A stretch of 64,000 nucleotides of DNA from the NCBI GenBank assembly GCA_017557435.1, contig JAFYYR010000003.1:186001-250000 (forward strand). Direction: 5' to 3'. The position numbers were made by a program, and so were the translations under genes. Shown piece after piece: positions 1 to 64,000 of this stretch (positions within the stretch are counted from its first letter, which is position 1; every line of letters starts with the position of its first letter). This stretch comes from Pseudobutyrivibrio sp. Its GTDB lineage: Bacteria; Bacillota; Clostridia; Lachnospirales; Lachnospiraceae. The notes under the pieces were generated by a model, which was not told where the DNA came from, ran no database searches, and saw only the letters and a program-made list of their open reading frames with translations.

Positions 1-2
1 AT

Positions 3-251
3 TGGAATCCAAATATTATGGTTGAACTGTCCGACTGCCAATATGCTTTTGAACTTGTTTACAGAAACTATGCCGTTGCAATGGTGTTAGATTATGTTGC
101 TCAAAAAGCTGATTCTGATAAGGTTGTTGCTCTGCCATTTGAGCCAAATCTTACGAAGACAATGTATCTGGTAAATAACTCGCATGCTATTCTTTGTCCT
201 GAAGCTCTCACCTTTAAGCAAGAGCTACTGGAGTGGATTTCAGCTCAATGA
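3..251 (+). CDS. LysR-type transcriptional regulator, C-terminal fragment
   Basis: The reading frame is open from the left edge of the window, so this is the 3' end of a gene that starts outside. The last 82 codons resemble the end of the effector-binding domain of LysR-type regulators: a segment reading PNIMVELSD, then a hydrophobic stretch with alternating residues, then the closing strand and helix (ALTFKQELLEWI). The first Met at 18 is probably internal, because the codons before it continue the same fold. The gene ends tail-to-tail with the cytidylate-kinase-like gene, overlapping it by 12 bases. It could regulate the neighbouring permease and exporter cluster, but the DNA-binding domain is not visible. 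Moderate confidence. Confidence 0.6.
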   Translation, partial: WNPNIMVELSDCQYAFELVYRNYAVAMVLDYVAQKADSDKVVALPFEPNLTKTMYLVNNSHAILCPEALTFKQELLEWISAQ

Positions 252-863
252 AAATCTCTTTTGAGCTAAAATCTCAACCACATCAACGGCATCTTCAAAA
301 TCGATATATTCCATATTGAGGATTAGATCTCTATATTTTGGAGAGTTGAAATCTTCGCCAGTGATGCTTTTATAAAACTTTGCTCTAGCCTTATCAATGA
401 TTTTGATGTGCTCTGCTGCCTCTACTCTGGTAAGGTTAAGAGCTGTAATACACTGCTCGTATCTATGCTCATATGGAGCAGTTACATGTACGCGGAAGAT
501 ATCTTCCTTGCCCATTTTGCTAAACAGATAATCAGCTGCTCTTCCAACGATTACGCAATCATTTTTTTCAGCTTCTTCCATAATAATTTCTGTCTCTACC
601 TTGTATAGCTTTGCCTGCTTAGCAGTATCTCCAAACCCCAGCGGTGAAGCCATTGCAATGTATTTTGATCCATCCAGATGATTTTTGATTACCATCTGAT
701 TATCGTATGCACGTAGTTCCTCTACATCCATCCCCATTTTTTCGGCTGCTCTTTCAATGATTTCTGGATCCAAAAATTTGAATCCCAATCTATCAGCCAA
801 TTCCTTGGCAAGTGGTCTTCCAAGTGTACCGAACTGTCTGCTTAATGTTATAACGTGTCCCAT
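240..863 (-). CDS. Cytidylate kinase-like family protein
   Basis: This 207-residue protein has the N-terminal pattern of the cytidylate-kinase-like family (the Cytidylate_kin2 type): VITLSRQFGTLGRPLAKELA, followed by LGFKFLDPEIIERAA. The usual P-loop lysine and glycine spacing is loose (SRQFGTLGRPLA), as is common in this family. Known members are small cytoplasmic proteins related to nucleoside monophosphate kinases; their substrate is mostly unknown. The mid region holds an AEKNDCVIVGRAADYLF segment typical of the family. Its start overlaps the end of the upstream permease gene by 16 bases, so the two are translationally coupled. It is not the housekeeping cmk, which has a cleaner P-loop. 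Confidence 0.75.
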   Translation of the reverse strand: MGHVITLSRQFGTLGRPLAKELADRLGFKFLDPEIIERAAEKMGMDVEELRAYDNQMVIKNHLDGSKYIAMASPLGFGDTAKQAKLYKVETEIIMEEAEKNDCVIVGRAADYLFSKMGKEDIFRVHVTAPYEHRYEQCITALNLTRVEAAEHIKIIDKARAKFYKSITGEDFNSPKYRDLILNMEYIDFEDAVDVVEILAQKRFSLS

Positions 864-2257
864 ACAACATCCTCCCTAGTAGCTTTCTCTGTTTCTTCTT
901 CAACATCAATATTTTCCAGCTTCATCGGTTTAAACAGTGGTTTCTTCACCACGAATTTGCACCAGATTATCGCATATGCGATAATGACTGCTAAAATTGC
1001 CACCGAAATTTTATATATTAAAATTCTTGATTCACCAACATCGATTGCATATACCATGTATATGTTTCCAATGATTCCAATAATCTGAGGTATTCCTCCT
1101 AATATTAAGAACTTATTCCTTTCAGCGTTTGGATATCTCTTTCTCAGAACCAATACAGCACCATGGATTAAAATATAATCAATCAGCCACAAACAAGATG
1201 CTGCTAATACTACAAAGCTAATTCCATTGGAAACAGCCAGGTTTGAAATAATAAATCCTGCAGTTACTACGGCCATTAATGTCAGTCCCGCAAAGGCTAC
1301 ATGATTCTTATTTTCCTTATAGAAAATCGTAGGTAAGTTTCCATCTTCAGCCATACCTTGCATGATTCTTGGTGGTGCAGCAAACATACTATTTACTGTG
1401 GAAACCGCCGCAAGCATTGTGATAATTCCCATCCAAGCCTTTCCTAAACCACCTAGCATGTTTGTGGCAAAAGTCATATGAGGTGTACCGGTTGGATCAT
1501 CCGCCAGAATTGCATAATCTACATAATTTGCCATAGCATTTCCTAATAAAGATTGAACTGAGAAAAGTAGCGCTAAGCCTATGGCTATTGAAAGGATTAC
1601 ATCTCTTTTTGGATTCTTCATATCCTTGGCTACCGGAATTACGAATTCAACTCCAATGAACAACCAAAAGGCTACAGATGCTAATTGAAATCCTCCGCTA
1701 ATTCCTGAAAAAGCAGGTGTGGATTGATGTGTTATAACCCCTCCTGTGCCAAGCTTTAAGGTACCTATAACACCAAGCAAAAACATTGAACCAATCAACA
1801 AAATAACTACTATATCCTGAACCTTTGAGAACAAATCCAATCCTTTCCAGTTTACGAAGAACAACGCTAGCAGAATAATCATAGAAATAATTCTCGCATC
1901 TACACTTGGAAAAAATAAGTTTCTTAAAACTATTCCGCACATTGCCAACTCAGCTGTCATGGTCAGTGCCATTGTCACTACGTAAGCTGCCAGGTTTGCC
2001 GTAATTGAAACGAAAGAGCCAAAGCCTACCATCAAATATTGGCTTGTTCCTCCGCTTGCATTTGGCATTAGCCTGTTAAGCTCTCCAAAGGAGATGCCAA
2101 CAAACATATTCAAAATCATTACAAAAAACATTGGTACTATAAATGCTCTTCCAAGTGATCCAATTCCACTACCGAGAGAGGATAAGCAGCTTGTGGCAAC
2201 AATAAGTCCAACACATATGGCAACGCTGCTAAACAGACTCAATTTTTTAGTATTCAT
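848..2257 (-). CDS. APC superfamily amino acid permease
   Basis: This 469-residue integral membrane protein has about 12 hydrophobic segments and the amino acid-polyamine-organocation (APC) layout. The first segment contains the glycine-rich signature region (ATSCLSSLGSGIGSLG), and a conserved motif follows near residue 200 (FWLFIGVEFVIPVAKDMKNPKRD), typical of APC permeases. It should import or exchange an amino acid or amine across the cytoplasmic membrane; the substrate cannot be read from sequence. The start has a good ribosome binding site (AAGGAG). A strong terminator-like hairpin lies only a few bases upstream of that site, after the cyclodeaminase-fold gene. The 3' end overlaps the cytidylate-kinase-like gene. 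Confidence 0.85.
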   Translation of the reverse strand: MNTKKLSLFSSVAICVGLIVATSCLSSLGSGIGSLGRAFIVPMFFVMILNMFVGISFGELNRLMPNASGGTSQYLMVGFGSFVSITANLAAYVVTMALTMTAELAMCGIVLRNLFFPSVDARIISMIILLALFFVNWKGLDLFSKVQDIVVILLIGSMFLLGVIGTLKLGTGGVITHQSTPAFSGISGGFQLASVAFWLFIGVEFVIPVAKDMKNPKRDVILSIAIGLALLFSVQSLLGNAMANYVDYAILADDPTGTPHMTFATNMLGGLGKAWMGIITMLAAVSTVNSMFAAPPRIMQGMAEDGNLPTIFYKENKNHVAFAGLTLMAVVTAGFIISNLAVSNGISFVVLAASCLWLIDYILIHGAVLVLRKRYPNAERNKFLILGGIPQIIGIIGNIYMVYAIDVGESRILIYKISVAILAVIIAYAIIWCKFVVKKPLFKPMKLENIDVEEETEKATREDVVWDTL

Positions 2258-2275
2258 ATATCACATCATCTCCTT

Positions 2276-2318
2276 AAAAAAAACGACAAAGAATTCTGTC
2301 AGACGTCTTTGTCGTTTT
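2276..2318 (-). terminator. Intrinsic terminator or leader attenuator before the permease gene
   Basis: Two perfect 13-base arms (2280-2292 and 2306-2318, core AAAACGACAAAGA) are followed on the minus strand by a run of T. The T-run merges into the AAGGAG ribosome binding site of the permease gene, so the structure both ends the cyclodeaminase-fold transcript and sits in the leader of the permease gene. No promoter fits between them, so permease expression probably depends on read-through. Confidence 0.8.
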
Positions 2319-2330
2319 GAAAACAATATA

Positions 2331-3461
2331 TTAATAGAAATATGGTGTATCCCAAAGGTTAAGTGGAGTTCCGATTCCAAGCTTAACTGCGTTGTCGTAA
2401 ACTGTCTTGCCCCAAGCAACATCTTCAACTGGCATACCACCGATTGAATAAAGTACTATCTCATCATCATCTTTTCTTCCAGGGATATCACCACTTACGA
2501 TACCACCCAAATCTTCAATTCTTGATTTATCAAGCTTGCCCTCATGTACCATATCTAAGTACTTACAACCAAGAAGGAACATTGTATCAAATGTTGGATA
2601 TGGATACTCCTCTGCCCAAGCTTCGTAAAGCTTTGAGTTATCAACTACCAGCTTAGATTTTGCAATTAACTCATCAGAAACATTTACAGCTCCTGGTCCA
2701 CAAATCAAGCAACCTTTCTTAACCCATTCATCTTTGATTGTAGGATAATTTGCCTGACCCCCTGTTGGTGTAGATGTTGCAAATGAAAGGATATCTGAAT
2801 CTCTAACACACTCTTCAAGTGTATCGCAAACAATGAATTCCTTTACCTGTGGGCATTTCTCGCTAACATAATCAATAAATCTTTCAATTGATGCCTTTCC
2901 TCGACCTTTAATCTTAATTGTTTCAATTGGTCTGATGCTGCAGAATGTTTCAGCTGTAATAGCATTAATCATTCCAGGTCCAACAATACCAAGAACCTTT
3001 GAATCCTCTCTTGCAAGATACCTAACACCTACGGCTGGAATAGCTGCTGTTCTGTATGCACTGATAAGGTTTGCTGACATCAACGCCTTTGGCTGTCCTG
3101 TCTCCTTATCGTTAAGCATTACTGTAAGGATGGATCTTGGAATCTTCTTATCTCTGTTTCCTACATTTGAGCCGTACCATTTCATACCTGCGATATCGAA
3201 TTTTCCACCAAGATATGCTGGCATCGCCATGAATCTTCGATCAGGCCCATCCTTAGGCATGTTTGGAAATTCTGGCTCTACGGGGAATGTAACCATGCAA
3301 CCATGGGAGTTACCATTTTCTCCGCCCATTCTATAGTCGCCCTCGTATAAAATCTTAAGAAGATCTTCCATACAATCTGTACACTTTACCGGGTCATTTA
3401 CTCCTGCCTTTACCATATCTGGTTCACTTAAATACAAGAAATCAATTTTAGGGTAACTCAT
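2331..3461 (-). CDS. Ornithine cyclodeaminase / mu-crystallin family protein
   Basis: This protein of about 376 residues belongs to the ornithine cyclodeaminase/mu-crystallin fold. The middle holds the family's Rossmann segment (LGIVGPGMINAITAETF), preceded by a conserved SANLISAYRTAA stretch, and DSDILSFATSTPTGG follows. Some annotated relatives are called tyramine oxidase subunit B, so an amino acid or amine substrate is plausible; the reaction is not known. I chose the Met at 3461 because it has a GGAGG ribosome binding site six bases upstream; the longer open frame adds 19 residues without support. Promoter and leader hairpin lie just upstream. Neighbouring APC permease and EamA exporter support a role in handling an amino acid derivative. 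Confidence 0.75.
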   Translation of the reverse strand: MSYPKIDFLYLSEPDMVKAGVNDPVKCTDCMEDLLKILYEGDYRMGGENGNSHGCMVTFPVEPEFPNMPKDGPDRRFMAMPAYLGGKFDIAGMKWYGSNVGNRDKKIPRSILTVMLNDKETGQPKALMSANLISAYRTAAIPAVGVRYLAREDSKVLGIVGPGMINAITAETFCSIRPIETIKIKGRGKASIERFIDYVSEKCPQVKEFIVCDTLEECVRDSDILSFATSTPTGGQANYPTIKDEWVKKGCLICGPGAVNVSDELIAKSKLVVDNSKLYEAWAEEYPYPTFDTMFLLGCKYLDMVHEGKLDKSRIEDLGGIVSGDIPGRKDDDEIVLYSIGGMPVEDVAWGKTVYDNAVKLGIGTPLNLWDTPYFY

Positions 3462-3482
3462 AATATCATCCTCCTTTAAATA

Positions 3483-3526
3483 AAAAATAGGCGCTATCAA
3501 TTTCCTTTTGGAAATCAATAACGCCT
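3483..3526 (-). terminator. Terminator-like hairpin in the leader of the cyclodeaminase-fold gene
   Basis: Arms AGGCG-N-GATTTCC and its complement (3489-3526, loop AAAA, two small mismatches) are followed on the minus strand by ATTTTTTATTT and then by the AAAGGAGG ribosome binding site. The predicted transcription start is about 17 bases upstream, so nearly the whole leader is this hairpin. It resembles an attenuator. Confidence 0.7.
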
Positions 3527-3549
3527 TTGTTATCTTAGTTCTTGGTGAG

Positions 3550-3578
3550 ATTTTAGCAATGCACTGTACTAAAGTAAA
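3550..3578 (-). promoter_or_regulatory. Promoter of the cyclodeaminase-fold gene
   Basis: Minus-strand hexamers TTTACT (3578-3573) and TAAAAT (3555-3550) are separated by exactly 17 bases, a good match to a housekeeping sigma-A promoter. It lies after the end of the EamA gene and before the leader hairpin. Confidence 0.6.
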
Positions 3579-3617
3579 GCACCTTTATTTTGTACCCCTG
3601 CAACTATTTTGTTGCAG

Positions 3618-4499
3618 CTACAAAACTACGATAACTAATCCACCTATTATTAATAGAATTCCTGCTCTTCCTTTTCTTGTCAGTCTTTCATTTAGGAAAA
3701 TATAGGCAAGCAATACTGTAAAAACCACGCTACTTTTTACTATGGCTGTGACCACCGAAACAATACCTATTTCTATAGCGATGTACATAAGTATGTTAAA
3801 TACTCCAGTAAGCACACCACTTATCACATTATCCTTAATATTTTTAGATGACATTTTTAGCTCTTTAATCTGTATACTGTCTTTTTTCTTCATGGCAAAA
3901 AAGACACACCAAAGAACAATGGTAACTATAAATATTCTTAATGTGGTTGTTTCAATAGGACTAACAGAACCACTATCAGCTTTTGCAACAACATTGGATA
4001 ATGCCATCAGCACAGGAGATACGACGCCCCAGATTATTCCTTTACGTATTCTTGAATTATCTTTTGATTGGAATGAATAATCTTTCTTGCCCACTACCAA
4101 AAGTGTTCCAGTGATTAAGAAAAATGTTCCCAAAAGCATTGTTAATGTAATCTTTTCACCAATCATAGTGTAGGCAAACAACATGGTTGCAACTATGTTG
4201 AATTTATCTAGGGCCGCTACAATACTGACATCTATATAATAAATTGCAAGCATATATGTGAGCCAGGACAATCCCTGTATTACACCAGAAGCAAGTGTAA
4301 TACACATGGTCCTGTCTGGCATATTTGCTAAATTTCTGTTATCACCTATCACATATCCAATAATAAAAATCGTTACGGTAGTAATGGATAATGAAATTGC
4401 ACCGTACCAAAACGGATTCTGACCTTCTATTCCCGATTTCCTATACACCGCTGCTACAGCCGAAATGAAACATGCCGCAAATGATAACCCTATCCACAT
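3618..4499 (-). CDS. EamA/DMT family transporter
   Basis: This 293-residue membrane protein has about ten hydrophobic segments arranged as two EamA repeats, as in drug/metabolite transporters. Typical features include the YRKSGIEGQNPFWYGAISL start of repeat one and the closing repeat-two helix pair with FLNERLTRKGRAGILLIIGG. Such proteins usually export small metabolites or amino acids. The start has AGGGAGG upstream. A small perfect hairpin (3598-3617, arms CTGCAAC) directly follows the stop codon but lacks a T-run. Together with the APC permease and the cyclodeaminase-fold enzyme it could form an uptake, conversion and export unit. Substrate unknown. Confidence 0.85.
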   Translation of the reverse strand: MWIGLSFAACFISAVAAVYRKSGIEGQNPFWYGAISLSITTVTIFIIGYVIGDNRNLANMPDRTMCITLASGVIQGLSWLTYMLAIYYIDVSIVAALDKFNIVATMLFAYTMIGEKITLTMLLGTFFLITGTLLVVGKKDYSFQSKDNSRIRKGIIWGVVSPVLMALSNVVAKADSGSVSPIETTTLRIFIVTIVLWCVFFAMKKKDSIQIKELKMSSKNIKDNVISGVLTGVFNILMYIAIEIGIVSVVTAIVKSSVVFTVLLAYIFLNERLTRKGRAGILLIIGGLVIVVL

Positions 4500-4528
4500 A
4501 CCGTCGTCCTCCCTGATGTTTACTAAAC

Positions 4529-4561
4529 AAAAAAGACGAAGGAACTGACTCCTTCGTCTTT
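4529..4561 (-). terminator. Terminator-like hairpin at the 5' end of the EamA transcript
   Basis: Perfect 12-base arms (4532-4543 and 4550-4561, core AAGACGAAGGA) with a 6-base loop are followed on the minus strand by six T. The predicted transcription start falls at about 4561, so the transcript would begin with this stem. It may terminate early transcripts, or cap and stabilise the mRNA. Confidence 0.75.
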
Positions 4562-4567
4562 AGACGT

Positions 4568-4596
4568 AGTATATTCATAGGTTATTGTTATGTCAA
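4568..4596 (-). promoter_or_regulatory. Strong promoter of the EamA gene
   Basis: Minus-strand TTGACA (4596-4591) and TATACT (4573-4568) are separated by 17 bases. This is a near-consensus sigma-A promoter, and it reads directly into the leader hairpin. Confidence 0.8.
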
Positions 4597-4658
4597 TATT
4601 ACTGTAAACTATCAAGTATTCTTGAAGCAATTTTAGCCATCGCGACCATCCTCTAAAG

Positions 4659-4694
4659 TAAAAAAATCCCTATACCAATGACTGGTATAGGGAT
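4659..4694 (-). terminator. Intrinsic terminator of ptsI
   Basis: Perfect 12-base arms (4666-4677 and 4683-4694, ATCCCTATACCA) are followed by seven T on the minus strand, 14 bases after the ptsI stop codon. This closes the ptsH-ptsI unit. Confidence 0.9.
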
Positions 4695-4708
4695 ATAAAA
4701 CAATCTAA

Positions 4709-6412
4709 TTATTTAGCTGAAGCTTTAAGTAATTCAACGATTTCCTTTTCAGTAGAAAGGCTAAGAACCTTCTCTGCTAAAGCGTCTGCATCAGCCTTAG
4801 ACCACTTAGAAATGATTGCACGAGCTGTGAGTACAAGTACTGGGTTAACAGAGTACTCATCAAGACCGAATGAAATCAAAAGTGGAATCATGAGTGGATC
4901 AGCTGCTGCCTCACCGCACATACCAACAGGGATACCTGCTGCATTACCTGCTGCGATGATGTTCTTGATTGAACGAAGAACTGCTGGCTGGAATGCTGAA
5001 TAAAGGTAAGCTACCTTAGCATTTCCACGGTCAACACTCATTGTATACTGTGTTAAGTCGTTAGTTCCGATTGAGAAGAAGTCTGCTTCCTTAGCAAGCA
5101 TATCTGCAATAAGTGAAGCTGCTGCTGTCTCGATCATGCAACCAACCTGAATGCTAGGATCGAAGCTGATACCCTCGTTAGTAAGCTCCATCTTGCATTC
5201 CTCAACAAGTGCCTTAACGGCTCTAATCTCATCAACACATGTTACTAAAGGAACCATAATCTTAACTGTGCCAAATGCACTGGCTCTTAAGATTCCTCTA
5301 AGCTGTGTCTTGTAAATGTCTGTGTTAGCGAGGCAATAACGAACTGCTCTGTAACCAAGGAAAGGATTCTCTTCCTTCTCAAGGTTCATGTAAGGGATCT
5401 CCTTATCGCCACCGATGTCAAGTGTACGGATGATAACTGTCTTACCAGACATAGTCTCAACAGCCTCTTTGTACGCCTCGAACTGCTCATCCTCTGTTGG
5501 AAGATGTGGCTTATCCATGAATAAGAACTCTGAACGGAAAAGACCGATGCCTTCGCCGTCGCACTCGATTGCCTTCTTAGCATCCTTAGGGGTACCGATG
5601 TTACAGAAAAGCTCTACTTCCTTGCCATCAGCTGTAAGTGTAGCCTTACCAACGAAGTTCTTAAGCTCTGCCTGTGCACGGATGAACTCCTCACGCTTGA
5701 TTACGTACTGAGAAATAACATCCCCGTCTGGATTGATATATACATCACCCTCTGTACCATCAACAATAGCAGTGTCCTTATCCTTAACAATCTCACAAAT
5801 ATTAGGAATTGAAAGTACTGCAGGAATCTCTAAGGCTCTTGCAAGAATAGCTGAATGCGATGTCTTACCACCAACCTCTGTAATAATTCCAACTACATTT
5901 TCTTTTACGATCTGTGAAGTCATAGATGGAGTCAAGTCATGTGCAACCAAAACAGTACCAGGTGCAACCTTGCTGATATCTACGTCTTCTACCCCAAGTA
6001 ATATCTTAAGCAAGCTAATCTTGATATCAGAAATATCTGATGCACGCTGACGCATCATGTCGTCCTCCATCTTAGAGAACATGCCGATGAACATATCGCA
6101 TACTGCAGTAACAGCAGCCTCTGCGCACTGTCCAGCCTCAATCATCTTAGTCATCTCGCCTGCCATTGTAGGGTCAGCGATCATAGCTAAGTGACCCTCC
6201 ATGATCTCAGCTTCCTTAGGACCAATATTCTTTCTGATATTCTCTGCCATCTCAGCTGTCTCAGCCTTGAATTTCTCGATGGCATCATTAAATCTTGCCT
6301 TTTCAGCTTCTTTGTCTGCTACTGGCTTGGAATCAAACGATAAATCGTGCTCAGTAATGAGACAAATGCTACCAATACCAATTCCCCTAGACGCTTCTAT
6401 GCCTTTGTACAT
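4709..6412 (-). CDS. ptsI: Phosphoenolpyruvate-protein phosphotransferase (PTS enzyme I)
   Basis: Enzyme I takes phosphate from phosphoenolpyruvate and passes it to HPr in the cytoplasm, driving PTS sugar uptake. The phosphorylated histidine is His186 in GGKTSHSAILARA. The C-terminal PEP-binding barrel shows GIGLFRSEFLFM, RTLDIGGDK, FFSIGTNDLTQY and the active-site cysteine region GMCGEAA. The length of about 567 residues is normal. I chose the Met at 6412, which follows AAGGAGG; the longer open frame would overlap ptsH. The gene follows ptsH by 16 bases in the same operon and ends at a strong terminator. Confidence 0.95.
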   Translation of the reverse strand: MYKGIEASRGIGIGSICLITEHDLSFDSKPVADKEAEKARFNDAIEKFKAETAEMAENIRKNIGPKEAEIMEGHLAMIADPTMAGEMTKMIEAGQCAEAAVTAVCDMFIGMFSKMEDDMMRQRASDISDIKISLLKILLGVEDVDISKVAPGTVLVAHDLTPSMTSQIVKENVVGIITEVGGKTSHSAILARALEIPAVLSIPNICEIVKDKDTAIVDGTEGDVYINPDGDVISQYVIKREEFIRAQAELKNFVGKATLTADGKEVELFCNIGTPKDAKKAIECDGEGIGLFRSEFLFMDKPHLPTEDEQFEAYKEAVETMSGKTVIIRTLDIGGDKEIPYMNLEKEENPFLGYRAVRYCLANTDIYKTQLRGILRASAFGTVKIMVPLVTCVDEIRAVKALVEECKMELTNEGISFDPSIQVGCMIETAAASLIADMLAKEADFFSIGTNDLTQYTMSVDRGNAKVAYLYSAFQPAVLRSIKNIIAAGNAAGIPVGMCGEAAADPLMIPLLISFGLDEYSVNPVLVLTARAIISKWSKADADALAEKVLSLSTEKEIVELLKASAK

Positions 6413-6428
6413 AGGTTCCTCCTTAGAA

Positions 6429-6692
6429 TTAATCTCCGAGACCGCTCTCAACAAGCTCTACAGCCTTAGCAAGTGCTGCTTCCTCATCTGGACCATCTGC
6501 CTGAATCTCGATCTCAGCACCACACTTGATGCAAGCTGCCATAAGCATCATAACGCTCTTGCCATCATACTGATTACCATTGAATAAGATCTTAACATCT
6601 GAATCAAATGGTGTAACAGCTGCGCTGAAAACTGTAGCTGGTCTCATGTGAAGACCCTGCTCATTTGTTACCTTAACTACTTTTGAAACCAT
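6429..6692 (-). CDS. ptsH: Phosphocarrier protein HPr
   Basis: This 87-residue protein is the general PTS phosphocarrier. His15 in EQGLHMRPA is the site phosphorylated by enzyme I, and Ser46 in DGKSVMMLM is the site used by HPr kinase in Gram-positive bacteria for catabolite repression with CcpA. It starts 6 bases after AAAGGAG and is followed at once by ptsI. The spacer to fruA carries a hairpin (6854-6879) and AT-rich DNA that probably holds a separate promoter, though I could not pick one clear -35/-10 pair. Confidence 0.96.
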   Translation of the reverse strand: MVSKVVKVTNEQGLHMRPATVFSAAVTPFDSDVKILFNGNQYDGKSVMMLMAACIKCGAEIEIQADGPDEEAALAKAVELVESGLGD

Positions 6693-6853
6693 AATAATAA
6701 AACTCCTTTCGTTTCATCCCTGTATCTTATAATACCTTATAAGCGTAAAAATGTACTTATATACTTTATAGAAAAACAATTGATTTGTCTATAATTGTTC
6801 TTCTAAAATATACATAAAAAATTAGAAAAAATCAAACAATTTTTACAAACAAT

Positions 6854-6879
6854 AATTCCGAGGGTCGCCCCTCGGAATT
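6854..6879 (-). terminator. Hairpin after fruA
   Basis: Arms AATTCCGAGGG (6854-6864) and its complement (6869-6879) form a strong stem 36 bases after the fruA stop codon. The T-run after it on the minus strand is poor (ATTGTTTG), so termination may be partial and some transcripts may read on into ptsH. Confidence 0.6.
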
Positions 6880-6915
6880 AAAATGAGATGTTTTTATAAA
6901 CGGAATAACCGAAAT

Positions 6916-8817
6916 TTACTGGGCTACATTCTTCTTTAAAATGCCAAGTAATAAGCAGCTAGCTGCTGAACCAACTAAAAGTGCCACAAGATAAAGTGCT
7001 ACGTTACCAACAACTGGGAATACGAAGATTCCACCGTGTGGAGCCATAAGTGTACACTTAAATGCCATTGAAAGAGCACCTGCAAGACCAGAACCAACCA
7101 TAAGTGAAGGAATTACACGAAGTGGATCTGCTGCTGCAAATGGGATAGCACCTTCTGTGATAAAGCAGAATCCCATAATAAAGTTAACTGGGCCAGACTT
7201 TCTTTCGTTCTCTGTAAACTTCTTTGGGAAGAAGATTGTAGCAAGAGCGATTGCGATTGGAGGAACCATACCACCAACCATAACAGCTGCCATAATCATC
7301 CAACCTGTCTCATTTGCTGCTGCAAGAGAAGCTGTACCAAATACATAAGCTGCCTTGTTGAAAGGACCACCCATATCAGTAGCCATCATTGCACCAAGAA
7401 GTATACCAAGTGCAATCATTGAGCTTGTTCCCATGCCTTCAAGTAATGATGTAAGACCTGAGTTTAATGCGCCCATGATAGGGTTGATAGCACACATAAC
7501 AACTGATATCAAAAGTGTACCAAATAATGGATAAATGAATACAGGCTTGATACCTTCAAGTGAAGCAGGTAATACCTCACAAACTCTTCTTAAACCAAGA
7601 ACAATATATCCTGCTGCAAAACCTGCAACTAATGCACCAAGGAAAGCCGATGGAATATCGCCACCTGGTGCTGCAAATGTTGCACCAGTAGAAGCAAGGT
7701 AACCACCTACGAAACCAACTGCTAGACCTGGTCTGTCAGCAATTGACATTGCAATGAAACCTGCAAGTATTGGAAGCATGAAACCAAAAGCGCCACCACC
7801 AATTGTCTTGAACCAAGCTGCAACTGGTGTATTTGAACCAAAGTTACTTGGATCAATTGAATAATCATCAAGCAAGAATGCGATAGCAATAAGAACACCA
7901 CCACCGATAACGAATGGAAGCATATGAGATACACCATTCATTAAGTGCTTGTAAATTTTACGTCCTACTGACTCATTTGAAGAATCTGCAACTTTAACAC
8001 CGCCGCTAGCATGCTGATATACAGATGCTTTGTCAGCCTTCTCGATAAGTGTCTCAGGGCTGTGAATAGCTTCCTTTGTAGATGCCATAACAACCTTCTT
8101 ACCGTGGAATCTCTGCATATCGATGTTCTTGTCACATGCGATAATAACTGCATCAGCTTCCTCGATTTCCTTAGATGTAAGCACATCCTTTGCTCCGCCG
8201 GAACCATCTTTTTCAACCTTGATTCCATAACCTAACTCCTTAGCCTTAAGCTCAAGAGCCTCAGCTGCCATAAATGTATGCGCAATACCTGTAGGACATG
8301 CTGTTACTGCAACAAGCTTCTTTGAAGTAGATGCTGCAACTGTAGACTGGCTAGCATCCTTTTCTGCTTCCTTCTCATCAATAAATCCTAAGAACTCATC
8401 AACTGTCTTTGCAGCTACAAGCTTCTTGCAGAATGAAGCATCCATAAGCATTGTCATGAGCTTTGAAAGTACTTCAAGATGTGTGTCTGCGCCGCCCTCT
8501 GGAGCTGCAATCATGAAAAGTAAATCACTATTCTTGCCATCAAGCGCCTTGTAATCAACACCATCTGGACATGTAATACCAACAAGACCAGCCTTAGCAA
8601 CAGCTGCTGACTTTCCGTGTGGAACAGCGATACCATTTCCTATTGCTGTAGAGCCCTTTGCCTCGCGCTCTAAAATAGCTGTCTTGAATGCTGCCGCATC
8701 ATTCAAGTTGCCTACTGCCTCATGAAGAGCAATAAGCTTGTCGATTGCTTCGTTTTGATCTGCAAGAGAAACACCAAGCTGGATTCCTCTAGGATCAATG
8801 AATTCTGAAATTTTCAT
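6916..8817 (-). CDS. fruA: PTS fructose transporter, EIIABC
   Basis: This 633-residue fusion has all three fructose PTS domains in order. The EIIA domain holds the phosphorylated His67 (GIAVPHGKSAAV). The EIIB domain holds the phosphocysteine Cys174 (ACPTGIAHTFMAAEAL). The EIIC membrane domain runs from about residue 285 to the end with about ten hydrophobic segments. It imports fructose as fructose 1-phosphate, the substrate of FruK encoded 8 bases upstream. Ser/Thr-rich linker residues separate EIIA from EIIB. Length and domain order match Firmicute FruA. Confidence 0.95.
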   Translation of the reverse strand: MKISEFIDPRGIQLGVSLADQNEAIDKLIALHEAVGNLNDAAAFKTAILEREAKGSTAIGNGIAVPHGKSAAVAKAGLVGITCPDGVDYKALDGKNSDLLFMIAAPEGGADTHLEVLSKLMTMLMDASFCKKLVAAKTVDEFLGFIDEKEAEKDASQSTVAASTSKKLVAVTACPTGIAHTFMAAEALELKAKELGYGIKVEKDGSGGAKDVLTSKEIEEADAVIIACDKNIDMQRFHGKKVVMASTKEAIHSPETLIEKADKASVYQHASGGVKVADSSNESVGRKIYKHLMNGVSHMLPFVIGGGVLIAIAFLLDDYSIDPSNFGSNTPVAAWFKTIGGGAFGFMLPILAGFIAMSIADRPGLAVGFVGGYLASTGATFAAPGGDIPSAFLGALVAGFAAGYIVLGLRRVCEVLPASLEGIKPVFIYPLFGTLLISVVMCAINPIMGALNSGLTSLLEGMGTSSMIALGILLGAMMATDMGGPFNKAAYVFGTASLAAANETGWMIMAAVMVGGMVPPIAIALATIFFPKKFTENERKSGPVNFIMGFCFITEGAIPFAAADPLRVIPSLMVGSGLAGALSMAFKCTLMAPHGGIFVFPVVGNVALYLVALLVGSAASCLLLGILKKNVAQ

Positions 8818-8825
8818 ATTCCCTC

Positions 8826-9734
8826 CTAATTTAACCCTTTATATAAATTATTTATATCAACAGCTTTAGCTAGGCCATCTGAGAAAGCCGTTGCGCTTCC
8901 AGCTGCTGTACCCATTTTAAGAGCGGTTTCATAATCCTTTGACTTTAAGTAGCCTGCTACGAATCCAGCCACCATCGAATCACCAGCTCCTACCGAATTT
9001 CTAACCTTCCCCTTTGGAACACCTATGCGATAACGCTTCTTGTTTTCATCAACAAGCATTGCTCCATCACCTGCCATGGAAATAAGAACATTTCTTGCTC
9101 CCATCTCCTGAAGCTTAAGTGCTCCTTCATATATCTCATCATCATTCTCAAGTGTCCTTCCAACGATTTCACCAAGCTCGAAATTGTTTGGCTTAATCAA
9201 GAATGGATGATACTTAAGTACATTTGTGAGCAAATCTTTTGTTGCATCTACTACAAACTCAATACCCTTGCCATCAAGCATAGAAAGAATTCTTTCATAT
9301 ACATCATCTGGAAGTGAATTTGGAATAGAGCCTGCTAGGATAAGCATATCTCCTGGAACAAGTCTTGAAAGCTTGTTGAAGAGCTGCATCTGTGACTCCT
9401 CGTCAATCTTTGGTCCCTGAGCATTGATCTCAGTTTCCTCTGTTGCCTTGAGCTTTACATTGATTCGGGAAATTCCTTCCTTAAGCATTATGAAATCTGT
9501 ATCGATTCCAGCTGCTCGAACCCCTTCGTCAATTGCTCTTCCTGTGAAGCCTGCCACGAATCCAAGGGCTGTTGATTTCATCCCAAGTTCCGCAAGAACC
9601 ATGGAAACATTAATACCCTTGCCACCGAAGTAGTACTCTTCGCTAGATGAGCGGTTTGTCATTCCTGGGAGTAAATCACCATCCATTCGAACCACATAAT
9701 CAAGCGCAGGGTTAAATGTAACAGTATAAATCAT
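8826..9734 (-). CDS. fruK: 1-phosphofructokinase
   Basis: This 302-residue PfkB-family sugar kinase turns fructose 1-phosphate into fructose 1,6-bisphosphate. The N-terminal sugar site reads TFNPALDYVVRMD and EEYYFGGKGINVSMVLAELG, as in FruK and LacC. The C-terminal ATP site is VGAGDSMVAGFVAGY with catalytic Asp252. Its place between the DeoR-type regulator gene and the fructose PTS gene fixes it as FruK rather than LacC. It starts 14 bases after the regulator gene and shares its promoter. Confidence 0.94.
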   Translation of the reverse strand: MIYTVTFNPALDYVVRMDGDLLPGMTNRSSSEEYYFGGKGINVSMVLAELGMKSTALGFVAGFTGRAIDEGVRAAGIDTDFIMLKEGISRINVKLKATEETEINAQGPKIDEESQMQLFNKLSRLVPGDMLILAGSIPNSLPDDVYERILSMLDGKGIEFVVDATKDLLTNVLKYHPFLIKPNNFELGEIVGRTLENDDEIYEGALKLQEMGARNVLISMAGDGAMLVDENKKRYRIGVPKGKVRNSVGAGDSMVAGFVAGYLKSKDYETALKMGTAAGSATAFSDGLAKAVDINNLYKGLN

Positions 9735-9748
9735 TCTTTTTCCTCCAT

Positions 9749-10501
9749 TTATTCTTCACAAACCTTAACAACCGTGTGATTTGAATATTCCTTTGCAGAA
9801 AGCGAATCTGTGATTATGCAGCAATCATTAATCTCTGCAAATGTCACCGAATTGATTTGATCGAACTTTGTATGGTCAGCGAGAACGTAAGCCATGTATG
9901 CATGTCTAATTGCCTCGGTTTTAATCATAGCCTCGTCTACATCTGGAGTTGTAAAGCCAGCTCTTATGGAAATACCATTGGTTCCCATAAATGCTTTTGT
10001 GAAGTGATATTTTTTGATTATCTCAACACAATCAGGTCCAACAACTGCCTCTGTTGCTTTCTTTAATCTTCCGCCAATCATAATTGTCTCTAGACCCTTG
10101 TCTATAAGCTTCTTGGCGTGAACAATACCATTGGTAATAAACTTTGCTCTATAGTTGTCAATGTAATCAATCATTGCAAGGGTTGTTGTTCCGGCATCTA
10201 TGTAAACAAAATCATTGTCCTGAATAAGACTGGCTGCGTATTTGCTTATTGAATCTTTTTCGTGGATGTTTTTTTGTGCTTTTATTTTTACGGCGTCTTC
10301 TTTGGTGTTTACATCTAAGGAACTCATTGATGTAGCACCGCCAAAAACTTTGATTAATTGTTTTGATGCATTAAGAGCATTAATATCTCGTCGAATTGTC
10401 GCTGCGGATGTATCAAGTAATTCGACCAGCTCATTAACTGAAACCGCTTTTTTCTCGTTCACAATTTCAATAATTCTTGTACGTCTTTCTTCAGTTAACA
10501 T
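9749..10501 (-). CDS. fruR: DeoR family transcriptional regulator of the fructose operon
   Basis: This protein of about 250 residues has an N-terminal DeoR-type winged helix (MLTEERRTRIIEIV, then the recognition helix region TSAATIRRDINAL) and a C-terminal sugar-phosphate sensing domain with the DAGTTTLAM motif. Members of this group usually repress fru operons and are relieved by fructose 1-phosphate. I chose the Met at 10501, which matches the family start; the longer open frame adds 16 residues. It is the first gene of fruR-fruK-fruA, downstream of a clear promoter with three phased TTATGA repeats, so it is probably autoregulated. Confidence 0.9.
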   Translation of the reverse strand: MLTEERRTRIIEIVNEKKAVSVNELVELLDTSAATIRRDINALNASKQLIKVFGGATSMSSLDVNTKEDAVKIKAQKNIHEKDSISKYAASLIQDNDFVYIDAGTTTLAMIDYIDNYRAKFITNGIVHAKKLIDKGLETIMIGGRLKKATEAVVGPDCVEIIKKYHFTKAFMGTNGISIRAGFTTPDVDEAMIKTEAIRHAYMAYVLADHTKFDQINSVTFAEINDCCIITDSLSAKEYSNHTVVKVCEE

Positions 10502-10549
10502 ATATCCCACCCCTGCAATATTATGATTTTTTGTGATTAACACAATCAA

Positions 10550-10578
10550 AATATAGCACGATAATTTTTACTTAGCAA
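10550..10578 (-). promoter_or_regulatory. Promoter of fruR-fruK-fruA
   Basis: Minus-strand TTGCTA (10578-10573) and TATATT (10555-10550) are separated by 17 bases. The operator repeats abut the -35 box on its upstream side. Confidence 0.75.
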
Positions 10579-10604
10579 TCATAAACGCTCATAAATAATC
10601 ATAA
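10579..10604 (-). promoter_or_regulatory. Probable FruR operator: three phased TTATGA repeats
   Basis: TTATGA occurs three times on the minus strand (10604-10599, 10594-10589, 10584-10579) at an exact 10-base spacing, that is on one face of the helix, directly upstream of the -35 box. A fourth copy in opposite orientation lies at 10521-10526, between promoter and start codon. Direct repeats of this kind are usual for DeoR-family repressors; binding by FruR is inferred. Confidence 0.6.
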
Positions 10605-10827
10605 TCAATCAAATTTTGTTAAAATAACCATTTCTGTCACTTCCTTTTTGGTTAAAACGTTCAAAATAAATCAGCAGCTTTTTGGGCTTACTGATACATA
10701 AAAGACACTATCAATTTAAAGTCCACTAACAATTATCATTCCTATGATTAAAAACAATTTATATAAAAAATCTTCACATTTAGGTGGTAAAATAGCAGAA
10801 CTTAATATAGATAACTGGGGTTAAATT
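10605..10827. other. Non-coding spacer before the GGDEF/EAL gene
   Basis: Together with the fruR promoter region this makes a 326-base gap between divergent genes. The part nearest the GGDEF/EAL gene is AT-rich. A TAAAAT near 10785 could be a -10 box but has no convincing -35 at the right distance. I see no structured RNA or repeat in it. A GGGG ribosome binding site precedes the start at 10828. Confidence 0.4.
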
Positions 10828-13800
10828 ATGGGCGAAAACAACATGTTCAAGGACAATAGAGACGAGCTCACCGGCCTTTTAGATAAGCCGGCTTTTTATG
10901 AGTGGGGCCAAGAACTCATCGACGAGGCCGATGAGGACTGCAATTATGCCTTTATTTTCCTTAATATGGAAAATTTCAAACAGTTCAATGCTAACTATGG
11001 ATTTGAAAAGGGTGATGATTTATTAAAAAATATCGCCTCCATCCTTAAGTCAGTATTTGAAAGTCAGTTGGTTTCTAGATTTTCTGGAGACCATTTTGTT
11101 GTGTGCTCAGAAATCACCCAGGTTGTTCCTGCAATTCTAGAGGTGAAAAAGCAGGTAAAGTCCCTGCAGAAGGATATTAATCTGGAATTAAAAGCCGGAG
11201 TATATATCTATGATGGAGAAGTAACTGATGTGATTAGATGCACAGATAGAGCTCGTATTGCCTGCGCATCTATTAAGAAAAAATATGACATTGATTATAA
11301 ATTCTACGACGCCGAATTAGGCGGTCATTTAGCAAGAAAGCAATTCATTATCGATAACCTAGTGGAGGCACTTGCCAATAAATATATCCAGATATACTAT
11401 CAGCCAATCGTCCGCTCTCTTACTGGACAGGTCTGTGGCTGGGAAGCCTTGGTGCGTTGGATTGATCCAAATAGAGGCACCGTATATCCAAATGAATTCA
11501 TCTCTGTTTTGGAGGAATACCATCTGATTCACAAGCTTGATTGCTATGTTATGGAGGAGGTTATCTCCACCTTTGCCAAAATGGAGCAAGCAGGGATGAA
11601 GGAAGCTGTTCCAGTTTCTATAAATTTATCAAGAATTGATTTTGAGATTATAGATATCGCAAGCTACATGCAGGAACTTCTTGATAAATACAATGTAAGA
11701 AAAGAACTATTTCACCTTGAGATAACTGAGTCCGCCCTTACTAAAAATCCTGATTTCATTCGTGAACAAATTTCTCGAATCCGTAAATGCGGTATTAAAG
11801 TTTGGATGGATGACTTTGGAAGCGGCTACTCATCTCTTAATGTCCTTAAAAATTATGAATTTGACCTTGTTAAAATCGACATGGAATTCCTTAGGGGCTT
11901 TGATGTTAATGACAATGGTAAAATCATCCTCAAGCACGCTATTTCCATGCTTAAGAATCTTGGATTCCACACCCTTGCAGAAGGTGTTGAGACAAAGGAA
12001 CAATATGATTTCCTACGTGGCTTAGGCTGCGAGCTTATACAGGGATACTACATCGGTCGCCCAGTTCCTCTGGAGGAGGGCTGTGAGCAGATGCACCTTG
12101 ACGGCCGCGATTATGAGAAATTTAGCGAGAGACATTTTTATAATAAGCTTGGTCTCATCGACATATTAAAACAGAATCCACTTAGATCTCTTGATAACAA
12201 CAAATCAGACGCTCTTCCACTTGCCATTGGTATTGTTAAAAATGGTAAATGGTCTTTCCTATATGCCAATGATGCATATCAAGAAATAATAGATGCTAAT
12301 CCTAACGCCAAGGGTTCTCTTGATGCTGTTGCAGATATGATTAATACATATAAGGTAGGCATCGGTGAGAAGTCTATGTTCTGGGAGCTTTGCACCCAGA
12401 CTAAGTTAAGTGGTCAGCCGGAAAGCATTGAATTTGTGGAAAATGGCATGATTGTTAATTTGCGAATCAAGCACATTACCACAGATAGAGCTTTAGATTT
12501 CGATGCATATATTCTCTCTCTTAGAATGCTTACTCATTATGTGAACGAAAGCTACGAAGAGGTAACCAACACTGTTGGTAAATATATGTTTTCACTTTTC
12601 GAATGTGTAGATTTATTTGGCATTGAAACTGATTTCTTTGACAACATTTACCTTTATAACAGCAAGGTTCACATTAATAATTTAAATAAAACTGCCAGCG
12701 AAGTTATAAATGATATAGCTATGAACCGAGTTCACGAGGAGGATAGACTATCATTTAGGAATTTTATGGATGTGAAAAGCATCGAAGATAGACTTTTCCA
12801 AAACGACACAAACACTCTAGAAGGTTTCTTCTACATCAAGGACATCTATGATAACTATGTGCTGAAGGCAATTACCCTTAGAGTTGTCTATGTAATGAAC
12901 CAAAAAATGATGCTTTCCTGCGTTCTCCCAGTGAGCCAGTATGTAATTTCTAGACTTATTCAGGCAGCTAATATAGAGGAAAATAATGAGCAAAAAGCTG
13001 CTACATCCGTTGATGAATTTTCATTTAGAAATATACTTAGCCACCTTCCAATTGGTGTATTCTGGAAGGATATGAACCGCAAGTTTCTGGGTGCCAACCA
13101 GCTATTTTTAGATTACTATGATTTGCCATCAGTTAACTCCATCATAGGCAAAACCGATGAGGACATGGGCTGGCACATTAATCCAGAACCATTCAAACAG
13201 GACGAACTTAAAGTTATACATGAAGGTATATCAATCCATGATGTTCCTGGAGAATGTATAGTTCAGGGTCAGGTTCGTAATATCATTGCCAGCAAGCAGC
13301 CTTATATTGTGGATGGTAGAATAATTGGTCTTGTAGGCTATTTTATGGATGTTACAGATCACCTTCAGAAAAATGGTGAAATGGAAAAGCTGGCCTCTAC
13401 CGATTCACTTACAGGCCTTCTCAATAGACGTGGCTTTGACGAGATTATTCCTAAATATATCCAGGAATACGAAAAGGACGGTATTGATTTTGCTGCTCTT
13501 GTTATTGATGTAAATAAATTCAAGCAGTACAACGATATTTACGGTCATAATTTTGGGGACAGTGTTTTAAAGATAGTCAGCTCAAAGCTAAAAAGAATTG
13601 CCGGCAGCAGTAGTATTGTTGTCAGATACGGTGGAGATGAATTCATTATTCTTCACCAGTTTATGAATGAATCTGAATTGGATAGCATTATGCAAGAAAT
13701 CGACATTAACATGGCTCAGATAAAGCAAATCGACAACATTAATATTAAAATCACAGTATCTAAGGGATACGCTATTTTCTCAGAATACAACGACATTAAA

Positions 13801-13854
13801 CTAACTCTTGATGCCGCTGATAAAAAAATGTATGAAAGCAAAAAGCTTAAATAA
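10828..13854 (+). CDS. Cyclic di-GMP turnover protein: GGDEF-EAL-PAS-GGDEF
   Basis: This 1008-residue cytoplasmic protein has no membrane segment. An N-terminal GGDEF-type domain is degenerate (SGDHF at residues 86-90), so it is unlikely to make c-di-GMP. The EAL domain follows (EAL at 206-208) and keeps catalytic motifs: NLSRIDF, LEITES, DDFGSGYSSLNVLK, KIDMEFL and AEGVETKEQ, so phosphodiesterase activity is likely. A poorly conserved middle section is followed by a PAS-like domain (FRNILSHLPIGVFWKDMN). The C-terminal GGDEF domain has an intact GGDEF at 935-939, so it may be a cyclase. Both synthesis and breakdown seem possible in one protein. Transcribed alone; ends at a strong terminator. 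Confidence 0.9.
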   Translation: MGENNMFKDNRDELTGLLDKPAFYEWGQELIDEADEDCNYAFIFLNMENFKQFNANYGFEKGDDLLKNIASILKSVFESQLVSRFSGDHFVVCSEITQVVPAILEVKKQVKSLQKDINLELKAGVYIYDGEVTDVIRCTDRARIACASIKKKYDIDYKFYDAELGGHLARKQFIIDNLVEALANKYIQIYYQPIVRSLTGQVCGWEALVRWIDPNRGTVYPNEFISVLEEYHLIHKLDCYVMEEVISTFAKMEQAGMKEAVPVSINLSRIDFEIIDIASYMQELLDKYNVRKELFHLEITESALTKNPDFIREQISRIRKCGIKVWMDDFGSGYSSLNVLKNYEFDLVKIDMEFLRGFDVNDNGKIILKHAISMLKNLGFHTLAEGVETKEQYDFLRGLGCELIQGYYIGRPVPLEEGCEQMHLDGRDYEKFSERHFYNKLGLIDILKQNPLRSLDNNKSDALPLAIGIVKNGKWSFLYANDAYQEIIDANPNAKGSLDAVADMINTYKVGIGEKSMFWELCTQTKLSGQPESIEFVENGMIVNLRIKHITTDRALDFDAYILSLRMLTHYVNESYEEVTNTVGKYMFSLFECVDLFGIETDFFDNIYLYNSKVHINNLNKTASEVINDIAMNRVHEEDRLSFRNFMDVKSIEDRLFQNDTNTLEGFFYIKDIYDNYVLKAITLRVVYVMNQKMMLSCVLPVSQYVISRLIQAANIEENNEQKAATSVDEFSFRNILSHLPIGVFWKDMNRKFLGANQLFLDYYDLPSVNSIIGKTDEDMGWHINPEPFKQDELKVIHEGISIHDVPGECIVQGQVRNIIASKQPYIVDGRIIGLVGYFMDVTDHLQKNGEMEKLASTDSLTGLLNRRGFDEIIPKYIQEYEKDGIDFAALVIDVNKFKQYNDIYGHNFGDSVLKIVSSKLKRIAGSSSIVVRYGGDEFIILHQFMNESELDSIMQEIDINMAQIKQIDNINIKITVSKGYAIFSEYNDIKLTLDAADKKMYESKKLK

Positions 13855-13865
13855 CTATTAAAAAA

Positions 13866-13900
13866 GGGGGTACCTGCCAAAACGACAGGTACCCTTTTTT
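13866..13900. terminator. Intrinsic terminator, GGDEF/EAL gene
   Basis: Arms GGGTACCTG (13868-13876) and CAGGTACCC (13886-13894) are followed by six T on the plus strand. On the minus strand five T follow the stem, so it may also stop the convergent ABC permease operon. Confidence 0.85.
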
Positions 13901-13933
13901 ACCCATTAATAATTATCCCTACAAAAAGACTTT

Positions 13934-14791
13934 TTATTCCTTAACACCACCTAAAGCTACGCCTGCGATGATGAATTTTGAAAGGAATAGATATGCGATG
14001 ATGATAGGCACAATTGCCACTGTAATCATCATATATATTTTACCCATATCGAAGTTCATATAGTCAGCGCCACGAAGAGTAGCAATTAAAATTGGCACTG
14101 TTGCCTTGTCCTTTGATTCAAGTACAAGGGCTGGAACAAAGTAATTGTTCCATGAACCTACGAAGGTAAATATTGCCTGTACTGCAATGGCTGGCTTCAT
14201 AATAGGAAATACTATCTGATTGAAAATCTTTATTTCCCCGCAGCCATCAATTCTTGCCGCCTCAACTAGTGAAAGCTGAAGATTAGATTTCAAGTAGCTA
14301 TACATGAAATAGAATACAGCAGGGCTTGCGATTGAAGGTAAAATAAGTGGAATCAATGTGTCATAGAATCCCATATTTCTAATCAATCTAAGGAAACCAA
14401 GCGCAGTAACCTGTGTTGGCATTACAAGAATAACCATGATAAATGTAAATGCCACTTTTTTCAGCTTAAAATCATAGACATAAAGTCCAAATGCAGTAAG
14501 CGCTGAGAAATATGTGCAGATGGCTGCGCAAAGGCTGGAAACGATAATACTGTTTACAATACCCTTGAGCATAGGGAAGGTGCCATCATTTGCAACATTT
14601 TTAAAATTGACCAAGGCATTTGATTTTGGCAATGCCGAAAATCCTTTTTGAAGCTCAGCATGGGAGCAAGTTGCATTAACTATCAAAATATAGAAGAAGA
14701 ACAGGCACAAAAATGAAAGAAGAATAAGTGTAAAATGTGCCGTAAAACTTCTTAGTACATTGCTATTATTTTTTCTTACCATCTGCCTCAC
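13934..14791 (-). CDS. ABC sugar transporter permease (MalG type)
   Basis: This 285-residue inner-membrane permease has six hydrophobic segments and the EAA loop that contacts the ATPase (VEAARIDGCGEIKIFNQIV). It pairs with the upstream MalF-type permease, which ends one base before it starts. The operon lacks an ATPase gene, as is usual for Firmicute sugar importers that share one MsmX/MsmK-type ATPase. The substrate is probably a beta-glucoside oligosaccharide, judged from the GH94 and GH3 enzymes nearby. Confidence 0.88.
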   Translation of the reverse strand: MRQMVRKNNSNVLRSFTAHFTLILLSFLCLFFFYILIVNATCSHAELQKGFSALPKSNALVNFKNVANDGTFPMLKGIVNSIIVSSLCAAICTYFSALTAFGLYVYDFKLKKVAFTFIMVILVMPTQVTALGFLRLIRNMGFYDTLIPLILPSIASPAVFYFMYSYLKSNLQLSLVEAARIDGCGEIKIFNQIVFPIMKPAIAVQAIFTFVGSWNNYFVPALVLESKDKATVPILIATLRGADYMNFDMGKIYMMITVAIVPIIIAYLFLSKFIIAGVALGGVKE

Positions 14792-14792
14792 C

Positions 14793-15722
14793 TCAATTTC
14801 TCTTTAGCCTTCTGCTAGGCTTTTTCTCATCATCTCTATTTACCATCTTGTAAACAAAGATACAAAGGATTCCACTAACGACAAACAAGTATACGGAAAG
14901 GGCACCTGCGCGACCGTAATCTGGGGCACGAAGCAGATTGTTAAGCCACATAATTAGAGTGTAGCTTGTACGGTTCGGATTACCTTGGCCGTTAGTGAGA
15001 ATCTGTGGTACATCAAACATCTGTAATCCACCAATCAACGAAGTGATAAGTGTGTAAGTCAGGATAGGTCTTATCAGCGGTAAAGTTATGTGGAAGAATG
15101 TTTGTCGAGGATTGCAACCATCTATCGACGCTGCTTCAAAGACATCCTGGCTAATTCCCATGATTGCGGCCATCAACATGATTGTTGTGTTACCAAACCA
15201 CATAAGGAAATTCATAAGTGCCACCAGAAGTCGTGTACCTGTAGGGGTTCCCATAAAATCAATCGGACCATTTACCAGCCCTAGGTTGGTAAGAATAGAG
15301 TTTACTGGTCCTGATGTTGAGAACAATGTAAAAAATAACATAGCGAATGCAGATGCCATGATAAGATTTGGTAAATATATCACCACCTTAAAAAACTGCT
15401 CACCGCGAATCTTAAGTCTTGCGTCAACAAACCATGATGCAAGCAAGAGGGCGATTACAATCTGTGGAACAAATCCGATTATCCATAAAATAAAAGTGTT
15501 TTTAAGGTAAGTAAAGAAATCAGGTCCCATAACACTGATATAGTTATCAAATCCCACGAAATTTGGTCCGATAGTACGGATTCCTGAGCGGTAATATTCA
15601 TAGAAACTATACCTAATCGTGTCTACAAGTGGCAGAAATGAAAAAATGAAATAAGTCACAAAGAAAGGCAGGATACAGATGTAGCCCCACTTTGCACGGC
15701 TTATACTTTTAGTTTTTTTCAT
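14793..15722 (-). CDS. ABC sugar transporter permease (MalF type)
   Basis: This 309-residue permease has six hydrophobic segments. The N-terminal stretch (KWGYICILPFFVTYFIFSF) is typical of CUT1 sugar permeases, and the EAA loop reads FEAASIDGCNPRQTFFHITL. It follows the binding-protein gene in the same operon, separated by a 133-base spacer that holds a structured RNA element. A TAGGAG-like ribosome binding site lies just before the start. Its partner permease follows directly. Confidence 0.88.
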   Translation of the reverse strand: MKKTKSISRAKWGYICILPFFVTYFIFSFLPLVDTIRYSFYEYYRSGIRTIGPNFVGFDNYISVMGPDFFTYLKNTFILWIIGFVPQIVIALLLASWFVDARLKIRGEQFFKVVIYLPNLIMASAFAMLFFTLFSTSGPVNSILTNLGLVNGPIDFMGTPTGTRLLVALMNFLMWFGNTTIMLMAAIMGISQDVFEAASIDGCNPRQTFFHITLPLIRPILTYTLITSLIGGLQMFDVPQILTNGQGNPNRTSYTLIMWLNNLLRAPDYGRAGALSVYLFVVSGILCIFVYKMVNRDDEKKPSRRLKRN

Positions 15723-15746
15723 AGCATTTATCTCCTAAAGAAATCT

Positions 15747-15835
15747 GCTGGTCACGGCTACAAGCCTGAGAGCCTCCCAGAGTCAGCATAAAAAGCTTCC
15801 CTCGGGAGACCTCAGAGCTTGATGCCTACCAGCTC
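15747..15835 (-). ncRNA. Structured intercistronic RNA element, copy 1
   Basis: This 89-base element lies between the binding-protein and permease genes, starting 20 bases after the stop codon. On the minus strand it folds as an outer stem GCTGGT/ACCAGC, a 3-by-3 internal loop, then CAAGC/GCTTG, one bulged T on each side in turn, CTGAG/CTCAG, GTCTCCC/GGGAGGC, and an apical part. A second copy with compensatory changes lies at 18221-18306. There is no T-run, so it is not a standard terminator. It may set the ratio of binding protein to permease, or be a ligand or protein-binding RNA. Confidence 0.7.
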
Positions 15836-15855
15836 ACTTAAAAATCTAAAAATTC

Positions 15856-17250
15856 CTATTCAGGCCAGTTCACAGCTGTTATCTCTGGATAGCGCTCTTT
15901 AATAGCGCGCTCGAAGTTAGCCTTTGCTGTATCGAAGTCTACCTGACCCTGGAAATAGTCACCGAATGAACTCTGGATAAGCTCTACGCAACCCTGATCA
16001 TATGGTGAAAGTGTTGTCATCTGGATTGATGAAGCTGCTGGCTGGAAGTACTTGAATGGGTTCTCGCCACCAAGGAACTCTGCTCCAAAGCTCTCATCAT
16101 TTGCGATTTCTTCCATACCTGACTGTGTATTTGTGAAATCAAGGTAATCCTTTGTAATCTGCATAAGGTTTTCCTTGTCAGCTGTTACAGCAAGCATGAT
16201 TTCCTTAACATGCTCAGCATTATCTGTACCTACACAACCGTGTACGAATGAACCACCCCAGTTAAATGCCTGTGGTCCGTCAGTTACAGCCCAAGCACCT
16301 GCTTCTCCATCCCAGTTTGGATTAAGAACGAAATCAATACCCCATGCTGGAAGTAAGAAACCAAATACCTTTGACTCAGAACTCATTGACTTGTTCCAAT
16401 CATCTGTCCACTGACCCTTGATGTTGCTGTCGATAAGACCAGCATCAAGCCATTCTTTTGAATCGTTAATCCAGTTGATAATCTGTGGATCTACGTTAAT
16501 CTCTGTGCTACCTTCCTCTACCCATGGAGCAGAAATGCTATTGCCATAAGCACGGAATGTATCTGCATATGTTGCAAATGTGTAGTAACCCTTTGCCTTA
16601 AGCTCCTCGCCTGCAGACTTCATCTTATCCCAGTCTGAGCAAAGTGCATGAATCTCATCTGGATCATCTGTTCCAAATGTATCAAGTGCGATGTCACGTC
16701 TGTATACGAAAAGACATGGGCAAGCCTGCCATGTAGAACCTCTCTGAACGCCATTAGCATCAGAAGCTACTGTCTTTGTGAAATCATACTGATCTGCTAA
16801 ATCCTTCTCTGGGTCAATGCCAAGCTCTGTAAGAGGAATAGCAATATCTGCCTCAGCATCTGTGTACTTTACAACATAATCTGTCTCTGAAAGGAACATA
16901 TCAATCTTGTCATCAGCTGCTGCTGAGCCCTGATTGAGAAGTGCCTCATCTAATTTCTTCTGGTACACACCATCCTGGTTAGGATTGATTGTCCAGTGAA
17001 TCTCTGCACCATCTGTAAGGTATGTGATTGTACCATCCTCAGATGTGTGATCTACCTTGTCATATACTGCCTCTACTCTTGTTCTGAACTCATCGTTCCA
17101 GCAGTAAATATTAATTACTTTTCCTTCTTCGCCTTCAGCCACATAGCCGCCATTGGCACCAGCATTTCCACCCTCTGGATTGCCCCCGCAAGCTGTGAGT
17201 CCTGCTACCATTGAAAGTGCAAGCGCAAGACTAACTACTCTTTTTTTCAT
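15856..17250 (-). CDS. ABC sugar transporter substrate-binding lipoprotein
   Basis: This protein of about 464 residues is a CUT1-type extracellular sugar-binding protein. It begins with a lipoprotein signal (MKKRVVSLALALSMV) and a lipobox ending in Cys21 (GLTACGG). The mature part has the usual two-lobed family pattern, including INIYCWNDEF near the start and a Trp-rich central part. I chose the Met at 17250, which has AAAGGAGG upstream. The binding protein is first in its operon, followed by the RNA element and two permeases. The divergent AraC gene is its likely regulator. Sugar identity is inferred from the neighbouring beta-glucoside enzymes. Confidence 0.9.
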   Translation of the reverse strand: MKKRVVSLALALSMVAGLTACGGNPEGGNAGANGGYVAEGEEGKVINIYCWNDEFRTRVEAVYDKVDHTSEDGTITYLTDGAEIHWTINPNQDGVYQKKLDEALLNQGSAAADDKIDMFLSETDYVVKYTDAEADIAIPLTELGIDPEKDLADQYDFTKTVASDANGVQRGSTWQACPCLFVYRRDIALDTFGTDDPDEIHALCSDWDKMKSAGEELKAKGYYTFATYADTFRAYGNSISAPWVEEGSTEINVDPQIINWINDSKEWLDAGLIDSNIKGQWTDDWNKSMSSESKVFGFLLPAWGIDFVLNPNWDGEAGAWAVTDGPQAFNWGGSFVHGCVGTDNAEHVKEIMLAVTADKENLMQITKDYLDFTNTQSGMEEIANDESFGAEFLGGENPFKYFQPAASSIQMTTLSPYDQGCVELIQSSFGDYFQGQVDFDTAKANFERAIKERYPEITAVNWPE

Positions 17251-17338
17251 TACGTTTTCCTCCTTTGATTGATAAATCAAGTATCTCTTAGACCTTTACT
17301 ATCTTAAGTTTCCATGATTTTTTTCTATATCAAATTCA

Positions 17339-17367
17339 TTGATAAAATACAAAATCCATGCTATTGT
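17339..17367 (+). promoter_or_regulatory. Probable promoter of the AraC regulator gene
   Basis: TTGATA (17339-17344) and TATTGT (17362-17367) are separated by 17 bases, about 60 bases before the chosen start at 17427. The -10 box is weak. Confidence 0.5.
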
Positions 17368-17426
17368 TTTTTTGTTTAATGAATTCACCGCTTATTAAAG
17401 CGTCTTTATATTTCGTGGAGGCAATC

Positions 17427-18203
17427 ATGACAGGTTCCAACAATTGGTTTGCAAATGAATATGATGATGAAAATGATATTCAAACTCACAATCATCAAAA
17501 CAGAGAATTGCTATTTTACCGCTATGTAGCAGAAGGTAATTTAGAGGAAATCCATAAGAATATTGAAAACCACGAGTTTTTAAATCCCAACGGAATAGGA
17601 AAATTATCTAGAGATATAGTTCAGAATTTTAAATATCATTTCGTAGTATCCATTGCCCTTATCACAAGACTTTGTGTGGACAACGGAATGGAAATGGAAA
17701 GAGCCTATCGCCTCAGCGATTTTTATATCCAAAAGCTTGACGATATTTCTAATCTTGAGGATTTGGAAAAGCTCCATGACAAGATGGTCTTAGACTATAC
17801 AAATAAGATGATTATCATCAATAGAAGTGCTAATCTGTCACGACCTATGACAGAGTGTTTGAATTACATTTACTCTCACCTAAAGGAGAGAATCACAGTT
17901 AAGGACTTAGCTGAATACACCAGCAATTCTGCCAGCTATATATCAAGACTTTTCAAGGAGGAGCTTGGCACATCCACCAGTGACTACATTCGCCAGGCCA
18001 AAATAGAAGCATCTAAAAATCTGCTTCGCTACAGCGAGTACTCACTGGCTGACATTGCAAATTATTTTTCATTTACATCCCAAAGTCACTTCAGCCAGCT
18101 TTTCCAAAAAGAAACTGGCCTAACACCAAAAAAGTACCGTGAAAAATTCTACGGTACTCACTGGAAGGGAACCCCTCGTGACATAATGAAAACTGAAGGC
18201 TAG
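17427..18203 (+). CDS. AraC family transcriptional regulator
   Basis: This protein of about 258 residues ends with a full AraC/XylS DNA-binding domain: two helix-turn-helix units (VKDLAEYTSNSASYISRLF and LADIANYFSFTSQSHFSQLF), closed by GLTPKKYRE. The N-terminal 150 residues match the one-domain sensory part seen in many Lachnospiraceae regulators of sugar loci, not a cupin arabinose domain. I chose the Met at 17427 because GGAGG precedes it; a longer open frame begins at 17358. It sits between the ABC importer and the GH94/GH3 operon, both on the other strand, so it probably activates one or both. Confidence 0.87.
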   Translation: MTGSNNWFANEYDDENDIQTHNHQNRELLFYRYVAEGNLEEIHKNIENHEFLNPNGIGKLSRDIVQNFKYHFVVSIALITRLCVDNGMEMERAYRLSDFYIQKLDDISNLEDLEKLHDKMVLDYTNKMIIINRSANLSRPMTECLNYIYSHLKERITVKDLAEYTSNSASYISRLFKEELGTSTSDYIRQAKIEASKNLLRYSEYSLADIANYFSFTSQSHFSQLFQKETGLTPKKYREKFYGTHWKGTPRDIMKTEG

Positions 18204-18220
18204 CCAGCATATCCTAGTCC

Positions 18221-18306
18221 GCTAGTTACGGTCACAAGCCTTAGAGTCTATTCTCTCGGCTAACACGCCTCGTTCATAGACCTAAGAGCTTGTTACCTAC
18301 CAGCTC
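18221..18306 (-). ncRNA. Structured RNA element, copy 2, after the GH94 gene
   Basis: This 86-base homologue of the element at 15747-15835 starts 17 bases after the GH94 stop codon. On the minus strand: outer stem GCTGGT/ACTAGC (one G-T pair), CAAGC/GCTTG, bulged T, CTTAG/CTAAG, GTCTAT/ATAGAC and a GGC/GCC apical stem. Stem positions that differ from copy 1 change as pairs. The G-T wobble fits only the minus-strand RNA, so it belongs to the GH3-GH94 transcript and not to the converging AraC transcript. Confidence 0.7.
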
Positions 18307-18323
18307 ATAGGAAAGCCTATAGG

Positions 18324-21029
18324 TTACCCTAACACCACCAGGATTTCGTTGTTCTCATGGTTCTCAACGTTTTTTTGAGGGATTAATATTTTATTGTTTT
18401 CTACAGCAAGCTTAACTCCATTTAAGCTTGCTTCTTTTATTTTGTATTCTCCAAATTGAAGCTTTGATGGGTTCGTATATACGATATCAAATCGCTTTTC
18501 TGCAAAGGTAAGATTAATACTTGCCTTGCCTTCTTCATCAAACTGCTCCTTTAATAGAGCAGGTTTAATCACAAGATTTCCAGCCTCTCCTTTTACACCG
18601 AATACCTCGGTAATCATTGTCAGCAGATACCATGATGCTGCGCCTGTCAGGTATGGATACTTTCCTCTACCTTTGCTGTCGAAATACTCTGGAATTCCAG
18701 GGTACATATGGCTGACATTAAAATTCATAGCTGTTGCAAAAAGGGCATTGAGTGATTTGAAACCTTCTTTTGCGAAACCTCTGCCATATAACGCATTTGC
18801 GTACATAACAGACATATGTGAAAATACCGCGCCATTTTCCTTCTCCCCGTAGGCGAATCCAAACATTCTGCCTAGGTCATATTTCACTTCTCCAAAATCT
18901 GTATTAAGTCGATAGCCACCAATGGCCTCCTTATACAGATAGTGATCAGCTGCTTTGACTATCTTATGAATCTGCTCGTCAGTTGCCACATTTCCCATAA
19001 TGGCAAAGACCTGACCAGTCAGCATCATGCGTGTTTCTTCATCAGAATTGCTAAAGCGCTCTACCATGCGACAGATGTCATCATAGTAACTATTGAACCA
19101 GCCTTCGCCTTTATTTCCCTCAAGCCACTCCTGGTTGTTAAGATGATTTGTCATCCACTGAGCCATGCTTTTAAGCTTTGCCACAAGCACATTTACAGGG
19201 ATAGAAGCTTGAGTTCCTTTAATACTTCCCTCACATGACTTACAGTATTCTGCAAGTCCATTAGTTTTGTCCTCTATCGAGTCATAACTATCTATATCTA
19301 GTAGACGCTTTAGCTCCGATGCAATGTGTATTTCGTCTATGCCATCTTCCTTTGACATTTTCAAAATCAAATCTGCCAACTCTGAAAGATTGCCAGCATA
19401 GGCGTAGGAGAATGCACTGGATTCACCATTTTTTGATGCCATATCTAGAGCGTCATTCCAATCTGCTCCTCGTAACTTAAGTACATTATGCTCCCCGACT
19501 TCATAAAAGGCACATAGATTTTCAACAAGCAGATGCTCAATTATGGAGCCAAGATATACACTTTCATCCTCTGTGTGCTGCTTGTTATCCACAACCTCAA
19601 ATTTTTTATCAACCACTGTGCCACGGCGGACAATTGAATCCTTAAAGTATGGAACTTTTTCCTTTAAAATGCCGTAATCACCTGTTTGATTTATGTATAA
19701 AAGCAGTGTTCTAAATGGCCAGAATGCATGGTCCATCCACACTCTTGCTATGCCATTTCTATCTGCAATAAAATTGCCAAGTCCCTCGCCGATGATTGTG
19801 GCATTGGTTCCATCCATGCGGACACCACCAAAATTGGCAACTATCATCTGACGTACATTGTCTGGCTCCATAAATAAAAGAGAAAGGCAATCTTGCCACA
19901 AGTCTCTCCAGCCTCTGCCACCTCTACCATAGTCGTGGTATGGCAAAAATGAACATCCGTAAACTCTACGAAGAAATGGCTGAAATGCCACCCAAGCCAT
20001 GAATTCATCAAAATTCTTATTACCTGTGTAGAAGCTTACATTCACCTTCTTCTGCCAGTAGTCTTTTGTGGACTGAAATTCCTTTTCCACAGCTGACATC
20101 AAAGCGTATTTCTTAGACAGTGCTTCTATCTCTTTTTCTTTATTTGTAACTCCAATTAGGATGTTGAAAGTAACACTTTTTTCAGGGGCAAGCTTCACCT
20201 TTGGAAATTTAAGTCCACCTACAGCCTCTAGACCAGCCAGTTTTTCTCCAGCCTTAAGGCCTTCTTCCTGTCTATATACAGACCGTGGCTTAAAAAAGCT
20301 TCCGCCCTCTCCCACAAATGATTCCACAGTAGGGAAAAATGATTCTGGAGTTCCACCATCTTCTCTATGGCCCACTACAAAATATGTATTTTCATTTGGG
20401 CGATGACCCTTTTCATCAAAAGACATGGTAGGCTTCACCAGCACTCCATCTTCCCTTGTGGTGATGCGATGGAGCATGGAAGTAACATTTCTGTGATCCC
20501 TTAAATTATCAGCTGAGCGACCATAGATTGGCACTGCTGCAATAGGTGTAATCAGCTTTGGTTCATCACCTATATTTTTAATAGTCACAGACATGATTTC
20601 TACATTTTCATTTACAGGTACAAAGGATAAAATCTCGGCACTGACACCGTAGCAATTGCTAATTCGACTAGCCTTGTGCCACATAAATCCAGCCTCCACC
20701 ACGCTATCATCCTGGTCCATTGTAAACTTCTGGCTCTCCTGCTCAGCTGATGAGCCTGTGGCAGACCACACTTTTCCGTCTTCCATATAAAGCCAAAAGT
20801 TTCTGGTATTTTTATTGTTGTGGAGATTTTCCACGCTAGTAGGCTCTAGGATAAATGTCTCCTGGTCCACCATTGAGTCACCACCTAGATTTGGTGTGAC
20901 GCTTGATTTAAGTCCCTGCTCTGATGCAATTGGAAAATACAGATAGCTTGTATCCTCTGGCTTTCCTATCTTGAATGAACCCTTATTATCCGTAAATACG
21001 ATTTTTCCCTTTGTACTGTTATTAAGCAT
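18324..21029 (-). CDS. GH94-type glycoside phosphorylase (beta-glucoside)
   Basis: This protein of about 901 residues has the N-terminal beta-sandwich pattern (RNFWLYMEDGKVWSATG) and the (alpha/alpha)6 catalytic core of GH94 phosphorylases: YGRGGRGWRDLWQDCL, then RGADWNDALDM with the likely general acid Asp523. Such enzymes split a beta-glucosidic bond with phosphate, giving glucose 1-phosphate and saving ATP. Its length is close to laminaribiose- and cellodextrin-type members, so beta-1,3 or beta-1,4 glucosides are candidates; the linkage cannot be decided here. There is no signal peptide, so it acts in the cytoplasm on sugars brought in by the nearby ABC importer. The Met at 21029 has AAGGGGA upstream and follows the GH3 gene by 16 bases. 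Confidence 0.8.
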   Translation of the reverse strand: MLNNSTKGKIVFTDNKGSFKIGKPEDTSYLYFPIASEQGLKSSVTPNLGGDSMVDQETFILEPTSVENLHNNKNTRNFWLYMEDGKVWSATGSSAEQESQKFTMDQDDSVVEAGFMWHKASRISNCYGVSAEILSFVPVNENVEIMSVTIKNIGDEPKLITPIAAVPIYGRSADNLRDHRNVTSMLHRITTREDGVLVKPTMSFDEKGHRPNENTYFVVGHREDGGTPESFFPTVESFVGEGGSFFKPRSVYRQEEGLKAGEKLAGLEAVGGLKFPKVKLAPEKSVTFNILIGVTNKEKEIEALSKKYALMSAVEKEFQSTKDYWQKKVNVSFYTGNKNFDEFMAWVAFQPFLRRVYGCSFLPYHDYGRGGRGWRDLWQDCLSLLFMEPDNVRQMIVANFGGVRMDGTNATIIGEGLGNFIADRNGIARVWMDHAFWPFRTLLLYINQTGDYGILKEKVPYFKDSIVRRGTVVDKKFEVVDNKQHTEDESVYLGSIIEHLLVENLCAFYEVGEHNVLKLRGADWNDALDMASKNGESSAFSYAYAGNLSELADLILKMSKEDGIDEIHIASELKRLLDIDSYDSIEDKTNGLAEYCKSCEGSIKGTQASIPVNVLVAKLKSMAQWMTNHLNNQEWLEGNKGEGWFNSYYDDICRMVERFSNSDEETRMMLTGQVFAIMGNVATDEQIHKIVKAADHYLYKEAIGGYRLNTDFGEVKYDLGRMFGFAYGEKENGAVFSHMSVMYANALYGRGFAKEGFKSLNALFATAMNFNVSHMYPGIPEYFDSKGRGKYPYLTGAASWYLLTMITEVFGVKGEAGNLVIKPALLKEQFDEEGKASINLTFAEKRFDIVYTNPSKLQFGEYKIKEASLNGVKLAVENNKILIPQKNVENHENNEILVVLG

Positions 21030-21045
21030 ACCAATCCCCTTGCTT

Positions 21046-23856
21046 TTAGTCTTCTCCCATTCTAGCAAACATAAGCCTGAATTCTTCCTCTCTGGATTTC
21101 ACTAATTCAAACTTAATATCCTTGATTTCCATTCCGTCCTGAGCGAAATAGAACTTCATGAAAAATGTCATTGCACATGCATCGAATGGAACTTCTATAG
21201 TCTGCCAATCTCTATCCTCTCCAGTGAGAGTAATCATTTTCACAAGTAATTTATCTCTGAAAATGCTAAGTGGTATCTGAGCAAGCTCACTTGTAGCATT
21301 TGCCCTTACAGTCATTTTCAGCATGTAATCTCCACGCTCCTTAAATGAAACTGTAAACATAGTAGTGCCATTTCTTCCTGTGTTAATATCAGCAGGATTG
21401 AGAGTTGCAATTCCTGTTTCATCAACATCGCAAAGCACCATCTTGTCGTATGCAAGCTCCTCATCGTCAGCTTCTTCAGCAAGCTTTTTATCTATGTCAT
21501 TGTCTCTATCAATGTAGCGGGCAAATACAGGCTTATTCATAATGAACTTGCAAATATTTGCAGCGCATCTTTGAAGCTCTTCTCGTGTGATATCACCTGT
21601 CTTTATTGCCTCTTCAAGATTGTCTTTATTTGTGTTAAGCAAAGCGTTTGCTGTAACCATGTACAAATCATTCTGGGCTCTGACAATAGCCGCCATATTT
21701 GAATTGTCACCATGGTAAGATATTCCGCCTTTTGCCCACCAGTCAGTCATTACGATTCCATCAAATCCCCATTCTTCTCTGAGAATTCTAGTGACTAAAT
21801 CATAGCTTGATGATGTGTAGTAACCATTTACAGAACCATAGGTGGTCATCACTGCGTGAGCGCCACCTTCTTTAACCGCCATTTCAAATCCCTTTAGATA
21901 GATTTCTCTAATGGCTCTAGCTGATGCTACGTGCTCAACTGTGTGTCGACCTGTCTCCTGAGTGTTAAGAGCAAAATGCTTGATTGTGCCTGTTACACCA
22001 TATTTGTGCATACCCTTAAGCTGGGCAATAGCATTTTTTCCTGTCACATAAGGGTCCTCTGAGAAATACTCAAAGTTACGTCCATTAAGTGGATGTCTAT
22101 GGATATTCATGCCAGGTCCAAGGAGCACATCTACTTTATTTTTTCTAACCTCTAGACCTTCCCAATTGTAAAGTTCCTCTGAAAGCTCCAGATTCCAGCC
22201 GCTGGCAAGGCATGCTCCATTTGGCATTGCAAATGCCTTTTTACCGCAGTCCATTCTGATTCCAGAAGGACCATCTGTACAGCATGCAACTGGGATTCCC
22301 TTTTCAAGGAGAGAATCTGTCACGCCACCAAATGCTCCACCACAACCAGGTGTTACCTTTGGAGAGCTCATTCCCTCACCACGAACTATGCAAAAGAGCT
22401 CTTCATTAGAAAGCTGAGAAATGAACTCTTCCATAGTGCATTTCTTTTCAAAAACATCTATGAGCTTAAGTCCGCTCTTATCTGATGCCATCTCCTTTGG
22501 CATTTCTTTGGCTCTAATATCATCTCCATCAACTGTAGCCTTTGGAACTGGCTCGTATGATACCTTAAATGTGCCATCCCCTTGTGGAGCTGGCTTCATT
22601 CTTGTGAAATCAACAACTGGTGCAAGGGCCTCTGAAAGCTGCTTTGCCACCCTTGTCTCAGCTGCGCTATAAACTCCTGCAATCTCTTCACAGCGAACAT
22701 TGTCACCCACATAAAATGTATATTCTCCAGCCTGTAATACATAGGCATTTTTATGTCCTGTAACTCCACTGTCATCGAAGCTAGATAATTGATATGAATT
22801 AAACTCAAAAGTAAGATCCTGTGACTGGCCAGGCTCAAGCTCCTTAGTTTTTCCATATGCCACAAGTTCTCTTACAGGATTTCCAAGAACTCCCTGTGGC
22901 TTTGAAACATAGACCTGAACAACCTGCTGTCCCTTTCTCTTACCAGTGTTTGTAACTGTAGCTGTGAAATAACCCTTGTCATCTTCACCTTCGAATTTCT
23001 TTGCTTCTATAGAAAATGTTGTGTATGACAAGCCAAATCCAAATGGATAAAGAACTTTATCCTTGGCAAATGTCTCAAAATATCTATAACCTACATAGAT
23101 ATCTTCCTGCTGAATATTGCACTTATCTCCACCGAAATTAGCGTCTGATGGGTAATCTGAAATATCTCTTGCGATTGTGTCTGTCAGTCTACCAGATGGA
23201 TTCACATCACCTGAAAGCACATCAAGTGCACCATTTCCACCTTCCTGACCGCCCTGCCAAATATATGCAACAGCGCTTGGATTGTACTCCTCAACCCACT
23301 TCATATCTATAATATTGCCTACATTTAAAAGAACTACTGTCTGCTTAAATGCGGCAGTTACATTTTTAAGAATCTCTCTCTCATCATCAGTAAGAAGATA
23401 GCTGCCCTGCTTATTGCTATTGTCCTGGTCCTCTCCAGCTGTACGTCCAATGAGCACAATTGCCACATCTGATTGTCCTGCAATTTCCTTGGCAAAATCT
23501 GCAGATATTGGCATCTCCTGCTGGAACCAAGGCTCTGAAGCCCATCCCTCTCCAGCCTCATAAGGATGATTCTTAATCCACTCATCGTAAGTATCCTTAA
23601 GCTTTGCATTAAGGGTAAATCTATCGTCAGACTCAAGTGCTTCACGGACACCTGTCACATAGGCAGTATTTACCATACCGCCTGAGCCAGTACCGCTTTT
23701 ATAGTAGTTAAACTGACTTCTACCAAACAGTGCAATTTTCGCACCCTTCTTAAGTGGAAGCACGTCATCATCATTTTTGAGTAATACTATTCCTTCTGCC
23801 ACAGCACGTCTTGCCACTGCTGCAAATTTTTCTACATCAAATAGTTTGTTGCTCAT
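21046..23856 (-). CDS. GH3 beta-glucosidase with reversed domain order
   Basis: This 936-residue cytoplasmic enzyme begins with the GH3 C-terminal sandwich domain (GIVLLKNDDDVLPL, IALFGRSQFNYYKSGTGSGG), goes on to a fibronectin-III-like domain, and only then has the (beta/alpha)8 barrel with nucleophile Asp705 (GIVMTDWWAKGG). Further barrel motifs are CTDGPSGIR, NIHRHPLNGRNFEYFSEDP, KHFALN and a C-terminal domain of about 130 residues. This permuted order is known from rumen beta-glucosidases of Butyrivibrio and Ruminococcus. No signal peptide is present. It starts 7 bases after GGAGG and is the first gene of the GH3-GH94 operon. Confidence 0.92.
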   Translation of the reverse strand: MSNKLFDVEKFAAVARRAVAEGIVLLKNDDDVLPLKKGAKIALFGRSQFNYYKSGTGSGGMVNTAYVTGVREALESDDRFTLNAKLKDTYDEWIKNHPYEAGEGWASEPWFQQEMPISADFAKEIAGQSDVAIVLIGRTAGEDQDNSNKQGSYLLTDDEREILKNVTAAFKQTVVLLNVGNIIDMKWVEEYNPSAVAYIWQGGQEGGNGALDVLSGDVNPSGRLTDTIARDISDYPSDANFGGDKCNIQQEDIYVGYRYFETFAKDKVLYPFGFGLSYTTFSIEAKKFEGEDDKGYFTATVTNTGKRKGQQVVQVYVSKPQGVLGNPVRELVAYGKTKELEPGQSQDLTFEFNSYQLSSFDDSGVTGHKNAYVLQAGEYTFYVGDNVRCEEIAGVYSAAETRVAKQLSEALAPVVDFTRMKPAPQGDGTFKVSYEPVPKATVDGDDIRAKEMPKEMASDKSGLKLIDVFEKKCTMEEFISQLSNEELFCIVRGEGMSSPKVTPGCGGAFGGVTDSLLEKGIPVACCTDGPSGIRMDCGKKAFAMPNGACLASGWNLELSEELYNWEGLEVRKNKVDVLLGPGMNIHRHPLNGRNFEYFSEDPYVTGKNAIAQLKGMHKYGVTGTIKHFALNTQETGRHTVEHVASARAIREIYLKGFEMAVKEGGAHAVMTTYGSVNGYYTSSSYDLVTRILREEWGFDGIVMTDWWAKGGISYHGDNSNMAAIVRAQNDLYMVTANALLNTNKDNLEEAIKTGDITREELQRCAANICKFIMNKPVFARYIDRDNDIDKKLAEEADDEELAYDKMVLCDVDETGIATLNPADINTGRNGTTMFTVSFKERGDYMLKMTVRANATSELAQIPLSIFRDKLLVKMITLTGEDRDWQTIEVPFDACAMTFFMKFYFAQDGMEIKDIKFELVKSREEEFRLMFARMGED

Positions 23857-23947
23857 TTATTTCCTCCATATCTTAACATCATGCATCTTACTCAAATTTT
23901 ATAACCGTTTATATCAAATAGCTATTAAATTTATCAAATTTAGGCAG

Positions 23948-23980
23948 AAAAAAACAGACTGACCAAATTGACAGCCTGTT
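23948..23980 (-). terminator. Intrinsic terminator of the second EamA gene
   Basis: Arms AACAGGCTG and CAGTCTGTT (23953-23980, one G-T pair) are followed by a T-run on the minus strand, nine bases after the gene's stop codon. Confidence 0.8.
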
Positions 23981-23989
23981 CCTAGTAAT

Positions 23990-24904
23990 TTACTTTCTGT
24001 TAACTATGTATATTCCAAGGCTTACTAAGCCAAGTGCCACCAGATATCTGATGGTGATTGTGTTCCACTCAGCCAAAAATACCGCTGAAAGGATTGCGCC
24101 AAATATTGGATTAGTGAATCCATAAATTGTAACCGATGACACAGGATTGTATTTCAAAAGTATGCCCCAAATTGAGTAGGATACTGATGAAATCAGTGCC
24201 ATGTAAATGATAAGTGGAATCCCTGCTGCAGATGTCATATGAAGGCTACCGCCTGCCAAGAATCCTACAATCATCATGAAAAGTCCGCCGATAGCAAACT
24301 GATATCCGCTTAATGTAACAGGATTTTCTCTAAGAGAGTATTCCTTAATAAGCACCGATGAAATAGCATATGAAATGGATGAAACCAGGATAAATCCCTC
24401 TCCATTTATGGCAAATCCGCCTCCAAGGCCACCCCCTGCTAAGCTTACAATTATCACGCCGATTACACCTAAAATACAACCAGCAATTTTGTTGCCTGTA
24501 AGCTTCTCCTGCTTTCTCACTAGACAAGCAAGTAGGATTGCAAAAAATGTACTCATTCCATTTATTATGGAAGACTTCACTCCTGATGCATGGGCAAGGC
24601 CCATATAAAAGAAAAAGTACTGAAGCACTGTCTGGAAAAAGCTGAGGGTACATACCATTTTCCAGGATTCCTTTTTGGGAAATAAAAACTTTTTCTGCAG
24701 GATACTGCCAAATACTATTGCAAGAATTCCAGCCAGAAAAAATCTGGTACCTGCAAATAACACCTGGGACATGCTGCTATCCTGCCCTATTTCAAATAAC
24801 TTATAACCTATTTTAATGCTTGGAAAAGCGCTGCCCCATAGTAGACAGCAAAGCACTGCAAGTAAACATACAACTAGTTTATTCTTCATCAAGTCTGATT
24901 TCAT
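23990..24904 (-). CDS. EamA/DMT family transporter
   Basis: This protein of about 304 residues has ten hydrophobic segments in two EamA repeats (CCLLWGSAFPSIKIGY in repeat one; SSVSYSIWGILLKY in repeat two). It is likely a metabolite exporter or importer of the inner membrane, substrate unknown. I chose the Met at 24904, directly after the stop codon of the glutaredoxin-like gene, with AAAAGG upstream; the longer open frame would overlap that gene. The two genes are coupled, and a terminator follows. Confidence 0.85.
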   Translation of the reverse strand: MKSDLMKNKLVVCLLAVLCCLLWGSAFPSIKIGYKLFEIGQDSSMSQVLFAGTRFFLAGILAIVFGSILQKKFLFPKKESWKMVCTLSFFQTVLQYFFFYMGLAHASGVKSSIINGMSTFFAILLACLVRKQEKLTGNKIAGCILGVIGVIIVSLAGGGLGGGFAINGEGFILVSSISYAISSVLIKEYSLRENPVTLSGYQFAIGGLFMMIVGFLAGGSLHMTSAAGIPLIIYMALISSVSYSIWGILLKYNPVSSVTIYGFTNPIFGAILSAVFLAEWNTITIRYLVALGLVSLGIYIVNRK

Positions 24905-24905
24905 G

Positions 24906-25223
24906 TTAGCAACCTTTTCCATCAATTGAGCATGCTTTCTTTTCGCCATCTACATACTCGATTGTAATCCCCTTATCCTCTAAATAGTTCTTCCAATGCA
25001 AGTCAATACTGCCATCCTCATAGACAATAGCAGGGATGCCTACGTATCCATACTGCTTTGTCTTGTCAAAAGCTGGATTAGTATCTCTCATCCTAAGAAA
25101 TTCCTTAAGATTTGGCATGTTCTCATTGATATCTACAAACTCAAACTCCAATCCATTTTTTGTAAGATTATGCTCAAAATTAATACAATCTGGGCAATGT
25201 CTGCTTCCATATACTTTTATCAT
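24906..25223 (-). CDS. Glutaredoxin-like protein
   Basis: This 105-residue protein has a thioredoxin fold start with a CPDC redox motif at Cys10-Cys13 (VYGSRHCPDCINFEHNL), followed by FVDINENMPNLKEFL and the cis-proline loop GIPAIVYEDGS. Two further cysteines close the protein (KKACSIDGKGC), which is unusual and could bind metal or form a second disulfide. The role is probably thiol exchange in the cytoplasm. It is coupled to the following EamA transporter gene. Confidence 0.8.
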   Translation of the reverse strand: MIKVYGSRHCPDCINFEHNLTKNGLEFEFVDINENMPNLKEFLRMRDTNPAFDKTKQYGYVGIPAIVYEDGSIDLHWKNYLEDKGITIEYVDGEKKACSIDGKGC

Positions 25224-25252
25224 ACTCCACCTCCAAAAGTAATATTTCAGAT

Positions 25253-26005
25253 TTATACTAAATCTTTTAGTATCCCAAAAGATTCTCGTACCATATTATT
25301 AGGAATATACAGATATTCTGTATGGGCTGCAATTCCGATGACTGTTGCATCAGTATGCCTTTTTGCTAAAAGTGTTCCTCTAAATAGATGGAAATTATTA
25401 GTCACCACAGCTATTTTCATATCTGCTTCACTTTTTGCTGTATCTGCCTTAATGAGGGATATCGCATTTACGATATTCTCCTCTGTATTAACAGACTCAG
25501 TTTCAGTTATAATTCTTTCTTCTGATATGCCCTGCTCCATCAAGTAGGCTTTTCCGCCTTCCCCCTCACTGATGGATTCATTGGCTCCCTGGCCGCCTGT
25601 GACTACTACTTTTGCATTAGGATTTTTCTTCAGGTAATCAGCTGCCGCATCAAGTCTATATCTAAACACAATACTAGGACCATTATCTCTCATCTGTGCA
25701 CCAAGGACTATTAGATAGTCTGCATCTGCCTCGCCCTTTGAAAAGAACTGGCTAAGAATACAGCCCTGACAAATAATAAACACCACTAAAGCCGCTGCCA
25801 CTATACCATTAAATATACCTCTTATTCCTTTCGGTAGCTTTTTCCATCTATCCTTATTATCCATAAATAATAGAAAGCCAAAAAACAATGCCGCTGCTAG
25901 CCATATGGCATATGAAAATGTGCCACTTCCCACCATGAATACTATAACCGAATAAATAAGTGATGCTATCATAATTATCGTATATACGAATCTTTTTACT
26001 TTCAT
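25253..26005 (-). CDS. YdcF family membrane protein (DUF218)
   Basis: This 250-residue protein has three N-terminal hydrophobic segments (about residues 8-90) and a DUF218 domain: YLIVLGAQMRDNGPSIVFRYRLDAA, then VVVTGGQGANESISEGEGG and ERIITETESVNTEENI. Relatives SanA, ElyC and YdcF act in envelope integrity or polyprenyl lipid handling, but the reaction is not settled. It has its own ribosome binding site and lies in a loose run of small genes. Confidence 0.85.
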   Translation of the reverse strand: MKVKRFVYTIIMIASLIYSVIVFMVGSGTFSYAIWLAAALFFGFLLFMDNKDRWKKLPKGIRGIFNGIVAAALVVFIICQGCILSQFFSKGEADADYLIVLGAQMRDNGPSIVFRYRLDAAADYLKKNPNAKVVVTGGQGANESISEGEGGKAYLMEQGISEERIITETESVNTEENIVNAISLIKADTAKSEADMKIAVVTNNFHLFRGTLLAKRHTDATVIGIAAHTEYLYIPNNMVRESFGILKDLV

Positions 26006-26031
26006 AAACTCTCTCCCTTTTCTAGTTTATT

Positions 26032-26238
26032 TTAAAAATGCATACCGCATTTTGGACAAAATTCAAAATCCTCTGTAGTCTCATACCCGCAATTATAACA
26101 ATGCTTTAGTCCATAGTTTCTTCCCTGATTAACTTTTGTAATATCCTCAGACCTAATTTGTAAATCCTCCCCAGCTGCAATACGTCTTCCTATTTCTGGA
26201 TTGAGCTCATAGACTGTCCCACAACAACTCATTTGCAC
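26032..26238 (-). CDS. Small zinc-ribbon protein
   Basis: This protein of up to 68 residues has a C-terminal zinc ribbon (CYNCGYETTEDFEFCPKCG) and a second cysteine pair near the N-terminus (SCCGT). The start is uncertain: the open frame begins with GTG at 26238, and an ATG lies two codons later; neither has a strong ribosome binding site. Function unknown; it may bind nucleic acid or a partner protein. Confidence 0.6.
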   Translation of the reverse strand: MQMSCCGTVYELNPEIGRRIAAGEDLQIRSEDITKVNQGRNYGLKHCYNCGYETTEDFEFCPKCGMHF

Positions 26239-26402
26239 ATAATATCTTTTATTCCATTTGAAGGTTGATTAGATTTCATTATATCATTCTCTTTTCACTT
26301 AAACTACTTATTAACTAGTGCAGCATCCTCATTAAATCTTTATATTATTTCTCTTAGAATTACCTACCATCTGTTTTACTTGTGCACATTTCTCCCCCAC
26401 AT

Positions 26403-26430
26403 AAAAAAGACTCCGGAAAACTCCGGAGCC
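26403..26430 (-). terminator. Intrinsic terminator after the DUF1292 gene
   Basis: GC-rich arms CTCCGG and CCGGAG with loop AAAACT are followed by six T on the minus strand, 21 bases after the DUF1292 stop codon. It closes the maltodextrin operon. The rest of the spacer to the zinc-ribbon gene shows nothing I can name. Confidence 0.85.
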
Positions 26431-26451
26431 ATCATTTCTACTAAATAACTG

Positions 26452-26712
26452 CTAGATCATGTCCATGTATGCTTCAGCAATGCGATTGTAATCAATCTGG
26501 TTTGTAATCTTCTCTACCTTGAAATCGTCTTCCCCAACCTTTACTCGGTAGATGAAGCAACCCTCGTCGCTGACAGTATCTCCGTCAACTAATGCTGCTG
26601 CAACATATCCTTTATTCTCAAATTCGAATTGGTCGATAACTGCCATTTCAACTTCTGCGCCGTCTTTAGTATTAACTACAAACGTAATGTACTCTTTGAA
26701 TTCATTATCCAT
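26452..26712 (-). CDS. DUF1292 protein
   Basis: This acidic protein of about 86 residues matches the DUF1292 family: EYITFVVNTKDGAEVEMAVIDQFEFENKGYV-type beta strands and an acidic surface. I chose the Met at 26712, which has AAGGAGG upstream; the longer open frame lacks support. Members are common in Firmicutes and have no agreed function. It follows the GH13 gene by 91 bases and is closed by the terminator, so it may be the last gene of the maltodextrin operon by read-through. Confidence 0.75.
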   Translation of the reverse strand: MDNEFKEYITFVVNTKDGAEVEMAVIDQFEFENKGYVAAALVDGDTVSDEGCFIYRVKVGEDDFKVEKITNQIDYNRIAEAYMDMI

Positions 26713-26803
26713 TACAGGTGTCCTCCTTAAGGTAATAAATTCCCCCCCATCGCAGGCACTATTGTACAATATATTTGTGATGAGTTTAAGCAAAAAATAT
26801 GAA

Positions 26804-28498
26804 CTATTCTAGAATCGCTACAGACCATGGGGCGCAATTCACATTTTTCCCAAGATTTAGACACACTTGCTTCTCTGAAGCATTGAAAATCACAGTTTTC
26901 TTCTCTTCTTCATACTGACGAGAAAATGCATATACTCTGTTTTCATTATCAATATATTCCGTGCGATAATTGCCTCGGCTAAGGGCTTTGCTGCCTTTTC
27001 GTATATGCGTCCATTTCTTGTAGAAATCAAATACTGATGTTTTTCTATCCCATTCCATAGGTCGTCTGTATTCCCATTCTTCTAATCCTTCCATGGCTTT
27101 TTCATCTCCGTAGAAAATAGATGGAATGCCAGGGGCGCACATCATAAATGCTAAGGCAAGCTCTAGTTTCCTCTCATCTCCATGGCAAAAGCTTAAGAAT
27201 CTGCCTACATCGTGGGTATCAAGAAAATTCATCTGAGCCAGACTTACAGGATATGGATATCTATGAATCATCTTTTGAATCTTTTCATCAAACTGCTGTA
27301 CATTTATTGACTCCTCAGCGAAAAACTCCTTGCATACACTAATAAATGTGTAATTCATAGTAGAGTCAAACTGATCCCCCAACAGCCAGTTTTCCGAATT
27401 TTCCCATATCTCACCAATTAAAAAGCTGTCTGGATTCTCTGCTCTAATTGCCTTTTTAAATTCTCTAAAGAATTCATGATTTATTTCATTGGCAACATCC
27501 ATACGCCATCCATCAATACCGCATTCACGAATCCAAAATCTTCCAACATTACAACAATACTCTAAAACCTCTGGATTACCTGTGTTAAGTTTTGGCATGC
27601 TTGCCACATATGCAAAAGCCTCATAATTAGGATATGGCTTGGTCTCAATTGGGAATCTAAGCTTATAAAACCAGTCTACATACTTTGATTCTTTTCCCTT
27701 TTTAAGTACATCCTTAAATGCAAAAAAATCTGGGCCACAGTGATTAAATACACCATCTAAAATAATTTTAATTCCCCGTTTATGAGCAGTCTTTACTAAG
27801 GTTTTAAAATCATCAATTGTTCCAAAGCATGGGTCTATATCCATGTAGTCTACAGTGTCATATTTATGATAGCTGTTAGCCTTGAAAATCGGATTGATAT
27901 AGATGCAGTTTGCACCAAGGTCCTCAATATAATCGAGGTTTTCCACAATTCCTTTTATATTTCCACCGAGATTAGACCTATACTCTACCAATTCATCTGT
28001 CTCATCAGCCCCTATTCTCTCTTTTATTCTCTTGGATTGTCCTGAAATGCCTCCTTTTTCGCTGGCAAAGCTGTCAGGAAAAATCTGATACATCACCATG
28101 TCCTTTGTCCATTCAGGCATTTCAATCATATCTTCTCTACGTAAATACGGATATTGGAAATATTCAATTCGCTGTCTATTCATCTGCTCTGTAAATCCAT
28201 ATTCGCTATAAAACAGACTCACACTAAAGAAATCTTCTATTTGAAAATAATAGCAAATCCTAGTCAACGGACTTGATACTATACACTCAAAATAATCATA
28301 TAATTCATCTGACCCAGTGAGCTCCATAGGTACTTCATTTACCTGAATCTCTTTATGAATATCTACTCTATCCCCAAAAAAGAGGGAGACTTTTTTCAAG
28401 TCTCCCTTTGCTGCCTTGAGGACTACAACTAATGTATCTTCTTTTATCATGTACGCATCTTTTCCAAATGGGACATGACTTATTGCTGGTAAATTCAA
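26804..28498 (-). CDS. GH13 alpha-glycosidase (neopullulanase/cyclomaltodextrinase-like)
   Basis: This 564-residue cytoplasmic enzyme has a CBM34-like N-terminal domain of about 125 residues, then a GH13 barrel. Motifs are ILDGVFNHCG, GWRMDVANE with nucleophile Asp334, GEIWE with acid/base Glu363 and FLDTHD with Asp430. The CBM34 domain and MPKLNTGNPEVLEY segment fit the neopullulanase, cyclomaltodextrinase or maltogenic amylase group, which cut short maltodextrins. There is no signal peptide, so it works on sugars from the ABC importer encoded upstream. The start codon is TTG, with GGAGGATAATTAA before it, and an unusual repeat-rich spacer precedes that site. Confidence 0.88.
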   Translation of the reverse strand: MNLPAISHVPFGKDAYMIKEDTLVVVLKAAKGDLKKVSLFFGDRVDIHKEIQVNEVPMELTGSDELYDYFECIVSSPLTRICYYFQIEDFFSVSLFYSEYGFTEQMNRQRIEYFQYPYLRREDMIEMPEWTKDMVMYQIFPDSFASEKGGISGQSKRIKERIGADETDELVEYRSNLGGNIKGIVENLDYIEDLGANCIYINPIFKANSYHKYDTVDYMDIDPCFGTIDDFKTLVKTAHKRGIKIILDGVFNHCGPDFFAFKDVLKKGKESKYVDWFYKLRFPIETKPYPNYEAFAYVASMPKLNTGNPEVLEYCCNVGRFWIRECGIDGWRMDVANEINHEFFREFKKAIRAENPDSFLIGEIWENSENWLLGDQFDSTMNYTFISVCKEFFAEESINVQQFDEKIQKMIHRYPYPVSLAQMNFLDTHDVGRFLSFCHGDERKLELALAFMMCAPGIPSIFYGDEKAMEGLEEWEYRRPMEWDRKTSVFDFYKKWTHIRKGSKALSRGNYRTEYIDNENRVYAFSRQYEEEKKTVIFNASEKQVCLNLGKNVNCAPWSVAILE

Positions 28499-28517
28499 TT
28501 AATTATCCTCCGTCTGT

Positions 28518-28646
28518 ATGGTTGCGTCGTAGGATAAGGCGGCTAGCCTTTACTTCCTCTACTATCTACGGGAAGACGCAACCATTTGTTATTTGCTTCG
28601 CAAAGGTTGCGTCGTAGGATAAGGATAACTTGCAGTTATCCTTATC
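28518..28646 (-). repeat. Repeat-rich spacer with alternative RNA stems before the GH13 gene
   Basis: A perfect 20-base direct repeat (28520-28539 and 28605-28624, core GGTTGCGTCGTAGG) flanks one inverted copy, GACGCAACC at 28575-28583. That copy can pair with either flank: an 11-base perfect stem with 28518-28528, or a 9-base stem with 28605-28613. The upstream copy also overlaps the 3' arm of a 13-base perfect stem (GGATAAGGATAAC) that starts at the MalG stop codon. The pairings exclude each other, and the last one ends about 8 bases before the GH13 ribosome binding site. Confidence 0.7.
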
Positions 28647-29484
28647 CTTTTACAGCGCCACCTGTTACACCTTCTACATAGAATTTCTGCATAACTATAA
28701 ACAGAATTGCTATAGGCAAAGCAACCATCAATCCACCGCAGCAGAAATATGCAAAGTACTGGTTGATGAGCGCTCTCTGAAGCAAGTTGAATAATCCGAT
28801 AGCCATGGTCCACTGAGATGGATCTTTTGACTTAATCATAAGACGAGCCATTACAAAATCCATCCATGGATTCAAGAAGGAATTAATTACCGTATATACG
28901 ATCATAGGCTTAGACAATGGCACAACTATTCGACTAAAAATAGTTGCCTCTGATGCCCCTTCCAGTTTTGCAGCCTCATGCAAGGACACTGGAATAGTAT
29001 CAAAAAAGCCCTTTAAAATCAGATAGCCTAAACCAGATGCACCTGAATATACAACAATAAGACCTAATAAACTATCAGTAAGTCCGATGAGTTTTAATAC
29101 AAAATAAATCGCTATCATCGATAGTACTCCTGGAAACATTCCAAGAATCAATGAAAAACTCATCAGCTGCTTTCTTCCCTTAAATCTGAGAAATGAAAAT
29201 GCGTAGGCTGTCATTATTACAAAAAGGGACGAAATAATGCAGCAACATACACCTATTATCATCGAGTTTTTAAACCATGCTGGAAAATTGGCAGCGCTAT
29301 CAGGTTCAAAAAACAGTTGGTGATAATTTGCCAGGGTCCAATGTTCAGGGAAGAAATGATTAGTATTAATTCCCTTTTGCGCACTAAATGTAGTAACTAC
29401 AAGCCAGATAATTGGTATTAACCATATAAATGCTAGAAGTGCTAGAAAAATATGTCTTGCTACGATTTTACTTGTCTTTTTCAT
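28642..29484 (-). CDS. ABC maltodextrin transporter permease (MalG type)
   Basis: This 280-residue permease has six hydrophobic segments and the EAA loop HEAAKLEGASEATIFSRIV. Its ATG overlaps the stop codon of the MalF-type gene by one base (TAATG), so the two are translated together. The closing sequence VEGVTGGAVKG is typical of MalG. The last codons are part of a perfect RNA stem. Confidence 0.9.
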   Translation of the reverse strand: MKKTSKIVARHIFLALLAFIWLIPIIWLVVTTFSAQKGINTNHFFPEHWTLANYHQLFFEPDSAANFPAWFKNSMIIGVCCCIISSLFVIMTAYAFSFLRFKGRKQLMSFSLILGMFPGVLSMIAIYFVLKLIGLTDSLLGLIVVYSGASGLGYLILKGFFDTIPVSLHEAAKLEGASEATIFSRIVVPLSKPMIVYTVINSFLNPWMDFVMARLMIKSKDPSQWTMAIGLFNLLQRALINQYFAYFCCGGLMVALPIAILFIVMQKFYVEGVTGGAVKG

Positions 29485-30908
29485 TATCTATACACCTCCT
29501 CTTTATCTCCACCAATCATTCTAGAGAATGTCAAAAGTGAAAGTGCCGCACTAATTAAGAATGTAATAATTCCAATAACTGATGCCATCTTAAAGTTACT
29601 GTATTCGTTTGTCAGTCTAAATAACCATGTTATAAGAAGATCTACTTCATTGGCATTTGAGTTAGCAAGTGCCATATTTGTAGTCTTATATGTATGTGTC
29701 AGCAAATAAATTACATTGAAGTTATTGATATTTTGTATTACTGACTGTATCAATGAAGGTCCTGTTATAAATAGTACATATGGCATTGTTATCTTCCAAA
29801 ATGTCTGGAATTTTGTTGCACCATCTATTTTTGCAGATTCAATCTGATCTGATGGAATGTTCATCAAAATTCCTGTAGCAACAAGCATCTGATATGGAAC
29901 ACCTACCCATATATTTACCAGGATAATTGTCACGTGGGCCCAGCCAGGCTGCGACAAAAATGGTATGTATCCTGCGCTTTGTTTTAACAGTCCTATATGT
30001 TTAAAGAAATCTAATATTCCAACATTCTCACATATGGTATTTACGATACCGTAATCACCAAACATCTTACCCACAAGAAGAAGTGTCACAAACTGAGGAA
30101 TACCTATTGTAATTACAAACAGTGTTCTCCATAGCCCCTTTGCCATTGTGTGCTCATGATTGATGAATTGTGCTAAAAGAATACCACCTATAAATGTAGT
30201 GGCTGTTGCAAGAACAGCCCATATAAGTGTCCAGGCAAGAACTCTTACAAATGTGTATCCAAAAGTTAATGTCTGGCTGTTTGTAAATAGTCGTACAAAA
30301 TTTTTAATACCGACCCAGGTAAATAAATAAGCTGGTGGCTGATGAGTTTCGTCATAATTCGTAAATGCGATACAAATCATAAACAGAATTGGAATGACAT
30401 TGATAATAATTACTCCAATAGCAGGAATTGTAAGTAGAGTAATATGGAATTTGTCATTCTTAAAACTCATTAAATCTTCTTTAAAGCTATTTATATGCCC
30501 ACCATTCTTCTTCATTTCCTGAAGCCTATAAACAGCCTTAATATTTCCAATATATAAAGCGATAAACGCAATAATAATCAAGATCCCAATGATTCCATAC
30601 AACAATATCAAAAGCGAATTATCATAGTCATTGACCGTCTCTGACATTGTAAGTGGGTCAAATATCATTTCTCTTTGCACTGTACCAAGTGTCGAGAGTT
30701 TTGACATATATGGTAGAAATACCGAAACCAATGACGCAATTACTCCCACCTCAAGTAATATCATGAGAATTCCTTTAAGAATTTGTTTTCGTCCGAAGTA
30801 TCCCATTCCCATGATTAACAATGAGAGCTTTACCCAGATATCACCATTTTTCACAGCACTGCCACATTCCTTTAGACTGACAGCCCTTTTCCTAAAAAAG
30901 TTTTTCAT
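29484..30908 (-). CDS. ABC maltodextrin transporter permease (MalF type)
   Basis: This 474-residue permease is longer than most CUT1 permeases. Two extra hydrophobic segments lie in the first 130 residues, giving about eight, as in MalF. The EAA loop reads ESAKIDGATKFQTFWKITM, followed by a final membrane pair. It forms the membrane channel with the MalG-type partner. A shared ATPase encoded elsewhere is needed, since none is present in this operon. Confidence 0.9.
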   Translation of the reverse strand: MKNFFRKRAVSLKECGSAVKNGDIWVKLSLLIMGMGYFGRKQILKGILMILLEVGVIASLVSVFLPYMSKLSTLGTVQREMIFDPLTMSETVNDYDNSLLILLYGIIGILIIIAFIALYIGNIKAVYRLQEMKKNGGHINSFKEDLMSFKNDKFHITLLTIPAIGVIIINVIPILFMICIAFTNYDETHQPPAYLFTWVGIKNFVRLFTNSQTLTFGYTFVRVLAWTLIWAVLATATTFIGGILLAQFINHEHTMAKGLWRTLFVITIGIPQFVTLLLVGKMFGDYGIVNTICENVGILDFFKHIGLLKQSAGYIPFLSQPGWAHVTIILVNIWVGVPYQMLVATGILMNIPSDQIESAKIDGATKFQTFWKITMPYVLFITGPSLIQSVIQNINNFNVIYLLTHTYKTTNMALANSNANEVDLLITWLFRLTNEYSNFKMASVIGIITFLISAALSLLTFSRMIGGDKEEVYR

Positions 30909-30992
30909 AAATTATCCCTATTCTTAAGACATCATTTCAATAATTAATAGAGTTTTGCTTTGCAGAACTCCAGCAATAATTTTCTATTAAGC

Positions 30993-31051
30993 AAAAAACC
31001 ATGTAGCAACAAGCTTTGACCTCTAATCAAAGCCTGTTTGCTTAACATGGT
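30993..31051 (-). terminator. Strong hairpin between binding-protein and permease genes
   Basis: A long imperfect stem (ACCATGT arms at 30998-31004 and 31045-31051, inner GCTTTGA/TCAAAGC) is followed on the minus strand by a run of T, 22 bases after the binding-protein stop codon. It should terminate or protect most transcripts, so the binding protein is made in excess of the permeases. A second small hairpin lies at 30950-30970. Confidence 0.75.
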
Positions 31052-31073
31052 CATTTTTTATTTCATTGAACTA

Positions 31074-32363
31074 TTATTGTGCCGCATCAACTGGCTGCTC
31101 AATTCCTGCTACTGCATCATCAAGAAGCTGCTGTGATACATTGCCTTCAAGAATATTCTTTCCAAGTGATTCTGCTGGTGTCCAATAATTTCCGCCTACA
31201 CGCTGCAGTGTTGCATAGTATGACTGCTCTGCAAGTGCATCAAGCGCTGGTGAAGATGCCTCAGCAAGTGCAGCCTTGTTAGAAGGGCCCTCACCTGTTG
31301 CCTTATATACTGCTACCTGTGACTCTTCATTTGAAAGGAACTCAGCCAAAAGCATTGACCATCCCTTATTTGCTGCGAATGAGTTTACACCTACGTATTT
31401 GTATCCACAGTATGAACCCATCTGTTTTGCCTCACCATTTACATCAAATGTTGGAAGCTTCGCTGCAGCGTATCCATCGCCATAAGCATCAGCAAATGCA
31501 TTTACATTCCATGTTCCTGAAACATAAGCTACTACCTTGCCATCATTTAAATTTGCAAGCAAATCATCATTGCCATAGCTCTTGAATGATTTTGCTGATG
31601 TAACCTTTGCAAGAGACTCTGCTGCCGCAAGTCCAGCCTCAGAATTCCAGTCACAGTTGTTTGACATATCAGCATTTTCTGTAAGGCTGCAGCCTGCGCC
31701 TGCAAACCAACCATATAAATACCAACCATTGGCTACTTCGAATCCTACCTGCTTGCCAAGCTCATCAGCCTTAGCTGTAAGTGCTTCCCAAGAAGCTACA
31801 TCCTCCTCTGAAAGTGCTGATGAATCATAATATAAGAAATATCCGTTAGAAGCTGTGAATGGGTAACCATACTGCTTACCATCATAACTCCCTGGCTCAA
31901 TTGTTGTCTCTGTATCTACTTCATCAATCTTGTATGTGTACTGAGCCTGAATCTCATTAATAGCTCCAGCCTTTACAAGTGCCTCAAGCTGATCATCCGG
32001 GAATACAAAAACATCAGCGGCCTTCTCTGGGTCCTCTAAAATCTTGTCCTTCATATCAGCTTCTGAAACTGAGCCAATTGTAATATTGAAATCAACATCA
32101 GGATACTGTGCTTCAAAAGCGTCGCAGCGTTCCTTCATAACTTTCTGATATGCCTCGGTCTCTGAGCACCAAAGCTCAATATCAACTGTTCCCTCTGTTG
32201 ACGCAATAAGATTTGCAATTGCATCCTCTGAAGACACTTCCCCTTGACTCTCTGTTCCACTGCCACCTTCAGCTGGTTTCTCTTCCTTTTTCTCTCCGCA
32301 ACCTACAAAAGCTGTAAGTGCCATTGTTGAAATTAGAAGCGCTGAAACTAATTTCTTCTTCAT
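31074..32363 (-). CDS. ABC maltodextrin-binding lipoprotein (MalE type)
   Basis: This 429-residue protein has a lipoprotein signal (MKKKLVSALLISTMALTAF) with lipobox Cys22 and a Glu/Ser-rich linker, then a CUT1 sugar-binding fold (TVDIELWCSETEAYQKV, VFVFPDDQLEALVKAGAINEI). The pattern fits the MalE/MalX group that binds maltodextrins outside the membrane. It is the first gene of the operon, downstream of a LacI-controlled promoter. The ribosome binding site is GGAGG. Confidence 0.9.
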   Translation of the reverse strand: MKKKLVSALLISTMALTAFVGCGEKKEEKPAEGGSGTESQGEVSSEDAIANLIASTEGTVDIELWCSETEAYQKVMKERCDAFEAQYPDVDFNITIGSVSEADMKDKILEDPEKAADVFVFPDDQLEALVKAGAINEIQAQYTYKIDEVDTETTIEPGSYDGKQYGYPFTASNGYFLYYDSSALSEEDVASWEALTAKADELGKQVGFEVANGWYLYGWFAGAGCSLTENADMSNNCDWNSEAGLAAAESLAKVTSAKSFKSYGNDDLLANLNDGKVVAYVSGTWNVNAFADAYGDGYAAAKLPTFDVNGEAKQMGSYCGYKYVGVNSFAANKGWSMLLAEFLSNEESQVAVYKATGEGPSNKAALAEASSPALDALAEQSYYATLQRVGGNYWTPAESLGKNILEGNVSQQLLDDAVAGIEQPVDAAQ

Positions 32364-32416
32364 CTAACCATCCTCCATTTTCTCTAATTGTTTATCCCTC
32401 TAGTTGCGCATTTGAG

Positions 32417-32426
32417 CAACCGGTTG
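32417..32426. promoter_or_regulatory. LacI-type operator in front of the binding-protein gene
   Basis: The perfect palindrome CAACCGGTTG lies about 10-20 bases downstream of the -10 box, where a bound repressor would block transcription. A near-identical site lies before the lacI-type gene (33583-33594). Confidence 0.7.
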
Positions 32427-32436
32427 TCCTTTGAAT

Positions 32437-32468
32437 ATTATACTATCCTTAGCTTTGTTGTTCGTCAA
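32437..32468 (-). promoter_or_regulatory. Promoter of the maltodextrin ABC operon
   Basis: Minus-strand TTGACG (32468-32463) is 17 bases from TAGTAT (32445-32440); an overlapping TATAAT (32442-32437) is an alternative -10 with 20-base spacing. The operator overlaps the start of the transcript. Confidence 0.7.
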
Positions 32469-32514
32469 CTAAGCATTTTTCACCACTTTTATGTGATTAT
32501 TTTGTGAAAATACA

Positions 32515-33504
32515 CTAAGTTGTACTGTCTCTCATTTGGATATTAAAGTCTTTTAGGGTTTGATTTGCGATACTTTCACCATCTAGATTGCGCATCAAAA
32601 GCTCAAGTCCAAGAGCGCCAAGTTTTTTGGCGTCAAAATAAAGACTTGTCACTGATGGTTTTGATGTTGAAAGCAAATTAGAATCATAAAAAGAGCACAA
32701 CTTTACATCCTCTGGCACCGATATCCCATCGTTGTGGAGGCAATTTAACACCGAGTTGCACAGCATATCGTCCATACAAACAATACACTCCGCTCCTTCA
32801 GCTAACGCCTCTTTTAAAACAGAGTCTAAGCGCACACTTTTATGCATATTTAAGAAAATAAGAGATTCATCTACTGGTAACCCCTTATTCTTGAAACCAT
32901 TTTTAAAGCCCTGTAATCGGCTAAGAGTAACATTTATATTTTCTCCACCACCAATAAGAGCCATCTTTTTAATGCCGGCATCTATGAGGGTTTCTATCAT
33001 TCTAGATGTAGCCCCCTCATTGTCATGATCAACATAAGGAACCTCTGGATCCATTGGGTTTCCAACTACAATATATGGAATATCACATTGCTTTAAGAAA
33101 TTAATAACCTTTGAATCTTTCTCGCAACGGCTGACAATTACAGCATCAATTTTTTTATTTTGAACTGCATGTTTAAGAGGTAGAATTCCATCATTATCGG
33201 CTAATATTATAAGTACGTCGTACTCGAAATCTATAGCCCTATCACATACACCAGTCATAAGGGTTTGGAAATATGGCATCTCCCCCAATGCCGAGTCTGC
33301 AGGGAATACAAGCCCCACATTAAATGTGCGGTTTGCAGCCAAAGAACGAGCCACAGCGCTAGGACTGTAGTTGATTTCTTTAATATATTCATTTACCTTT
33401 CGTCTAGTTTCCTCGGAAATACGTCCTTTTCCAGAAATTGCTCGACTGACTGTTGTTTTGCTCATTCCAAGCTCTTTTGCTATTGAGTCTAATGTATGTC
33501 CCAT
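32515..33504 (-). CDS. LacI family repressor of the maltodextrin operon
   Basis: This protein of about 329 residues has an N-terminal LacI helix-turn-helix (MGHTLDSIAKELGMSKTTVS) with hinge residues YSPSAVARSLA, then a periplasmic-binding-protein-like sensor core. It probably senses maltose or maltodextrin and represses the ABC operon and itself, because CAA-CCGG-TTG-type palindromes lie before both genes. I chose the Met at 33504; GGAG precedes it. The longer open frame adds 21 residues not typical of the family. Confidence 0.92.
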   Translation of the reverse strand: MGHTLDSIAKELGMSKTTVSRAISGKGRISEETRRKVNEYIKEINYSPSAVARSLAANRTFNVGLVFPADSALGEMPYFQTLMTGVCDRAIDFEYDVLIILADNDGILPLKHAVQNKKIDAVIVSRCEKDSKVINFLKQCDIPYIVVGNPMDPEVPYVDHDNEGATSRMIETLIDAGIKKMALIGGGENINVTLSRLQGFKNGFKNKGLPVDESLIFLNMHKSVRLDSVLKEALAEGAECIVCMDDMLCNSVLNCLHNDGISVPEDVKLCSFYDSNLLSTSKPSVTSLYFDAKKLGALGLELLMRNLDGESIANQTLKDFNIQMRDSTT

Positions 33505-33582
33505 TTTCTCCAACCCCTTTGCGCATCCTTTTGCATTTGGAACCCTTGCAATTAAGAAAACTAACACAAAATTCTTCTATTT

Positions 33583-33594
33583 GCAATCGGTTGC
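33583..33594. promoter_or_regulatory. LacI-type operator upstream of the repressor gene
   Basis: GCAATCGGTTGC is an imperfect palindrome sharing nine of ten core positions with CAACCGGTTG at 32417-32426. It lies about 80 bases before the repressor start and suggests autoregulation. Confidence 0.6.
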
Positions 33595-33688
33595 GCGCAA
33601 TTTTGTAAAATCCCCACAAAAACCTATAATCAATTTATGTTATTATTATTTTTGAGATTTCAAAAAAGGTTCTTAACAGAGGATATTT

Positions 33689-34378
33689 ATGGATAACACA
33701 AATCTTACATTGCAAAATGAAAAACTAAAAAAAGCGGGTCTTAAGCTTTTATATACAGAAGATGGTCTGACACTTACAGATGGGAAGCTTTCCATTATGG
33801 TGGATTTTAGGGATATGCTTCCTCGCTTAAAGCAGAGCAATCTACAAAATGAGATGCAGGTTAAGGCTGCGCGAATTAAGGGTCAGCCTATGCCTCAAAA
33901 GATAATCGATGCCACTGCTGGTTTCGGCGAGGATTCCCTTATTTTAGCTGCTGCAGGATTTGATGTGGACCTTTACGAATTCGATGATATTATAGCTCTC
34001 CTTCTAGAGGACGGCCTTAATCGAGCTAAGGATATTCCAGAGCTTGCTCCTATTGTATCTAGGATGCATTTTCATCACTCCGATAGCATTCAGGCTATGC
34101 ATAGCCTTGATTATTTGCCAGATAGCATACTTCTTGACCCTATGTTTCCAAGTAGAAGCAAAAGCGCCATGATAAAAAAGAAATTTCAGCTTTTACAAAA
34201 AATCGAAAGCCCTTGCTCAATAGAAGAGGAGCTTCTTGATGCTGCAATCGCTGCCCGGCCAAAGCGCATTATTATAAAGCGTCCTCTTAAGGGACCATTT
34301 CTTGCTGGCAAAAAGCCAAGCTATTCTCTTGAAGGCAAAGCAATCCGCTACGATTGTTTTGTATTTTCTCGTACTTAA
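33689..34378 (+). CDS. rsmJ: RsmJ-like rRNA methyltransferase
   Basis: This 229-residue protein has a class I SAM-methyltransferase fold: IIDATAGFGEDSLILAAAGF as SAM-binding motif I, and LLDPMFPSRSKSA with KKKFQLLQ, which is the hallmark of RsmJ. In E. coli, RsmJ makes m2G1516 in 16S rRNA, acting on the small ribosomal subunit. The C-terminal RIIIKRPLKGPFL also fits. It stands alone, divergent from the lacI-type gene. An Escherichia-like RsmJ is less usual in Firmicutes but the motif match is good. Confidence 0.8.
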   Translation: MDNTNLTLQNEKLKKAGLKLLYTEDGLTLTDGKLSIMVDFRDMLPRLKQSNLQNEMQVKAARIKGQPMPQKIIDATAGFGEDSLILAAAGFDVDLYEFDDIIALLLEDGLNRAKDIPELAPIVSRMHFHHSDSIQAMHSLDYLPDSILLDPMFPSRSKSAMIKKKFQLLQKIESPCSIEEELLDAAIAARPKRIIIKRPLKGPFLAGKKPSYSLEGKAIRYDCFVFSRT

Positions 34379-34422
34379 ATTTTTATAAATTTCAATAGTT
34401 TTTTCACGAAATACCCTTATTT

Positions 34423-34439
34423 ATGTCATAAAATGACAT
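34423..34439. promoter_or_regulatory. Palindrome before the chemoreceptor-like gene
   Basis: ATGTCAT and ATGACAT flank a three-base spacer as a perfect inverted repeat, 53 bases before the start of the chemoreceptor-like gene. It could be an operator; the protein that binds it is unknown. Confidence 0.4.
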
Positions 34440-34491
34440 TACAAGATAATGCGGGATATATTCCCATCACATATAGTAACGGAGGGTACCA

Positions 34492-35937
34492 ATGAAAAAA
34501 GAATATAGGACAACAGTGCGTGCAAGGGTTGCAAGACACGTTGTTTTAACCTTACTGATATCTACTATAATTGTGACTGTCATCAATTTAATATATATGA
34601 GCCGTCGTATTACCCAAGGACAAAGCAACGAACTATCCATCACTACCGACCTTTGCGCCAGTAAGGTGGACACTTGGGCTAATCAGCTTAGAGGTATCAC
34701 AATAGATATTGCAGATACTTTTGAGGCAAGGGGCGAGCTGAAAGAATCAGATGTGAAGGCTGTGTTGAATCAAATCGCAGAGACACAGTCTGATTTGATT
34801 TTCGTCTACTTAGCAACAGAAGACGGCAAGATGTACATGGCTCGTGGTGTCCATTTTGCAAGAGGAGTTAATCCTTGCGATAGAGTATGGTATAAGCAGG
34901 CAAAAGAAACAGGCAAAACTGTTTTTATTGATCCTTATATTAGTGCCACCCGCCCAGATATTATGCTTTCCACAGCTGCAACACCTATTTATATCGATGG
35001 AAAAATTGCCGGCGTTGTTGGCGTAGATGCTGATGTATCCTTAATTAACGAATACATTAATTCTATGGATTTTGGCAACCATTCATACGGATTCCTTTTG
35101 GACTCTGAAAATCGTGTTGTTGCCCATAAAAATCCTGAGTTTCAGCCTACAATCAATGAGGTTAAATACGCCACCGATGTTATGCCAGAGTTAGAAGAGA
35201 TTCTAAATTCTAAGGATGGTGAAGGCCTTGTAAATGGAAAAGACTATAATAATGACCCGGTTATCTATTCCGTTTCAAAGCTTGACAACAACGACTGGAA
35301 AATCGGTGTGGTTTATTCACAGGCACAACTTTATAAGTCAATTGATAGGGGTATTAGGATTAGTCTTTTCATTGCAGCTGTTTGCATGTTCTTTGCAGCT
35401 GCCTATATGACAACTTCTATAGCACGAATTCTTCGCCCTATCGATAAAATTAATCCAGCTATAGCCAGAATTCTTCAGGGTGATTTTTCTACCAGCCTTA
35501 ATATTTCTAACAAAGAGGATGAACTAGGAGAATTGCAGGATAATCTTTCGGAGATGATAAAACAGCTGTCTACAATGATTGCTCAGCAAAAGAAAATGAT
35601 TATGGAAATGGAAAAGGGAAATCTCACTGTTGATGATATTCCAGAATTACCAGGCGATTTAAAGGAAGTATCTATCGCCCTTAATTCAATAAAAGAGACT
35701 TTTAACGATATTATTTCTGATATCCAATTCTCTGCTATTAATCTACAGAGTTTTGCTATGGGAATAAATGAAACCAGCGACATCGAGCAGATGCGCATGG
35801 TATTTGAAGAACTATCGGCTGAGGCAAATATCCTCATGGATAAAACTAGCCGCTTCATCACTGTCCCACCTTCTTCTAAAACGAAGGATTTCGAGGACGA
35901 GGAGCAATTTGTGATGGATTACTCTGAGGATGAATAA
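34492..35937 (+). CDS. dCache-HAMP sensor lacking a chemotaxis signalling domain
   Basis: This 481-residue membrane sensor starts with one membrane helix (VVLTLLISTIIVTVINLIYM), has a dCache ligand-binding domain outside the cell (WYKQAKETGKTVFIDPYISA, TPIYIDGKIAGVVGVD), a second membrane helix near residues 285-305, and a HAMP linker (ARILRPIDKINPAIARILQGD). After about 130 more residues of coiled-coil type it stops. The conserved chemoreceptor hairpin tip is missing, and no kinase or GGDEF domain replaces it. The tail is acidic. A terminator follows directly, so the short form seems intended and not a broken end. It has GGAGGG upstream. Confidence 0.8.
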   Translation: MKKEYRTTVRARVARHVVLTLLISTIIVTVINLIYMSRRITQGQSNELSITTDLCASKVDTWANQLRGITIDIADTFEARGELKESDVKAVLNQIAETQSDLIFVYLATEDGKMYMARGVHFARGVNPCDRVWYKQAKETGKTVFIDPYISATRPDIMLSTAATPIYIDGKIAGVVGVDADVSLINEYINSMDFGNHSYGFLLDSENRVVAHKNPEFQPTINEVKYATDVMPELEEILNSKDGEGLVNGKDYNNDPVIYSVSKLDNNDWKIGVVYSQAQLYKSIDRGIRISLFIAAVCMFFAAAYMTTSIARILRPIDKINPAIARILQGDFSTSLNISNKEDELGELQDNLSEMIKQLSTMIAQQKKMIMEMEKGNLTVDDIPELPGDLKEVSIALNSIKETFNDIISDIQFSAINLQSFAMGINETSDIEQMRMVFEELSAEANILMDKTSRFITVPPSSKTKDFEDEEQFVMDYSEDE

Positions 35938-35951
35938 TATACAAAAATTAA

Positions 35952-35978
35952 GAGGCGGTTTATAACCGCCTCCTTTTT
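35952..35978. terminator. Intrinsic terminator, probably bidirectional
   Basis: Arms GAGGCGGTT and AACCGCCTC with a three-base loop are followed by CTTTTT on the plus strand. On the minus strand, TTAATTTTTG follows, so it may also stop the zinc-ribbon gene transcript. Confidence 0.85.
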
Positions 35979-36144
35979 ACCCTACACTGTGAGTTATAAT
36001 CTGCTGACCTGCTGCAGCTGCCTTAACCCTCTTACACTCAGGACAAAGACGCTGTCTTCCAGTATCAATGAATTTCTTATAGTCTTCCATGTTCAGATAG
36101 ACTTTTTTCTTGCAATTTTCGCAAACAAAAAGATACAAAGGCAT
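35977..36144 (-). CDS. Small zinc-ribbon protein (FmdB-like)
   Basis: This protein of about 55 residues has two CxxC pairs (FVCENCKKKVYL and RLCPECKRV) that should bind one zinc ion, similar to short FmdB-type regulatory ribbons. I chose the Met at 36144, preceded by AAAGGGAG; the open frame extends nine residues further. It follows pncB by 32 bases and may share its transcript. Function unknown. Confidence 0.7.
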   Translation of the reverse strand: MPLYLFVCENCKKKVYLNMEDYKKFIDTGRQRLCPECKRVKAAAAGQQIITHSVG

Positions 36145-36176
36145 TATTAAATCTCCCTTTAATTTCGCCACAAAAG

Positions 36177-37679
36177 TTACCTGTCTTCTTTTCTAAGAAG
36201 ATCCATTTTCATATTGTAATAAGCAGGTGTCATATCAAGATAATGACGATGAGGATTCTCAAAACGCTGCTCCTCTGGCCATACACTTGTAGCAAGCTGC
36301 TGTTGTACTCTATCACGGATAGTCTGGATTGGCTCGTCGTCAGATACCGCGCTACCTCCCCTAATAAGTGGTTGCTGTAAAAGCTCCGCTGTGCAGCCCT
36401 CAAATATATGAGTGCTCTTCCATGGCTGCTCAGGGTCTACAAATTTATACCCTCCTTTGGCGCTAATGTCAACCCTTTCACCCTTAATTGCTATTAAATC
36501 TGCCACAGCACGGCCTGTTTCGTCCTTAATACGATAAACATCCTTAAGGCCCGGATTAGTGATTTTCTCTACTGTTTCAGAGATTTTAATCTTTGGAATC
36601 ACTTCGCCAGTCTTAGCATCTGTAACTGCACATAATTTATATACAGCTCCAAATACTGGCTCAGATTTTGCAGTGATAAGTCGCTCACCTACTCCAAAAG
36701 AATTGACCTGTCCACCCTGCTGAAGGATAGATGTGATTGTATATTCATCAAGTGAATTGCTAACAATTATTTTTGCATCTACAAATCCCGCTTTATCTAA
36801 TAATTGTCTAGACTTTTTTGTCAAATACGCTAAATCGCCAGAATCTATGCGTATACCATAGCTTTTTGAAAGAATTCCTGCATTTTTCATCTCCTGGAAT
36901 ACCTTAATTGCATTAGGAACGCCAGATTTCAGCACATTATAGGTATCTACAAGCAAAATACAGTTGTTAGGATAGCTCTTTGCAAAGCTTCTAAAGGCCT
37001 CTAACTCTGATTTTCTGTAGTCATTATCCTCAGATGTGAAGTACATTACGTAGCTATGAGCCATAGTACCACCGATTGGAATGTCAAAATACTGACCTGC
37101 AGAAACAGTGGCTGTACCACTGGCTCCACCTATGTAAGCAGCTCTTGCTCCGTAAATTGCTGCGTCATTATTATGAGCACGTCTAGCACCAAAATCAGAT
37201 ACCGCACGACCTGCTGCCGCTCTAACAATACGGCTTGCCTTTGTGGCAATAAGAGACTGATGATTAACCTGAGCTAAAATCTCTGTCTCCACAAGCTGAG
37301 CCTGAATAATAGGTGCTGTAACTGTAATTATTGGCTCATTAGGATACATAATTGTTCCCTCTGGGAATGCATCCACATCACCTGTAAACTTGAAATCCCT
37401 CAGATATTCTAAGAAGTCCTCAGTGAAATGACCCACACTTCTTAAATACTCTATATCCTCATCATCGAAGTGCATATTGAGAAGGTAGTCCTTTATCTGC
37501 TGTAATCCAGCAAAAATAGCAAAACCGCCTCCGTCTGGATTGACTCTATAAAACACATCAAAGCTTACCTTTGTGTTATTGTCAATTGTAGGATCATTGA
37601 AGTACGCATTAGCCATTGTAAGCTCGTACTCATCCATCATCATTGTTAAGTTTCTTGCTTTATCTTGAGTCTGTCGCAT
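36177..37679 (-). CDS. pncB: Nicotinate phosphoribosyltransferase
   Basis: This 500-residue enzyme joins nicotinate and phosphoribosyl pyrophosphate to give nicotinate mononucleotide for NAD salvage. Family motifs are MMMDEYELTMANAYF near the start, SDFGARRAHNNDAAIYGARAA (in the conserved active-site region), GGTMAHSYVMYF, and GIRIDSGDLAYL with the phosphate-binding region after it. The length fits the longer bacterial type. The start has GAGGGGG upstream. Small cysteine-rich genes lie on both sides in the same direction. Confidence 0.95.
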   Translation of the reverse strand: MRQTQDKARNLTMMMDEYELTMANAYFNDPTIDNNTKVSFDVFYRVNPDGGGFAIFAGLQQIKDYLLNMHFDDEDIEYLRSVGHFTEDFLEYLRDFKFTGDVDAFPEGTIMYPNEPIITVTAPIIQAQLVETEILAQVNHQSLIATKASRIVRAAAGRAVSDFGARRAHNNDAAIYGARAAYIGGASGTATVSAGQYFDIPIGGTMAHSYVMYFTSEDNDYRKSELEAFRSFAKSYPNNCILLVDTYNVLKSGVPNAIKVFQEMKNAGILSKSYGIRIDSGDLAYLTKKSRQLLDKAGFVDAKIIVSNSLDEYTITSILQQGGQVNSFGVGERLITAKSEPVFGAVYKLCAVTDAKTGEVIPKIKISETVEKITNPGLKDVYRIKDETGRAVADLIAIKGERVDISAKGGYKFVDPEQPWKSTHIFEGCTAELLQQPLIRGGSAVSDDEPIQTIRDRVQQQLATSVWPEEQRFENPHRHYLDMTPAYYNMKMDLLRKEDR

Positions 37680-37699
37680 AACGCCCCCTCTTTCCGCAT

Positions 37700-37921
37700 C
37701 TACTCACCAGGTGCACTATTAATAACTTTTCCTGTATTCCAAAGCATGGCTGCTCGCTCTGCTGCCTGCTTTCTTCCATCCTCGTCCTTGTATCCAACTG
37801 TGCCAGTATAGCTTCCACAATCAAGGCATGCCACATAATATCCGTGGTCCTCTTCCTCAATCAAGCCTGCTCCTGCACAAATCGGACAGTCATGTAATTC
37901 AATTTCTTCTGTGATGTCCAT
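37700..37921 (-). CDS. Lar-family-like small zinc-binding protein
   Basis: This 73-residue protein has CPICAG, CLDCGSYTG and an AERAAMLWNTG tail. The same layout is seen in Lar-type restriction alleviation proteins and related phage or chromosomal small zinc proteins. Whether it moderates a restriction system is not shown; no restriction genes lie in this window. An AGAGGA ribosome binding site precedes the ATG. It sits 20 bases before pncB. Confidence 0.65.
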   Translation of the reverse strand: MDITEEIELHDCPICAGAGLIEEEDHGYYVACLDCGSYTGTVGYKDEDGRKQAAERAAMLWNTGKVINSAPGE

Positions 37922-37933
37922 GAAAACAATCCT

Positions 37934-38179
37934 CTATTCTTTCTCTAATTTACGTAGTGCCTCATTTATCTCATCATAATTCTCTCTAATATGAGGCCTC
38001 AAGCAATTAACGCAGGATTTCACACCCTTATCCGTATACTTAAAATTGCCTCCACACTTATCCCCTAGATGATACAGCGGACAATAGCAAAAAAGACAAT
38101 TAAAATCCTCCGGATTATCAGTCTTATGACATGGAAAATATTCACATTCCCTATTTTGGAAAAACTTATAATGCTCCAT
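37934..38179 (-). CDS. Cysteine-rich small domain protein
   Basis: This protein of about 81 residues has nine cysteines spaced as in the cysteine-rich small domain family (ECEYFPCHKT, CLFCYCPLYHLGDKCGG, SCVNCLRPHI). In other bacteria this domain is sometimes fused to cobalamin biosynthesis proteins. It likely binds metal; function unknown. I chose the Met at 38179 because AAGGAG precedes it. Confidence 0.75.
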   Translation of the reverse strand: MEHYKFFQNRECEYFPCHKTDNPEDFNCLFCYCPLYHLGDKCGGNFKYTDKGVKSCVNCLRPHIRENYDEINEALRKLEKE

Positions 38180-38248
38180 ATCTTCTCCTTGCATTTAGTC
38201 ACTGTCTCCATTATACACTTTTCCCAGATTTTTGCATAAATCTATTAA

Positions 38249-38275
38249 TAAAAAAGGGCTGCCTTTCGGCAACCC
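38249..38275 (-). terminator. Intrinsic terminator of murA
   Basis: Arms GGGTTGCC and GGCAGCCC (one G-T pair, GAAA loop) are followed by a T-run on the minus strand, 14 bases after the murA stop codon. Confidence 0.9.
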
Positions 38276-38289
38276 GTAAATTTTAAAAA

Positions 38290-39585
38290 TTATGAAACCT
38301 TAAGCTTGAACTTCTGAAGCTCGTGCTCTGAATCAACCTCAGCAAATGTGGCACCAAGCTTAGTGAACTTGCCTACGATATCCTCGTAACCACGCTGAAT
38401 GTATTTTATATCATCAATGACGGTAAATCCATCAGCAGCAAGACCTGCAATAATAAGTGCAGCTCCTGCTCTAAGGTCTGGTGCGCTAACCTGTGCACCT
38501 GTGTATCTCTCAACACCTGTTATGATTGCAACAGTGCTCTCTACCTTAATATTGGCACCCATGCGAGCCAACTCATCTACATATTTGAAACGATTCTCAA
38601 AAATAGACTCTGTGACTGTACTAGTACCGCTGGCAATTCCAAGTACTGCAGTAATCTCTGGCTGCATATCTGTAGGAAATCCTGGGTAAGGAAGTGTGGT
38701 GACATGGGTATGCATAAGCTTGCGATCCCTAGCAATTACACGAACTGCATCGTCATACTCCTCAACAATACAACCTGCCTCCATAAGCTTAGCTGAAGTA
38801 GCCTCCAAATGCTTAGGGATAACATTTTTGATTAAAACATCACCGTGTGTAGCAGCAGCCGCACACATATATGTACCAGCTTCAATCTGATCTGGAATAA
38901 CTGCGTAAGTAGTACCGTGAAGTGCATTTACACCAACGATGCGGATAACATCTGTACCAGCACCTCTGATATTAGCACCCATACTGTTAAGGAATGAAGC
39001 AACGTCAACTACGTGAGGCTCCTTAGCAGCATTTTCAATAGTAGTCTTGCCCTCTGCAAGTACTGCAGCAAGCATAATATTAATAGTAGCTCCAACAGAT
39101 ACCTTATCAAGGAAAATGTGGTTTCCTACAAGCTTGTCAGCGCGAGCAGACCAGAGGCCATAAGATACATCTACATTAGCTCCAAGAGCCTTAAGTCCCT
39201 TCACATGAAGGTCAATAGGACGTGAACCAATGAGGCATCCACCTGGGAGAGCAACCTCTGCATTCTTGTACTTACCAAGAAGAGCTCCCATTAAATAATA
39301 AGAAGCACGAATCTTTTTAATATACTCGTAATCTACAGAAAGTCTGTTAATACTAGCTCCGTTGATCTCAACTGTGTGATCATCAACGCGGTTAATAGTT
39401 GCTCCAATATCCTCAATCGCACCGATAAGTACATTTATATCTTTAACATTTGGTAAATTTTCAATTGTAACGGTTTCGTCTGTCATAATGGCGCCAGCCA
39501 AAATTCCCAAGGCTGCATTTTTAGCACCACTGATCTCAACCTCTCCTGAGAGAGCAGTGCCGCCCTTAATTACATACTGTTCCAT
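38290..39585 (-). CDS. murA: UDP-N-acetylglucosamine 1-carboxyvinyltransferase
   Basis: MurA transfers enolpyruvate from PEP to UDP-GlcNAc, the first committed step of peptidoglycan synthesis, in the cytoplasm. The 431-residue protein has the N-terminal KNAALGILAGAIMTDE motif and the catalytic loop LPGGCLIGSRPIDLH with Cys117, the residue attacked by fosfomycin. The DIKYIQRGYEDI end is typical. It follows the second ABC half-exporter by 8 bases and is the last gene of an envelope operon. A second murA elsewhere is possible, as in many Firmicutes. Confidence 0.95.
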   Translation of the reverse strand: MEQYVIKGGTALSGEVEISGAKNAALGILAGAIMTDETVTIENLPNVKDINVLIGAIEDIGATINRVDDHTVEINGASINRLSVDYEYIKKIRASYYLMGALLGKYKNAEVALPGGCLIGSRPIDLHVKGLKALGANVDVSYGLWSARADKLVGNHIFLDKVSVGATINIMLAAVLAEGKTTIENAAKEPHVVDVASFLNSMGANIRGAGTDVIRIVGVNALHGTTYAVIPDQIEAGTYMCAAAATHGDVLIKNVIPKHLEATSAKLMEAGCIVEEYDDAVRVIARDRKLMHTHVTTLPYPGFPTDMQPEITAVLGIASGTSTVTESIFENRFKYVDELARMGANIKVESTVAIITGVERYTGAQVSAPDLRAGAALIIAGLAADGFTVIDDIKYIQRGYEDIVGKFTKLGATFAEVDSEHELQKFKLKVS

Positions 39586-39593
39586 TTTATCTC

Positions 39594-41336
39594 CTAATTA
39601 ATTTCAAAATCACTCCGATATAATTTAGCATAAAAGCCATTTTTCTGCAACAATTGAGAATGATTACCCTGTTCCACAATTGTTCCATCTTTTACAAACA
39701 AAATCATGTCTGCGCCCTTTATTGTAGACAATCTGTGGGCTACAACAAATGTAGTACGGCCTTTCATCATTTTGTTAAATGCGGATTGTATTTTCTGCTC
39801 TGTACGTGTATCTATCGAGCTTGTAGCCTCGTCTAGTATCAACATACTCGGAATATTTAACATTACCCTTGTAATACACAAAAGCTGCAATTGTCCCTGG
39901 GACAACATACCCTCACCTGTGTTAATTACAGTGTCATATCCATAAGGCATCTTCTTTATAAAGCTATGGGCATGGCAGGCCTTGGCAGCCTCGATTATTT
40001 CCTCATCGGAAGCATTAGGATTAGCCATTTTCAGGTTATCCCTGATTGATGCATTCTTAAGCCAAGTCTCCTGTAGTACCATACCAAAATTACTGCGAAG
40101 ATTATCAAGATTAATATCTCTTATATCTCTTCCATCAATAAGAATCTGGCCGGAATCAATATCGTAAAATCTCATAAGAAGATTAATAATGGTACTTTTT
40201 CCTGCGCCGGTAGGACCTACTATAGCCACCTTCTGACCAGGCTCTACTTTTATATTAAGATTCTCAATTAACTTCTTGCTCTTGTCATAAGAAAAACATA
40301 CATTTTTAAATTCGATGCTTCCCTTTGGCTCCTGAAGCTTGATTTCTCCCTCATCGATTTCCTCTTCAGAATCAATAATTTCAAACAAGCGGGCTGCGCA
40401 GGCCAAAGCATTTTGAAACTCAGTAATGACTCCTGAAATCTCGTTAAATGGCTTAGCATAGGTGCTTGCATAAGATAGGAAGCTGGCAAGTCCTCCCACA
40501 GTAATTCCTCCTGTAGTGGCCATAATAGCTCCAAATACACCTACTGCAGCGTATATTAGATTATTCACCAGACGAGTGCTCGGATTGACGATTGAAGAGT
40601 AAAAAGTGGCCTTCATAGAAGCATCTGCCAAATCCTTATTTACCGTCTCAAACTCAACTAATGCATCGTCTTCATAGTCCATATTGCGGACGATGTTTTT
40701 ATTGATGATAATCTCCTCAATATATGATGTCTCCTGGCCCCTTAGCTTAGCCTGGGCACCAAAGAACTTGTAGGTCTTCTCTGAAATAAACTTTGCAATG
40801 AGAAGAGATACTGGAGTGGCAATTATGACAATCAAAGCAATCCTAAGAGAGATTGTTATCATAAAGTAGATGGTGCCAAGTATAGTAAGCACCCCAGTAA
40901 ATACCTGAGTAAATCCCATTAGAAGTCCATCTGCAAATGTATCTGCATCAGAAACTATTCTACTTACAAAATCCCCATGAGGATGTGAATCAATATCGGA
41001 AAGCTTAGCATGCTGCAATTTTGCAAATGCCCTATCTCGCAGATTCTTGGTAATGTTGTAGGTAATGCGATTGTTCACCCTGTTCATTATCCACTGGGTA
41101 AAAAATGTAGCCACAACAGTTACAACCATCATCTGAAGAACTCTTAAAAGCCTATCAAAATCAACGCTGCCACTAGCTATAATGCAGTCTATTGCCCGTC
41201 CTGTAAGTATAGGAATCAGTAATGTAAAATACACAGTAGCTAGAGCACAAATCACAGAAAGTGCTATGCTACCAGCGTATGCTTTTAGTTCTGATAATAT
41301 TCGGTTAAATATCTTAGATTGAGGCTGTTTATTCAT
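39594..41336 (-). CDS. ABC exporter half-transporter, active-site Glu intact
   Basis: This protein of about 580 residues has six membrane helices then an ATPase domain. Walker A is GPTGAGKST; Walker B is LILDEATSSID with catalytic Glu503. The signature motif is LSQGQ and not LSGGQ, which is a degenerate form. Together with the partner, whose Walker B has Asp instead of Glu, this fits a heterodimeric exporter with one weakened ATP site (BmrCD or TM287/288 type). The Met at 41336 has GAGGAGG upstream and overlaps the partner gene by 8 bases. Substrate unknown, perhaps a drug, lipid or peptide. Confidence 0.9.
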   Translation of the reverse strand: MNKQPQSKIFNRILSELKAYAGSIALSVICALATVYFTLLIPILTGRAIDCIIASGSVDFDRLLRVLQMMVVTVVATFFTQWIMNRVNNRITYNITKNLRDRAFAKLQHAKLSDIDSHPHGDFVSRIVSDADTFADGLLMGFTQVFTGVLTILGTIYFMITISLRIALIVIIATPVSLLIAKFISEKTYKFFGAQAKLRGQETSYIEEIIINKNIVRNMDYEDDALVEFETVNKDLADASMKATFYSSIVNPSTRLVNNLIYAAVGVFGAIMATTGGITVGGLASFLSYASTYAKPFNEISGVITEFQNALACAARLFEIIDSEEEIDEGEIKLQEPKGSIEFKNVCFSYDKSKKLIENLNIKVEPGQKVAIVGPTGAGKSTIINLLMRFYDIDSGQILIDGRDIRDINLDNLRSNFGMVLQETWLKNASIRDNLKMANPNASDEEIIEAAKACHAHSFIKKMPYGYDTVINTGEGMLSQGQLQLLCITRVMLNIPSMLILDEATSSIDTRTEQKIQSAFNKMMKGRTTFVVAHRLSTIKGADMILFVKDGTIVEQGNHSQLLQKNGFYAKLYRSDFEIN

Positions 41337-43068
41337 TGGACGCCTCCTCTCTAGGATACTGACAGTAATAAATCTCCTCGTATTCTTCGCAGGATTCAAG
41401 AAGCTGAGAATGGGTGCCAAGACCTACCGCCTTTCCATCCTCAAGCACTAGAATCTGATCTGCATCCTTAACAGATGAAGCCCTTTGAGAGACGATAATA
41501 ATAGTAGGATTCCAGCTAAGCTCAGATAATGCCTTGCGAAGTCTTGCCTCTGTGCTTAAATCAAGAGCGCTGGCTGAGTCATCTAAAAGCAAAATCTCAG
41601 GCTGACCTATAAGTGCTCTTGCAATTGTAAGTCGCTGTCTCTGACCTCCCGAGAAATTATTACCTCTGGCTGAAACTATAGTATCAAGTCCCTCTTTCGC
41701 CCCGATAAAATCGGCAGCTTGAGCAATATTTAATGCTGAATTAATTTCATTATCAGAGGCTTCTCTTTTAAACATTGTCATATTAGAACGGATTGTACCA
41801 GTAAAAAGGGAAGCCTTTTGTGGCACAATGCCAAATGTATTTGCTATGGTACTATCACTAAGGGACTTAACATCCCTTCCATCTATTTCTATGGCACCGG
41901 CGCTTACATCATAGGTATGAGTCAAAAGCTTAAGCAAGGTACTCTTTCCTGAACCTGTTCCACCGATTATACCCACAGTGGAGCCAGCTTCTATATCAAG
42001 AGATATGTTCTCTAAATCCATGTCATTGGAATTATTGTAGCTAAAGGACACATTCTTAAGGGAAATAGCTCCTCTAATCTTAGAAACCTTCTTGGAATCT
42101 GATTCTACCTCACGAATTCTCTCATCAGATTTCATCTCCATAATTTCACAGACTCTGTCTACAGATGGAAATGCCTTCATAAGAAGCACTATTAAATTAG
42201 CAAGCTTAATTAGCTCCACCAAAATTTGACCCATGTAATTAACAAGAGCCACCACATCGCCTCTTAGGATAAATCCAGAATCTACTCTCCTTGCAGATAC
42301 ATAGATAAGTCCCACTATTCCAATATTAACAATCACATAAGTAACTGGGTTTAGTAATGCAGATATCTTGCCTGTATGAATCTGCATCTGGGCAAGGCTG
42401 CCTGTTTTATTTTGAAAATCTGTCGCTTCTTCATCTACCTGGCAAAAAGCTCTGAGAACTCTGGCCCCTGATAGATTTTCAGAAACTGCATGCAATACCT
42501 TTTCCAATTTAGCAGCTATAGATTTATATCTTGGAAGAGTGTATTTCATAATGAAATATACAAAAATTGAAAGGGCAATAACTACAACTATAAAAGTAAG
42601 TGCAGATTTAACATCAACTACAAACGCCATAATTGTAGCGCCTGCAACTATAAATGGCGAGCGTAAAAACAGACGTAACACCATATTTATTCCATTTTGA
42701 ATCTGGTTAACATCTGCTGTTATTCTAGTGATTAAAACTTCCTCCCCAACCTTTTCCTTTGTGCCCTGAGAAAGTCCAAGAATCTTTTCAAATACATCCC
42801 TGCGGATTTCAGCTGCAGAATATACTGCAACGTAGGCGCTAAAATACTGGGCAGTAATAGAAAACATAAGTCCCACAACCGCCAGCAAAATTAAAACCCC
42901 ACTCATCTTAATAATGTAGTGGGTATCAGAGCTTGCGATACCCTTGTTAATGATAGATGCCATAACAAGTGGTACCAAAAGCTCAAATATCGCCTCTAGC
43001 ATTTTGAAAAGTGGGGCAAGTATTGCTCTTATTTTATATTTTTTAACATAGTTAAGAATAAATCTCAT
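41329..43068 (-). CDS. ABC exporter half-transporter with degenerate ATP site
   Basis: This 579-residue half-transporter has six membrane helices, Walker A GGTGSGKST (residues 369-377), a normal signature FSGGQRQRL and Walker B LLLDDSASALD. The residue after the Walker B Asp496 is Asp497, where the catalytic Glu is expected, so its own hydrolysis site is weak. That is the known arrangement in heterodimeric type IV exporters, where the partner supplies the working site. It follows the PrsA-like gene by 16 bases. Confidence 0.9.
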   Translation of the reverse strand: MRFILNYVKKYKIRAILAPLFKMLEAIFELLVPLVMASIINKGIASSDTHYIIKMSGVLILLAVVGLMFSITAQYFSAYVAVYSAAEIRRDVFEKILGLSQGTKEKVGEEVLITRITADVNQIQNGINMVLRLFLRSPFIVAGATIMAFVVDVKSALTFIVVVIALSIFVYFIMKYTLPRYKSIAAKLEKVLHAVSENLSGARVLRAFCQVDEEATDFQNKTGSLAQMQIHTGKISALLNPVTYVIVNIGIVGLIYVSARRVDSGFILRGDVVALVNYMGQILVELIKLANLIVLLMKAFPSVDRVCEIMEMKSDERIREVESDSKKVSKIRGAISLKNVSFSYNNSNDMDLENISLDIEAGSTVGIIGGTGSGKSTLLKLLTHTYDVSAGAIEIDGRDVKSLSDSTIANTFGIVPQKASLFTGTIRSNMTMFKREASDNEINSALNIAQAADFIGAKEGLDTIVSARGNNFSGGQRQRLTIARALIGQPEILLLDDSASALDLSTEARLRKALSELSWNPTIIIVSQRASSVKDADQILVLEDGKAVGLGTHSQLLESCEEYEEIYYCQYPREEASNE

Positions 43069-43084
43069 ATTTATCTACATCAGA

Positions 43085-44299
43085 TTATTCAGCTGTCTCT
43101 TCAGTTGATTCCTCTGGTGTCTCCTCAGAATCTGCTGCTGTGTCTTCTGTTGTTTCAGTAGTCTCAACCTCTTCAGCTGAATCAGTATCCTCTACTTCCT
43201 CTGTAGCTTCAGTTGACTCATCTGTAGCTTCTGTATCCTCTGCAGGTGCCTCTGATTCCTCAGCTGGCTCTGCTGGCTGCTCAACTGGCTTTGCCTTGAA
43301 GTGATCAGTAAATGTAACCTTAGCCCACTGATCATCATCAACAGTAAACTCATAAGCAGACATCCATGTATCTACAAGTGAATTGAATGCGTCTGTCTTA
43401 AGAGTTGATTTCTTGTCATTAGATGCATCCTCATCATGATCTGCAGTAAGGTGAATTACATAATAAACACCCTCAACATCGATTACATCGGAAGTCTCAC
43501 CCTCTTTAAGGGCCTCTGCAGCTGAGATAACCGCCATATCCATGGTGTCATCGGCCTCCTCACCCTTAAGGTAAGAATATGTGCTGCTTGTAAGCTCCTG
43601 ATTCTCTACCTCGGCATCAAAATCTGATGCTGCAGCAATGCTGTCAGCCTGATCCTTAAATGCTGCCAATTCCTCATCTGTGTACTCTGTAACTGTACCT
43701 GTAGTTGGGTCTGTTCCAGTAGTATCTATCTGTACATAAGAGAATGTACGCATCCAGCAGTCATCCTCTGAAATATTAGCTTCCTCGGCATCCTCTACAG
43801 CTGTCTCAACAAGCTTGTAGATTGTCTTCTCCTCAAGATATCTCTTAACATACTCCTCTGTCGCTCCAAGCTCCTCAAGTGTATCCTTAGAGTTATCTGA
43901 CATAAACTTTGCAGTAGCATCTGCAATAGCCTTATTCTGCTCATCTGAAAGAGTAATATTGTAATCAGCTGCATGCTGCTTTACAACATACATCTGCTCG
44001 ATATCTGTAATGATACCGCTTTTAGTCTGGTCCTCCATTGAATAACCAAGACCACCCATCATATCCTGAGACCACATAGTAGAAACATCATAGCCCATCA
44101 TTGGATAAAACTGCTCATATAGCGACTGCTGATAACGAGCAACGAAATTACCATAGCCAAGAGTGATTGTCTCTTTTGTGTTCTCCCCTTTTATAGTAAT
44201 TAATGTAGCGCTGTCCTTGATCTTATTACCACAACCTGTAAGAAGAACTGTACCTGCTAAAGCTGCCACACATGTTGTTTTTAATACTGCCTTTTTCAT
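43085..44299 (-). CDS. PrsA/SurA-like lipoprotein with an acidic tail
   Basis: This protein of about 404 residues starts with a lipoprotein signal and lipobox Cys23 (LLTGCGN), then a SurA-type N-terminal helical domain and a region like a parvulin isomerase (ALKEGETSDVIDVEGVYYVIHL). It probably helps fold exported proteins on the outer face of the membrane. The last 60 residues are almost only Glu, Thr, Ala, Asp, Ser and Pro, a repetitive acidic tail not needed for a foldase. I chose the Met at 44299, with GGAGG eleven bases upstream. It is first in the operon with the ABC exporter and murA. Confidence 0.8.
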   Translation of the reverse strand: MKKAVLKTTCVAALAGTVLLTGCGNKIKDSATLITIKGENTKETITLGYGNFVARYQQSLYEQFYPMMGYDVSTMWSQDMMGGLGYSMEDQTKSGIITDIEQMYVVKQHAADYNITLSDEQNKAIADATAKFMSDNSKDTLEELGATEEYVKRYLEEKTIYKLVETAVEDAEEANISEDDCWMRTFSYVQIDTTGTDPTTGTVTEYTDEELAAFKDQADSIAAASDFDAEVENQELTSSTYSYLKGEEADDTMDMAVISAAEALKEGETSDVIDVEGVYYVIHLTADHDEDASNDKKSTLKTDAFNSLVDTWMSAYEFTVDDDQWAKVTFTDHFKAKPVEQPAEPAEESEAPAEDTEATDESTEATEEVEDTDSAEEVETTETTEDTAADSEETPEESTEETAE

Positions 44300-44352
44300 T
44301 ATACTAACTTCCTCCTGAGTGTATTCCACCCAATATATTTTCAAGCCTTTTC

Positions 44353-44381
44353 ATTATAGTTAATATTATCTTTTTTATCAA
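44353..44381 (-). promoter_or_regulatory. Promoter of the PrsA-ABC-murA operon
   Basis: Minus-strand TTGATA (44381-44376) and a perfect TATAAT (44358-44353) are separated by 17 bases, just after the GNAT gene and about 55 bases before the PrsA-like start. Confidence 0.8.
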
Positions 44382-44402
44382 CAATCTACTTGGGCTATAC
44401 AC

Positions 44403-45482
44403 TTATTCCAGGCTTATTGTTTTCTCAAATAATCCGTAGGTGTAGGTGTCCAAAATTAAATCTTTGGCGAAAGCCTTTCCTACTCTTCCATTATGGGAAA
44501 ATGCACCTATACTGTATGAACCAGTTTCATGAAGCTCATCAATCATATCTTTTGTGATAGCAAAGCCTAAACCTTTGTAATCATTTAGGCAGCCCAAATA
44601 TGTGAGGGCATAACGCTTCTTTGAGATTCTATCTTTTATTGCTCTTAAAAGATTTCCAAAAGTAATGTTGTACAGATGGTTGTGATAATCTGGTATTCCT
44701 ACGAAAAATCCAATTGCTTTTCCGTTAAAATACGCCATTTTTACAAATCTGTAATCCAAGATATGTCTGTATCTGTCAAAGTAAGTTATGAAATCTTCAC
44801 GGTCTATAGTTGAAAAAAGCGGAAATCCCTTATAAAGCTCTGTCATCAAATCACAGATTTCAGCTATACATCTGTCATAATCCGATTTCTTTATACTCTT
44901 TATCTCATAGCCCTTTTCCATGCATCTTTTATGCAAACCATCTAGCAATCTATCATGATAGTTATCTGGAATTCTGTCATACATGGTAGATGTATATATT
45001 TCTTTTAACTGAAGGCCATTTTCCTCAAACAGTCTTCGGTAATAATCCTTGTTATATGGCTCTCCCACATAAGGCTGCTCTTGAAAATGATCAAGCTTCA
45101 TTCGATATCTAATCCAAAATGAACCATCAACCGGCCCGATTAATTTTTTATATCCCCATTCCTTAGCCTTGATTTCGCAATAATCAAACAGGCTTTTTGC
45201 TACATTTGAATCATCAACGCATTCGAAAAAGCCAATATACAAGGCGTCATCGTTTTCATATCTTGTAAGAAGACATCTGGCAACCACCTTTTCATTTTCG
45301 TATGCAAGAACAGGGTAGACCTTAAAATATTTTGAAAATATATGCTCACCGGTAAGGATTTCTCTAATCTCAGATGGGCTGTCTATATAATATTTATTTG
45401 GGTACAGCTTCTTGGAAAAATTAATAAAATCCTTTATATAATTTTCCTCATTTTTAAAGGCTATTATTTTTATCTCATTCAT
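44403..45482 (-). CDS. GNAT-family acyltransferase-like protein
   Basis: This protein of about 359 residues resembles the long GNAT-like proteins in which one acyltransferase fold is followed by a second half: VVARCLLTRY, KEWGYKKLIGPVDGSFWIRYRM, and RYALTYLGCLNDYKGLGFAI with the usual acyl-CoA loop position. The donor and acceptor are unknown. I chose the Met at 45482, which follows the UbiA-type gene stop codon by one base and has GGA upstream. It is the last gene of the five-gene lipid-like operon, so the acceptor may be a lipid or lipid-linked sugar. Confidence 0.7.
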   Translation of the reverse strand: MNEIKIIAFKNEENYIKDFINFSKKLYPNKYYIDSPSEIREILTGEHIFSKYFKVYPVLAYENEKVVARCLLTRYENDDALYIGFFECVDDSNVAKSLFDYCEIKAKEWGYKKLIGPVDGSFWIRYRMKLDHFQEQPYVGEPYNKDYYRRLFEENGLQLKEIYTSTMYDRIPDNYHDRLLDGLHKRCMEKGYEIKSIKKSDYDRCIAEICDLMTELYKGFPLFSTIDREDFITYFDRYRHILDYRFVKMAYFNGKAIGFFVGIPDYHNHLYNITFGNLLRAIKDRISKKRYALTYLGCLNDYKGLGFAITKDMIDELHETGSYSIGAFSHNGRVGKAFAKDLILDTYTYGLFEKTISLE

Positions 45483-45483
45483 T

Positions 45484-46392
45484 TTATATTTTTCCATATA
45501 TCAGATATACAGCTACTGTAATTATCATGATTGTTTCCTGAATGTATGTATATCTTTCTACTTTATCTACCAGTTTATATCTAGTTGGATCCTTCTTGAA
45601 GTCAATGAAAATATATGACATCCAAAGGACATCCAAAAGAAGTGCCACTACAGATAATTTGCTTAAATTCCATACAAGGGCAAAGTTTGTGATAATGTCT
45701 ACCCATGTGATAATGAATACAAAGTTTGTGGACTTTTTATATCCAAATAGTTTTGAGTAAGTTACATATTCAGTCTCATCCTTTGGCGCACGAATCTTTC
45801 TTGATACCTCCCAGATTAATGCAGGGAAATACAGAGTAAGCACTGCAAGGAAATTGTATACGTTCAGTACGTTGAGGCCATACTTGATAATTACGAATGA
45901 AATAATGTAGATATTCATAATTATCTGTACAGGGTTGTGTGTTAATAAAGCCATTGGAAGTGACTTTTGAATTTTATGCTTCTGGAAAAACCAAACAGCC
46001 ATTAAACTTCCATATGTGTAGAGGAATAAACAGAATAAAAAGTTATTCATGAATATCGCATTTACGATAAGTGTAATGGCGATGAGAATGGAAATAAAAA
46101 CTGCTAAATCCTTTTTGGTAACTCGTCCAGACGGAAGAGGTCTATGGGCAAAAAGTCTACAGTCTAATTCGTAGTCTTTGAAATCATCGGCAATTCTAAG
46201 CCAGCATAAGAATGAAAATACAGTAAATCCACCTATCACTTCCTGATAACCATACCTAATTTCTGTTACACCATGATTTAAAAGTACAATGAAATATATC
46301 TCTGAAAATACCAAGAATCCAAGTATCAGTCTTGGAACCAATGGATACATTTCTTTAAAATAAATATTAAGTCTCTTTAATGCCTGAATCAT
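45484..46392 (-). CDS. UbiA family prenyltransferase
   Basis: This 302-residue membrane protein has about eight hydrophobic segments. The first metal-binding motif is DDFKDYELD (residues 69-77), followed by HRPLPSGRV, the hallmark of UbiA-type prenyltransferases. These enzymes move an isoprenoid chain to an aromatic ring, a glycerol phosphate or a similar acceptor. No quinone pathway is nearby, and a strict anaerobe of this kind usually lacks one, so a lipid acceptor is likelier. The ATG overlaps the upstream gene by 4 bases. Confidence 0.85.
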   Translation of the reverse strand: MIQALKRLNIYFKEMYPLVPRLILGFLVFSEIYFIVLLNHGVTEIRYGYQEVIGGFTVFSFLCWLRIADDFKDYELDCRLFAHRPLPSGRVTKKDLAVFISILIAITLIVNAIFMNNFLFCLFLYTYGSLMAVWFFQKHKIQKSLPMALLTHNPVQIIMNIYIISFVIIKYGLNVLNVYNFLAVLTLYFPALIWEVSRKIRAPKDETEYVTYSKLFGYKKSTNFVFIITWVDIITNFALVWNLSKLSVVALLLDVLWMSYIFIDFKKDPTRYKLVDKVERYTYIQETIMIITVAVYLIYGKI

Positions 46393-46967
46393 AACGTCTC
46401 CCTTATATGTAATACTATTAAAATTAAATTAACTGCAACGTGAGTAAATCCACCTACTAATACGTAAATCAAATATTGTCCCCAAGTGATTCCTGACAAA
46501 ATCTTAAGCACTAAAATCACGCCGATTATGGAATCAAATTGATCCAAAAGGAAAAATGCATATTTTTTCCTGCCTGAGACTTTTGTGGTACCGCCGCTTT
46601 CGATATCATATCGCCTCTTTAAAAAACTATTTGGCAGTTCGCAAAGCATATATGCTATTCCAAATAAAGCTCCAGCCAAAAGATTGTAAGGAATTATATT
46701 TGGATAATTATTGTAAAGATCACAGTACAGCTCTGTGTCAGTAGCACGTAAAATAAGACCAATTATTAACTGGATGAACATGGTGATAATCACCATCGAT
46801 ATCATACCTACGTAGGTCTTATTATCCCCAAGAATTCTTTTTCCATCCTTGTACAGACGGCCATTATCAATGGGGTATTTTTCTCCTTTATAAAGCTTAC
46901 AAAAAAGAACATTTAATGCTCCTCCAAGAATGGTCTGAAGCATTGTAATATACATTCTTAAAACCAT
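46389..46967 (-). CDS. CDP-archaeol synthase-like protein (CarS/DUF46)
   Basis: This 192-residue membrane protein has five hydrophobic segments and the motif PIDNGRLYKDGKRILGDNKT (residues 32-51), plus SFLKRRYDIESGG and FFLLDQFDSIIG. This order is the pattern of the CarS/DUF46 family. In archaea, CarS joins CTP to the unsaturated ether lipid to give CDP-archaeol. A bacterial copy next to a UbiA-type enzyme and a lipid kinase suggests a CTP-dependent step on a polyprenyl or glycerol lipid. The ATG overlaps the DgkA-like stop codon (TAATG). Confidence 0.8.
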   Translation of the reverse strand: MVLRMYITMLQTILGGALNVLFCKLYKGEKYPIDNGRLYKDGKRILGDNKTYVGMISMVIITMFIQLIIGLILRATDTELYCDLYNNYPNIIPYNLLAGALFGIAYMLCELPNSFLKRRYDIESGGTTKVSGRKKYAFFLLDQFDSIIGVILVLKILSGITWGQYLIYVLVGGFTHVAVNLILIVLHIRETL

Positions 46968-47347
46968 TAAAACATCACCATTAGCCTTTCACTTAAGAAG
47001 TAAATTTCCACGGTGAAGAAAACTACACCCCAAAGTAAAACCGGAGTAGATGCAATATCTTTTATATCCCTAATTTGCTCACTATATTCTGTGTTAATGT
47101 AGTTACACATGTACTCCAATGCTGTATTAAATAGCTCCGCAGCAAAAGTGCCAAAGGTTGCAATAACATAAGCAATCCATGCAACCGCACTTACCTTGCA
47201 GACTAAATTCAACACTAAAAATATTGTTGCAATAGCCATCTCTGCCCTGAGATTTTTCTCGGTTTTGCTAGCCTTTAGGAAACCTCCAAAGGCTGTTTTT
47301 CCGCTGCAAAAAATATTTTTTGTTTTATATTGTTCCTTGCTAGGCAT
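46967..47347 (-). CDS. Diacylglycerol/undecaprenol kinase-like protein (DgkA family)
   Basis: This 126-residue protein has three to four membrane helices and the DgkA signature: KTEKNLRAEM, AAELFNTALEYMCNYI and IRDIKDIASTPVLL. Family members phosphorylate diacylglycerol or undecaprenol on the membrane with ATP. Its neighbours suggest a special substrate and not general undecaprenol recycling. It overlaps the PEP-synthase-like gene by 8 bases and the CarS-like gene by 1. Confidence 0.85.
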   Translation of the reverse strand: MPSKEQYKTKNIFCSGKTAFGGFLKASKTEKNLRAEMAIATIFLVLNLVCKVSAVAWIAYVIATFGTFAAELFNTALEYMCNYINTEYSEQIRDIKDIASTPVLLWGVVFFTVEIYFLSERLMVMF

Positions 47348-49493
47348 TTCTTCTTATAACTCCTTCATCTAGATCTATTTCAACTATGTCGCCAGTCTTT
47401 ATCATGGACATGGCGCCCTTTACATTTACAATAGATGGCTTTTTAAGCTCCCTTGATATTATTGCTGTATGACTTAAGAATGATCCCTTTTCAGCAATTA
47501 TTCCCTTGGCATCCTGTAAAATCATAACCCAGCCAGGGTCTGTCATTTCAGTTACGATGATTTTATCCTTATGAGGAATTGTTGGGTCTGGTGTTTTCAT
47601 AACAAGCACCTCTCCCTTCACCTTGCGATAAGGCTTTGATACAACCTCGCCCATAAACTTATCTCTAGATTTAACATTCACCTCATTCATGTTATTTGTA
47701 AGGGTTTTACTAAAGATTTCTTTCAGGAAAACATATCTTGAGAATGTAGGAATAGTGGCATACTGCTCGTACACTCTCTTTCGCGACTCCACAATTTCTT
47801 TCATATCCTCATCAGATGAAAGCTCATCAATATGGATATAGAAAACATCTCTTGGGTCATCTAACCTACCCTGAGCTGCTAATATTTCTCCAATCTTAAG
47901 GAATATTGCTCTGGCAAATCCATAAACTCTAGTACGATTTAATCTAGAGGATTCACGATTTAAAATACCAATTTTCGCATGGCGGACTGACATTTTAGGT
48001 TCAAAATGTCTGCTTTCATCAACATACATTAGGTCAGATGTTATATGTCCACCTGCAACAAATTCATCCAAAAGCTCTGGATTAGTGCGGTATGTTTTAG
48101 TCTCAAGCTTTAATTCCCCGAGACATCTATCACCAAATTTATCAATATACTCTGCTTTTACTTTCTCGTATTGGCTACTTTTCAATCCATAAAGTGTGTA
48201 GGCCTCCTTAAGCTTACTTTGAAGTAATACCGGCTCCATGCTTGCAAGTCTGCCTATTTGCTTAATTTTATTGGAATGCTTTTTGGCTAAATGGGTAAAA
48301 ACAAATGCGTACAAATCATTAACTAGGGTTAAATCCCAGTATTCCATCACTTCACGTTGAATCCTACGGTAAAGCTCCACAAGTTCTGTTACATCATTAG
48401 TCTCTTTAATGTCTTTTCTGTATCCTTCAATGCTCTTTTCAAATCTAGAATTCACAGCCTTCATGTAAAATGGATTAGCTATGAAATAATAGAGAAGATT
48501 AAGAGAAAGAACTATTTTTCTAAAAGCTGTAACCTTTAATTTATTTTTTGAAACGTACTTGTTCTCTACTCCAAGCATCTCCTGCCATATAGGAATTATT
48601 TTCTTTGAAAATGGCATGAGGCTAAGCATTGTATACCATGTGGTAATGTCGTAGTATGCCTTGCCATCAACGAAATCAACCATATTGGCACCAAAGCTTT
48701 CTACTAGCTTATCGCTATGGGTTATTCTCTTTAAAAGACGATTCATTATGTCCGTATATACGGATTTAACAAAGTCCTGAGATAATGGCAAAACAACACC
48801 CGGATAGCTTTCTACTATGTTCGAATTATCAAGTATTATCTTCTTTTGAGATTCATCGATTGTTGTTATCTTTCGGCTCTGAAGAATGTATATCTTTTCA
48901 TTTTTTACGCAAAATTCAATATCACATTCAAAGCCAAATATGTCTCGTATCTTTGACGCTTCTGAAATGAGTCTCTCTAATATTTCTTCAGAAAGCAGCG
49001 GTGAATCATTATTCCTGTTGTAACAAAACTTCTCATCCGCTGTGTTGTAGTAGTATGTAGTTACATCCGTCTTTTCACTAACTACATCTTCACCTATACC
49101 CTTACCAACAATTATTACCGTCTCATTAAGTAATCCAAGTGGATTGGACGTAAAAATGACACCGGAATAATCTGGTTCAGTTATCATTTCCTGGACTATT
49201 ACGGTGTCATTATCTATATCTGTCTCTTCGTCCCCGTATTTTGCCGCTTTGATATAACTATCAAACACTGCATCCACTGCCTTTTTCACCTCTGCTCGAG
49301 GAATATTTAAGAATGTCTCAAACATTCCGGCATAGGACAGATTTGCAGAATCCTCATAGTGACATGAAGATCTAACAGCAAAAAACTGGCCATTACTAAA
49401 TGACATATCAAAATTATCGCGCTTGGCAATCGCGATAAAATCGGGAACATTAATATTATTTAGTTTTAATATCTTTAAATTCTCCGCCTTCAT
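47340..49493 (-). CDS. PEP synthase/rifampin phosphotransferase-like protein
   Basis: This 717-residue cytoplasmic protein has an ATP-grasp domain (FFAVRSSCHYEDSANLSYAG, IVQEMITEPDYSGVIFTSNP), a poorly conserved middle part, and a C-terminal swivelling phosphohistidine domain with His675 (GSFLSHTAIISREL). That pair is shared by PEP synthases and rifampin phosphotransferases, but the PEP-binding barrel of PEP synthase is absent, so it likely phosphorylates a non-pyruvate acceptor. The ATP-grasp starts near residue 40, so the usual N-terminal lobe is short; a stop codon two codons upstream rules out a longer start. The ribosome binding site is missing. First gene of the lipid-like operon. Confidence 0.78.
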   Translation of the reverse strand: MKAENLKILKLNNINVPDFIAIAKRDNFDMSFSNGQFFAVRSSCHYEDSANLSYAGMFETFLNIPRAEVKKAVDAVFDSYIKAAKYGDEETDIDNDTVIVQEMITEPDYSGVIFTSNPLGLLNETVIIVGKGIGEDVVSEKTDVTTYYYNTADEKFCYNRNNDSPLLSEEILERLISEASKIRDIFGFECDIEFCVKNEKIYILQSRKITTIDESQKKIILDNSNIVESYPGVVLPLSQDFVKSVYTDIMNRLLKRITHSDKLVESFGANMVDFVDGKAYYDITTWYTMLSLMPFSKKIIPIWQEMLGVENKYVSKNKLKVTAFRKIVLSLNLLYYFIANPFYMKAVNSRFEKSIEGYRKDIKETNDVTELVELYRRIQREVMEYWDLTLVNDLYAFVFTHLAKKHSNKIKQIGRLASMEPVLLQSKLKEAYTLYGLKSSQYEKVKAEYIDKFGDRCLGELKLETKTYRTNPELLDEFVAGGHITSDLMYVDESRHFEPKMSVRHAKIGILNRESSRLNRTRVYGFARAIFLKIGEILAAQGRLDDPRDVFYIHIDELSSDEDMKEIVESRKRVYEQYATIPTFSRYVFLKEIFSKTLTNNMNEVNVKSRDKFMGEVVSKPYRKVKGEVLVMKTPDPTIPHKDKIIVTEMTDPGWVMILQDAKGIIAEKGSFLSHTAIISRELKKPSIVNVKGAMSMIKTGDIVEIDLDEGVIRRNA

Positions 49494-49555
49494 GATTTAT
49501 AATATTAATACTATATGGGTACAAACACAATACTAATATCAAAAAATCATACTAT

Positions 49556-52500
49556 TTAGGCGTTTTTATCAATACAAATTCTCTTTAAATCTAAAATGAA
49601 GTCCTGAAGATACTCATATATTTCATTTTGTTTAATTCTTGTATTTGCCTTTGTATTGAAAATGAAAGCAGGAGCCTTTGGGTCAGCAGCAAATGTAATG
49701 TGCGGATTGTTTCGCTCTAAAAGGGCTGGAATCTGAGTCACATCAATTTTTGCCTTCTCATACATAACGATTTTTATGATGTCCTGTTTTTGCTCAATGG
49801 CAGTAATATAGGCGCTGTGAGCTTTTACACGAAGCATATCCACCCAGAGAAGATTCTGAACACATCTCTTTGGCTCACCGAATCTATCCACAAGCTCATC
49901 AAGCATCTCGTCTCTAGCTTCCTCAGAATCGATGGCTGCAATTCTCTTATAAATGTCGATTCTCTGCTCCTCATTGGATACATAGGTATCTGGAAGGTAT
50001 GCCTCGATATTAACATCCACAGTGGTGTTAAACTGGTCTTCTGTAACCTCGCCCTTTTCGATTTTAACTGCCTCATTAAGCATCTTGCAGTACAAATCAT
50101 ATCCTACAGCTGTCATATTTCCATGCTGCTCTACACCAAGAAGATTTCCAGCGCCTCTAATTTCAAGATCTCGCATGGCAATCTTAAAGCCGGAACCCAG
50201 GTCAGTAAACTCCTTGATGGCGGCAAGTCTCTTCTCTGCCACCTCCTTAAGAAGCTTATCCCTTTTGTACATTAAAAATGCGTAGGCAGTTCTATTGCTT
50301 CGACCTACTCGACCTCTAAGCTGGTAAAGCTGAGACAATCCCATGTTGTCTGAGTCATGGATAATTATCGTATTTACGTTAGAAATATCTAAGCCGATTT
50401 CAATGATAGTGGTAGCTACAAGTACATCTATCTCATGGTTGATAAACTGCATCATTACGTCTTCAACTTTGGCCTCTGTCATCTGGCCATGGATGTAGCC
50501 AACAGTTGCCTCAGGGACAAGACGCTCTATTTCAGCAGCCATATCCTGGATACCCCTTACCCTGTTAAAGACATAGTAAACCTGACCATCTCTAGCCATC
50601 TCTCTTACGATAGCCTCTCGGACCATCTCCTCATTGTATTCAAATACAAATGTCTGTATTGGAGTACGCTCCATAGGTGGCTCATCCAAAACACTCATGT
50701 CTCTTATTCCAACAAGTGACATATGTAAGGTACGAGGAATAGGAGTTGCAGATAGAGAAAGCACATCTACCGTCTTTTTCATCTGCTTAATGCGCTCCTT
50801 GTGATTAACACCAAAGCGCTGCTCCTCATCTATTATCAGAAGTCCCAAATCCTTGAATTCTATATCTTTTGAAAGCAATCTGTGGGTACCAATGACAATA
50901 TCCACCATGCCATTTTTGAGTCCCTCGATTGTCTTTTTCTGCTCAGCCGGAGTTCTAAATCTGCAAAGCAGTCCCATATTAACAGGATACCCACCCATTC
51001 TCTGGATGAAATTGTTGTAGTGCTGCTGGGCTAAAATGGTAGTTGGCACCAGATATGCCACCTGCTTGCCCTCCTGCACTGCCTTAAAGGCAGCTCGCAT
51101 TGCTACCTCAGTCTTGCCAAATCCTACATCACCACAGATAAGTCTATCCATGATTTTCTTAGACTGCATATCCTTTTTGATAGCTGCAACAGCCTCAAGC
51201 TGGCCATCTGTCTCCTCATAAGGGAAGCTTTCCTCAAATTCACGCTGCCACACTGTATCTGGGCCATAAACAAATCCATCTGTATTCTGGCGAAGAGCAT
51301 AGAGGTCCACAAGTTCCTTTGCAACTACGCCAACAGCAGACTGAACCTTTTGCTTAGTTCTATTCCATTCCTGAGTACCTGCACCAAGAGAATTAAGCTT
51401 TGGCTTTTTACCGTCAGGACCAGAATACTTTTGAATCTGATCAAGCTGAGATGTAAGCACATATAGATTGCTACCCTTAGCATATTCAATCTTAATATAG
51501 TCCCTGATTACCTTATCAAGTTCCATCTGCTCAGTACCCTTATAGATACCAAGACCGTAATTCTCATGGACTACAAAATCCCCCACATGCAAATCTGAGA
51601 ATGAGGAAATTGACTCGCCCTCATACTTCTTAACACGACGCCTTTTCTTTCTTACGTGACCAAAGATATCTCCGTCAGACAGCATTACAAAGGCAGAATC
51701 AGGATAATCAAATCCTCTTTTAATATTACCAACACAAAGCATTGTCTCACCTGGATTAATCTCATGATCCAAATCCATGGTGAAATATGCATTGAGACCC
51801 TCCTGTAAAAGGTCCTCCGCTAGACGCTGTCCCTTAGTTGCAGAGCTAGTCACAAGAAGAACTCTATACTTGCGTTTTTTATACTGGAGAAGCTCCTTGG
51901 TCAAAAGCTCAAAGCTGCCGTTATAGGCATTAACTCCCTGTACTGCTATGCTGAAATGGTCAGCAGACTTAATGTATTTATTCTTTGCATCCAAAACAGA
52001 CATAAGTGTGGTAGGAAATTTCTCTATTTTACCAATAATCTCAGACACACCGTAGAGCATATCCATCTGACCCTTTAACATATAGCCAGACTCTACTCGT
52101 CTAGTCATTGCATCAGAAAACTCTGTCTCAGTTACTTCGCCCTTGCTTATGACTTTTTGAATCTCATCTACAAATACATAAGTACCCTTTGGCATGAAAT
52201 CAATAAATGAACCGAGCTTGTCACAGAAGTAGGTAAGATTTGTCTCAAGCTCCTGGCTTAAGCCCCACTCTCTAGTCTCTTCCACAACTCTATCTGCATA
52301 AGTCTTAAGATGATATGCCTCTTCTGTCTTCATCTCCTTGCGATATGCTTCATAGCGCTCATCTCGCTCAGCCTCAATCTTTTTAAGACCAGCCTCCACC
52401 TCGTCAGCGCTTAGTATTAGCTCTACCGCAGGAAATATTAAAACAGAATTTATATTTTCAATAGACTTCTGATTTGATGGGTCATAGGAGCGAATGCTAT

Positions 52501-53089
52501 CTACCTCATCACCCCACAGTTCTATACGAACTGGCAAATCATTAGTCAGAGGAAATACATCAATAATACCACCGCGGACGGCAAACTCTCCTGGATGCTC
52601 GCAGGTACCTACATTTTCATATCCCATAGCAACAAGCTTGCGACGTAGTGCCTCAAGCTCCACTGTATCGGTATCAGAAATGGCAACCACTCCATCCTCG
52701 AAATAAGAAAGAGCTGGAAGCTTATTCATAAGAGCATCGATTGTAGTAACTACTGTACAGCTATTTTCTGAAATAACTGCCTCAATAGCCTGCATACGCT
52801 CTCTAGTCAAAGCATTTCCTCTTATATCAGACTGATAGAACAGGAAATCCTTTGCTGGAAAATATACAACATTTGAATCGTAGAAACGGTACTCATCATA
52901 TAATTCTCTAGCCTTAAGTTCGTCTGAGGTGATGATGAGCTTGTATTTTGCATCTACTCCAATACCAAAAATAAGGTGTGCTTTATCAGCACACCCAGTT
53001 AAATCGTAAACTTTCCCATATTTAAGTAGAGCCTCTCTAAGAGACTCTACTGCTGTAAGTGATTTAAATGGTTCAAGAAATGTCTTCAT
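49556..53089 (-). CDS. mfd: Transcription-repair coupling factor
   Basis: Mfd removes RNA polymerase stalled at DNA damage and recruits UvrA. The 1177-residue protein has the UvrB-like N-terminal modules, the RNA polymerase-interacting domain (VGDFVVHENYGLGIYKG), Walker A GDVGFGKTEV (residues 653-662), the DEEQ box at 754-757 (IIDEEQRFGV), LSATPIPRTLHMSL, the QLRGRVGRS motif VI and the C-terminal TRCF domain (EAYLPDTYV). Length and order are normal. The PEP-synthase-like gene starts 62 bases after it. Confidence 0.97.
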   Translation of the reverse strand: MKTFLEPFKSLTAVESLREALLKYGKVYDLTGCADKAHLIFGIGVDAKYKLIITSDELKARELYDEYRFYDSNVVYFPAKDFLFYQSDIRGNALTRERMQAIEAVISENSCTVVTTIDALMNKLPALSYFEDGVVAISDTDTVELEALRRKLVAMGYENVGTCEHPGEFAVRGGIIDVFPLTNDLPVRIELWGDEVDSIRSYDPSNQKSIENINSVLIFPAVELILSADEVEAGLKKIEAERDERYEAYRKEMKTEEAYHLKTYADRVVEETREWGLSQELETNLTYFCDKLGSFIDFMPKGTYVFVDEIQKVISKGEVTETEFSDAMTRRVESGYMLKGQMDMLYGVSEIIGKIEKFPTTLMSVLDAKNKYIKSADHFSIAVQGVNAYNGSFELLTKELLQYKKRKYRVLLVTSSATKGQRLAEDLLQEGLNAYFTMDLDHEINPGETMLCVGNIKRGFDYPDSAFVMLSDGDIFGHVRKKRRRVKKYEGESISSFSDLHVGDFVVHENYGLGIYKGTEQMELDKVIRDYIKIEYAKGSNLYVLTSQLDQIQKYSGPDGKKPKLNSLGAGTQEWNRTKQKVQSAVGVVAKELVDLYALRQNTDGFVYGPDTVWQREFEESFPYEETDGQLEAVAAIKKDMQSKKIMDRLICGDVGFGKTEVAMRAAFKAVQEGKQVAYLVPTTILAQQHYNNFIQRMGGYPVNMGLLCRFRTPAEQKKTIEGLKNGMVDIVIGTHRLLSKDIEFKDLGLLIIDEEQRFGVNHKERIKQMKKTVDVLSLSATPIPRTLHMSLVGIRDMSVLDEPPMERTPIQTFVFEYNEEMVREAIVREMARDGQVYYVFNRVRGIQDMAAEIERLVPEATVGYIHGQMTEAKVEDVMMQFINHEIDVLVATTIIEIGLDISNVNTIIIHDSDNMGLSQLYQLRGRVGRSNRTAYAFLMYKRDKLLKEVAEKRLAAIKEFTDLGSGFKIAMRDLEIRGAGNLLGVEQHGNMTAVGYDLYCKMLNEAVKIEKGEVTEDQFNTTVDVNIEAYLPDTYVSNEEQRIDIYKRIAAIDSEEARDEMLDELVDRFGEPKRCVQNLLWVDMLRVKAHSAYITAIEQKQDIIKIVMYEKAKIDVTQIPALLERNNPHITFAADPKAPAFIFNTKANTRIKQNEIYEYLQDFILDLKRICIDKNA

Positions 53090-53111
53090 AATTTAACCAT
53101 GATTTAAAAAA

Positions 53112-54758
53112 CTAATTATTTACTAATTTCTCAGCTCTATCAAGAGCTGCATCGATGTTAGGCTGGAAGTTATCTGCCCCAACTCGATTTATAAAGTCAG
53201 CCTTTTCCATCATATGACGTGGCTGCTCATTAACATGTGAGAATACTACTGTAACTCCCTTTTTCTCTGCTTCATCTACAAGATCTCTAAGAGCACGAAG
53301 AGCTGTTACATCGATTGCAGGAACAGAACGCATTCTGATAACTAATACCTTTGTAAAGTCCTTAACATTGATGCTCTCTGCAAGCATATCTGAAACACCA
53401 AAGAAAAGTGGTCCTGTAATCTCAAATACACGGATTTCCTTAGCAACTGGGCGAAGGTCATCTACGAATTCCTCGTCGTCCTTCTGATATGTCCATCCAC
53501 TTACGTGAGTCTCTTCACTCATTCTCTTGATAAAGAGGATGCAGGCAACAATCATGCCCCACTCAATAGCTACTACAAGGTCAAATACTACAGTAAGTAC
53601 GAATGTTAATACAAGTACGATAATATCTGACTTTGGAGCATATTTTACAAGTCTTGTAAATGGTCTCCACTGGCACATATTGTAAGCTACCTGGAAAAGA
53701 ATAGCTGCGATACATGGCATTGGGATGAACTTAGCATAAGGCATAAGTACTACAAGGATAACTAAAAGTGTAATTGAATGTACGATACCTGCGATTGGTG
53801 TACGACCACCATTTTTAATATTGGCCGCTGTACGAGCAATAGCACCTGTTGCAGGGATACCACCGAAAAGTACAGAACCGATATTTCCAATACCCTGTCC
53901 TATAAGCTCCTGATTACTTCTGTGCTTGCTATTTACCATACCATCAGCAACAACTGCTGAAAGAAGTGACTCAATAGCAGCAAGAATAGCGATTGTAAAT
54001 GCATTTGGCATCTCATTTTTAATAAGTGCAAATGAAAAATGTGGAACTGAAACAGTTGGAAGGCCAGCCTTCAAATCTGGGTAAAGAACGCCGATTGTGT
54101 TGACCTTAAGGTTAAGACCCTTAACCATAGCAATTCCTACGAATACTGCGATAATTGATGCAGGTATCTTCTGGAAAAACTTTGGCCAGATGATAAGCAC
54201 TGCAAGACATACGATACCAACAAGCATAGCCTGATAGTTGATTGTATCGATATTGCTGAAAAATACCTTAAGCTTGTCGATTGTCTCAATTGGCTTCTCG
54301 CCCCTGAAATCAACTCCGAAGAAATCCTTAAACTGGCCAATCAAGATTGTAACTGCGATACCAGCAGTAAAACCTGTTGTAATTGTATAAGGAATGAACT
54401 TAATTAATGCGCCGGCTCTAATTACACCCAGCACAATCAAAATAATACCTGCCATGATGGTGGCGATGATAAGTCCATCCATTCCATCTGTGGCAATGAT
54501 TCCGGCAACGATTGTAGCAAAGGCAGCTGTAGGTCCAGCAATCTGAACTGTACTACCACCAAAGAATGAAATCAAAAAGCCAGCCACTATTGCAGTATAA
54601 AGACCTGGCTCAGGACCTACCCCTGATGCAAGTGCAAGTGCAATAGAAAGTGGCAATGCGATGATTGCCACAATGATTCCAGATACTACGTCTTTTGCAA
54701 ACTGTTCCTTGCTATACTTCTTCATGCAAGAGAACAGCATTGGTTTGAAACTATCCAT
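53112..54758 (-). CDS. SulP family anion transporter with STAS domain
   Basis: This 548-residue membrane protein has the SulP signature near the start (LPLSIALALASGVGPEPGLYTAIVAGF) with about 12 to 14 hydrophobic segments, and a C-terminal STAS domain (about residues 430-548; VLVIRMRSVPAIDVTALRAL). SulP proteins carry sulfate, bicarbonate or organic anions; the substrate is unknown here. It lies between mfd and the pilus-like operon with very short spacers, so it may be transcribed with either. Confidence 0.92.
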   Translation of the reverse strand: MDSFKPMLFSCMKKYSKEQFAKDVVSGIIVAIIALPLSIALALASGVGPEPGLYTAIVAGFLISFFGGSTVQIAGPTAAFATIVAGIIATDGMDGLIIATIMAGIILIVLGVIRAGALIKFIPYTITTGFTAGIAVTILIGQFKDFFGVDFRGEKPIETIDKLKVFFSNIDTINYQAMLVGIVCLAVLIIWPKFFQKIPASIIAVFVGIAMVKGLNLKVNTIGVLYPDLKAGLPTVSVPHFSFALIKNEMPNAFTIAILAAIESLLSAVVADGMVNSKHRSNQELIGQGIGNIGSVLFGGIPATGAIARTAANIKNGGRTPIAGIVHSITLLVILVVLMPYAKFIPMPCIAAILFQVAYNMCQWRPFTRLVKYAPKSDIIVLVLTFVLTVVFDLVVAIEWGMIVACILFIKRMSEETHVSGWTYQKDDEEFVDDLRPVAKEIRVFEITGPLFFGVSDMLAESINVKDFTKVLVIRMRSVPAIDVTALRALRDLVDEAEKKGVTVVFSHVNEQPRHMMEKADFINRVGADNFQPNIDAALDRAEKLVNN

Positions 54759-54765
54759 TTTCTCT

Positions 54766-55872
54766 CTAAACTCCTAATCTTCTTCCTAACATTTCTGCAT
54801 TAACGGCATATTCCATGGCCGTATCCTTAGTGATTTTACCCTCTCGAACCAATTTATACAAGCTCGAATCCATAGAAACCATCTCATCGGTGTCACTAGA
54901 GTAGATAACACCCTCGATTTGAGGCACTTTATTTTCGCGAATCATGTTACGAATTGCAGGAGTAACTGTCATTACTTCAAAGGCAGGCACAAGTGTACCA
55001 TCAATAGCTGGAACCAGCTGCTGAGACACCACCGCCTTGATAACCATAGAAAGCTGCAGAGCAATCTGGTGCTGCTGCTCTGATGGGAATACATCGATAA
55101 TACGGTCTATTGTATTTGCCGCACCAATTGTATGTAAAGTAGATAAAATCAAATGACCTGTCTCTGCTGCAGTCATTGCAACAGAAATAGTCTCAGCATC
55201 ACGCATCTCACCTAGTAAGATAACATCAGGACTCTGACGAAGTGAGGCACGAAGAGCTGTTACGTAATTTTCTGTATCAAGATGAATCTCTCTCTGAGAT
55301 ACGATTGACTTGCTATGTCTGTGAAGATACTCAACCGGATCCTCAAGAGTGATTATATGCTTGTTGTAATTGTTGTTAATTCTATCCACAATACAAGAAA
55401 GAGTTGTGGACTTACCACTTCCTGCAGGACCAGTTACAAGCACAAGACCCTTGGACTCATTGGCGAGATTGATTACTGACTCAGGAATCATAAGCTCCTT
55501 GTAATCAGGCAATGTAAATGTAATCACACGAACTACTGCTGCATAAGTACCTCTTTGTTTGAAGGCATTTACTCTGAAACGTGATACATTTTTAATGGCA
55601 AATGAGAAATCATCATCACCATGCTCCTTATATCTTTCGATATCACGGCCTGCCAGCTTATAAATCTGCTCAACTAATTCCTCAGCTTTTGCAGGCATAA
55701 CTGGGCCCTCATCAGGCTCTGATTTTTCAGAGTACTGATTCTCTAGTTCAGATCGTGTCATAACAAGATCATTTACTCTAAAAGAAACCTCACGACCTGT
55801 GATAATAAACACGTCTGATGCCTTATATTTTTGTACCGCGTCTGTTAAATAGCTTACGATGTCTATTGCCAT
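54766..55872 (-). CDS. PilT-type secretion ATPase
   Basis: This 368-residue protein matches PilT: an N-terminal PAS-like domain (YKASDVFIITGREVSFRVN), Walker A GPAGSGKST (residues 148-156), the Asp box REIHLDTENYVTALRASLRQ, LGEMRDAET and the His box GHLILSTLHTIGAANTIDRI. PilT normally retracts type IV pili. It is the only ATPase of the operon; a PilB/GspE extension ATPase is not in the window. It is the last gene, 12 bases after a small pilin-like gene. Confidence 0.9.
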   Translation of the reverse strand: MAIDIVSYLTDAVQKYKASDVFIITGREVSFRVNDLVMTRSELENQYSEKSEPDEGPVMPAKAEELVEQIYKLAGRDIERYKEHGDDDFSFAIKNVSRFRVNAFKQRGTYAAVVRVITFTLPDYKELMIPESVINLANESKGLVLVTGPAGSGKSTTLSCIVDRINNNYNKHIITLEDPVEYLHRHSKSIVSQREIHLDTENYVTALRASLRQSPDVILLGEMRDAETISVAMTAAETGHLILSTLHTIGAANTIDRIIDVFPSEQQHQIALQLSMVIKAVVSQQLVPAIDGTLVPAFEVMTVTPAIRNMIRENKVPQIEGVIYSSDTDEMVSMDSSLYKLVREGKITKDTAMEYAVNAEMLGRRLGV

Positions 55873-55884
55873 AGTCCCTCCTGA

Positions 55885-56247
55885 TTAATCCAATATTGTT
55901 AAAACTGGCTGAGTGCTGTCAGCATCCCAGCTGCCTGTATTTTCAACCTGCCATTTTGTAATCTCTCCACCAGACACCTGAACAGAGAGAACCTGATTGT
56001 CATTAATATCTACCTGAAATTCCTGGTCTGCCCAGTTACTTTCAGCTATTTTCTCATAGGCCTCATTGCTGGCTCCATAGTATTCATCAGTGTGGTCTGC
56101 CAGCTTCTTGCTTAGATTGTAATTGTTGTGGCTTGAAGAAATAGTAAGAGCCGCAATAACTGCAAATGCAAGACCAATGAGAATAACAACCATCAGGCTT
56201 GTTCCTATATTAATTATTGATCTGTGTTCCTTTTTTGCGTGCTCCAT
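55885..56247 (-). CDS. Pilin-like membrane protein, 120 residues
   Basis: A short basic N-terminus (MEHAKKEHRSIINIG) is followed by one hydrophobic helix (about residues 17-37) and an extracellular domain, the shape of a minor pilin or pseudopilin. The prepilin peptidase site is not canonical: Gly is present but the Glu at position +5 is missing. No close family recognised. Its place in the operon is the main reason for the call. Confidence 0.6.
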   Translation of the reverse strand: MEHAKKEHRSIINIGTSLMVVILIGLAFAVIAALTISSSHNNYNLSKKLADHTDEYYGASNEAYEKIAESNWADQEFQVDINDNQVLSVQVSGGEITKWQVENTGSWDADSTQPVLTILD

Positions 56248-56249
56248 AT

Positions 56250-56639
56250 TTACTCCTTAAGGGCCTTTTCAACCACAATCGAATAAATCTCCTCGTCCTC
56301 TATTGTGGACACAACCAAATGTATTGACTGACATTTGCCACTTGATTCAGGCTCTGTCACAATGCCAGTTGCCTTGTAGCTAGCACTGTTTCCATCATCG
56401 ATTTTCTGCCAATTTTCATCATAGTACTGGGTAAAGCAGCTAAAATCATCCTGAGATAAATATTCCTCAGCTGCATTAGTAGCCACATTCACTGCCTGAG
56501 TAAGTGTACCTGCTTCCTTGCTCTTGGCAAAGCTTCCAGCAAATGCCTGGACGCAGATAGCTGCTACTATGATAAAGAAAAAGATTGAAAACATAAGCTC
56601 CGTAAGGAAAATTCGGGAGCCATTATTTCTATTCTTCAT
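56250..56639 (-). CDS. Pilin-like protein with Glu in the N-terminal helix
   Basis: This protein of about 129 residues has an N-terminal helix reading IFLTELMFSIFFFIIVAAI, which places a Glu as in type IV prepilins (TxE pattern), but the residue before the likely cleavage point is Arg, not Gly. It then has a small outer domain with two cysteines (DDFSCFTQYY, SGKCQSIH) that may form a disulfide. I chose the ATG at 56639, which has GGAGGG upstream; the GTG six bases earlier is less likely. It overlaps the previous gene by 11 bases. Confidence 0.6.
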   Translation of the reverse strand: MKNRNNGSRIFLTELMFSIFFFIIVAAICVQAFAGSFAKSKEAGTLTQAVNVATNAAEEYLSQDDFSCFTQYYDENWQKIDDGNSASYKATGIVTEPESSGKCQSIHLVVSTIEDEEIYSIVVEKALKE

Positions 56640-57162
56640 GGTCACCCTCCTCTTCTGAAGCCTCTGGCTCAGGGGCCGGCTTATTATCGCTAGACTTAAC
56701 GCCTATGCTAACCTGCTCTTTTTTGCCATTTTCATCTTCTATATTTACATAGATAGTATTGGAATCTGAGTCCTTCTCAAAATCCATACTACTAATCTTT
56801 AAAATCTTATCTCCAAAATCAGCTGTAACCCCAGAGCCCTCCTTTGCCTCAAGCTCCATAAGGTATCCATCATACTCGTACACATACAAGTAGAAGCCTT
56901 CACCCTCTGCCATTCTGATGCAATCAGTTCCGTCAATCTGAGATATATCAACGGCTCCACCGCTATCGTGCTGTCTTACTGCCTCTCTGATATAGGCTAT
57001 GGCAGTTCTGGCATTGGCATTGGTCTCATTGGCCGATACAACACTTCTGTAGGAATTTACAGCCATCAAAAGAACACTCACTGCAGAAAAAGTGAATATC
57101 AAAAATAAAATCATGAGGAACATGATATCAATATTATGTTTTCGACTCTTTGCTTTACTCAA
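56629..57162 (-). CDS. DUF4860-like pilin-related membrane protein
   Basis: This 177-residue protein has a basic N-terminus, one hydrophobic helix (IMFLMILFLIFTFSAVSVLLM) and an extracellular domain of beta strands (DCIRMAEGEGFYLYVYEYDG). It resembles the DUF4860 proteins found with type II/IV secretion genes in Lachnospiraceae. The acidic tail (EPEASEEEGDHEE) is unusual. Role: probably a minor pilin or pilus tip part; moderate confidence. Confidence 0.6.
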   Translation of the reverse strand: MSKAKSRKHNIDIMFLMILFLIFTFSAVSVLLMAVNSYRSVVSANETNANARTAIAYIREAVRQHDSGGAVDISQIDGTDCIRMAEGEGFYLYVYEYDGYLMELEAKEGSGVTADFGDKILKISSMDFEKDSDSNTIYVNIEDENGKKEQVSIGVKSSDNKPAPEPEASEEEGDHEE

Positions 57163-57177
57163 AGCTGTTCCTCCAAC

Positions 57178-57528
57178 TTACTGAAGATTGATTATTGTCA
57201 CATCTGGCTTCATATTAGAGCCATAGATTACATAATCTACTCTAAACATCTCATCATCGTAGATGATTCCGTAGTTCTCCTTAAGATACTCAAAGCTCTC
57301 AGGATATCTGCCCTCTGTTACATAGCACTGGATAATAGCCCTATCAATGGCATCTGAAAGACTCTGTCTTTGCTCATTAACTGAGCCCTCTGTAGCCTTA
57401 GATACTGCAAATAGAAAGCCGATAAAAATAAGCACAAAAAGCAAAGCCGATATCAAGGCTGAACTAGCAAAATTCTTCTTTTTAATTTGGTGAATGCCAT
57501 CTAGGCTTCCAAATCGTGTTTTACTCAT
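57178..57528 (-). CDS. Pilin-like protein, 116 residues
   Basis: A longer basic leader (about 24 residues, ending HQIKKKNFASS) is followed by one hydrophobic helix and a small domain with the segment CYVTEGRYPESFEYLKENYGI. That segment is close to the alpha-beta region of type II secretion major pseudopilins, where YP near a helix is common. It starts one base after the GspF-like gene ends. This is the best candidate for the main fibre subunit. Confidence 0.62.
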   Translation of the reverse strand: MSKTRFGSLDGIHQIKKKNFASSALISALLFVLIFIGFLFAVSKATEGSVNEQRQSLSDAIDRAIIQCYVTEGRYPESFEYLKENYGIIYDDEMFRVDYVIYGSNMKPDVTIINLQ

Positions 57529-57529
57529 A

Positions 57530-58582
57530 CTAAATCATTCCTGACATAATATTTAATAGTGGCAACATTACTGATAAAAGAATAATTCCAACAATTACAG
57601 ATAAAACAATTACAAGAGTAGGCTCTACAACAGCGATTAAATCATTAATCTCCTCATCTGCCTCCTCCTGATAAGTGGTGGCAACCTTTTCAAGAACGGT
57701 CTCCATATTACCTGTCTTGGCGCCGAGAATTGCCATACGACCATATAATCCGCCAAAAATACCTGATGCAGAAAAGGCTCTTCCGATATCCATGCTCTCA
57801 GCAAAAGCGTCCTTGCACTTTTCCACCTTTTTCTCAAAATCAGGTGCCTCAACTATACGACTGCTGACATCAAGTGCTGTCATTACATCCATACCACTTG
57901 AAAGTGTCATAGCCATAGCAGATGCAAATCTACTAGTTGCAATCTTAGAGTGAATTGATTTGAAATGACGGCTCTTGTATAGAATGCCATTTCTATGATT
58001 CTTACCCCATTTTGACTTGTTTAAAACTATGAGGTACACAATAATGGCAACTAAAAGTATAAGGAAGATAATGCCGTGTTCCTTAAGGAAGCTACCAAAG
58101 GCAAGGAAACCTCCCGATAAACCATCCATTGTGCCACCAAGCTGCTTAAATACCCTGTCAAATACAGGCATAATCTCAGTTACAAGCACAATGATGATAA
58201 TCAGCATCATAGCAACCATCATAAGTGGATATGTTACCGCACTTCTGATGGCATTGCTGATAGCCATCTCTCTTGAATAATGGGCAGCCAAATTAGTGAG
58301 CACCGAATCCATCTTACCGGTAGTCTCACCCATCTTTGCCATTTCTACAAAATAGTCTGGAAATACATTTGAATCATCAATTGCTTTAGAAAGTGAACCT
58401 GTTTCACCTACAACCTGCTCCATCTCTGTGAGAAGCTCTTTTTCCTCGCCTCCCGTAGACTCATCTAGCATCATTGTAAGTCCTTGAATTGCAGAAACTC
58501 CGCTGGAAATCATCATTCCCATCTCGTCGGAGAAAGCATACAGTTCTTCAGAAGTTAATTTTTTTCTATTCTTATCGCTCAT
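57530..58582 (-). CDS. Type II secretion/type IV pilus inner-membrane platform protein (GspF/PilC)
   Basis: This 350-residue protein has the GspF pattern twice: ELYAFSDEMGMMISSGVSAIQGL with LSKAIDDSNVFPDYFVEM, and FASAMAMTLSSGMDVMTALDVSS with GLYGRMAILGAKTGNMETVL. Three hydrophobic helices fit the family. It forms the membrane platform on which the ATPase works. It is somewhat short. It is followed directly by the pilin-like genes. Confidence 0.88.
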   Translation of the reverse strand: MSDKNRKKLTSEELYAFSDEMGMMISSGVSAIQGLTMMLDESTGGEEKELLTEMEQVVGETGSLSKAIDDSNVFPDYFVEMAKMGETTGKMDSVLTNLAAHYSREMAISNAIRSAVTYPLMMVAMMLIIIIVLVTEIMPVFDRVFKQLGGTMDGLSGGFLAFGSFLKEHGIIFLILLVAIIVYLIVLNKSKWGKNHRNGILYKSRHFKSIHSKIATSRFASAMAMTLSSGMDVMTALDVSSRIVEAPDFEKKVEKCKDAFAESMDIGRAFSASGIFGGLYGRMAILGAKTGNMETVLEKVATTYQEEADEEINDLIAVVEPTLVIVLSVIVGIILLSVMLPLLNIMSGMI

Positions 58583-58594
58583 AGCCCCACCTTA

Positions 58595-59554
58595 TTAGTA
58601 TTTATACTTTAACTGGTAATACGTATCATCTGCTAAGTGATCCTTGATAGTGCTTGAATTAGCATAGGAACCAAGTGTTGGATCCATAAGAGTCCATTTG
58701 CTACCATCAAACTGAATCACCTTGTCTATCCATCCTGTTTCTTTTGTATATACAGAAATCCATGCGTGATATTCCGTACCGGCGTAACCAATCTCAAGTC
58801 TTGTAGGTATTCCCTGTGACCTGAGCATCGCACCCATTAAAGACGCATAATCAAAGCAAATACCTGTGCCTGTTGCAAGAGTATCATCTACATCTGGCAC
58901 ATAACCAGATTCAACAGTCTCTGCCTTGTCATAATCGTATTTGATGTTCTTGGTAACGTAATGATATACATTCTCCACCACATCTAAATCTGTGTCCGTG
59001 CCGGCCGCCAATTCCTGGCCTTTTTTTACCGCAGCAGAATTAGCTGTAAAATGCACGTATGCATTTGGATACAGATACGTACTATATTCATCTTTAAGGG
59101 TTACGTTCACCGATTGCGAAAATGCCATTGCATATTGATTATCATGCAGATTCTCGTAAACACCGATTTTGTATGTACCATTTCCCTCTGAAAGTGGAAA
59201 GACATCATAGGTGCCGTCCAAATCCATTAGGTAATTGTACGTGTTACCTGCTGGTGTTTCTATTAGCATTCTTACCTTAGCAGCCGAGCCTTTGTATGCA
59301 ACCATAACGTAGCCATCGCTGGCATTGCTTGCATCAATAGAAGCATCATCATTTTCGTAGACTTCCGTTCCACTGGCTTCAGGAGTAAGGACTCTTATGG
59401 TGTTGTCTCGAGTTCCTTGTTTTGACTCCTTAGCCTGTGCTCCACCTGATGATGAACCTGATTGGTCTTCAGTGGCTGGGCCTCCCATGGTTCCGCAGGC
59501 TGCTAAGCTAATGCATAGAACAATCAGTGAAAGCAAATTGCTAACCTTTCTCAT
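58595..59554 (-). CDS. Transglutaminase-like lipoprotein
   Basis: This 319-residue protein has a lipoprotein signal with lipobox Cys20 (ISLAAC) and a Ser/Gly/Gln-rich linker. The C-terminal half is a transglutaminase-like cysteine protease fold: catalytic Cys233 (GTGICFDYASLMGAML), His in GTEYHAWISVY and Asp in LMDPTLGSY. It could cut or cross-link proteins at the cell surface. Its place between the regulator part and the GspF gene suggests it processes the pilus or its target. Confidence 0.85.
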   Translation of the reverse strand: MRKVSNLLSLIVLCISLAACGTMGGPATEDQSGSSSGGAQAKESKQGTRDNTIRVLTPEASGTEVYENDDASIDASNASDGYVMVAYKGSAAKVRMLIETPAGNTYNYLMDLDGTYDVFPLSEGNGTYKIGVYENLHDNQYAMAFSQSVNVTLKDEYSTYLYPNAYVHFTANSAAVKKGQELAAGTDTDLDVVENVYHYVTKNIKYDYDKAETVESGYVPDVDDTLATGTGICFDYASLMGAMLRSQGIPTRLEIGYAGTEYHAWISVYTKETGWIDKVIQFDGSKWTLMDPTLGSYANSSTIKDHLADDTYYQLKYKY

Positions 59555-59580
59555 TTGCTTCCTCCAATGTCCCCTAATAT

Positions 59581-60006
59581 TTATTTTTTGTAGAGTATTC
59601 GATAAAGCTCAACGTCCCCGTTGAATTTAAATTCTTTATCGAGAGCAGAATCATAGACAGATCCTTGCATGGTACTATTATCACGGCCTACAACCATGAT
59701 AATAAATCCCTCTTCGCCGCCTAATAAATCCTTTACAGCAATTGAAGGCTTAAGCCCCTGCTTTAGCTTTATTTTCTTGGCTGGAACCTTGCAGCCTTTA
59801 AACTGTCTCTTGTTGATTTTACGAGCAGGGTAATTCAAACCATCAAGAACTTCTATTATTCTACAAAAAAGCTCTGGTAAATCTGTGAACTCCACCGGAT
59901 CTTTTTGAAATCTATGTGTAACTTTTCCAGAAAAGCCATCAACTTTCTTGTCAATAACAACACCTATGCAGTTGGCAGCTCTTCCCATCCTAGCTGAAAT
60001 GGCCAT
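59581..60006 (-). CDS. Hypothetical protein, 141 residues
   Basis: I do not recognise this protein. It is soluble and basic in the middle (RKINKRQFKGCKVPAKKIKLKQG), has no signal peptide and no membrane segment. Its ATG overlaps the stop codon of the BTAD-type regulator gene by one base, so it is made together with it. It may act with the regulator or be a cytoplasmic pilus factor. Confidence 0.55.
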   Translation of the reverse strand: MAISARMGRAANCIGVVIDKKVDGFSGKVTHRFQKDPVEFTDLPELFCRIIEVLDGLNYPARKINKRQFKGCKVPAKKIKLKQGLKPSIAVKDLLGGEEGFIIMVVGRDNSTMQGSVYDSALDKEFKFNGDVELYRILYKK

Positions 60007-61250
60007 TAATTTTCTCCTTGAATCATGTCATTAAGCTCTCTTGTATCCTCGTCTGTACCAGCACTCTGTAAATTAACTGGCGCAACATGATACTTAATGT
60101 ATCTCTTTCTAGATTCCTTGCTCAGATTTTCATTGATTCGAGCCTGAACTAATACACAGTCCTCCTGTGTGATATCAAGTAAGAGCACTACAAATTGGTT
60201 GTTAGAATATCTGGCATACATATCTCCGCCGCGGGCAGATACTCTGATTGCCTCTGAAAGCTCGTCGGCTAGTTTTGTAAGTCTATCTGAATTCTCAAGT
60301 GCAAATCCCTTGCCATCAGTAATAGTGCAAAGCATAAGCCATGCAGCCTGGCCAGAGCGCTTGATTACTCTCTTAATGTATCTGTAACTCTCCACGAAAA
60401 CTGGATAAGTACAGTAGAAAGCACCTTCGATATCTTCCTTTGAATTATCAAGGTTCTTCTTAACCTCGCTAATCATGTCAGTGCTATTTTTAATCTGACT
60501 ACCAAGAATCTCAAGCTGCTTAGTCATCTGTGGAGAAATAGAAACACCTAACTCCTCAAACATAAGATTCTCTGTATCTTCGTACAGCTTAAGTGCTTCC
60601 TTTGACTTTCCAAGCTCAATCAAAGCCTGCATCTCATAAGTCTGCCATCCATCATAAGGATAGAAATTATTTGCCTTGTGAGAGGCCTCATAAACAGTCT
60701 TATAATCCTTAGAAACTATGCTGAGCTCGCAGATTTGCTTAATACATCTGTCAAAAAGCTTTTTAAGGCGAACCTGAACAGTGATTACCCAATCAGAACC
60801 GCTAAGTCCAGGAAGGAAATCTCCTGTATACATCTCACAAGCTGCCTGTAATAAAAGAAGCTGCTCCTTAGCGTCTTCGCAAGCCAAAGCCTTTTTAGCT
60901 GCCTCCTCAAATTCCATAGCGTCACAGTCTACAACAATAGATGGATTGATTCTGTAAACGCCTCTTTTTACATATACATAGTCTTCCTCTGGAAGGCCTA
61001 CCTTTGGAAGAGCTCTTCTAAGACGAAATACTAAGGCTCTAAGGCTATTAGATGGATCAGCTATTTCCTCATTGTGGAAAAGGTTATACATAATCTGATC
61101 CCTTGTTAGTCCGTTTGGAAAATATAGTAACATCTGAAAAAGCTGATTTACCTTTGTAGTGTTATTACGCTCAATTGTAAACGGCTTTCCTAGATATGAA
61201 ATTTCAACGTTGCCTAGCATTCTAGCTTTAATTTTAATACTTTTTTCCAA
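60006..61250 (-). CDS. BTAD/SARP-like regulator with a degenerate GGDEF-like end
   Basis: This 414-residue protein starts with an OmpR-like winged helix (MLGNVEISYLGKPFTIERN, DPSNSLRALVFRLRRAL), then a BTAD/TPR region (about residues 110-260, FYPYDGWQTYEMQALIELGKS). The last part (about 285-400) looks like a diguanylate-cyclase fold whose GGDEF box has become SNNQF (ARYSNNQFVVLLLDI). It probably activates the pilus-like operon of which it is the first gene, perhaps in response to a nucleotide. Such SARP-like layouts are unusual in Firmicutes. Confidence 0.78.
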   Translation of the reverse strand: MEKSIKIKARMLGNVEISYLGKPFTIERNNTTKVNQLFQMLLYFPNGLTRDQIMYNLFHNEEIADPSNSLRALVFRLRRALPKVGLPEEDYVYVKRGVYRINPSIVVDCDAMEFEEAAKKALACEDAKEQLLLLQAACEMYTGDFLPGLSGSDWVITVQVRLKKLFDRCIKQICELSIVSKDYKTVYEASHKANNFYPYDGWQTYEMQALIELGKSKEALKLYEDTENLMFEELGVSISPQMTKQLEILGSQIKNSTDMISEVKKNLDNSKEDIEGAFYCTYPVFVESYRYIKRVIKRSGQAAWLMLCTITDGKGFALENSDRLTKLADELSEAIRVSARGGDMYARYSNNQFVVLLLDITQEDCVLVQARINENLSKESRKRYIKYHVAPVNLQSAGTDEDTRELNDMIQGEN

Positions 61251-61350
61251 CTTCTTTTCTCCCTCTCATTTAAGATAATAATGTTATTAATTTCATTACA
61301 TTCAAAAGTATAATTTTTTTATATCATCTTGTAAATAATAAAAAACACAC

Positions 61351-61381
61351 AAAAAGGGCGGTATCCATATAAGATACGCCC
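61351..61381 (-). terminator. Intrinsic terminator of the glgC-glgD-spoVG-pth operon
   Basis: Arms GGGCGTATC and GATACCGCCC (one bulge) are followed by five T on the minus strand, nine bases after the pth stop codon. Confidence 0.85.
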
Positions 61382-61389
61382 TTTATCAT

Positions 61390-61965
61390 CTAATCAAGCT
61401 TTTCTTTTACGTTGTACTTATTCATAGCAGCATCTAATTCCCCTGCTAAAAATAATTCTACGGCGCCCAAAACCTTCTCCATTGACGCGTCAACGCGCTC
61501 TCTATCCTCAGAGTCATAGCGACCAAGAACATGGCTAACCATGTCCCCATCTGTACACTCTCCAACGCCTACTCTAATACGCGGGAAAACATTAGAGCCC
61601 AGTAGAGCAATGATATTTTTAAGACCATTATGACCGCCGGCACTTCCCTTTTTTCTGACTCTAATATTGCCAGTAGAAAGTGACACATCATCAGATATCA
61701 CTACTAGTTCTGTCTCAGGATCCACATCGTAATAATCTGCTAGAGGTGCTACGCATTCTCCGCTGAGATTCATATAAGTCTGAGGCTTTACCAGAATAAC
61801 TTTGTAGCCATTTATCATGCCCTTACCAACCAGGCCTTTTTGCTCCTTTTGGTTGACTTCTATTCCATATTTTTTAGAAATGACATCTATAGCTTCAAAG
61901 CCTACATTATGTCTGGTTCCTTCGTACTTTCTCTCTGGGTTGCCTAGACCAACAATTAAAAACAT
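61390..61965 (-). CDS. pth: Peptidyl-tRNA hydrolase
   Basis: Pth releases tRNA from peptidyl-tRNA that drops off ribosomes. The 191-residue protein has GLGNPERKYEGTRHNVGFEA with catalytic His19, KPQTYMNLSG, VISDDVSLSTGNIRVRKKG and GSAGGHNGLKNI. Length and motifs are normal. It follows spoVG by 5 bases and ends at a strong terminator. Confidence 0.96.
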   Translation of the reverse strand: MFLIVGLGNPERKYEGTRHNVGFEAIDVISKKYGIEVNQKEQKGLVGKGMINGYKVILVKPQTYMNLSGECVAPLADYYDVDPETELVVISDDVSLSTGNIRVRKKGSAGGHNGLKNIIALLGSNVFPRIRVGVGECTDGDMVSHVLGRYDSEDRERVDASMEKVLGAVELFLAGELDAAMNKYNVKEKLD

Positions 61966-61970
61966 AAATC

Positions 61971-62231
61971 TTACTCTGGGAACTCTTCCTTATATTTATT
62001 AAGGATCATTGTCTGCATCTGCTCTCTTGTGGTTGAGCGAATAGGATGCGCAATGTCTTTATAGCCGCCCTCAGAACCACGTCTTGATGGCATGGCGATA
62101 AAGAGTCCCTTATCTCCTTCAATAATCTTGATGTCGTGAATTACAAATTCCTCGTCGATTGTTACAGAAACAACCGCTTTCATTTTACCTTCCTTCTCGA
62201 TTTTGCGAATTCTAATGTCTGTAATTTGCAT
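61971..62231 (-). CDS. spoVG: SpoVG family RNA/DNA-binding regulator
   Basis: This 86-residue protein matches Spo[42 protein letters not shown] and [13 protein letters not shown]. In Firmicutes it binds nucleic acids and affects sporulation, cell division and virulence. I chose the Met at 62231, which has GGGGAGG upstream inside the end of glgD. Its pairing with pth is common in Clostridia. Confidence 0.95.
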
Positions 62232-62235
62232 TGTG

Positions 62236-63369
62236 TTATACCTCCCCAACTGGCATGTCGTATCGATTCTTGTTTCCGGTTACTATGCGGATTCCATTTT
62301 CCCCAATATATGTGGATCCGCTGAGCAATGTCTCATGGCTTTCAACAATGCAATTTTCTACGTGCACGTTGTCCCCTATGTATGCTCCGTTCAGGATGAC
62401 ACAATTCTTAACAACTGAATTGTTGCCAACAAACGCTTTCTTAAACAGTACAGAATTCTCTACTGTGCTATTGATAATACATCCTCCTGCTATCAGAGAA
62501 TTTGAAACCCTGGAACCTGAATTGTATTTTGCAGGTGGCAGGTCGTGAGTCTTTGAAAAAACTCCTGGCTCTGTATGGAAGAAACTATCTCTAACATCCT
62601 TGCGTAAGAAATCCATGTTTGCTTTGAAGTAGCTATCTACATCAGCAATGTTAGCCCAATAGCCTTCCATTCTGTATCCGTAGATTCTCTTCATGCTCTT
62701 GTATCTTATGAGAATGTCTGTAACAAAATTATATCTGCCCTCTCTGTTGCACTCCTCCAGCAAATCAATGAGAGCTCTTCGCCTGATTACATATACACCT
62801 GCTGAAACAATGTCTGATTTGGCAACCATTGGCTTCTCCTCGAATTCCAATATTCTGCCATCTCTGTCCATCTCCACTACACCGTAGCGGTTAATGTCGT
62901 CACCCTCTGGCAACTTAGCGCAGACAACTGTAATGTCGGCTTGCTTAGCAATGTGATAATCAAGAACCTTGTTGAAATCTAATTTATAAACACAATCACC
63001 ACTTGCTATAATAACATAAGGTTCATGTCTTTTCTTTAAGAAATCAATATTTTGCCAAATGGCATCTGCGGTTCCTCTGTACCACCAACTATTATTAGTA
63101 GTAACTGTTGGAGTAAATAGGAAGAGACCTCCCTGCTTTCTACCAAAGTTCCACCATTTTGATGAATTAAGATGCTCATTAAGAGATCTTGCATTGTACT
63201 GTGAAAGTACGGCAACTGTCTGTATGTGAGAATTTGTCATGTTTGACAGAACAAAATCGATACATCTGTAGCTGCCTCCTATTGGCATAGCAGCAATGGC
63301 TCTCTTGTCGGTGAGCTGCTGCATTCTGCTTGAATTTCCGCCTGCTAGTATAATTCCTAATGCTTTCAT
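62236..63369 (-). CDS. glgD: Glucose-1-phosphate adenylyltransferase regulatory subunit GlgD
   Basis: This 377-residue protein belongs to the ADP-glucose pyrophosphorylase family. The N-terminus reads [20 protein letters not shown], close to the GlgD form where GlgC has GGxGTRL-type residues. A C-terminal left-handed beta-helix follows ([23 protein letters not shown]). GlgD is the helper subunit that activates GlgC for glycogen synthesis. It overlaps glgC by 4 bases (ATGA). Confidence 0.93.
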
Positions 63370-64000
63370 AATCGATCACCTGCCTTGATAATGTAGCCGC
63401 CACTAGCCAGCTGTCCGTCAGGATAATCCGCATCGCTAGTCTCGCCTTTGATAGCTGTATTCTTACCAATAGTTACATGGGCTGGAATAGTTGAATTCTC
63501 ACCGATAACCGCAAGACCAAATCCATATATACTTGAATTCAACTTGCTAGGCGCCTCTTCTCCTTGACCTATTCCTGTGCCTTCGCCTACTACTGTATTC
63601 TCGGCGATAATCGATTTGTCAATCACGCAATTCTTTCCAATGGTAACTCCTTCCATAATAATTGAATCGCGAATAACTGTTCCTTCTTCTATTACAACAC
63701 CAGCACCAAGTACTGAGTTATAAACCTCTCCATATATCTGAGCACCAGCTCCTATGATTGCCTTTTCAACCACCGCTGAACCTGCAACAAACTGTGGCTC
63801 GATAATATTTTGATTGGTGTAAATCTTCCAGAACTCTTCGTATAAGTTAAACTCTGGAATCAAATCGATAAGCTCCATATTTGCTTCCCAATATGAGCCC
63901 AGCGTTCCAACATCCTTCCAGTAGCTGTTGAACTCGTACGCATACATTGGTGAGCCCTTCTCATGAAGATATGGAAGCACGTGCTTACCAAAATCACAAT
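63366..64000 (-). CDS. glgC: Glucose-1-phosphate adenylyltransferase GlgC, C-terminal part
   Basis: The frame is open to the right edge, so the 5' part of the gene lies outside. The visible end reads DFGKHVLPYLHEKG, VGTLGSYWEANMELID and a beta-helix of acyltransferase type (AVVEKAIIGAGAQIYGEVYNS). This matches GlgC, which makes ADP-glucose for glycogen. It is followed by glgD, so the two-subunit enzyme is encoded together. Confidence 0.93.
   Translation of the reverse strand, partial: CDFGKHVLPYLHEKGSPMYAYEFNSYWKDVGTLGSYWEANMELIDLIPEFNLYEEFWKIYTNQNIIEPQFVAGSAVVEKAIIGAGAQIYGEVYNSVLGAGVVIEEGTVIRDSIIMEGVTIGKNCVIDKSIIAENTVVGEGTGIGQGEEAPSKLNSSIYGFGLAVIGENSTIPAHVTIGKNTAIKGETSDADYPDGQLASGGYIIKAGDRL

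Follow-up and report, generated by a model that had tools for sequence, protein, structure and literature searches.

A dispersed, structured RNA repeat of Pseudobutyrivibrio with signs of mobility and a possible role at operon junctions

The occurrence of two similar palindromic elements beside the genes of one beta-glucoside locus in Pseudobutyrivibrio, a genus of rumen bacteria, raises the question of what such elements do and how they came to lie there. In the window, the 64,000-nucleotide stretch of DNA analyzed here, copy 1 (15746..15835, minus strand, read from 15835 to 15746) lies between a gene for a putative binding protein (15856..17280, minus) and the first permease gene (14793..15722, minus; ABC permease, PF00528, E 2.2e-11). 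The former is so named only from its lipobox-like start and its position, as neither Pfam nor NCBIfam matched it at the thresholds applied. Copy 2 (18220..18306, minus, read from 18306 to 18220) follows a GH94-family gene (18324..21068, minus; PF17167, 5.4e-32; PF06165, 1.6e-12) and is convergent with the gene of an AraC-family regulator (17358..18203, plus; PF12833, 1.2e-19). The distance from stop codon to element is 20 nt for copy 1 and 17 nt for copy 2, as a first-pass annotation had reported, and the minus-strand motifs that it found in both elements are all present where it placed them.

Both copies fold on the minus strand as structured RNA, as had been claimed: the folding energy is -53.2 kcal/mol for copy 1 (z -6.07) and -40.9 kcal/mol for copy 2 (z -4.61), and for neither copy did any of 200 shuffles fold equally well. 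Good folds also form on the plus strands, as is inevitable for palindromes (copy 1, -44.2 kcal/mol, z -5.66; copy 2, -33.9 kcal/mol, z -4.40, 1 of 200 shuffles being equally good). RNAalifold on the two copies gave 27 pairs, of which 6 are altered on both sides yet kept, and the compensatory changes first noticed by eye are thus borne out. The stem layout also stands, but the supposed 3-by-3 internal loop is really a 1x3 loop (A opposite GUA), a covarying three-pair helix and a 2x2 loop. In copy 1 the outer stem, P1, joins GCTGGT (15828..15833, minus) to ACCAGC (15747..15752, minus); the unpaired A of the 1x3 loop is at 15827 (minus), GUG stands opposite to it at 15753..15755 (minus) in place of the family consensus GUA, and helices P3 (CAAGC/GCUUG) and P4 are separated by a bulged U at 15816 (minus). 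In copy 2, P1 pairs GCTGGT (18299..18304, minus) with ACTAGC (18221-18226), and the GUA of the 1x3 loop occupies 18227..18229 (minus).

The same structure is found far beyond these two copies. In 19 copies from the host genome, chosen by DNA similarity and with the structure drawn by hand from their folds, 94.9% of 587 cells are paired and 24 of 31 pairs show double changes; the covariation score is 0.495, where shuffles give 0.177 (sd 0.014) and slid partners no more than 0.095. P1 (alignment columns 3-8) is paired in 100% of cells with changes on both sides in five of its six pairs, such that the outer stem differs between copies but stays paired, GCTGGT/ACCAGC being common. Larger alignments fitted to a covariance model comprise 72 host rows (78 host matches less two antisense readings, the match at 30997, the two lowest-scoring others at 31.5 and 26 bits, and one duplicate) and 107 rows from other strains (109 matches less one antisense reading and one duplicate). 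Most stem pairs covary, whereas the 1x3 loop and the bulged U are nearly invariant: among the 107 and 72 distinct rows respectively, the unpaired A is found in 107 and 70, the opposing G in 107 and 70, U in 107 and 71 and A in 101 and 70, and the bulged U (T in the DNA) in 106 and 70. On the sense strand, G-U cells outnumber A-C cells by 77 to 6 in the host rows and by 75 to 18 in those from other strains, which identifies the sense strand as the folding strand. Beyond P1 there are two recurring flank types (60 and 20 of 175 rows), and since pairing there is close to expectation within each flank type across the 175 rows, no helix is claimed. The structure and the folding strand are well supported.

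The covariance model, 88 positions long and built from those 19 copies, recovers 74 host-genome matches at E<=0.01. Matches are present in 28 of 29 Pseudobutyrivibrio genomes, the host included, but the 264 other genomes searched from its family and order gave none, so that among the genomes searched the element so far appears restricted to Pseudobutyrivibrio. A search of this kind had been proposed in the first-pass annotation, and it recovered further copies with conserved stems. Within the window, copy 1 scores 93.5 bits (E 4.6e-26) and copy 2 scores 92.0 bits (E 1.3e-25), partly by construction because both are among the 19 training rows; a weak partial third match (30997..31051, plus; 22.4 bits, E 4.2e-4 in the window), inside a terminator-like hairpin, may be a decayed copy or chance. 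Of the 74 host matches, three fall below 70 nt in length (45, 64 and 66 nt), and the minimal 45-nt form (C25:86511-86555) retains the core stems and loops alone. The number of copies per genome ranges from 0 to at least 137 across the genus, with low counts of 0 in G020, 1 in G007 and 7 in G004, whose assemblies are 82-86% complete.

No described RNA family was found to account for the element, in line with the earlier remark that none was recognized. Rfam gave no match in the window at or above the gathering score, and at E<=1 five host loci matched only the microRNA model mir-498, scoring 26.5 bits where the cut-off is 85. Searches of open-licence papers yielded no description of such a repeat in Pseudobutyrivibrio or Lachnospiraceae, and the match to a described repeat family that would have argued against the earlier interpretation was found neither there nor in Rfam. 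One exact pattern of the element had no match in viral contigs, and carriage in these is rejected as far as that pattern shows. The element is thus apparently a large family of structured repeats undescribed in Rfam and in the literature searched.

The genomic context of the copies is revealing of their possible role. Gene positions were taken from a simple purpose-made open-reading-frame caller rather than from annotation, and 12 of the 74 host copies show overlap with a called frame of 60 or more codons; the 108 copies from other strains come from loci picked by a near-consensus pattern, 14 of them being set aside in the orientation count (6 at locus ends, 7 without a neighbor and 1 inside a frame). 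Between same-strand neighbors, where an intercistronic stabilizer or processing element would be read in sense within an mRNA that gene order suggests is shared, 50 of 63 host copies are sense and 13 antisense (p 3e-6), as are 58 and 22 of 80 elsewhere (p 7e-5). Eight host copies and 13 others lie between convergent genes. For the 40 sense/sense host copies that no called frame overlaps, the next start codon is at a median of 23 nt (33 of 40 within 50 nt), compared to 27 nt in the other loci (35 of 58 within 50 nt). A Shine-Dalgarno-like motif follows the element within 45 nt in 34 of the 50 sense/sense host copies. Copies antisense to both neighbors make up 13 of 74 in the host and 22 of 108 in the others; the 13 in the host are paired in 96.4% of cells (G-U 7, A-C 2), and the structure is therefore kept not only where the neighboring genes read it in sense.

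The first-pass annotation had regarded the two elements as a feature of the sugar locus, a view that does not survive the finding that the family is genome- and genus-wide; their shared beta-glucoside locus is therefore incidental. In a hand-chosen subset, copies adjoin amino-acid, nucleotide, glycolysis, fatty-acid, flagellar and aspartate-tRNA-ligase genes. Functional partners are separated by an element at hom-thrH, leuB-ilvD-ilvB, pyrC-pyrF, flgF-flgG, gapA-pgk (pgk partial), purM-purN and fabF-fabZ, and between sugar binding protein and ATPase genes. A sugar-specific regulon is rejected, as the flanking genes scanned in this subset are not confined to sugar metabolism.

We give an even chance to the interpretation that the element acts as a barrier to mRNA decay or a point of mRNA processing, spread as a mobile repeat and so far known only from Pseudobutyrivibrio. 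In its favor are the covariation, the folding strand, the sense bias, the closeness to start codons, the functional partners joined at several junctions and the simple GC-rich hairpin that most relatives carry instead at the copy-1 junction. The element would be read as part of a polycistronic mRNA, usually in the gap that separates one cistron's stop codon from the start of the following cistron and in some cases at a gene pair's 3' end, and would fold there into a long interrupted hairpin. This hairpin may serve as a barrier or processing point for ribonucleases, conferring segmental mRNA stability, such that neighboring cistrons reach different mRNA levels; the element itself would have come to lie at these sites by spreading as a mobile palindrome. 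That the A/GUA loop and the bulged U hardly vary points to a specific partner, perhaps a ribonuclease or an RNA-binding protein. Antisense copies count against this interpretation, since the folding strand there would not come from the host operon. The patchy copy number per genome (none in G020, one in G007) also counts against it, as do, described below, the inversion of one site in place, the limited conservation of orthologous copies and the T runs after convergent copies. The first-pass annotation had offered an mRNA processing or stabilizing element, a regulator site and a mobile palindrome without choosing among them; the first and the last may both be true.

The mobile character of the element emerges from comparisons between relatives. 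At the copy-1 junction, 12 genomes (G024 being left out, its permease match missing) have the element in 3, a simple GC-rich hairpin in 8 and neither in 1. Between relatives the same junction can be filled or empty, and alignments of filled with empty sites reveal no clean target-site duplication, the flanks being too diverged to exclude one. Among 182 matches (74 host, 108 others), 7 copies are nested against 0.47 expected. From 87 collinear pairs examined for inversion in this set, 17 candidates arose, of which only C11:36733, inverted in place relative to MZ8, is claimed because most have a second copy nearby or poor junctions; at that site, orientation is accordingly not essential. Together the empty sites, the nesting and this inversion show that the element is or has been mobile, one of the possibilities that the first-pass annotation had offered.

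These observations also favor a selfish, MITE-like palindrome without useful role, whose hairpin serves its own spread and whose positions and orientations reflect the insertions that did least harm, an alternative that we regard as possible if somewhat unlikely. The tandem and inverted pairs of copies in the host, the very uneven copy numbers, the single copy in each set found between divergent genes and the intact structure of antisense copies are consistent with it, and BOX, RUP and SPRITE, the interspersed repeats of pneumococcus, were judged parasitic by the authors who describe them (PMC3049150). Terminal inverted repeats of fixed sequence, as expected of a MITE, are lacking, the outer stem varying between copies. 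Among 48 orthologous pairs, the element is more alike than its flanks in only 22 (14 of the 16 pairs at about 90% or more) and no more conserved than they are in the other 26; purifying selection beyond that on the flanks is thus not general. Of 13 pairs orthologous with MZ8, 3 have strongly differing copies (72-75%). However, a subset of copies is better conserved than its own flanks, the copies are strongly diverged (median pairwise identity 0.65, maximum 0.91, copies of 80 nt or less left out) yet keep stems and loops, and the excess of G-U over A-C points to single-stranded RNA of one strand. Furthermore, neither of the two mobilizers searched, Y1 transposase and reverse transcriptase, was found in the host assembly. 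Reverse transcriptase (PF00078) was found neither in the host (G000) nor in the element-rich G012, G014 and G021, and a host-encoded enzyme of this kind is rejected as the agent of spread.

A bolder form of the preferred interpretation, which we consider doubtful, is that a mobile RNA module has been domesticated genus-wide as an operon splitter, with the A/GUA loop and bulged U docking a trans-acting factor that cuts or shields the mRNA, and with RNA- or hairpin-dependent spread requiring no host-encoded Y1 transposase or reverse transcriptase. If the preferred interpretation is right, one removable RNA module recurs at dozens of junctions in the majority of Pseudobutyrivibrio genomes, among genes of central metabolism and of sugar uptake alike, and nature has thereby repeated many times over an experiment on how structure between cistrons governs gene dosage in an operon. 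The structure is readable from sequence alone because copies about 65% alike keep their pairs; the near-invariant loop could be used as bait for the factor that reads the element, and how the element spreads, no REP-type transposase having been found in the host, is a testable question.

The A/GUA loop and the bulged U, nearly invariant among stems that covary, resemble a recognition site. The element may instead be bound by a dedicated RNA-binding regulator or antiterminator that controls a regulon across these operons; this is improbable given that the scanned flanking genes have no common theme. Internal partial terminators, supplemented by full terminators at the ends of gene pairs, would occupy the same type of junction as the stem-loops of cellulolytic clostridia described in PMC9045158. 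The simple hairpins at the copy-1 junction of relatives are followed by short T-rich stretches, a T run follows 5 of 8 convergent host copies directly, and some copies are located at the tip of hairpins with a T run. A terminator role at convergent 3' ends therefore also fits, but of the 50 sense/sense host copies 45 lack a T run and 5 have one directly after the element, and a consensus scan placed no terminator-like site at either window element, in agreement with the earlier remark that no T run follows them; plain terminators are rejected for these two copies, and as a general account this one is highly improbable. A self-cleaving RNA cutting the mRNA between cistrons is almost certainly not the answer: the near-invariant internal-loop bases and the 45-nt form would suit a small ribozyme, but small ribozymes seldom take the form of a plain two-strand hairpin, and no Rfam family, ribozymes included, matches.

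Among known systems, integron attC sites have R boxes at both ends and occur in cassette arrays with an integrase; the dispersal of the element between metabolic genes speaks against attC. The head of the element, before the palindrome, reads GTAG (in the 107 and 72 rows, G in 106 and 68, T in 106 and 72, A in 107 and 70, G in 103 and 59), and it thereby resembles the REP sequences, GTAG-tagged palindromes of 20-40 bp with RAYT transposases, which in the descriptions of PMC2817692 and PMC3733652 likewise form many extragenic palindromic copies per genome and inverted pairs. In contrast to REP, the element spans 88 model positions, its GTAG is enclosed by an additional paired outer stem whose sequence varies, and its copies differ widely and covary. 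A REP/RAYT system is rejected, as the Y1 transposase PF01797, found in 10 of 29 genus genomes, gave no match in the host assembly or in 18 of the 28 others, including the element-rich G012, G013, G018 and G021 (59-99 copies).

BOX, RUP and SPRITE (PMC3049150) are, by description rather than by sequence, similarly interspersed, confined to a few related species and strong in predicted RNA structure, BOX being modular with a variable middle; unlike them, the element has no fixed end sequence, its outer stem varying yet remaining paired. Compared by description only, the bcr repeats of the Bacillus cereus group are also intergenic in a Gram-positive group, some with conserved RNA structure, and about half are transcribed in UTRs or operon gaps (PMC3446304). 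Alike in operon position and proposed effect are the Ruminiclostridium stem-loops, which follow binding-protein genes and set ABC transporter stoichiometry (PMC9045158), a mechanism grouped here with selective RNA processing and stabilization (PMC4423207). As PMC9045158 presents them, those stem-loops belong to individual importer operons and to internal terminators with U-containing tracts rather than to one dispersed family, and it is a simple hairpin of this kind that relatives carry at the copy-1 junction.

The two elements of the first-pass annotation, with all the motifs it described as common to both, are present on the minus strand at 15746-15835 (copy 1) and 18220-18306 (copy 2), in coordinates of the covariance model R1. 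None of 200 shuffles of either copy was as stable as its minus-strand fold (z -6.07 and z -4.61, respectively); the plus strands are likewise stable (z -5.66 and -4.40), as is typical of palindromes. The compensatory changes noted earlier hold as well, with both sides altered in 6 of the 27 pairs of the two-sequence consensus. Both copies do share one fold, but the single 3-by-3 internal loop proposed between the outer stem and CAAGC/GCTTG does not stand; instead the outer stem leads through a 1x3 loop (A opposite GUA) to a covarying three-pair helix, a 2x2 loop and CAAGC/GCTTG. Copy 1 lies between a lipoprotein-like gene and a permease gene (PF00528), and copy 2 follows a GH94-family gene. 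The lipoprotein-like gene has no family match; its start and its location mark it as a putative binding protein. A weak partial R1 match (22.4 bits) at 30997-31051 on the plus strand, within a T-run hairpin between two minus-strand frames, is a decayed copy or chance.

These two copies belong to a large family. BLAST of the host genome gave further copies, of which 19 were aligned for model building on a consensus structure drawn by hand from inspected folds. Pairing holds in 94.9% of the 587 cells of this alignment, and 24 of its 31 pairs show double-sided change; covariation scores 0.495, against 0.177 for shuffled alignments and no more than 0.095 when partners are slid. R1, trained on rows among which are the two window copies, matches the host genome 75 times at E<=1 (74 at E<=0.01). 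The search of Lachnospiraceae with the 19-copy model found further copies, confined to Pseudobutyrivibrio among the genomes searched. Matches occur in 28 of 29 genomes of the genus, host included, and in all 21 assemblies with at least 90% completeness and at most 5% contamination; there are 1 to at least 137 per matched genome, the highest counts being lower bounds with 150 candidates scored per genome. None was found in 16 genomes of the same order outside the genus, in 248 from other genera of the family (17 candidates scored each) or in a deeper rescan of 39 of the latter (110 candidates each). A pattern scan across named genomes returned at least 80 stretches, all from Pseudobutyrivibrio among the matches listed. 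Two recurrent flank types among 175 copies, GA..GG (60) and TA..GAG (20), may mark subfamilies. A minimal 45-nt element (host contig C25:86511-86555) is reduced to the outer stem, the two core loops and CAAGC/GCTTG.

Host copies are much diverged (pairwise identity median 0.65, maximum 0.91). Stem pairs are mostly variable with compensation, and helix P3 (CAAGC/GCUUG) is almost invariant. Of the distinct rows, 107 represent other strains and 72 the host; in these two sets the unpaired A is near-fixed (107/107 and 70/72), as are the opposing G (107/107 and 70/72), U (107/107 and 71/72) and A (101/107 and 70/72) and the bulged U (106/107 and 70/72). G-U cells exceed A-C cells by 75:18 in the other strains and 77:6 in the host, in alignments fitted to R1, which itself favours G-U over A-C. 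Because G-T on one strand is A-C on the other, selection on a double-stranded palindrome should yield the two about equally, so the excess indicates that it is the sense strand that folds. The orientation call for each copy rests chiefly on the asymmetric conserved loops.

Of the 74 host copies, 50 read in the same direction as the genes on either side and 13 against them; 8 are flanked by convergent and 1 by divergent genes, and 2 have one neighbour missing. The 108 copies in other strains comprise 58 sense, 22 antisense, 13 convergent and 1 divergent, with 14 set aside. For the 40 host sense/sense copies free of an overlapping called frame, the median gap between the element's 3' end and the following start codon is 23 nt, and in 33 of the 40 it does not exceed 50 nt; in other strains the median is 27 nt, with 35 of 58 sense copies within 50 nt. 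A Shine-Dalgarno-like motif occurs within 45 nt downstream in 34 of the 50 host sense/sense copies, and a T run follows 5 of these 50 and 5 of the 8 convergent copies. Family scans of the neighbours of a hand-picked subset of copies (26 proteins plus four window genes; some matches under the model's curated cut-off, a few neighbours without a match) named hom-thrH, leuB-ilvD-ilvB, serC, asnB, sugar binding protein-ATPase, pyrC-pyrF, flgF-flgG, gapA-pgk (pgk partial), ispG-polC, glf-rmlA, fabF-fabZ, aspS and purM-purN. Inverted pairs occur 6 nt apart in the host ilvD-ilvB gap (C24:43822-43909 and 43916-44002) and 10 nt apart at C18:59407-59493 and 59504-59591. Two copies (loci L193:1571-1658 and L145:7335-7423) sit at the tips of stems that resemble terminators and carry T runs, and look like insertions into a terminator loop.

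At the copy-1 junction, between the binding-protein-like and permease genes, 12 genomes are comparable: the element is present in three (the host, G013, whose locus is 96% identical, and G003), and G004 has neither the element nor a simple GC-rich hairpin. That hairpin (e.g. GGGGCAGGC..GCCTGCCCC) occupies the gap in the other eight (loci L211, L212, L213, L215, L216, L217, L218 and L219), 7 to 9 nt before AGGAG. A tree of flanking gene fragments places G003 with simple-hairpin G291 (support 0.82), and the host and G013 elsewhere; therefore the element was gained here at least twice or often lost.

Several observations speak for mobility. Occupancy of a junction differs among strains; for example, the leuB-ilvD gap lacks the element in strain YE44 and the fabF-fabZ gap lacks it in P. 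ruminis DSM 9787. A strict test counts 7 of 182 cases as nested, with one element enclosed by the two halves of another (mean 0.47, maximum 3, in 200 permutations). At one site, host copy C11:36733 has the opposite orientation to its P. xylanivorans MZ8 counterpart, with the outer arms as hinge. Y1 transposase is found in 10 and reverse transcriptase in 15 of 29 genus genomes; neither was matched in the host assembly (96.2% complete; one family searched per enzyme). Orthologous copies are more alike than their aligned flanks in 22 of 48 pairs, which are not independent, and in 14 of 16 with about 90% or higher element identity. Over pairs above 0.6 element identity, paired-position changes comprise 150 compensated, 42 one-sided keeping a standard pair, 64 broken one-sided and 18 in which both bases differ and pairing is lost. 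In 10 of 13 host-MZ8 pairs no host copy is closer than the orthologue (0.86-1.0); in the other three (0.72-0.75) the orthologue ranks 12-23 among host copies, a pattern resembling replacement or very rapid change of paired positions. In the ispG-polC gap of these two close genomes (C26:193777, L047, versus MZ8 L137:278-365), several stem pairs differ on both sides and adjacent unpaired and flanking bases remain alike; the differences could reflect replacement, gene conversion or hairpin-templated change. That the element is simply a selfish repeat appears rather unlikely, although the intact structure of the antisense minority, the patchy copy number, the in-place inversion and the mixed conservation speak for it.

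The element may instead work between cistrons, either as a barrier to ribonucleases or as a point at which they process the mRNA. Such a putative role fits its usual site shortly ahead of a start codon, its bias towards the sense orientation, pairing that is specific to one strand and, at one junction, its interchange with a simple hairpin. In Ruminiclostridium, stem-loops after binding-protein genes are reported to set transporter stoichiometry (PMC9045158), and ERIC and Correia elements reportedly cause or mark mRNA cleavage (PMC3049150). The near-invariant loop bases exceed what a mere decay barrier explains and are the best reason to seek a specific partner.

The first-pass annotation recognised no known RNA family in the element, and Rfam likewise gave no match for the window or five host loci. 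The open-licence literature searched yielded no paper on such a repeat in Pseudobutyrivibrio or Lachnospiraceae; the words Butyrivibrio and Lachnospir- are absent from the main text of RepRanger (PMC12306157) and of a 40-genome stem-loop survey (PMC2267715), and Butyrivibrio from that of a GTAG/CGTC survey (PMC3733652). Interspersed structured repeats are a known kind; within the literature and Rfam searched, the novelty appears to lie in this particular family and in a form that covaries, is specific to one strand and sits inside operons.
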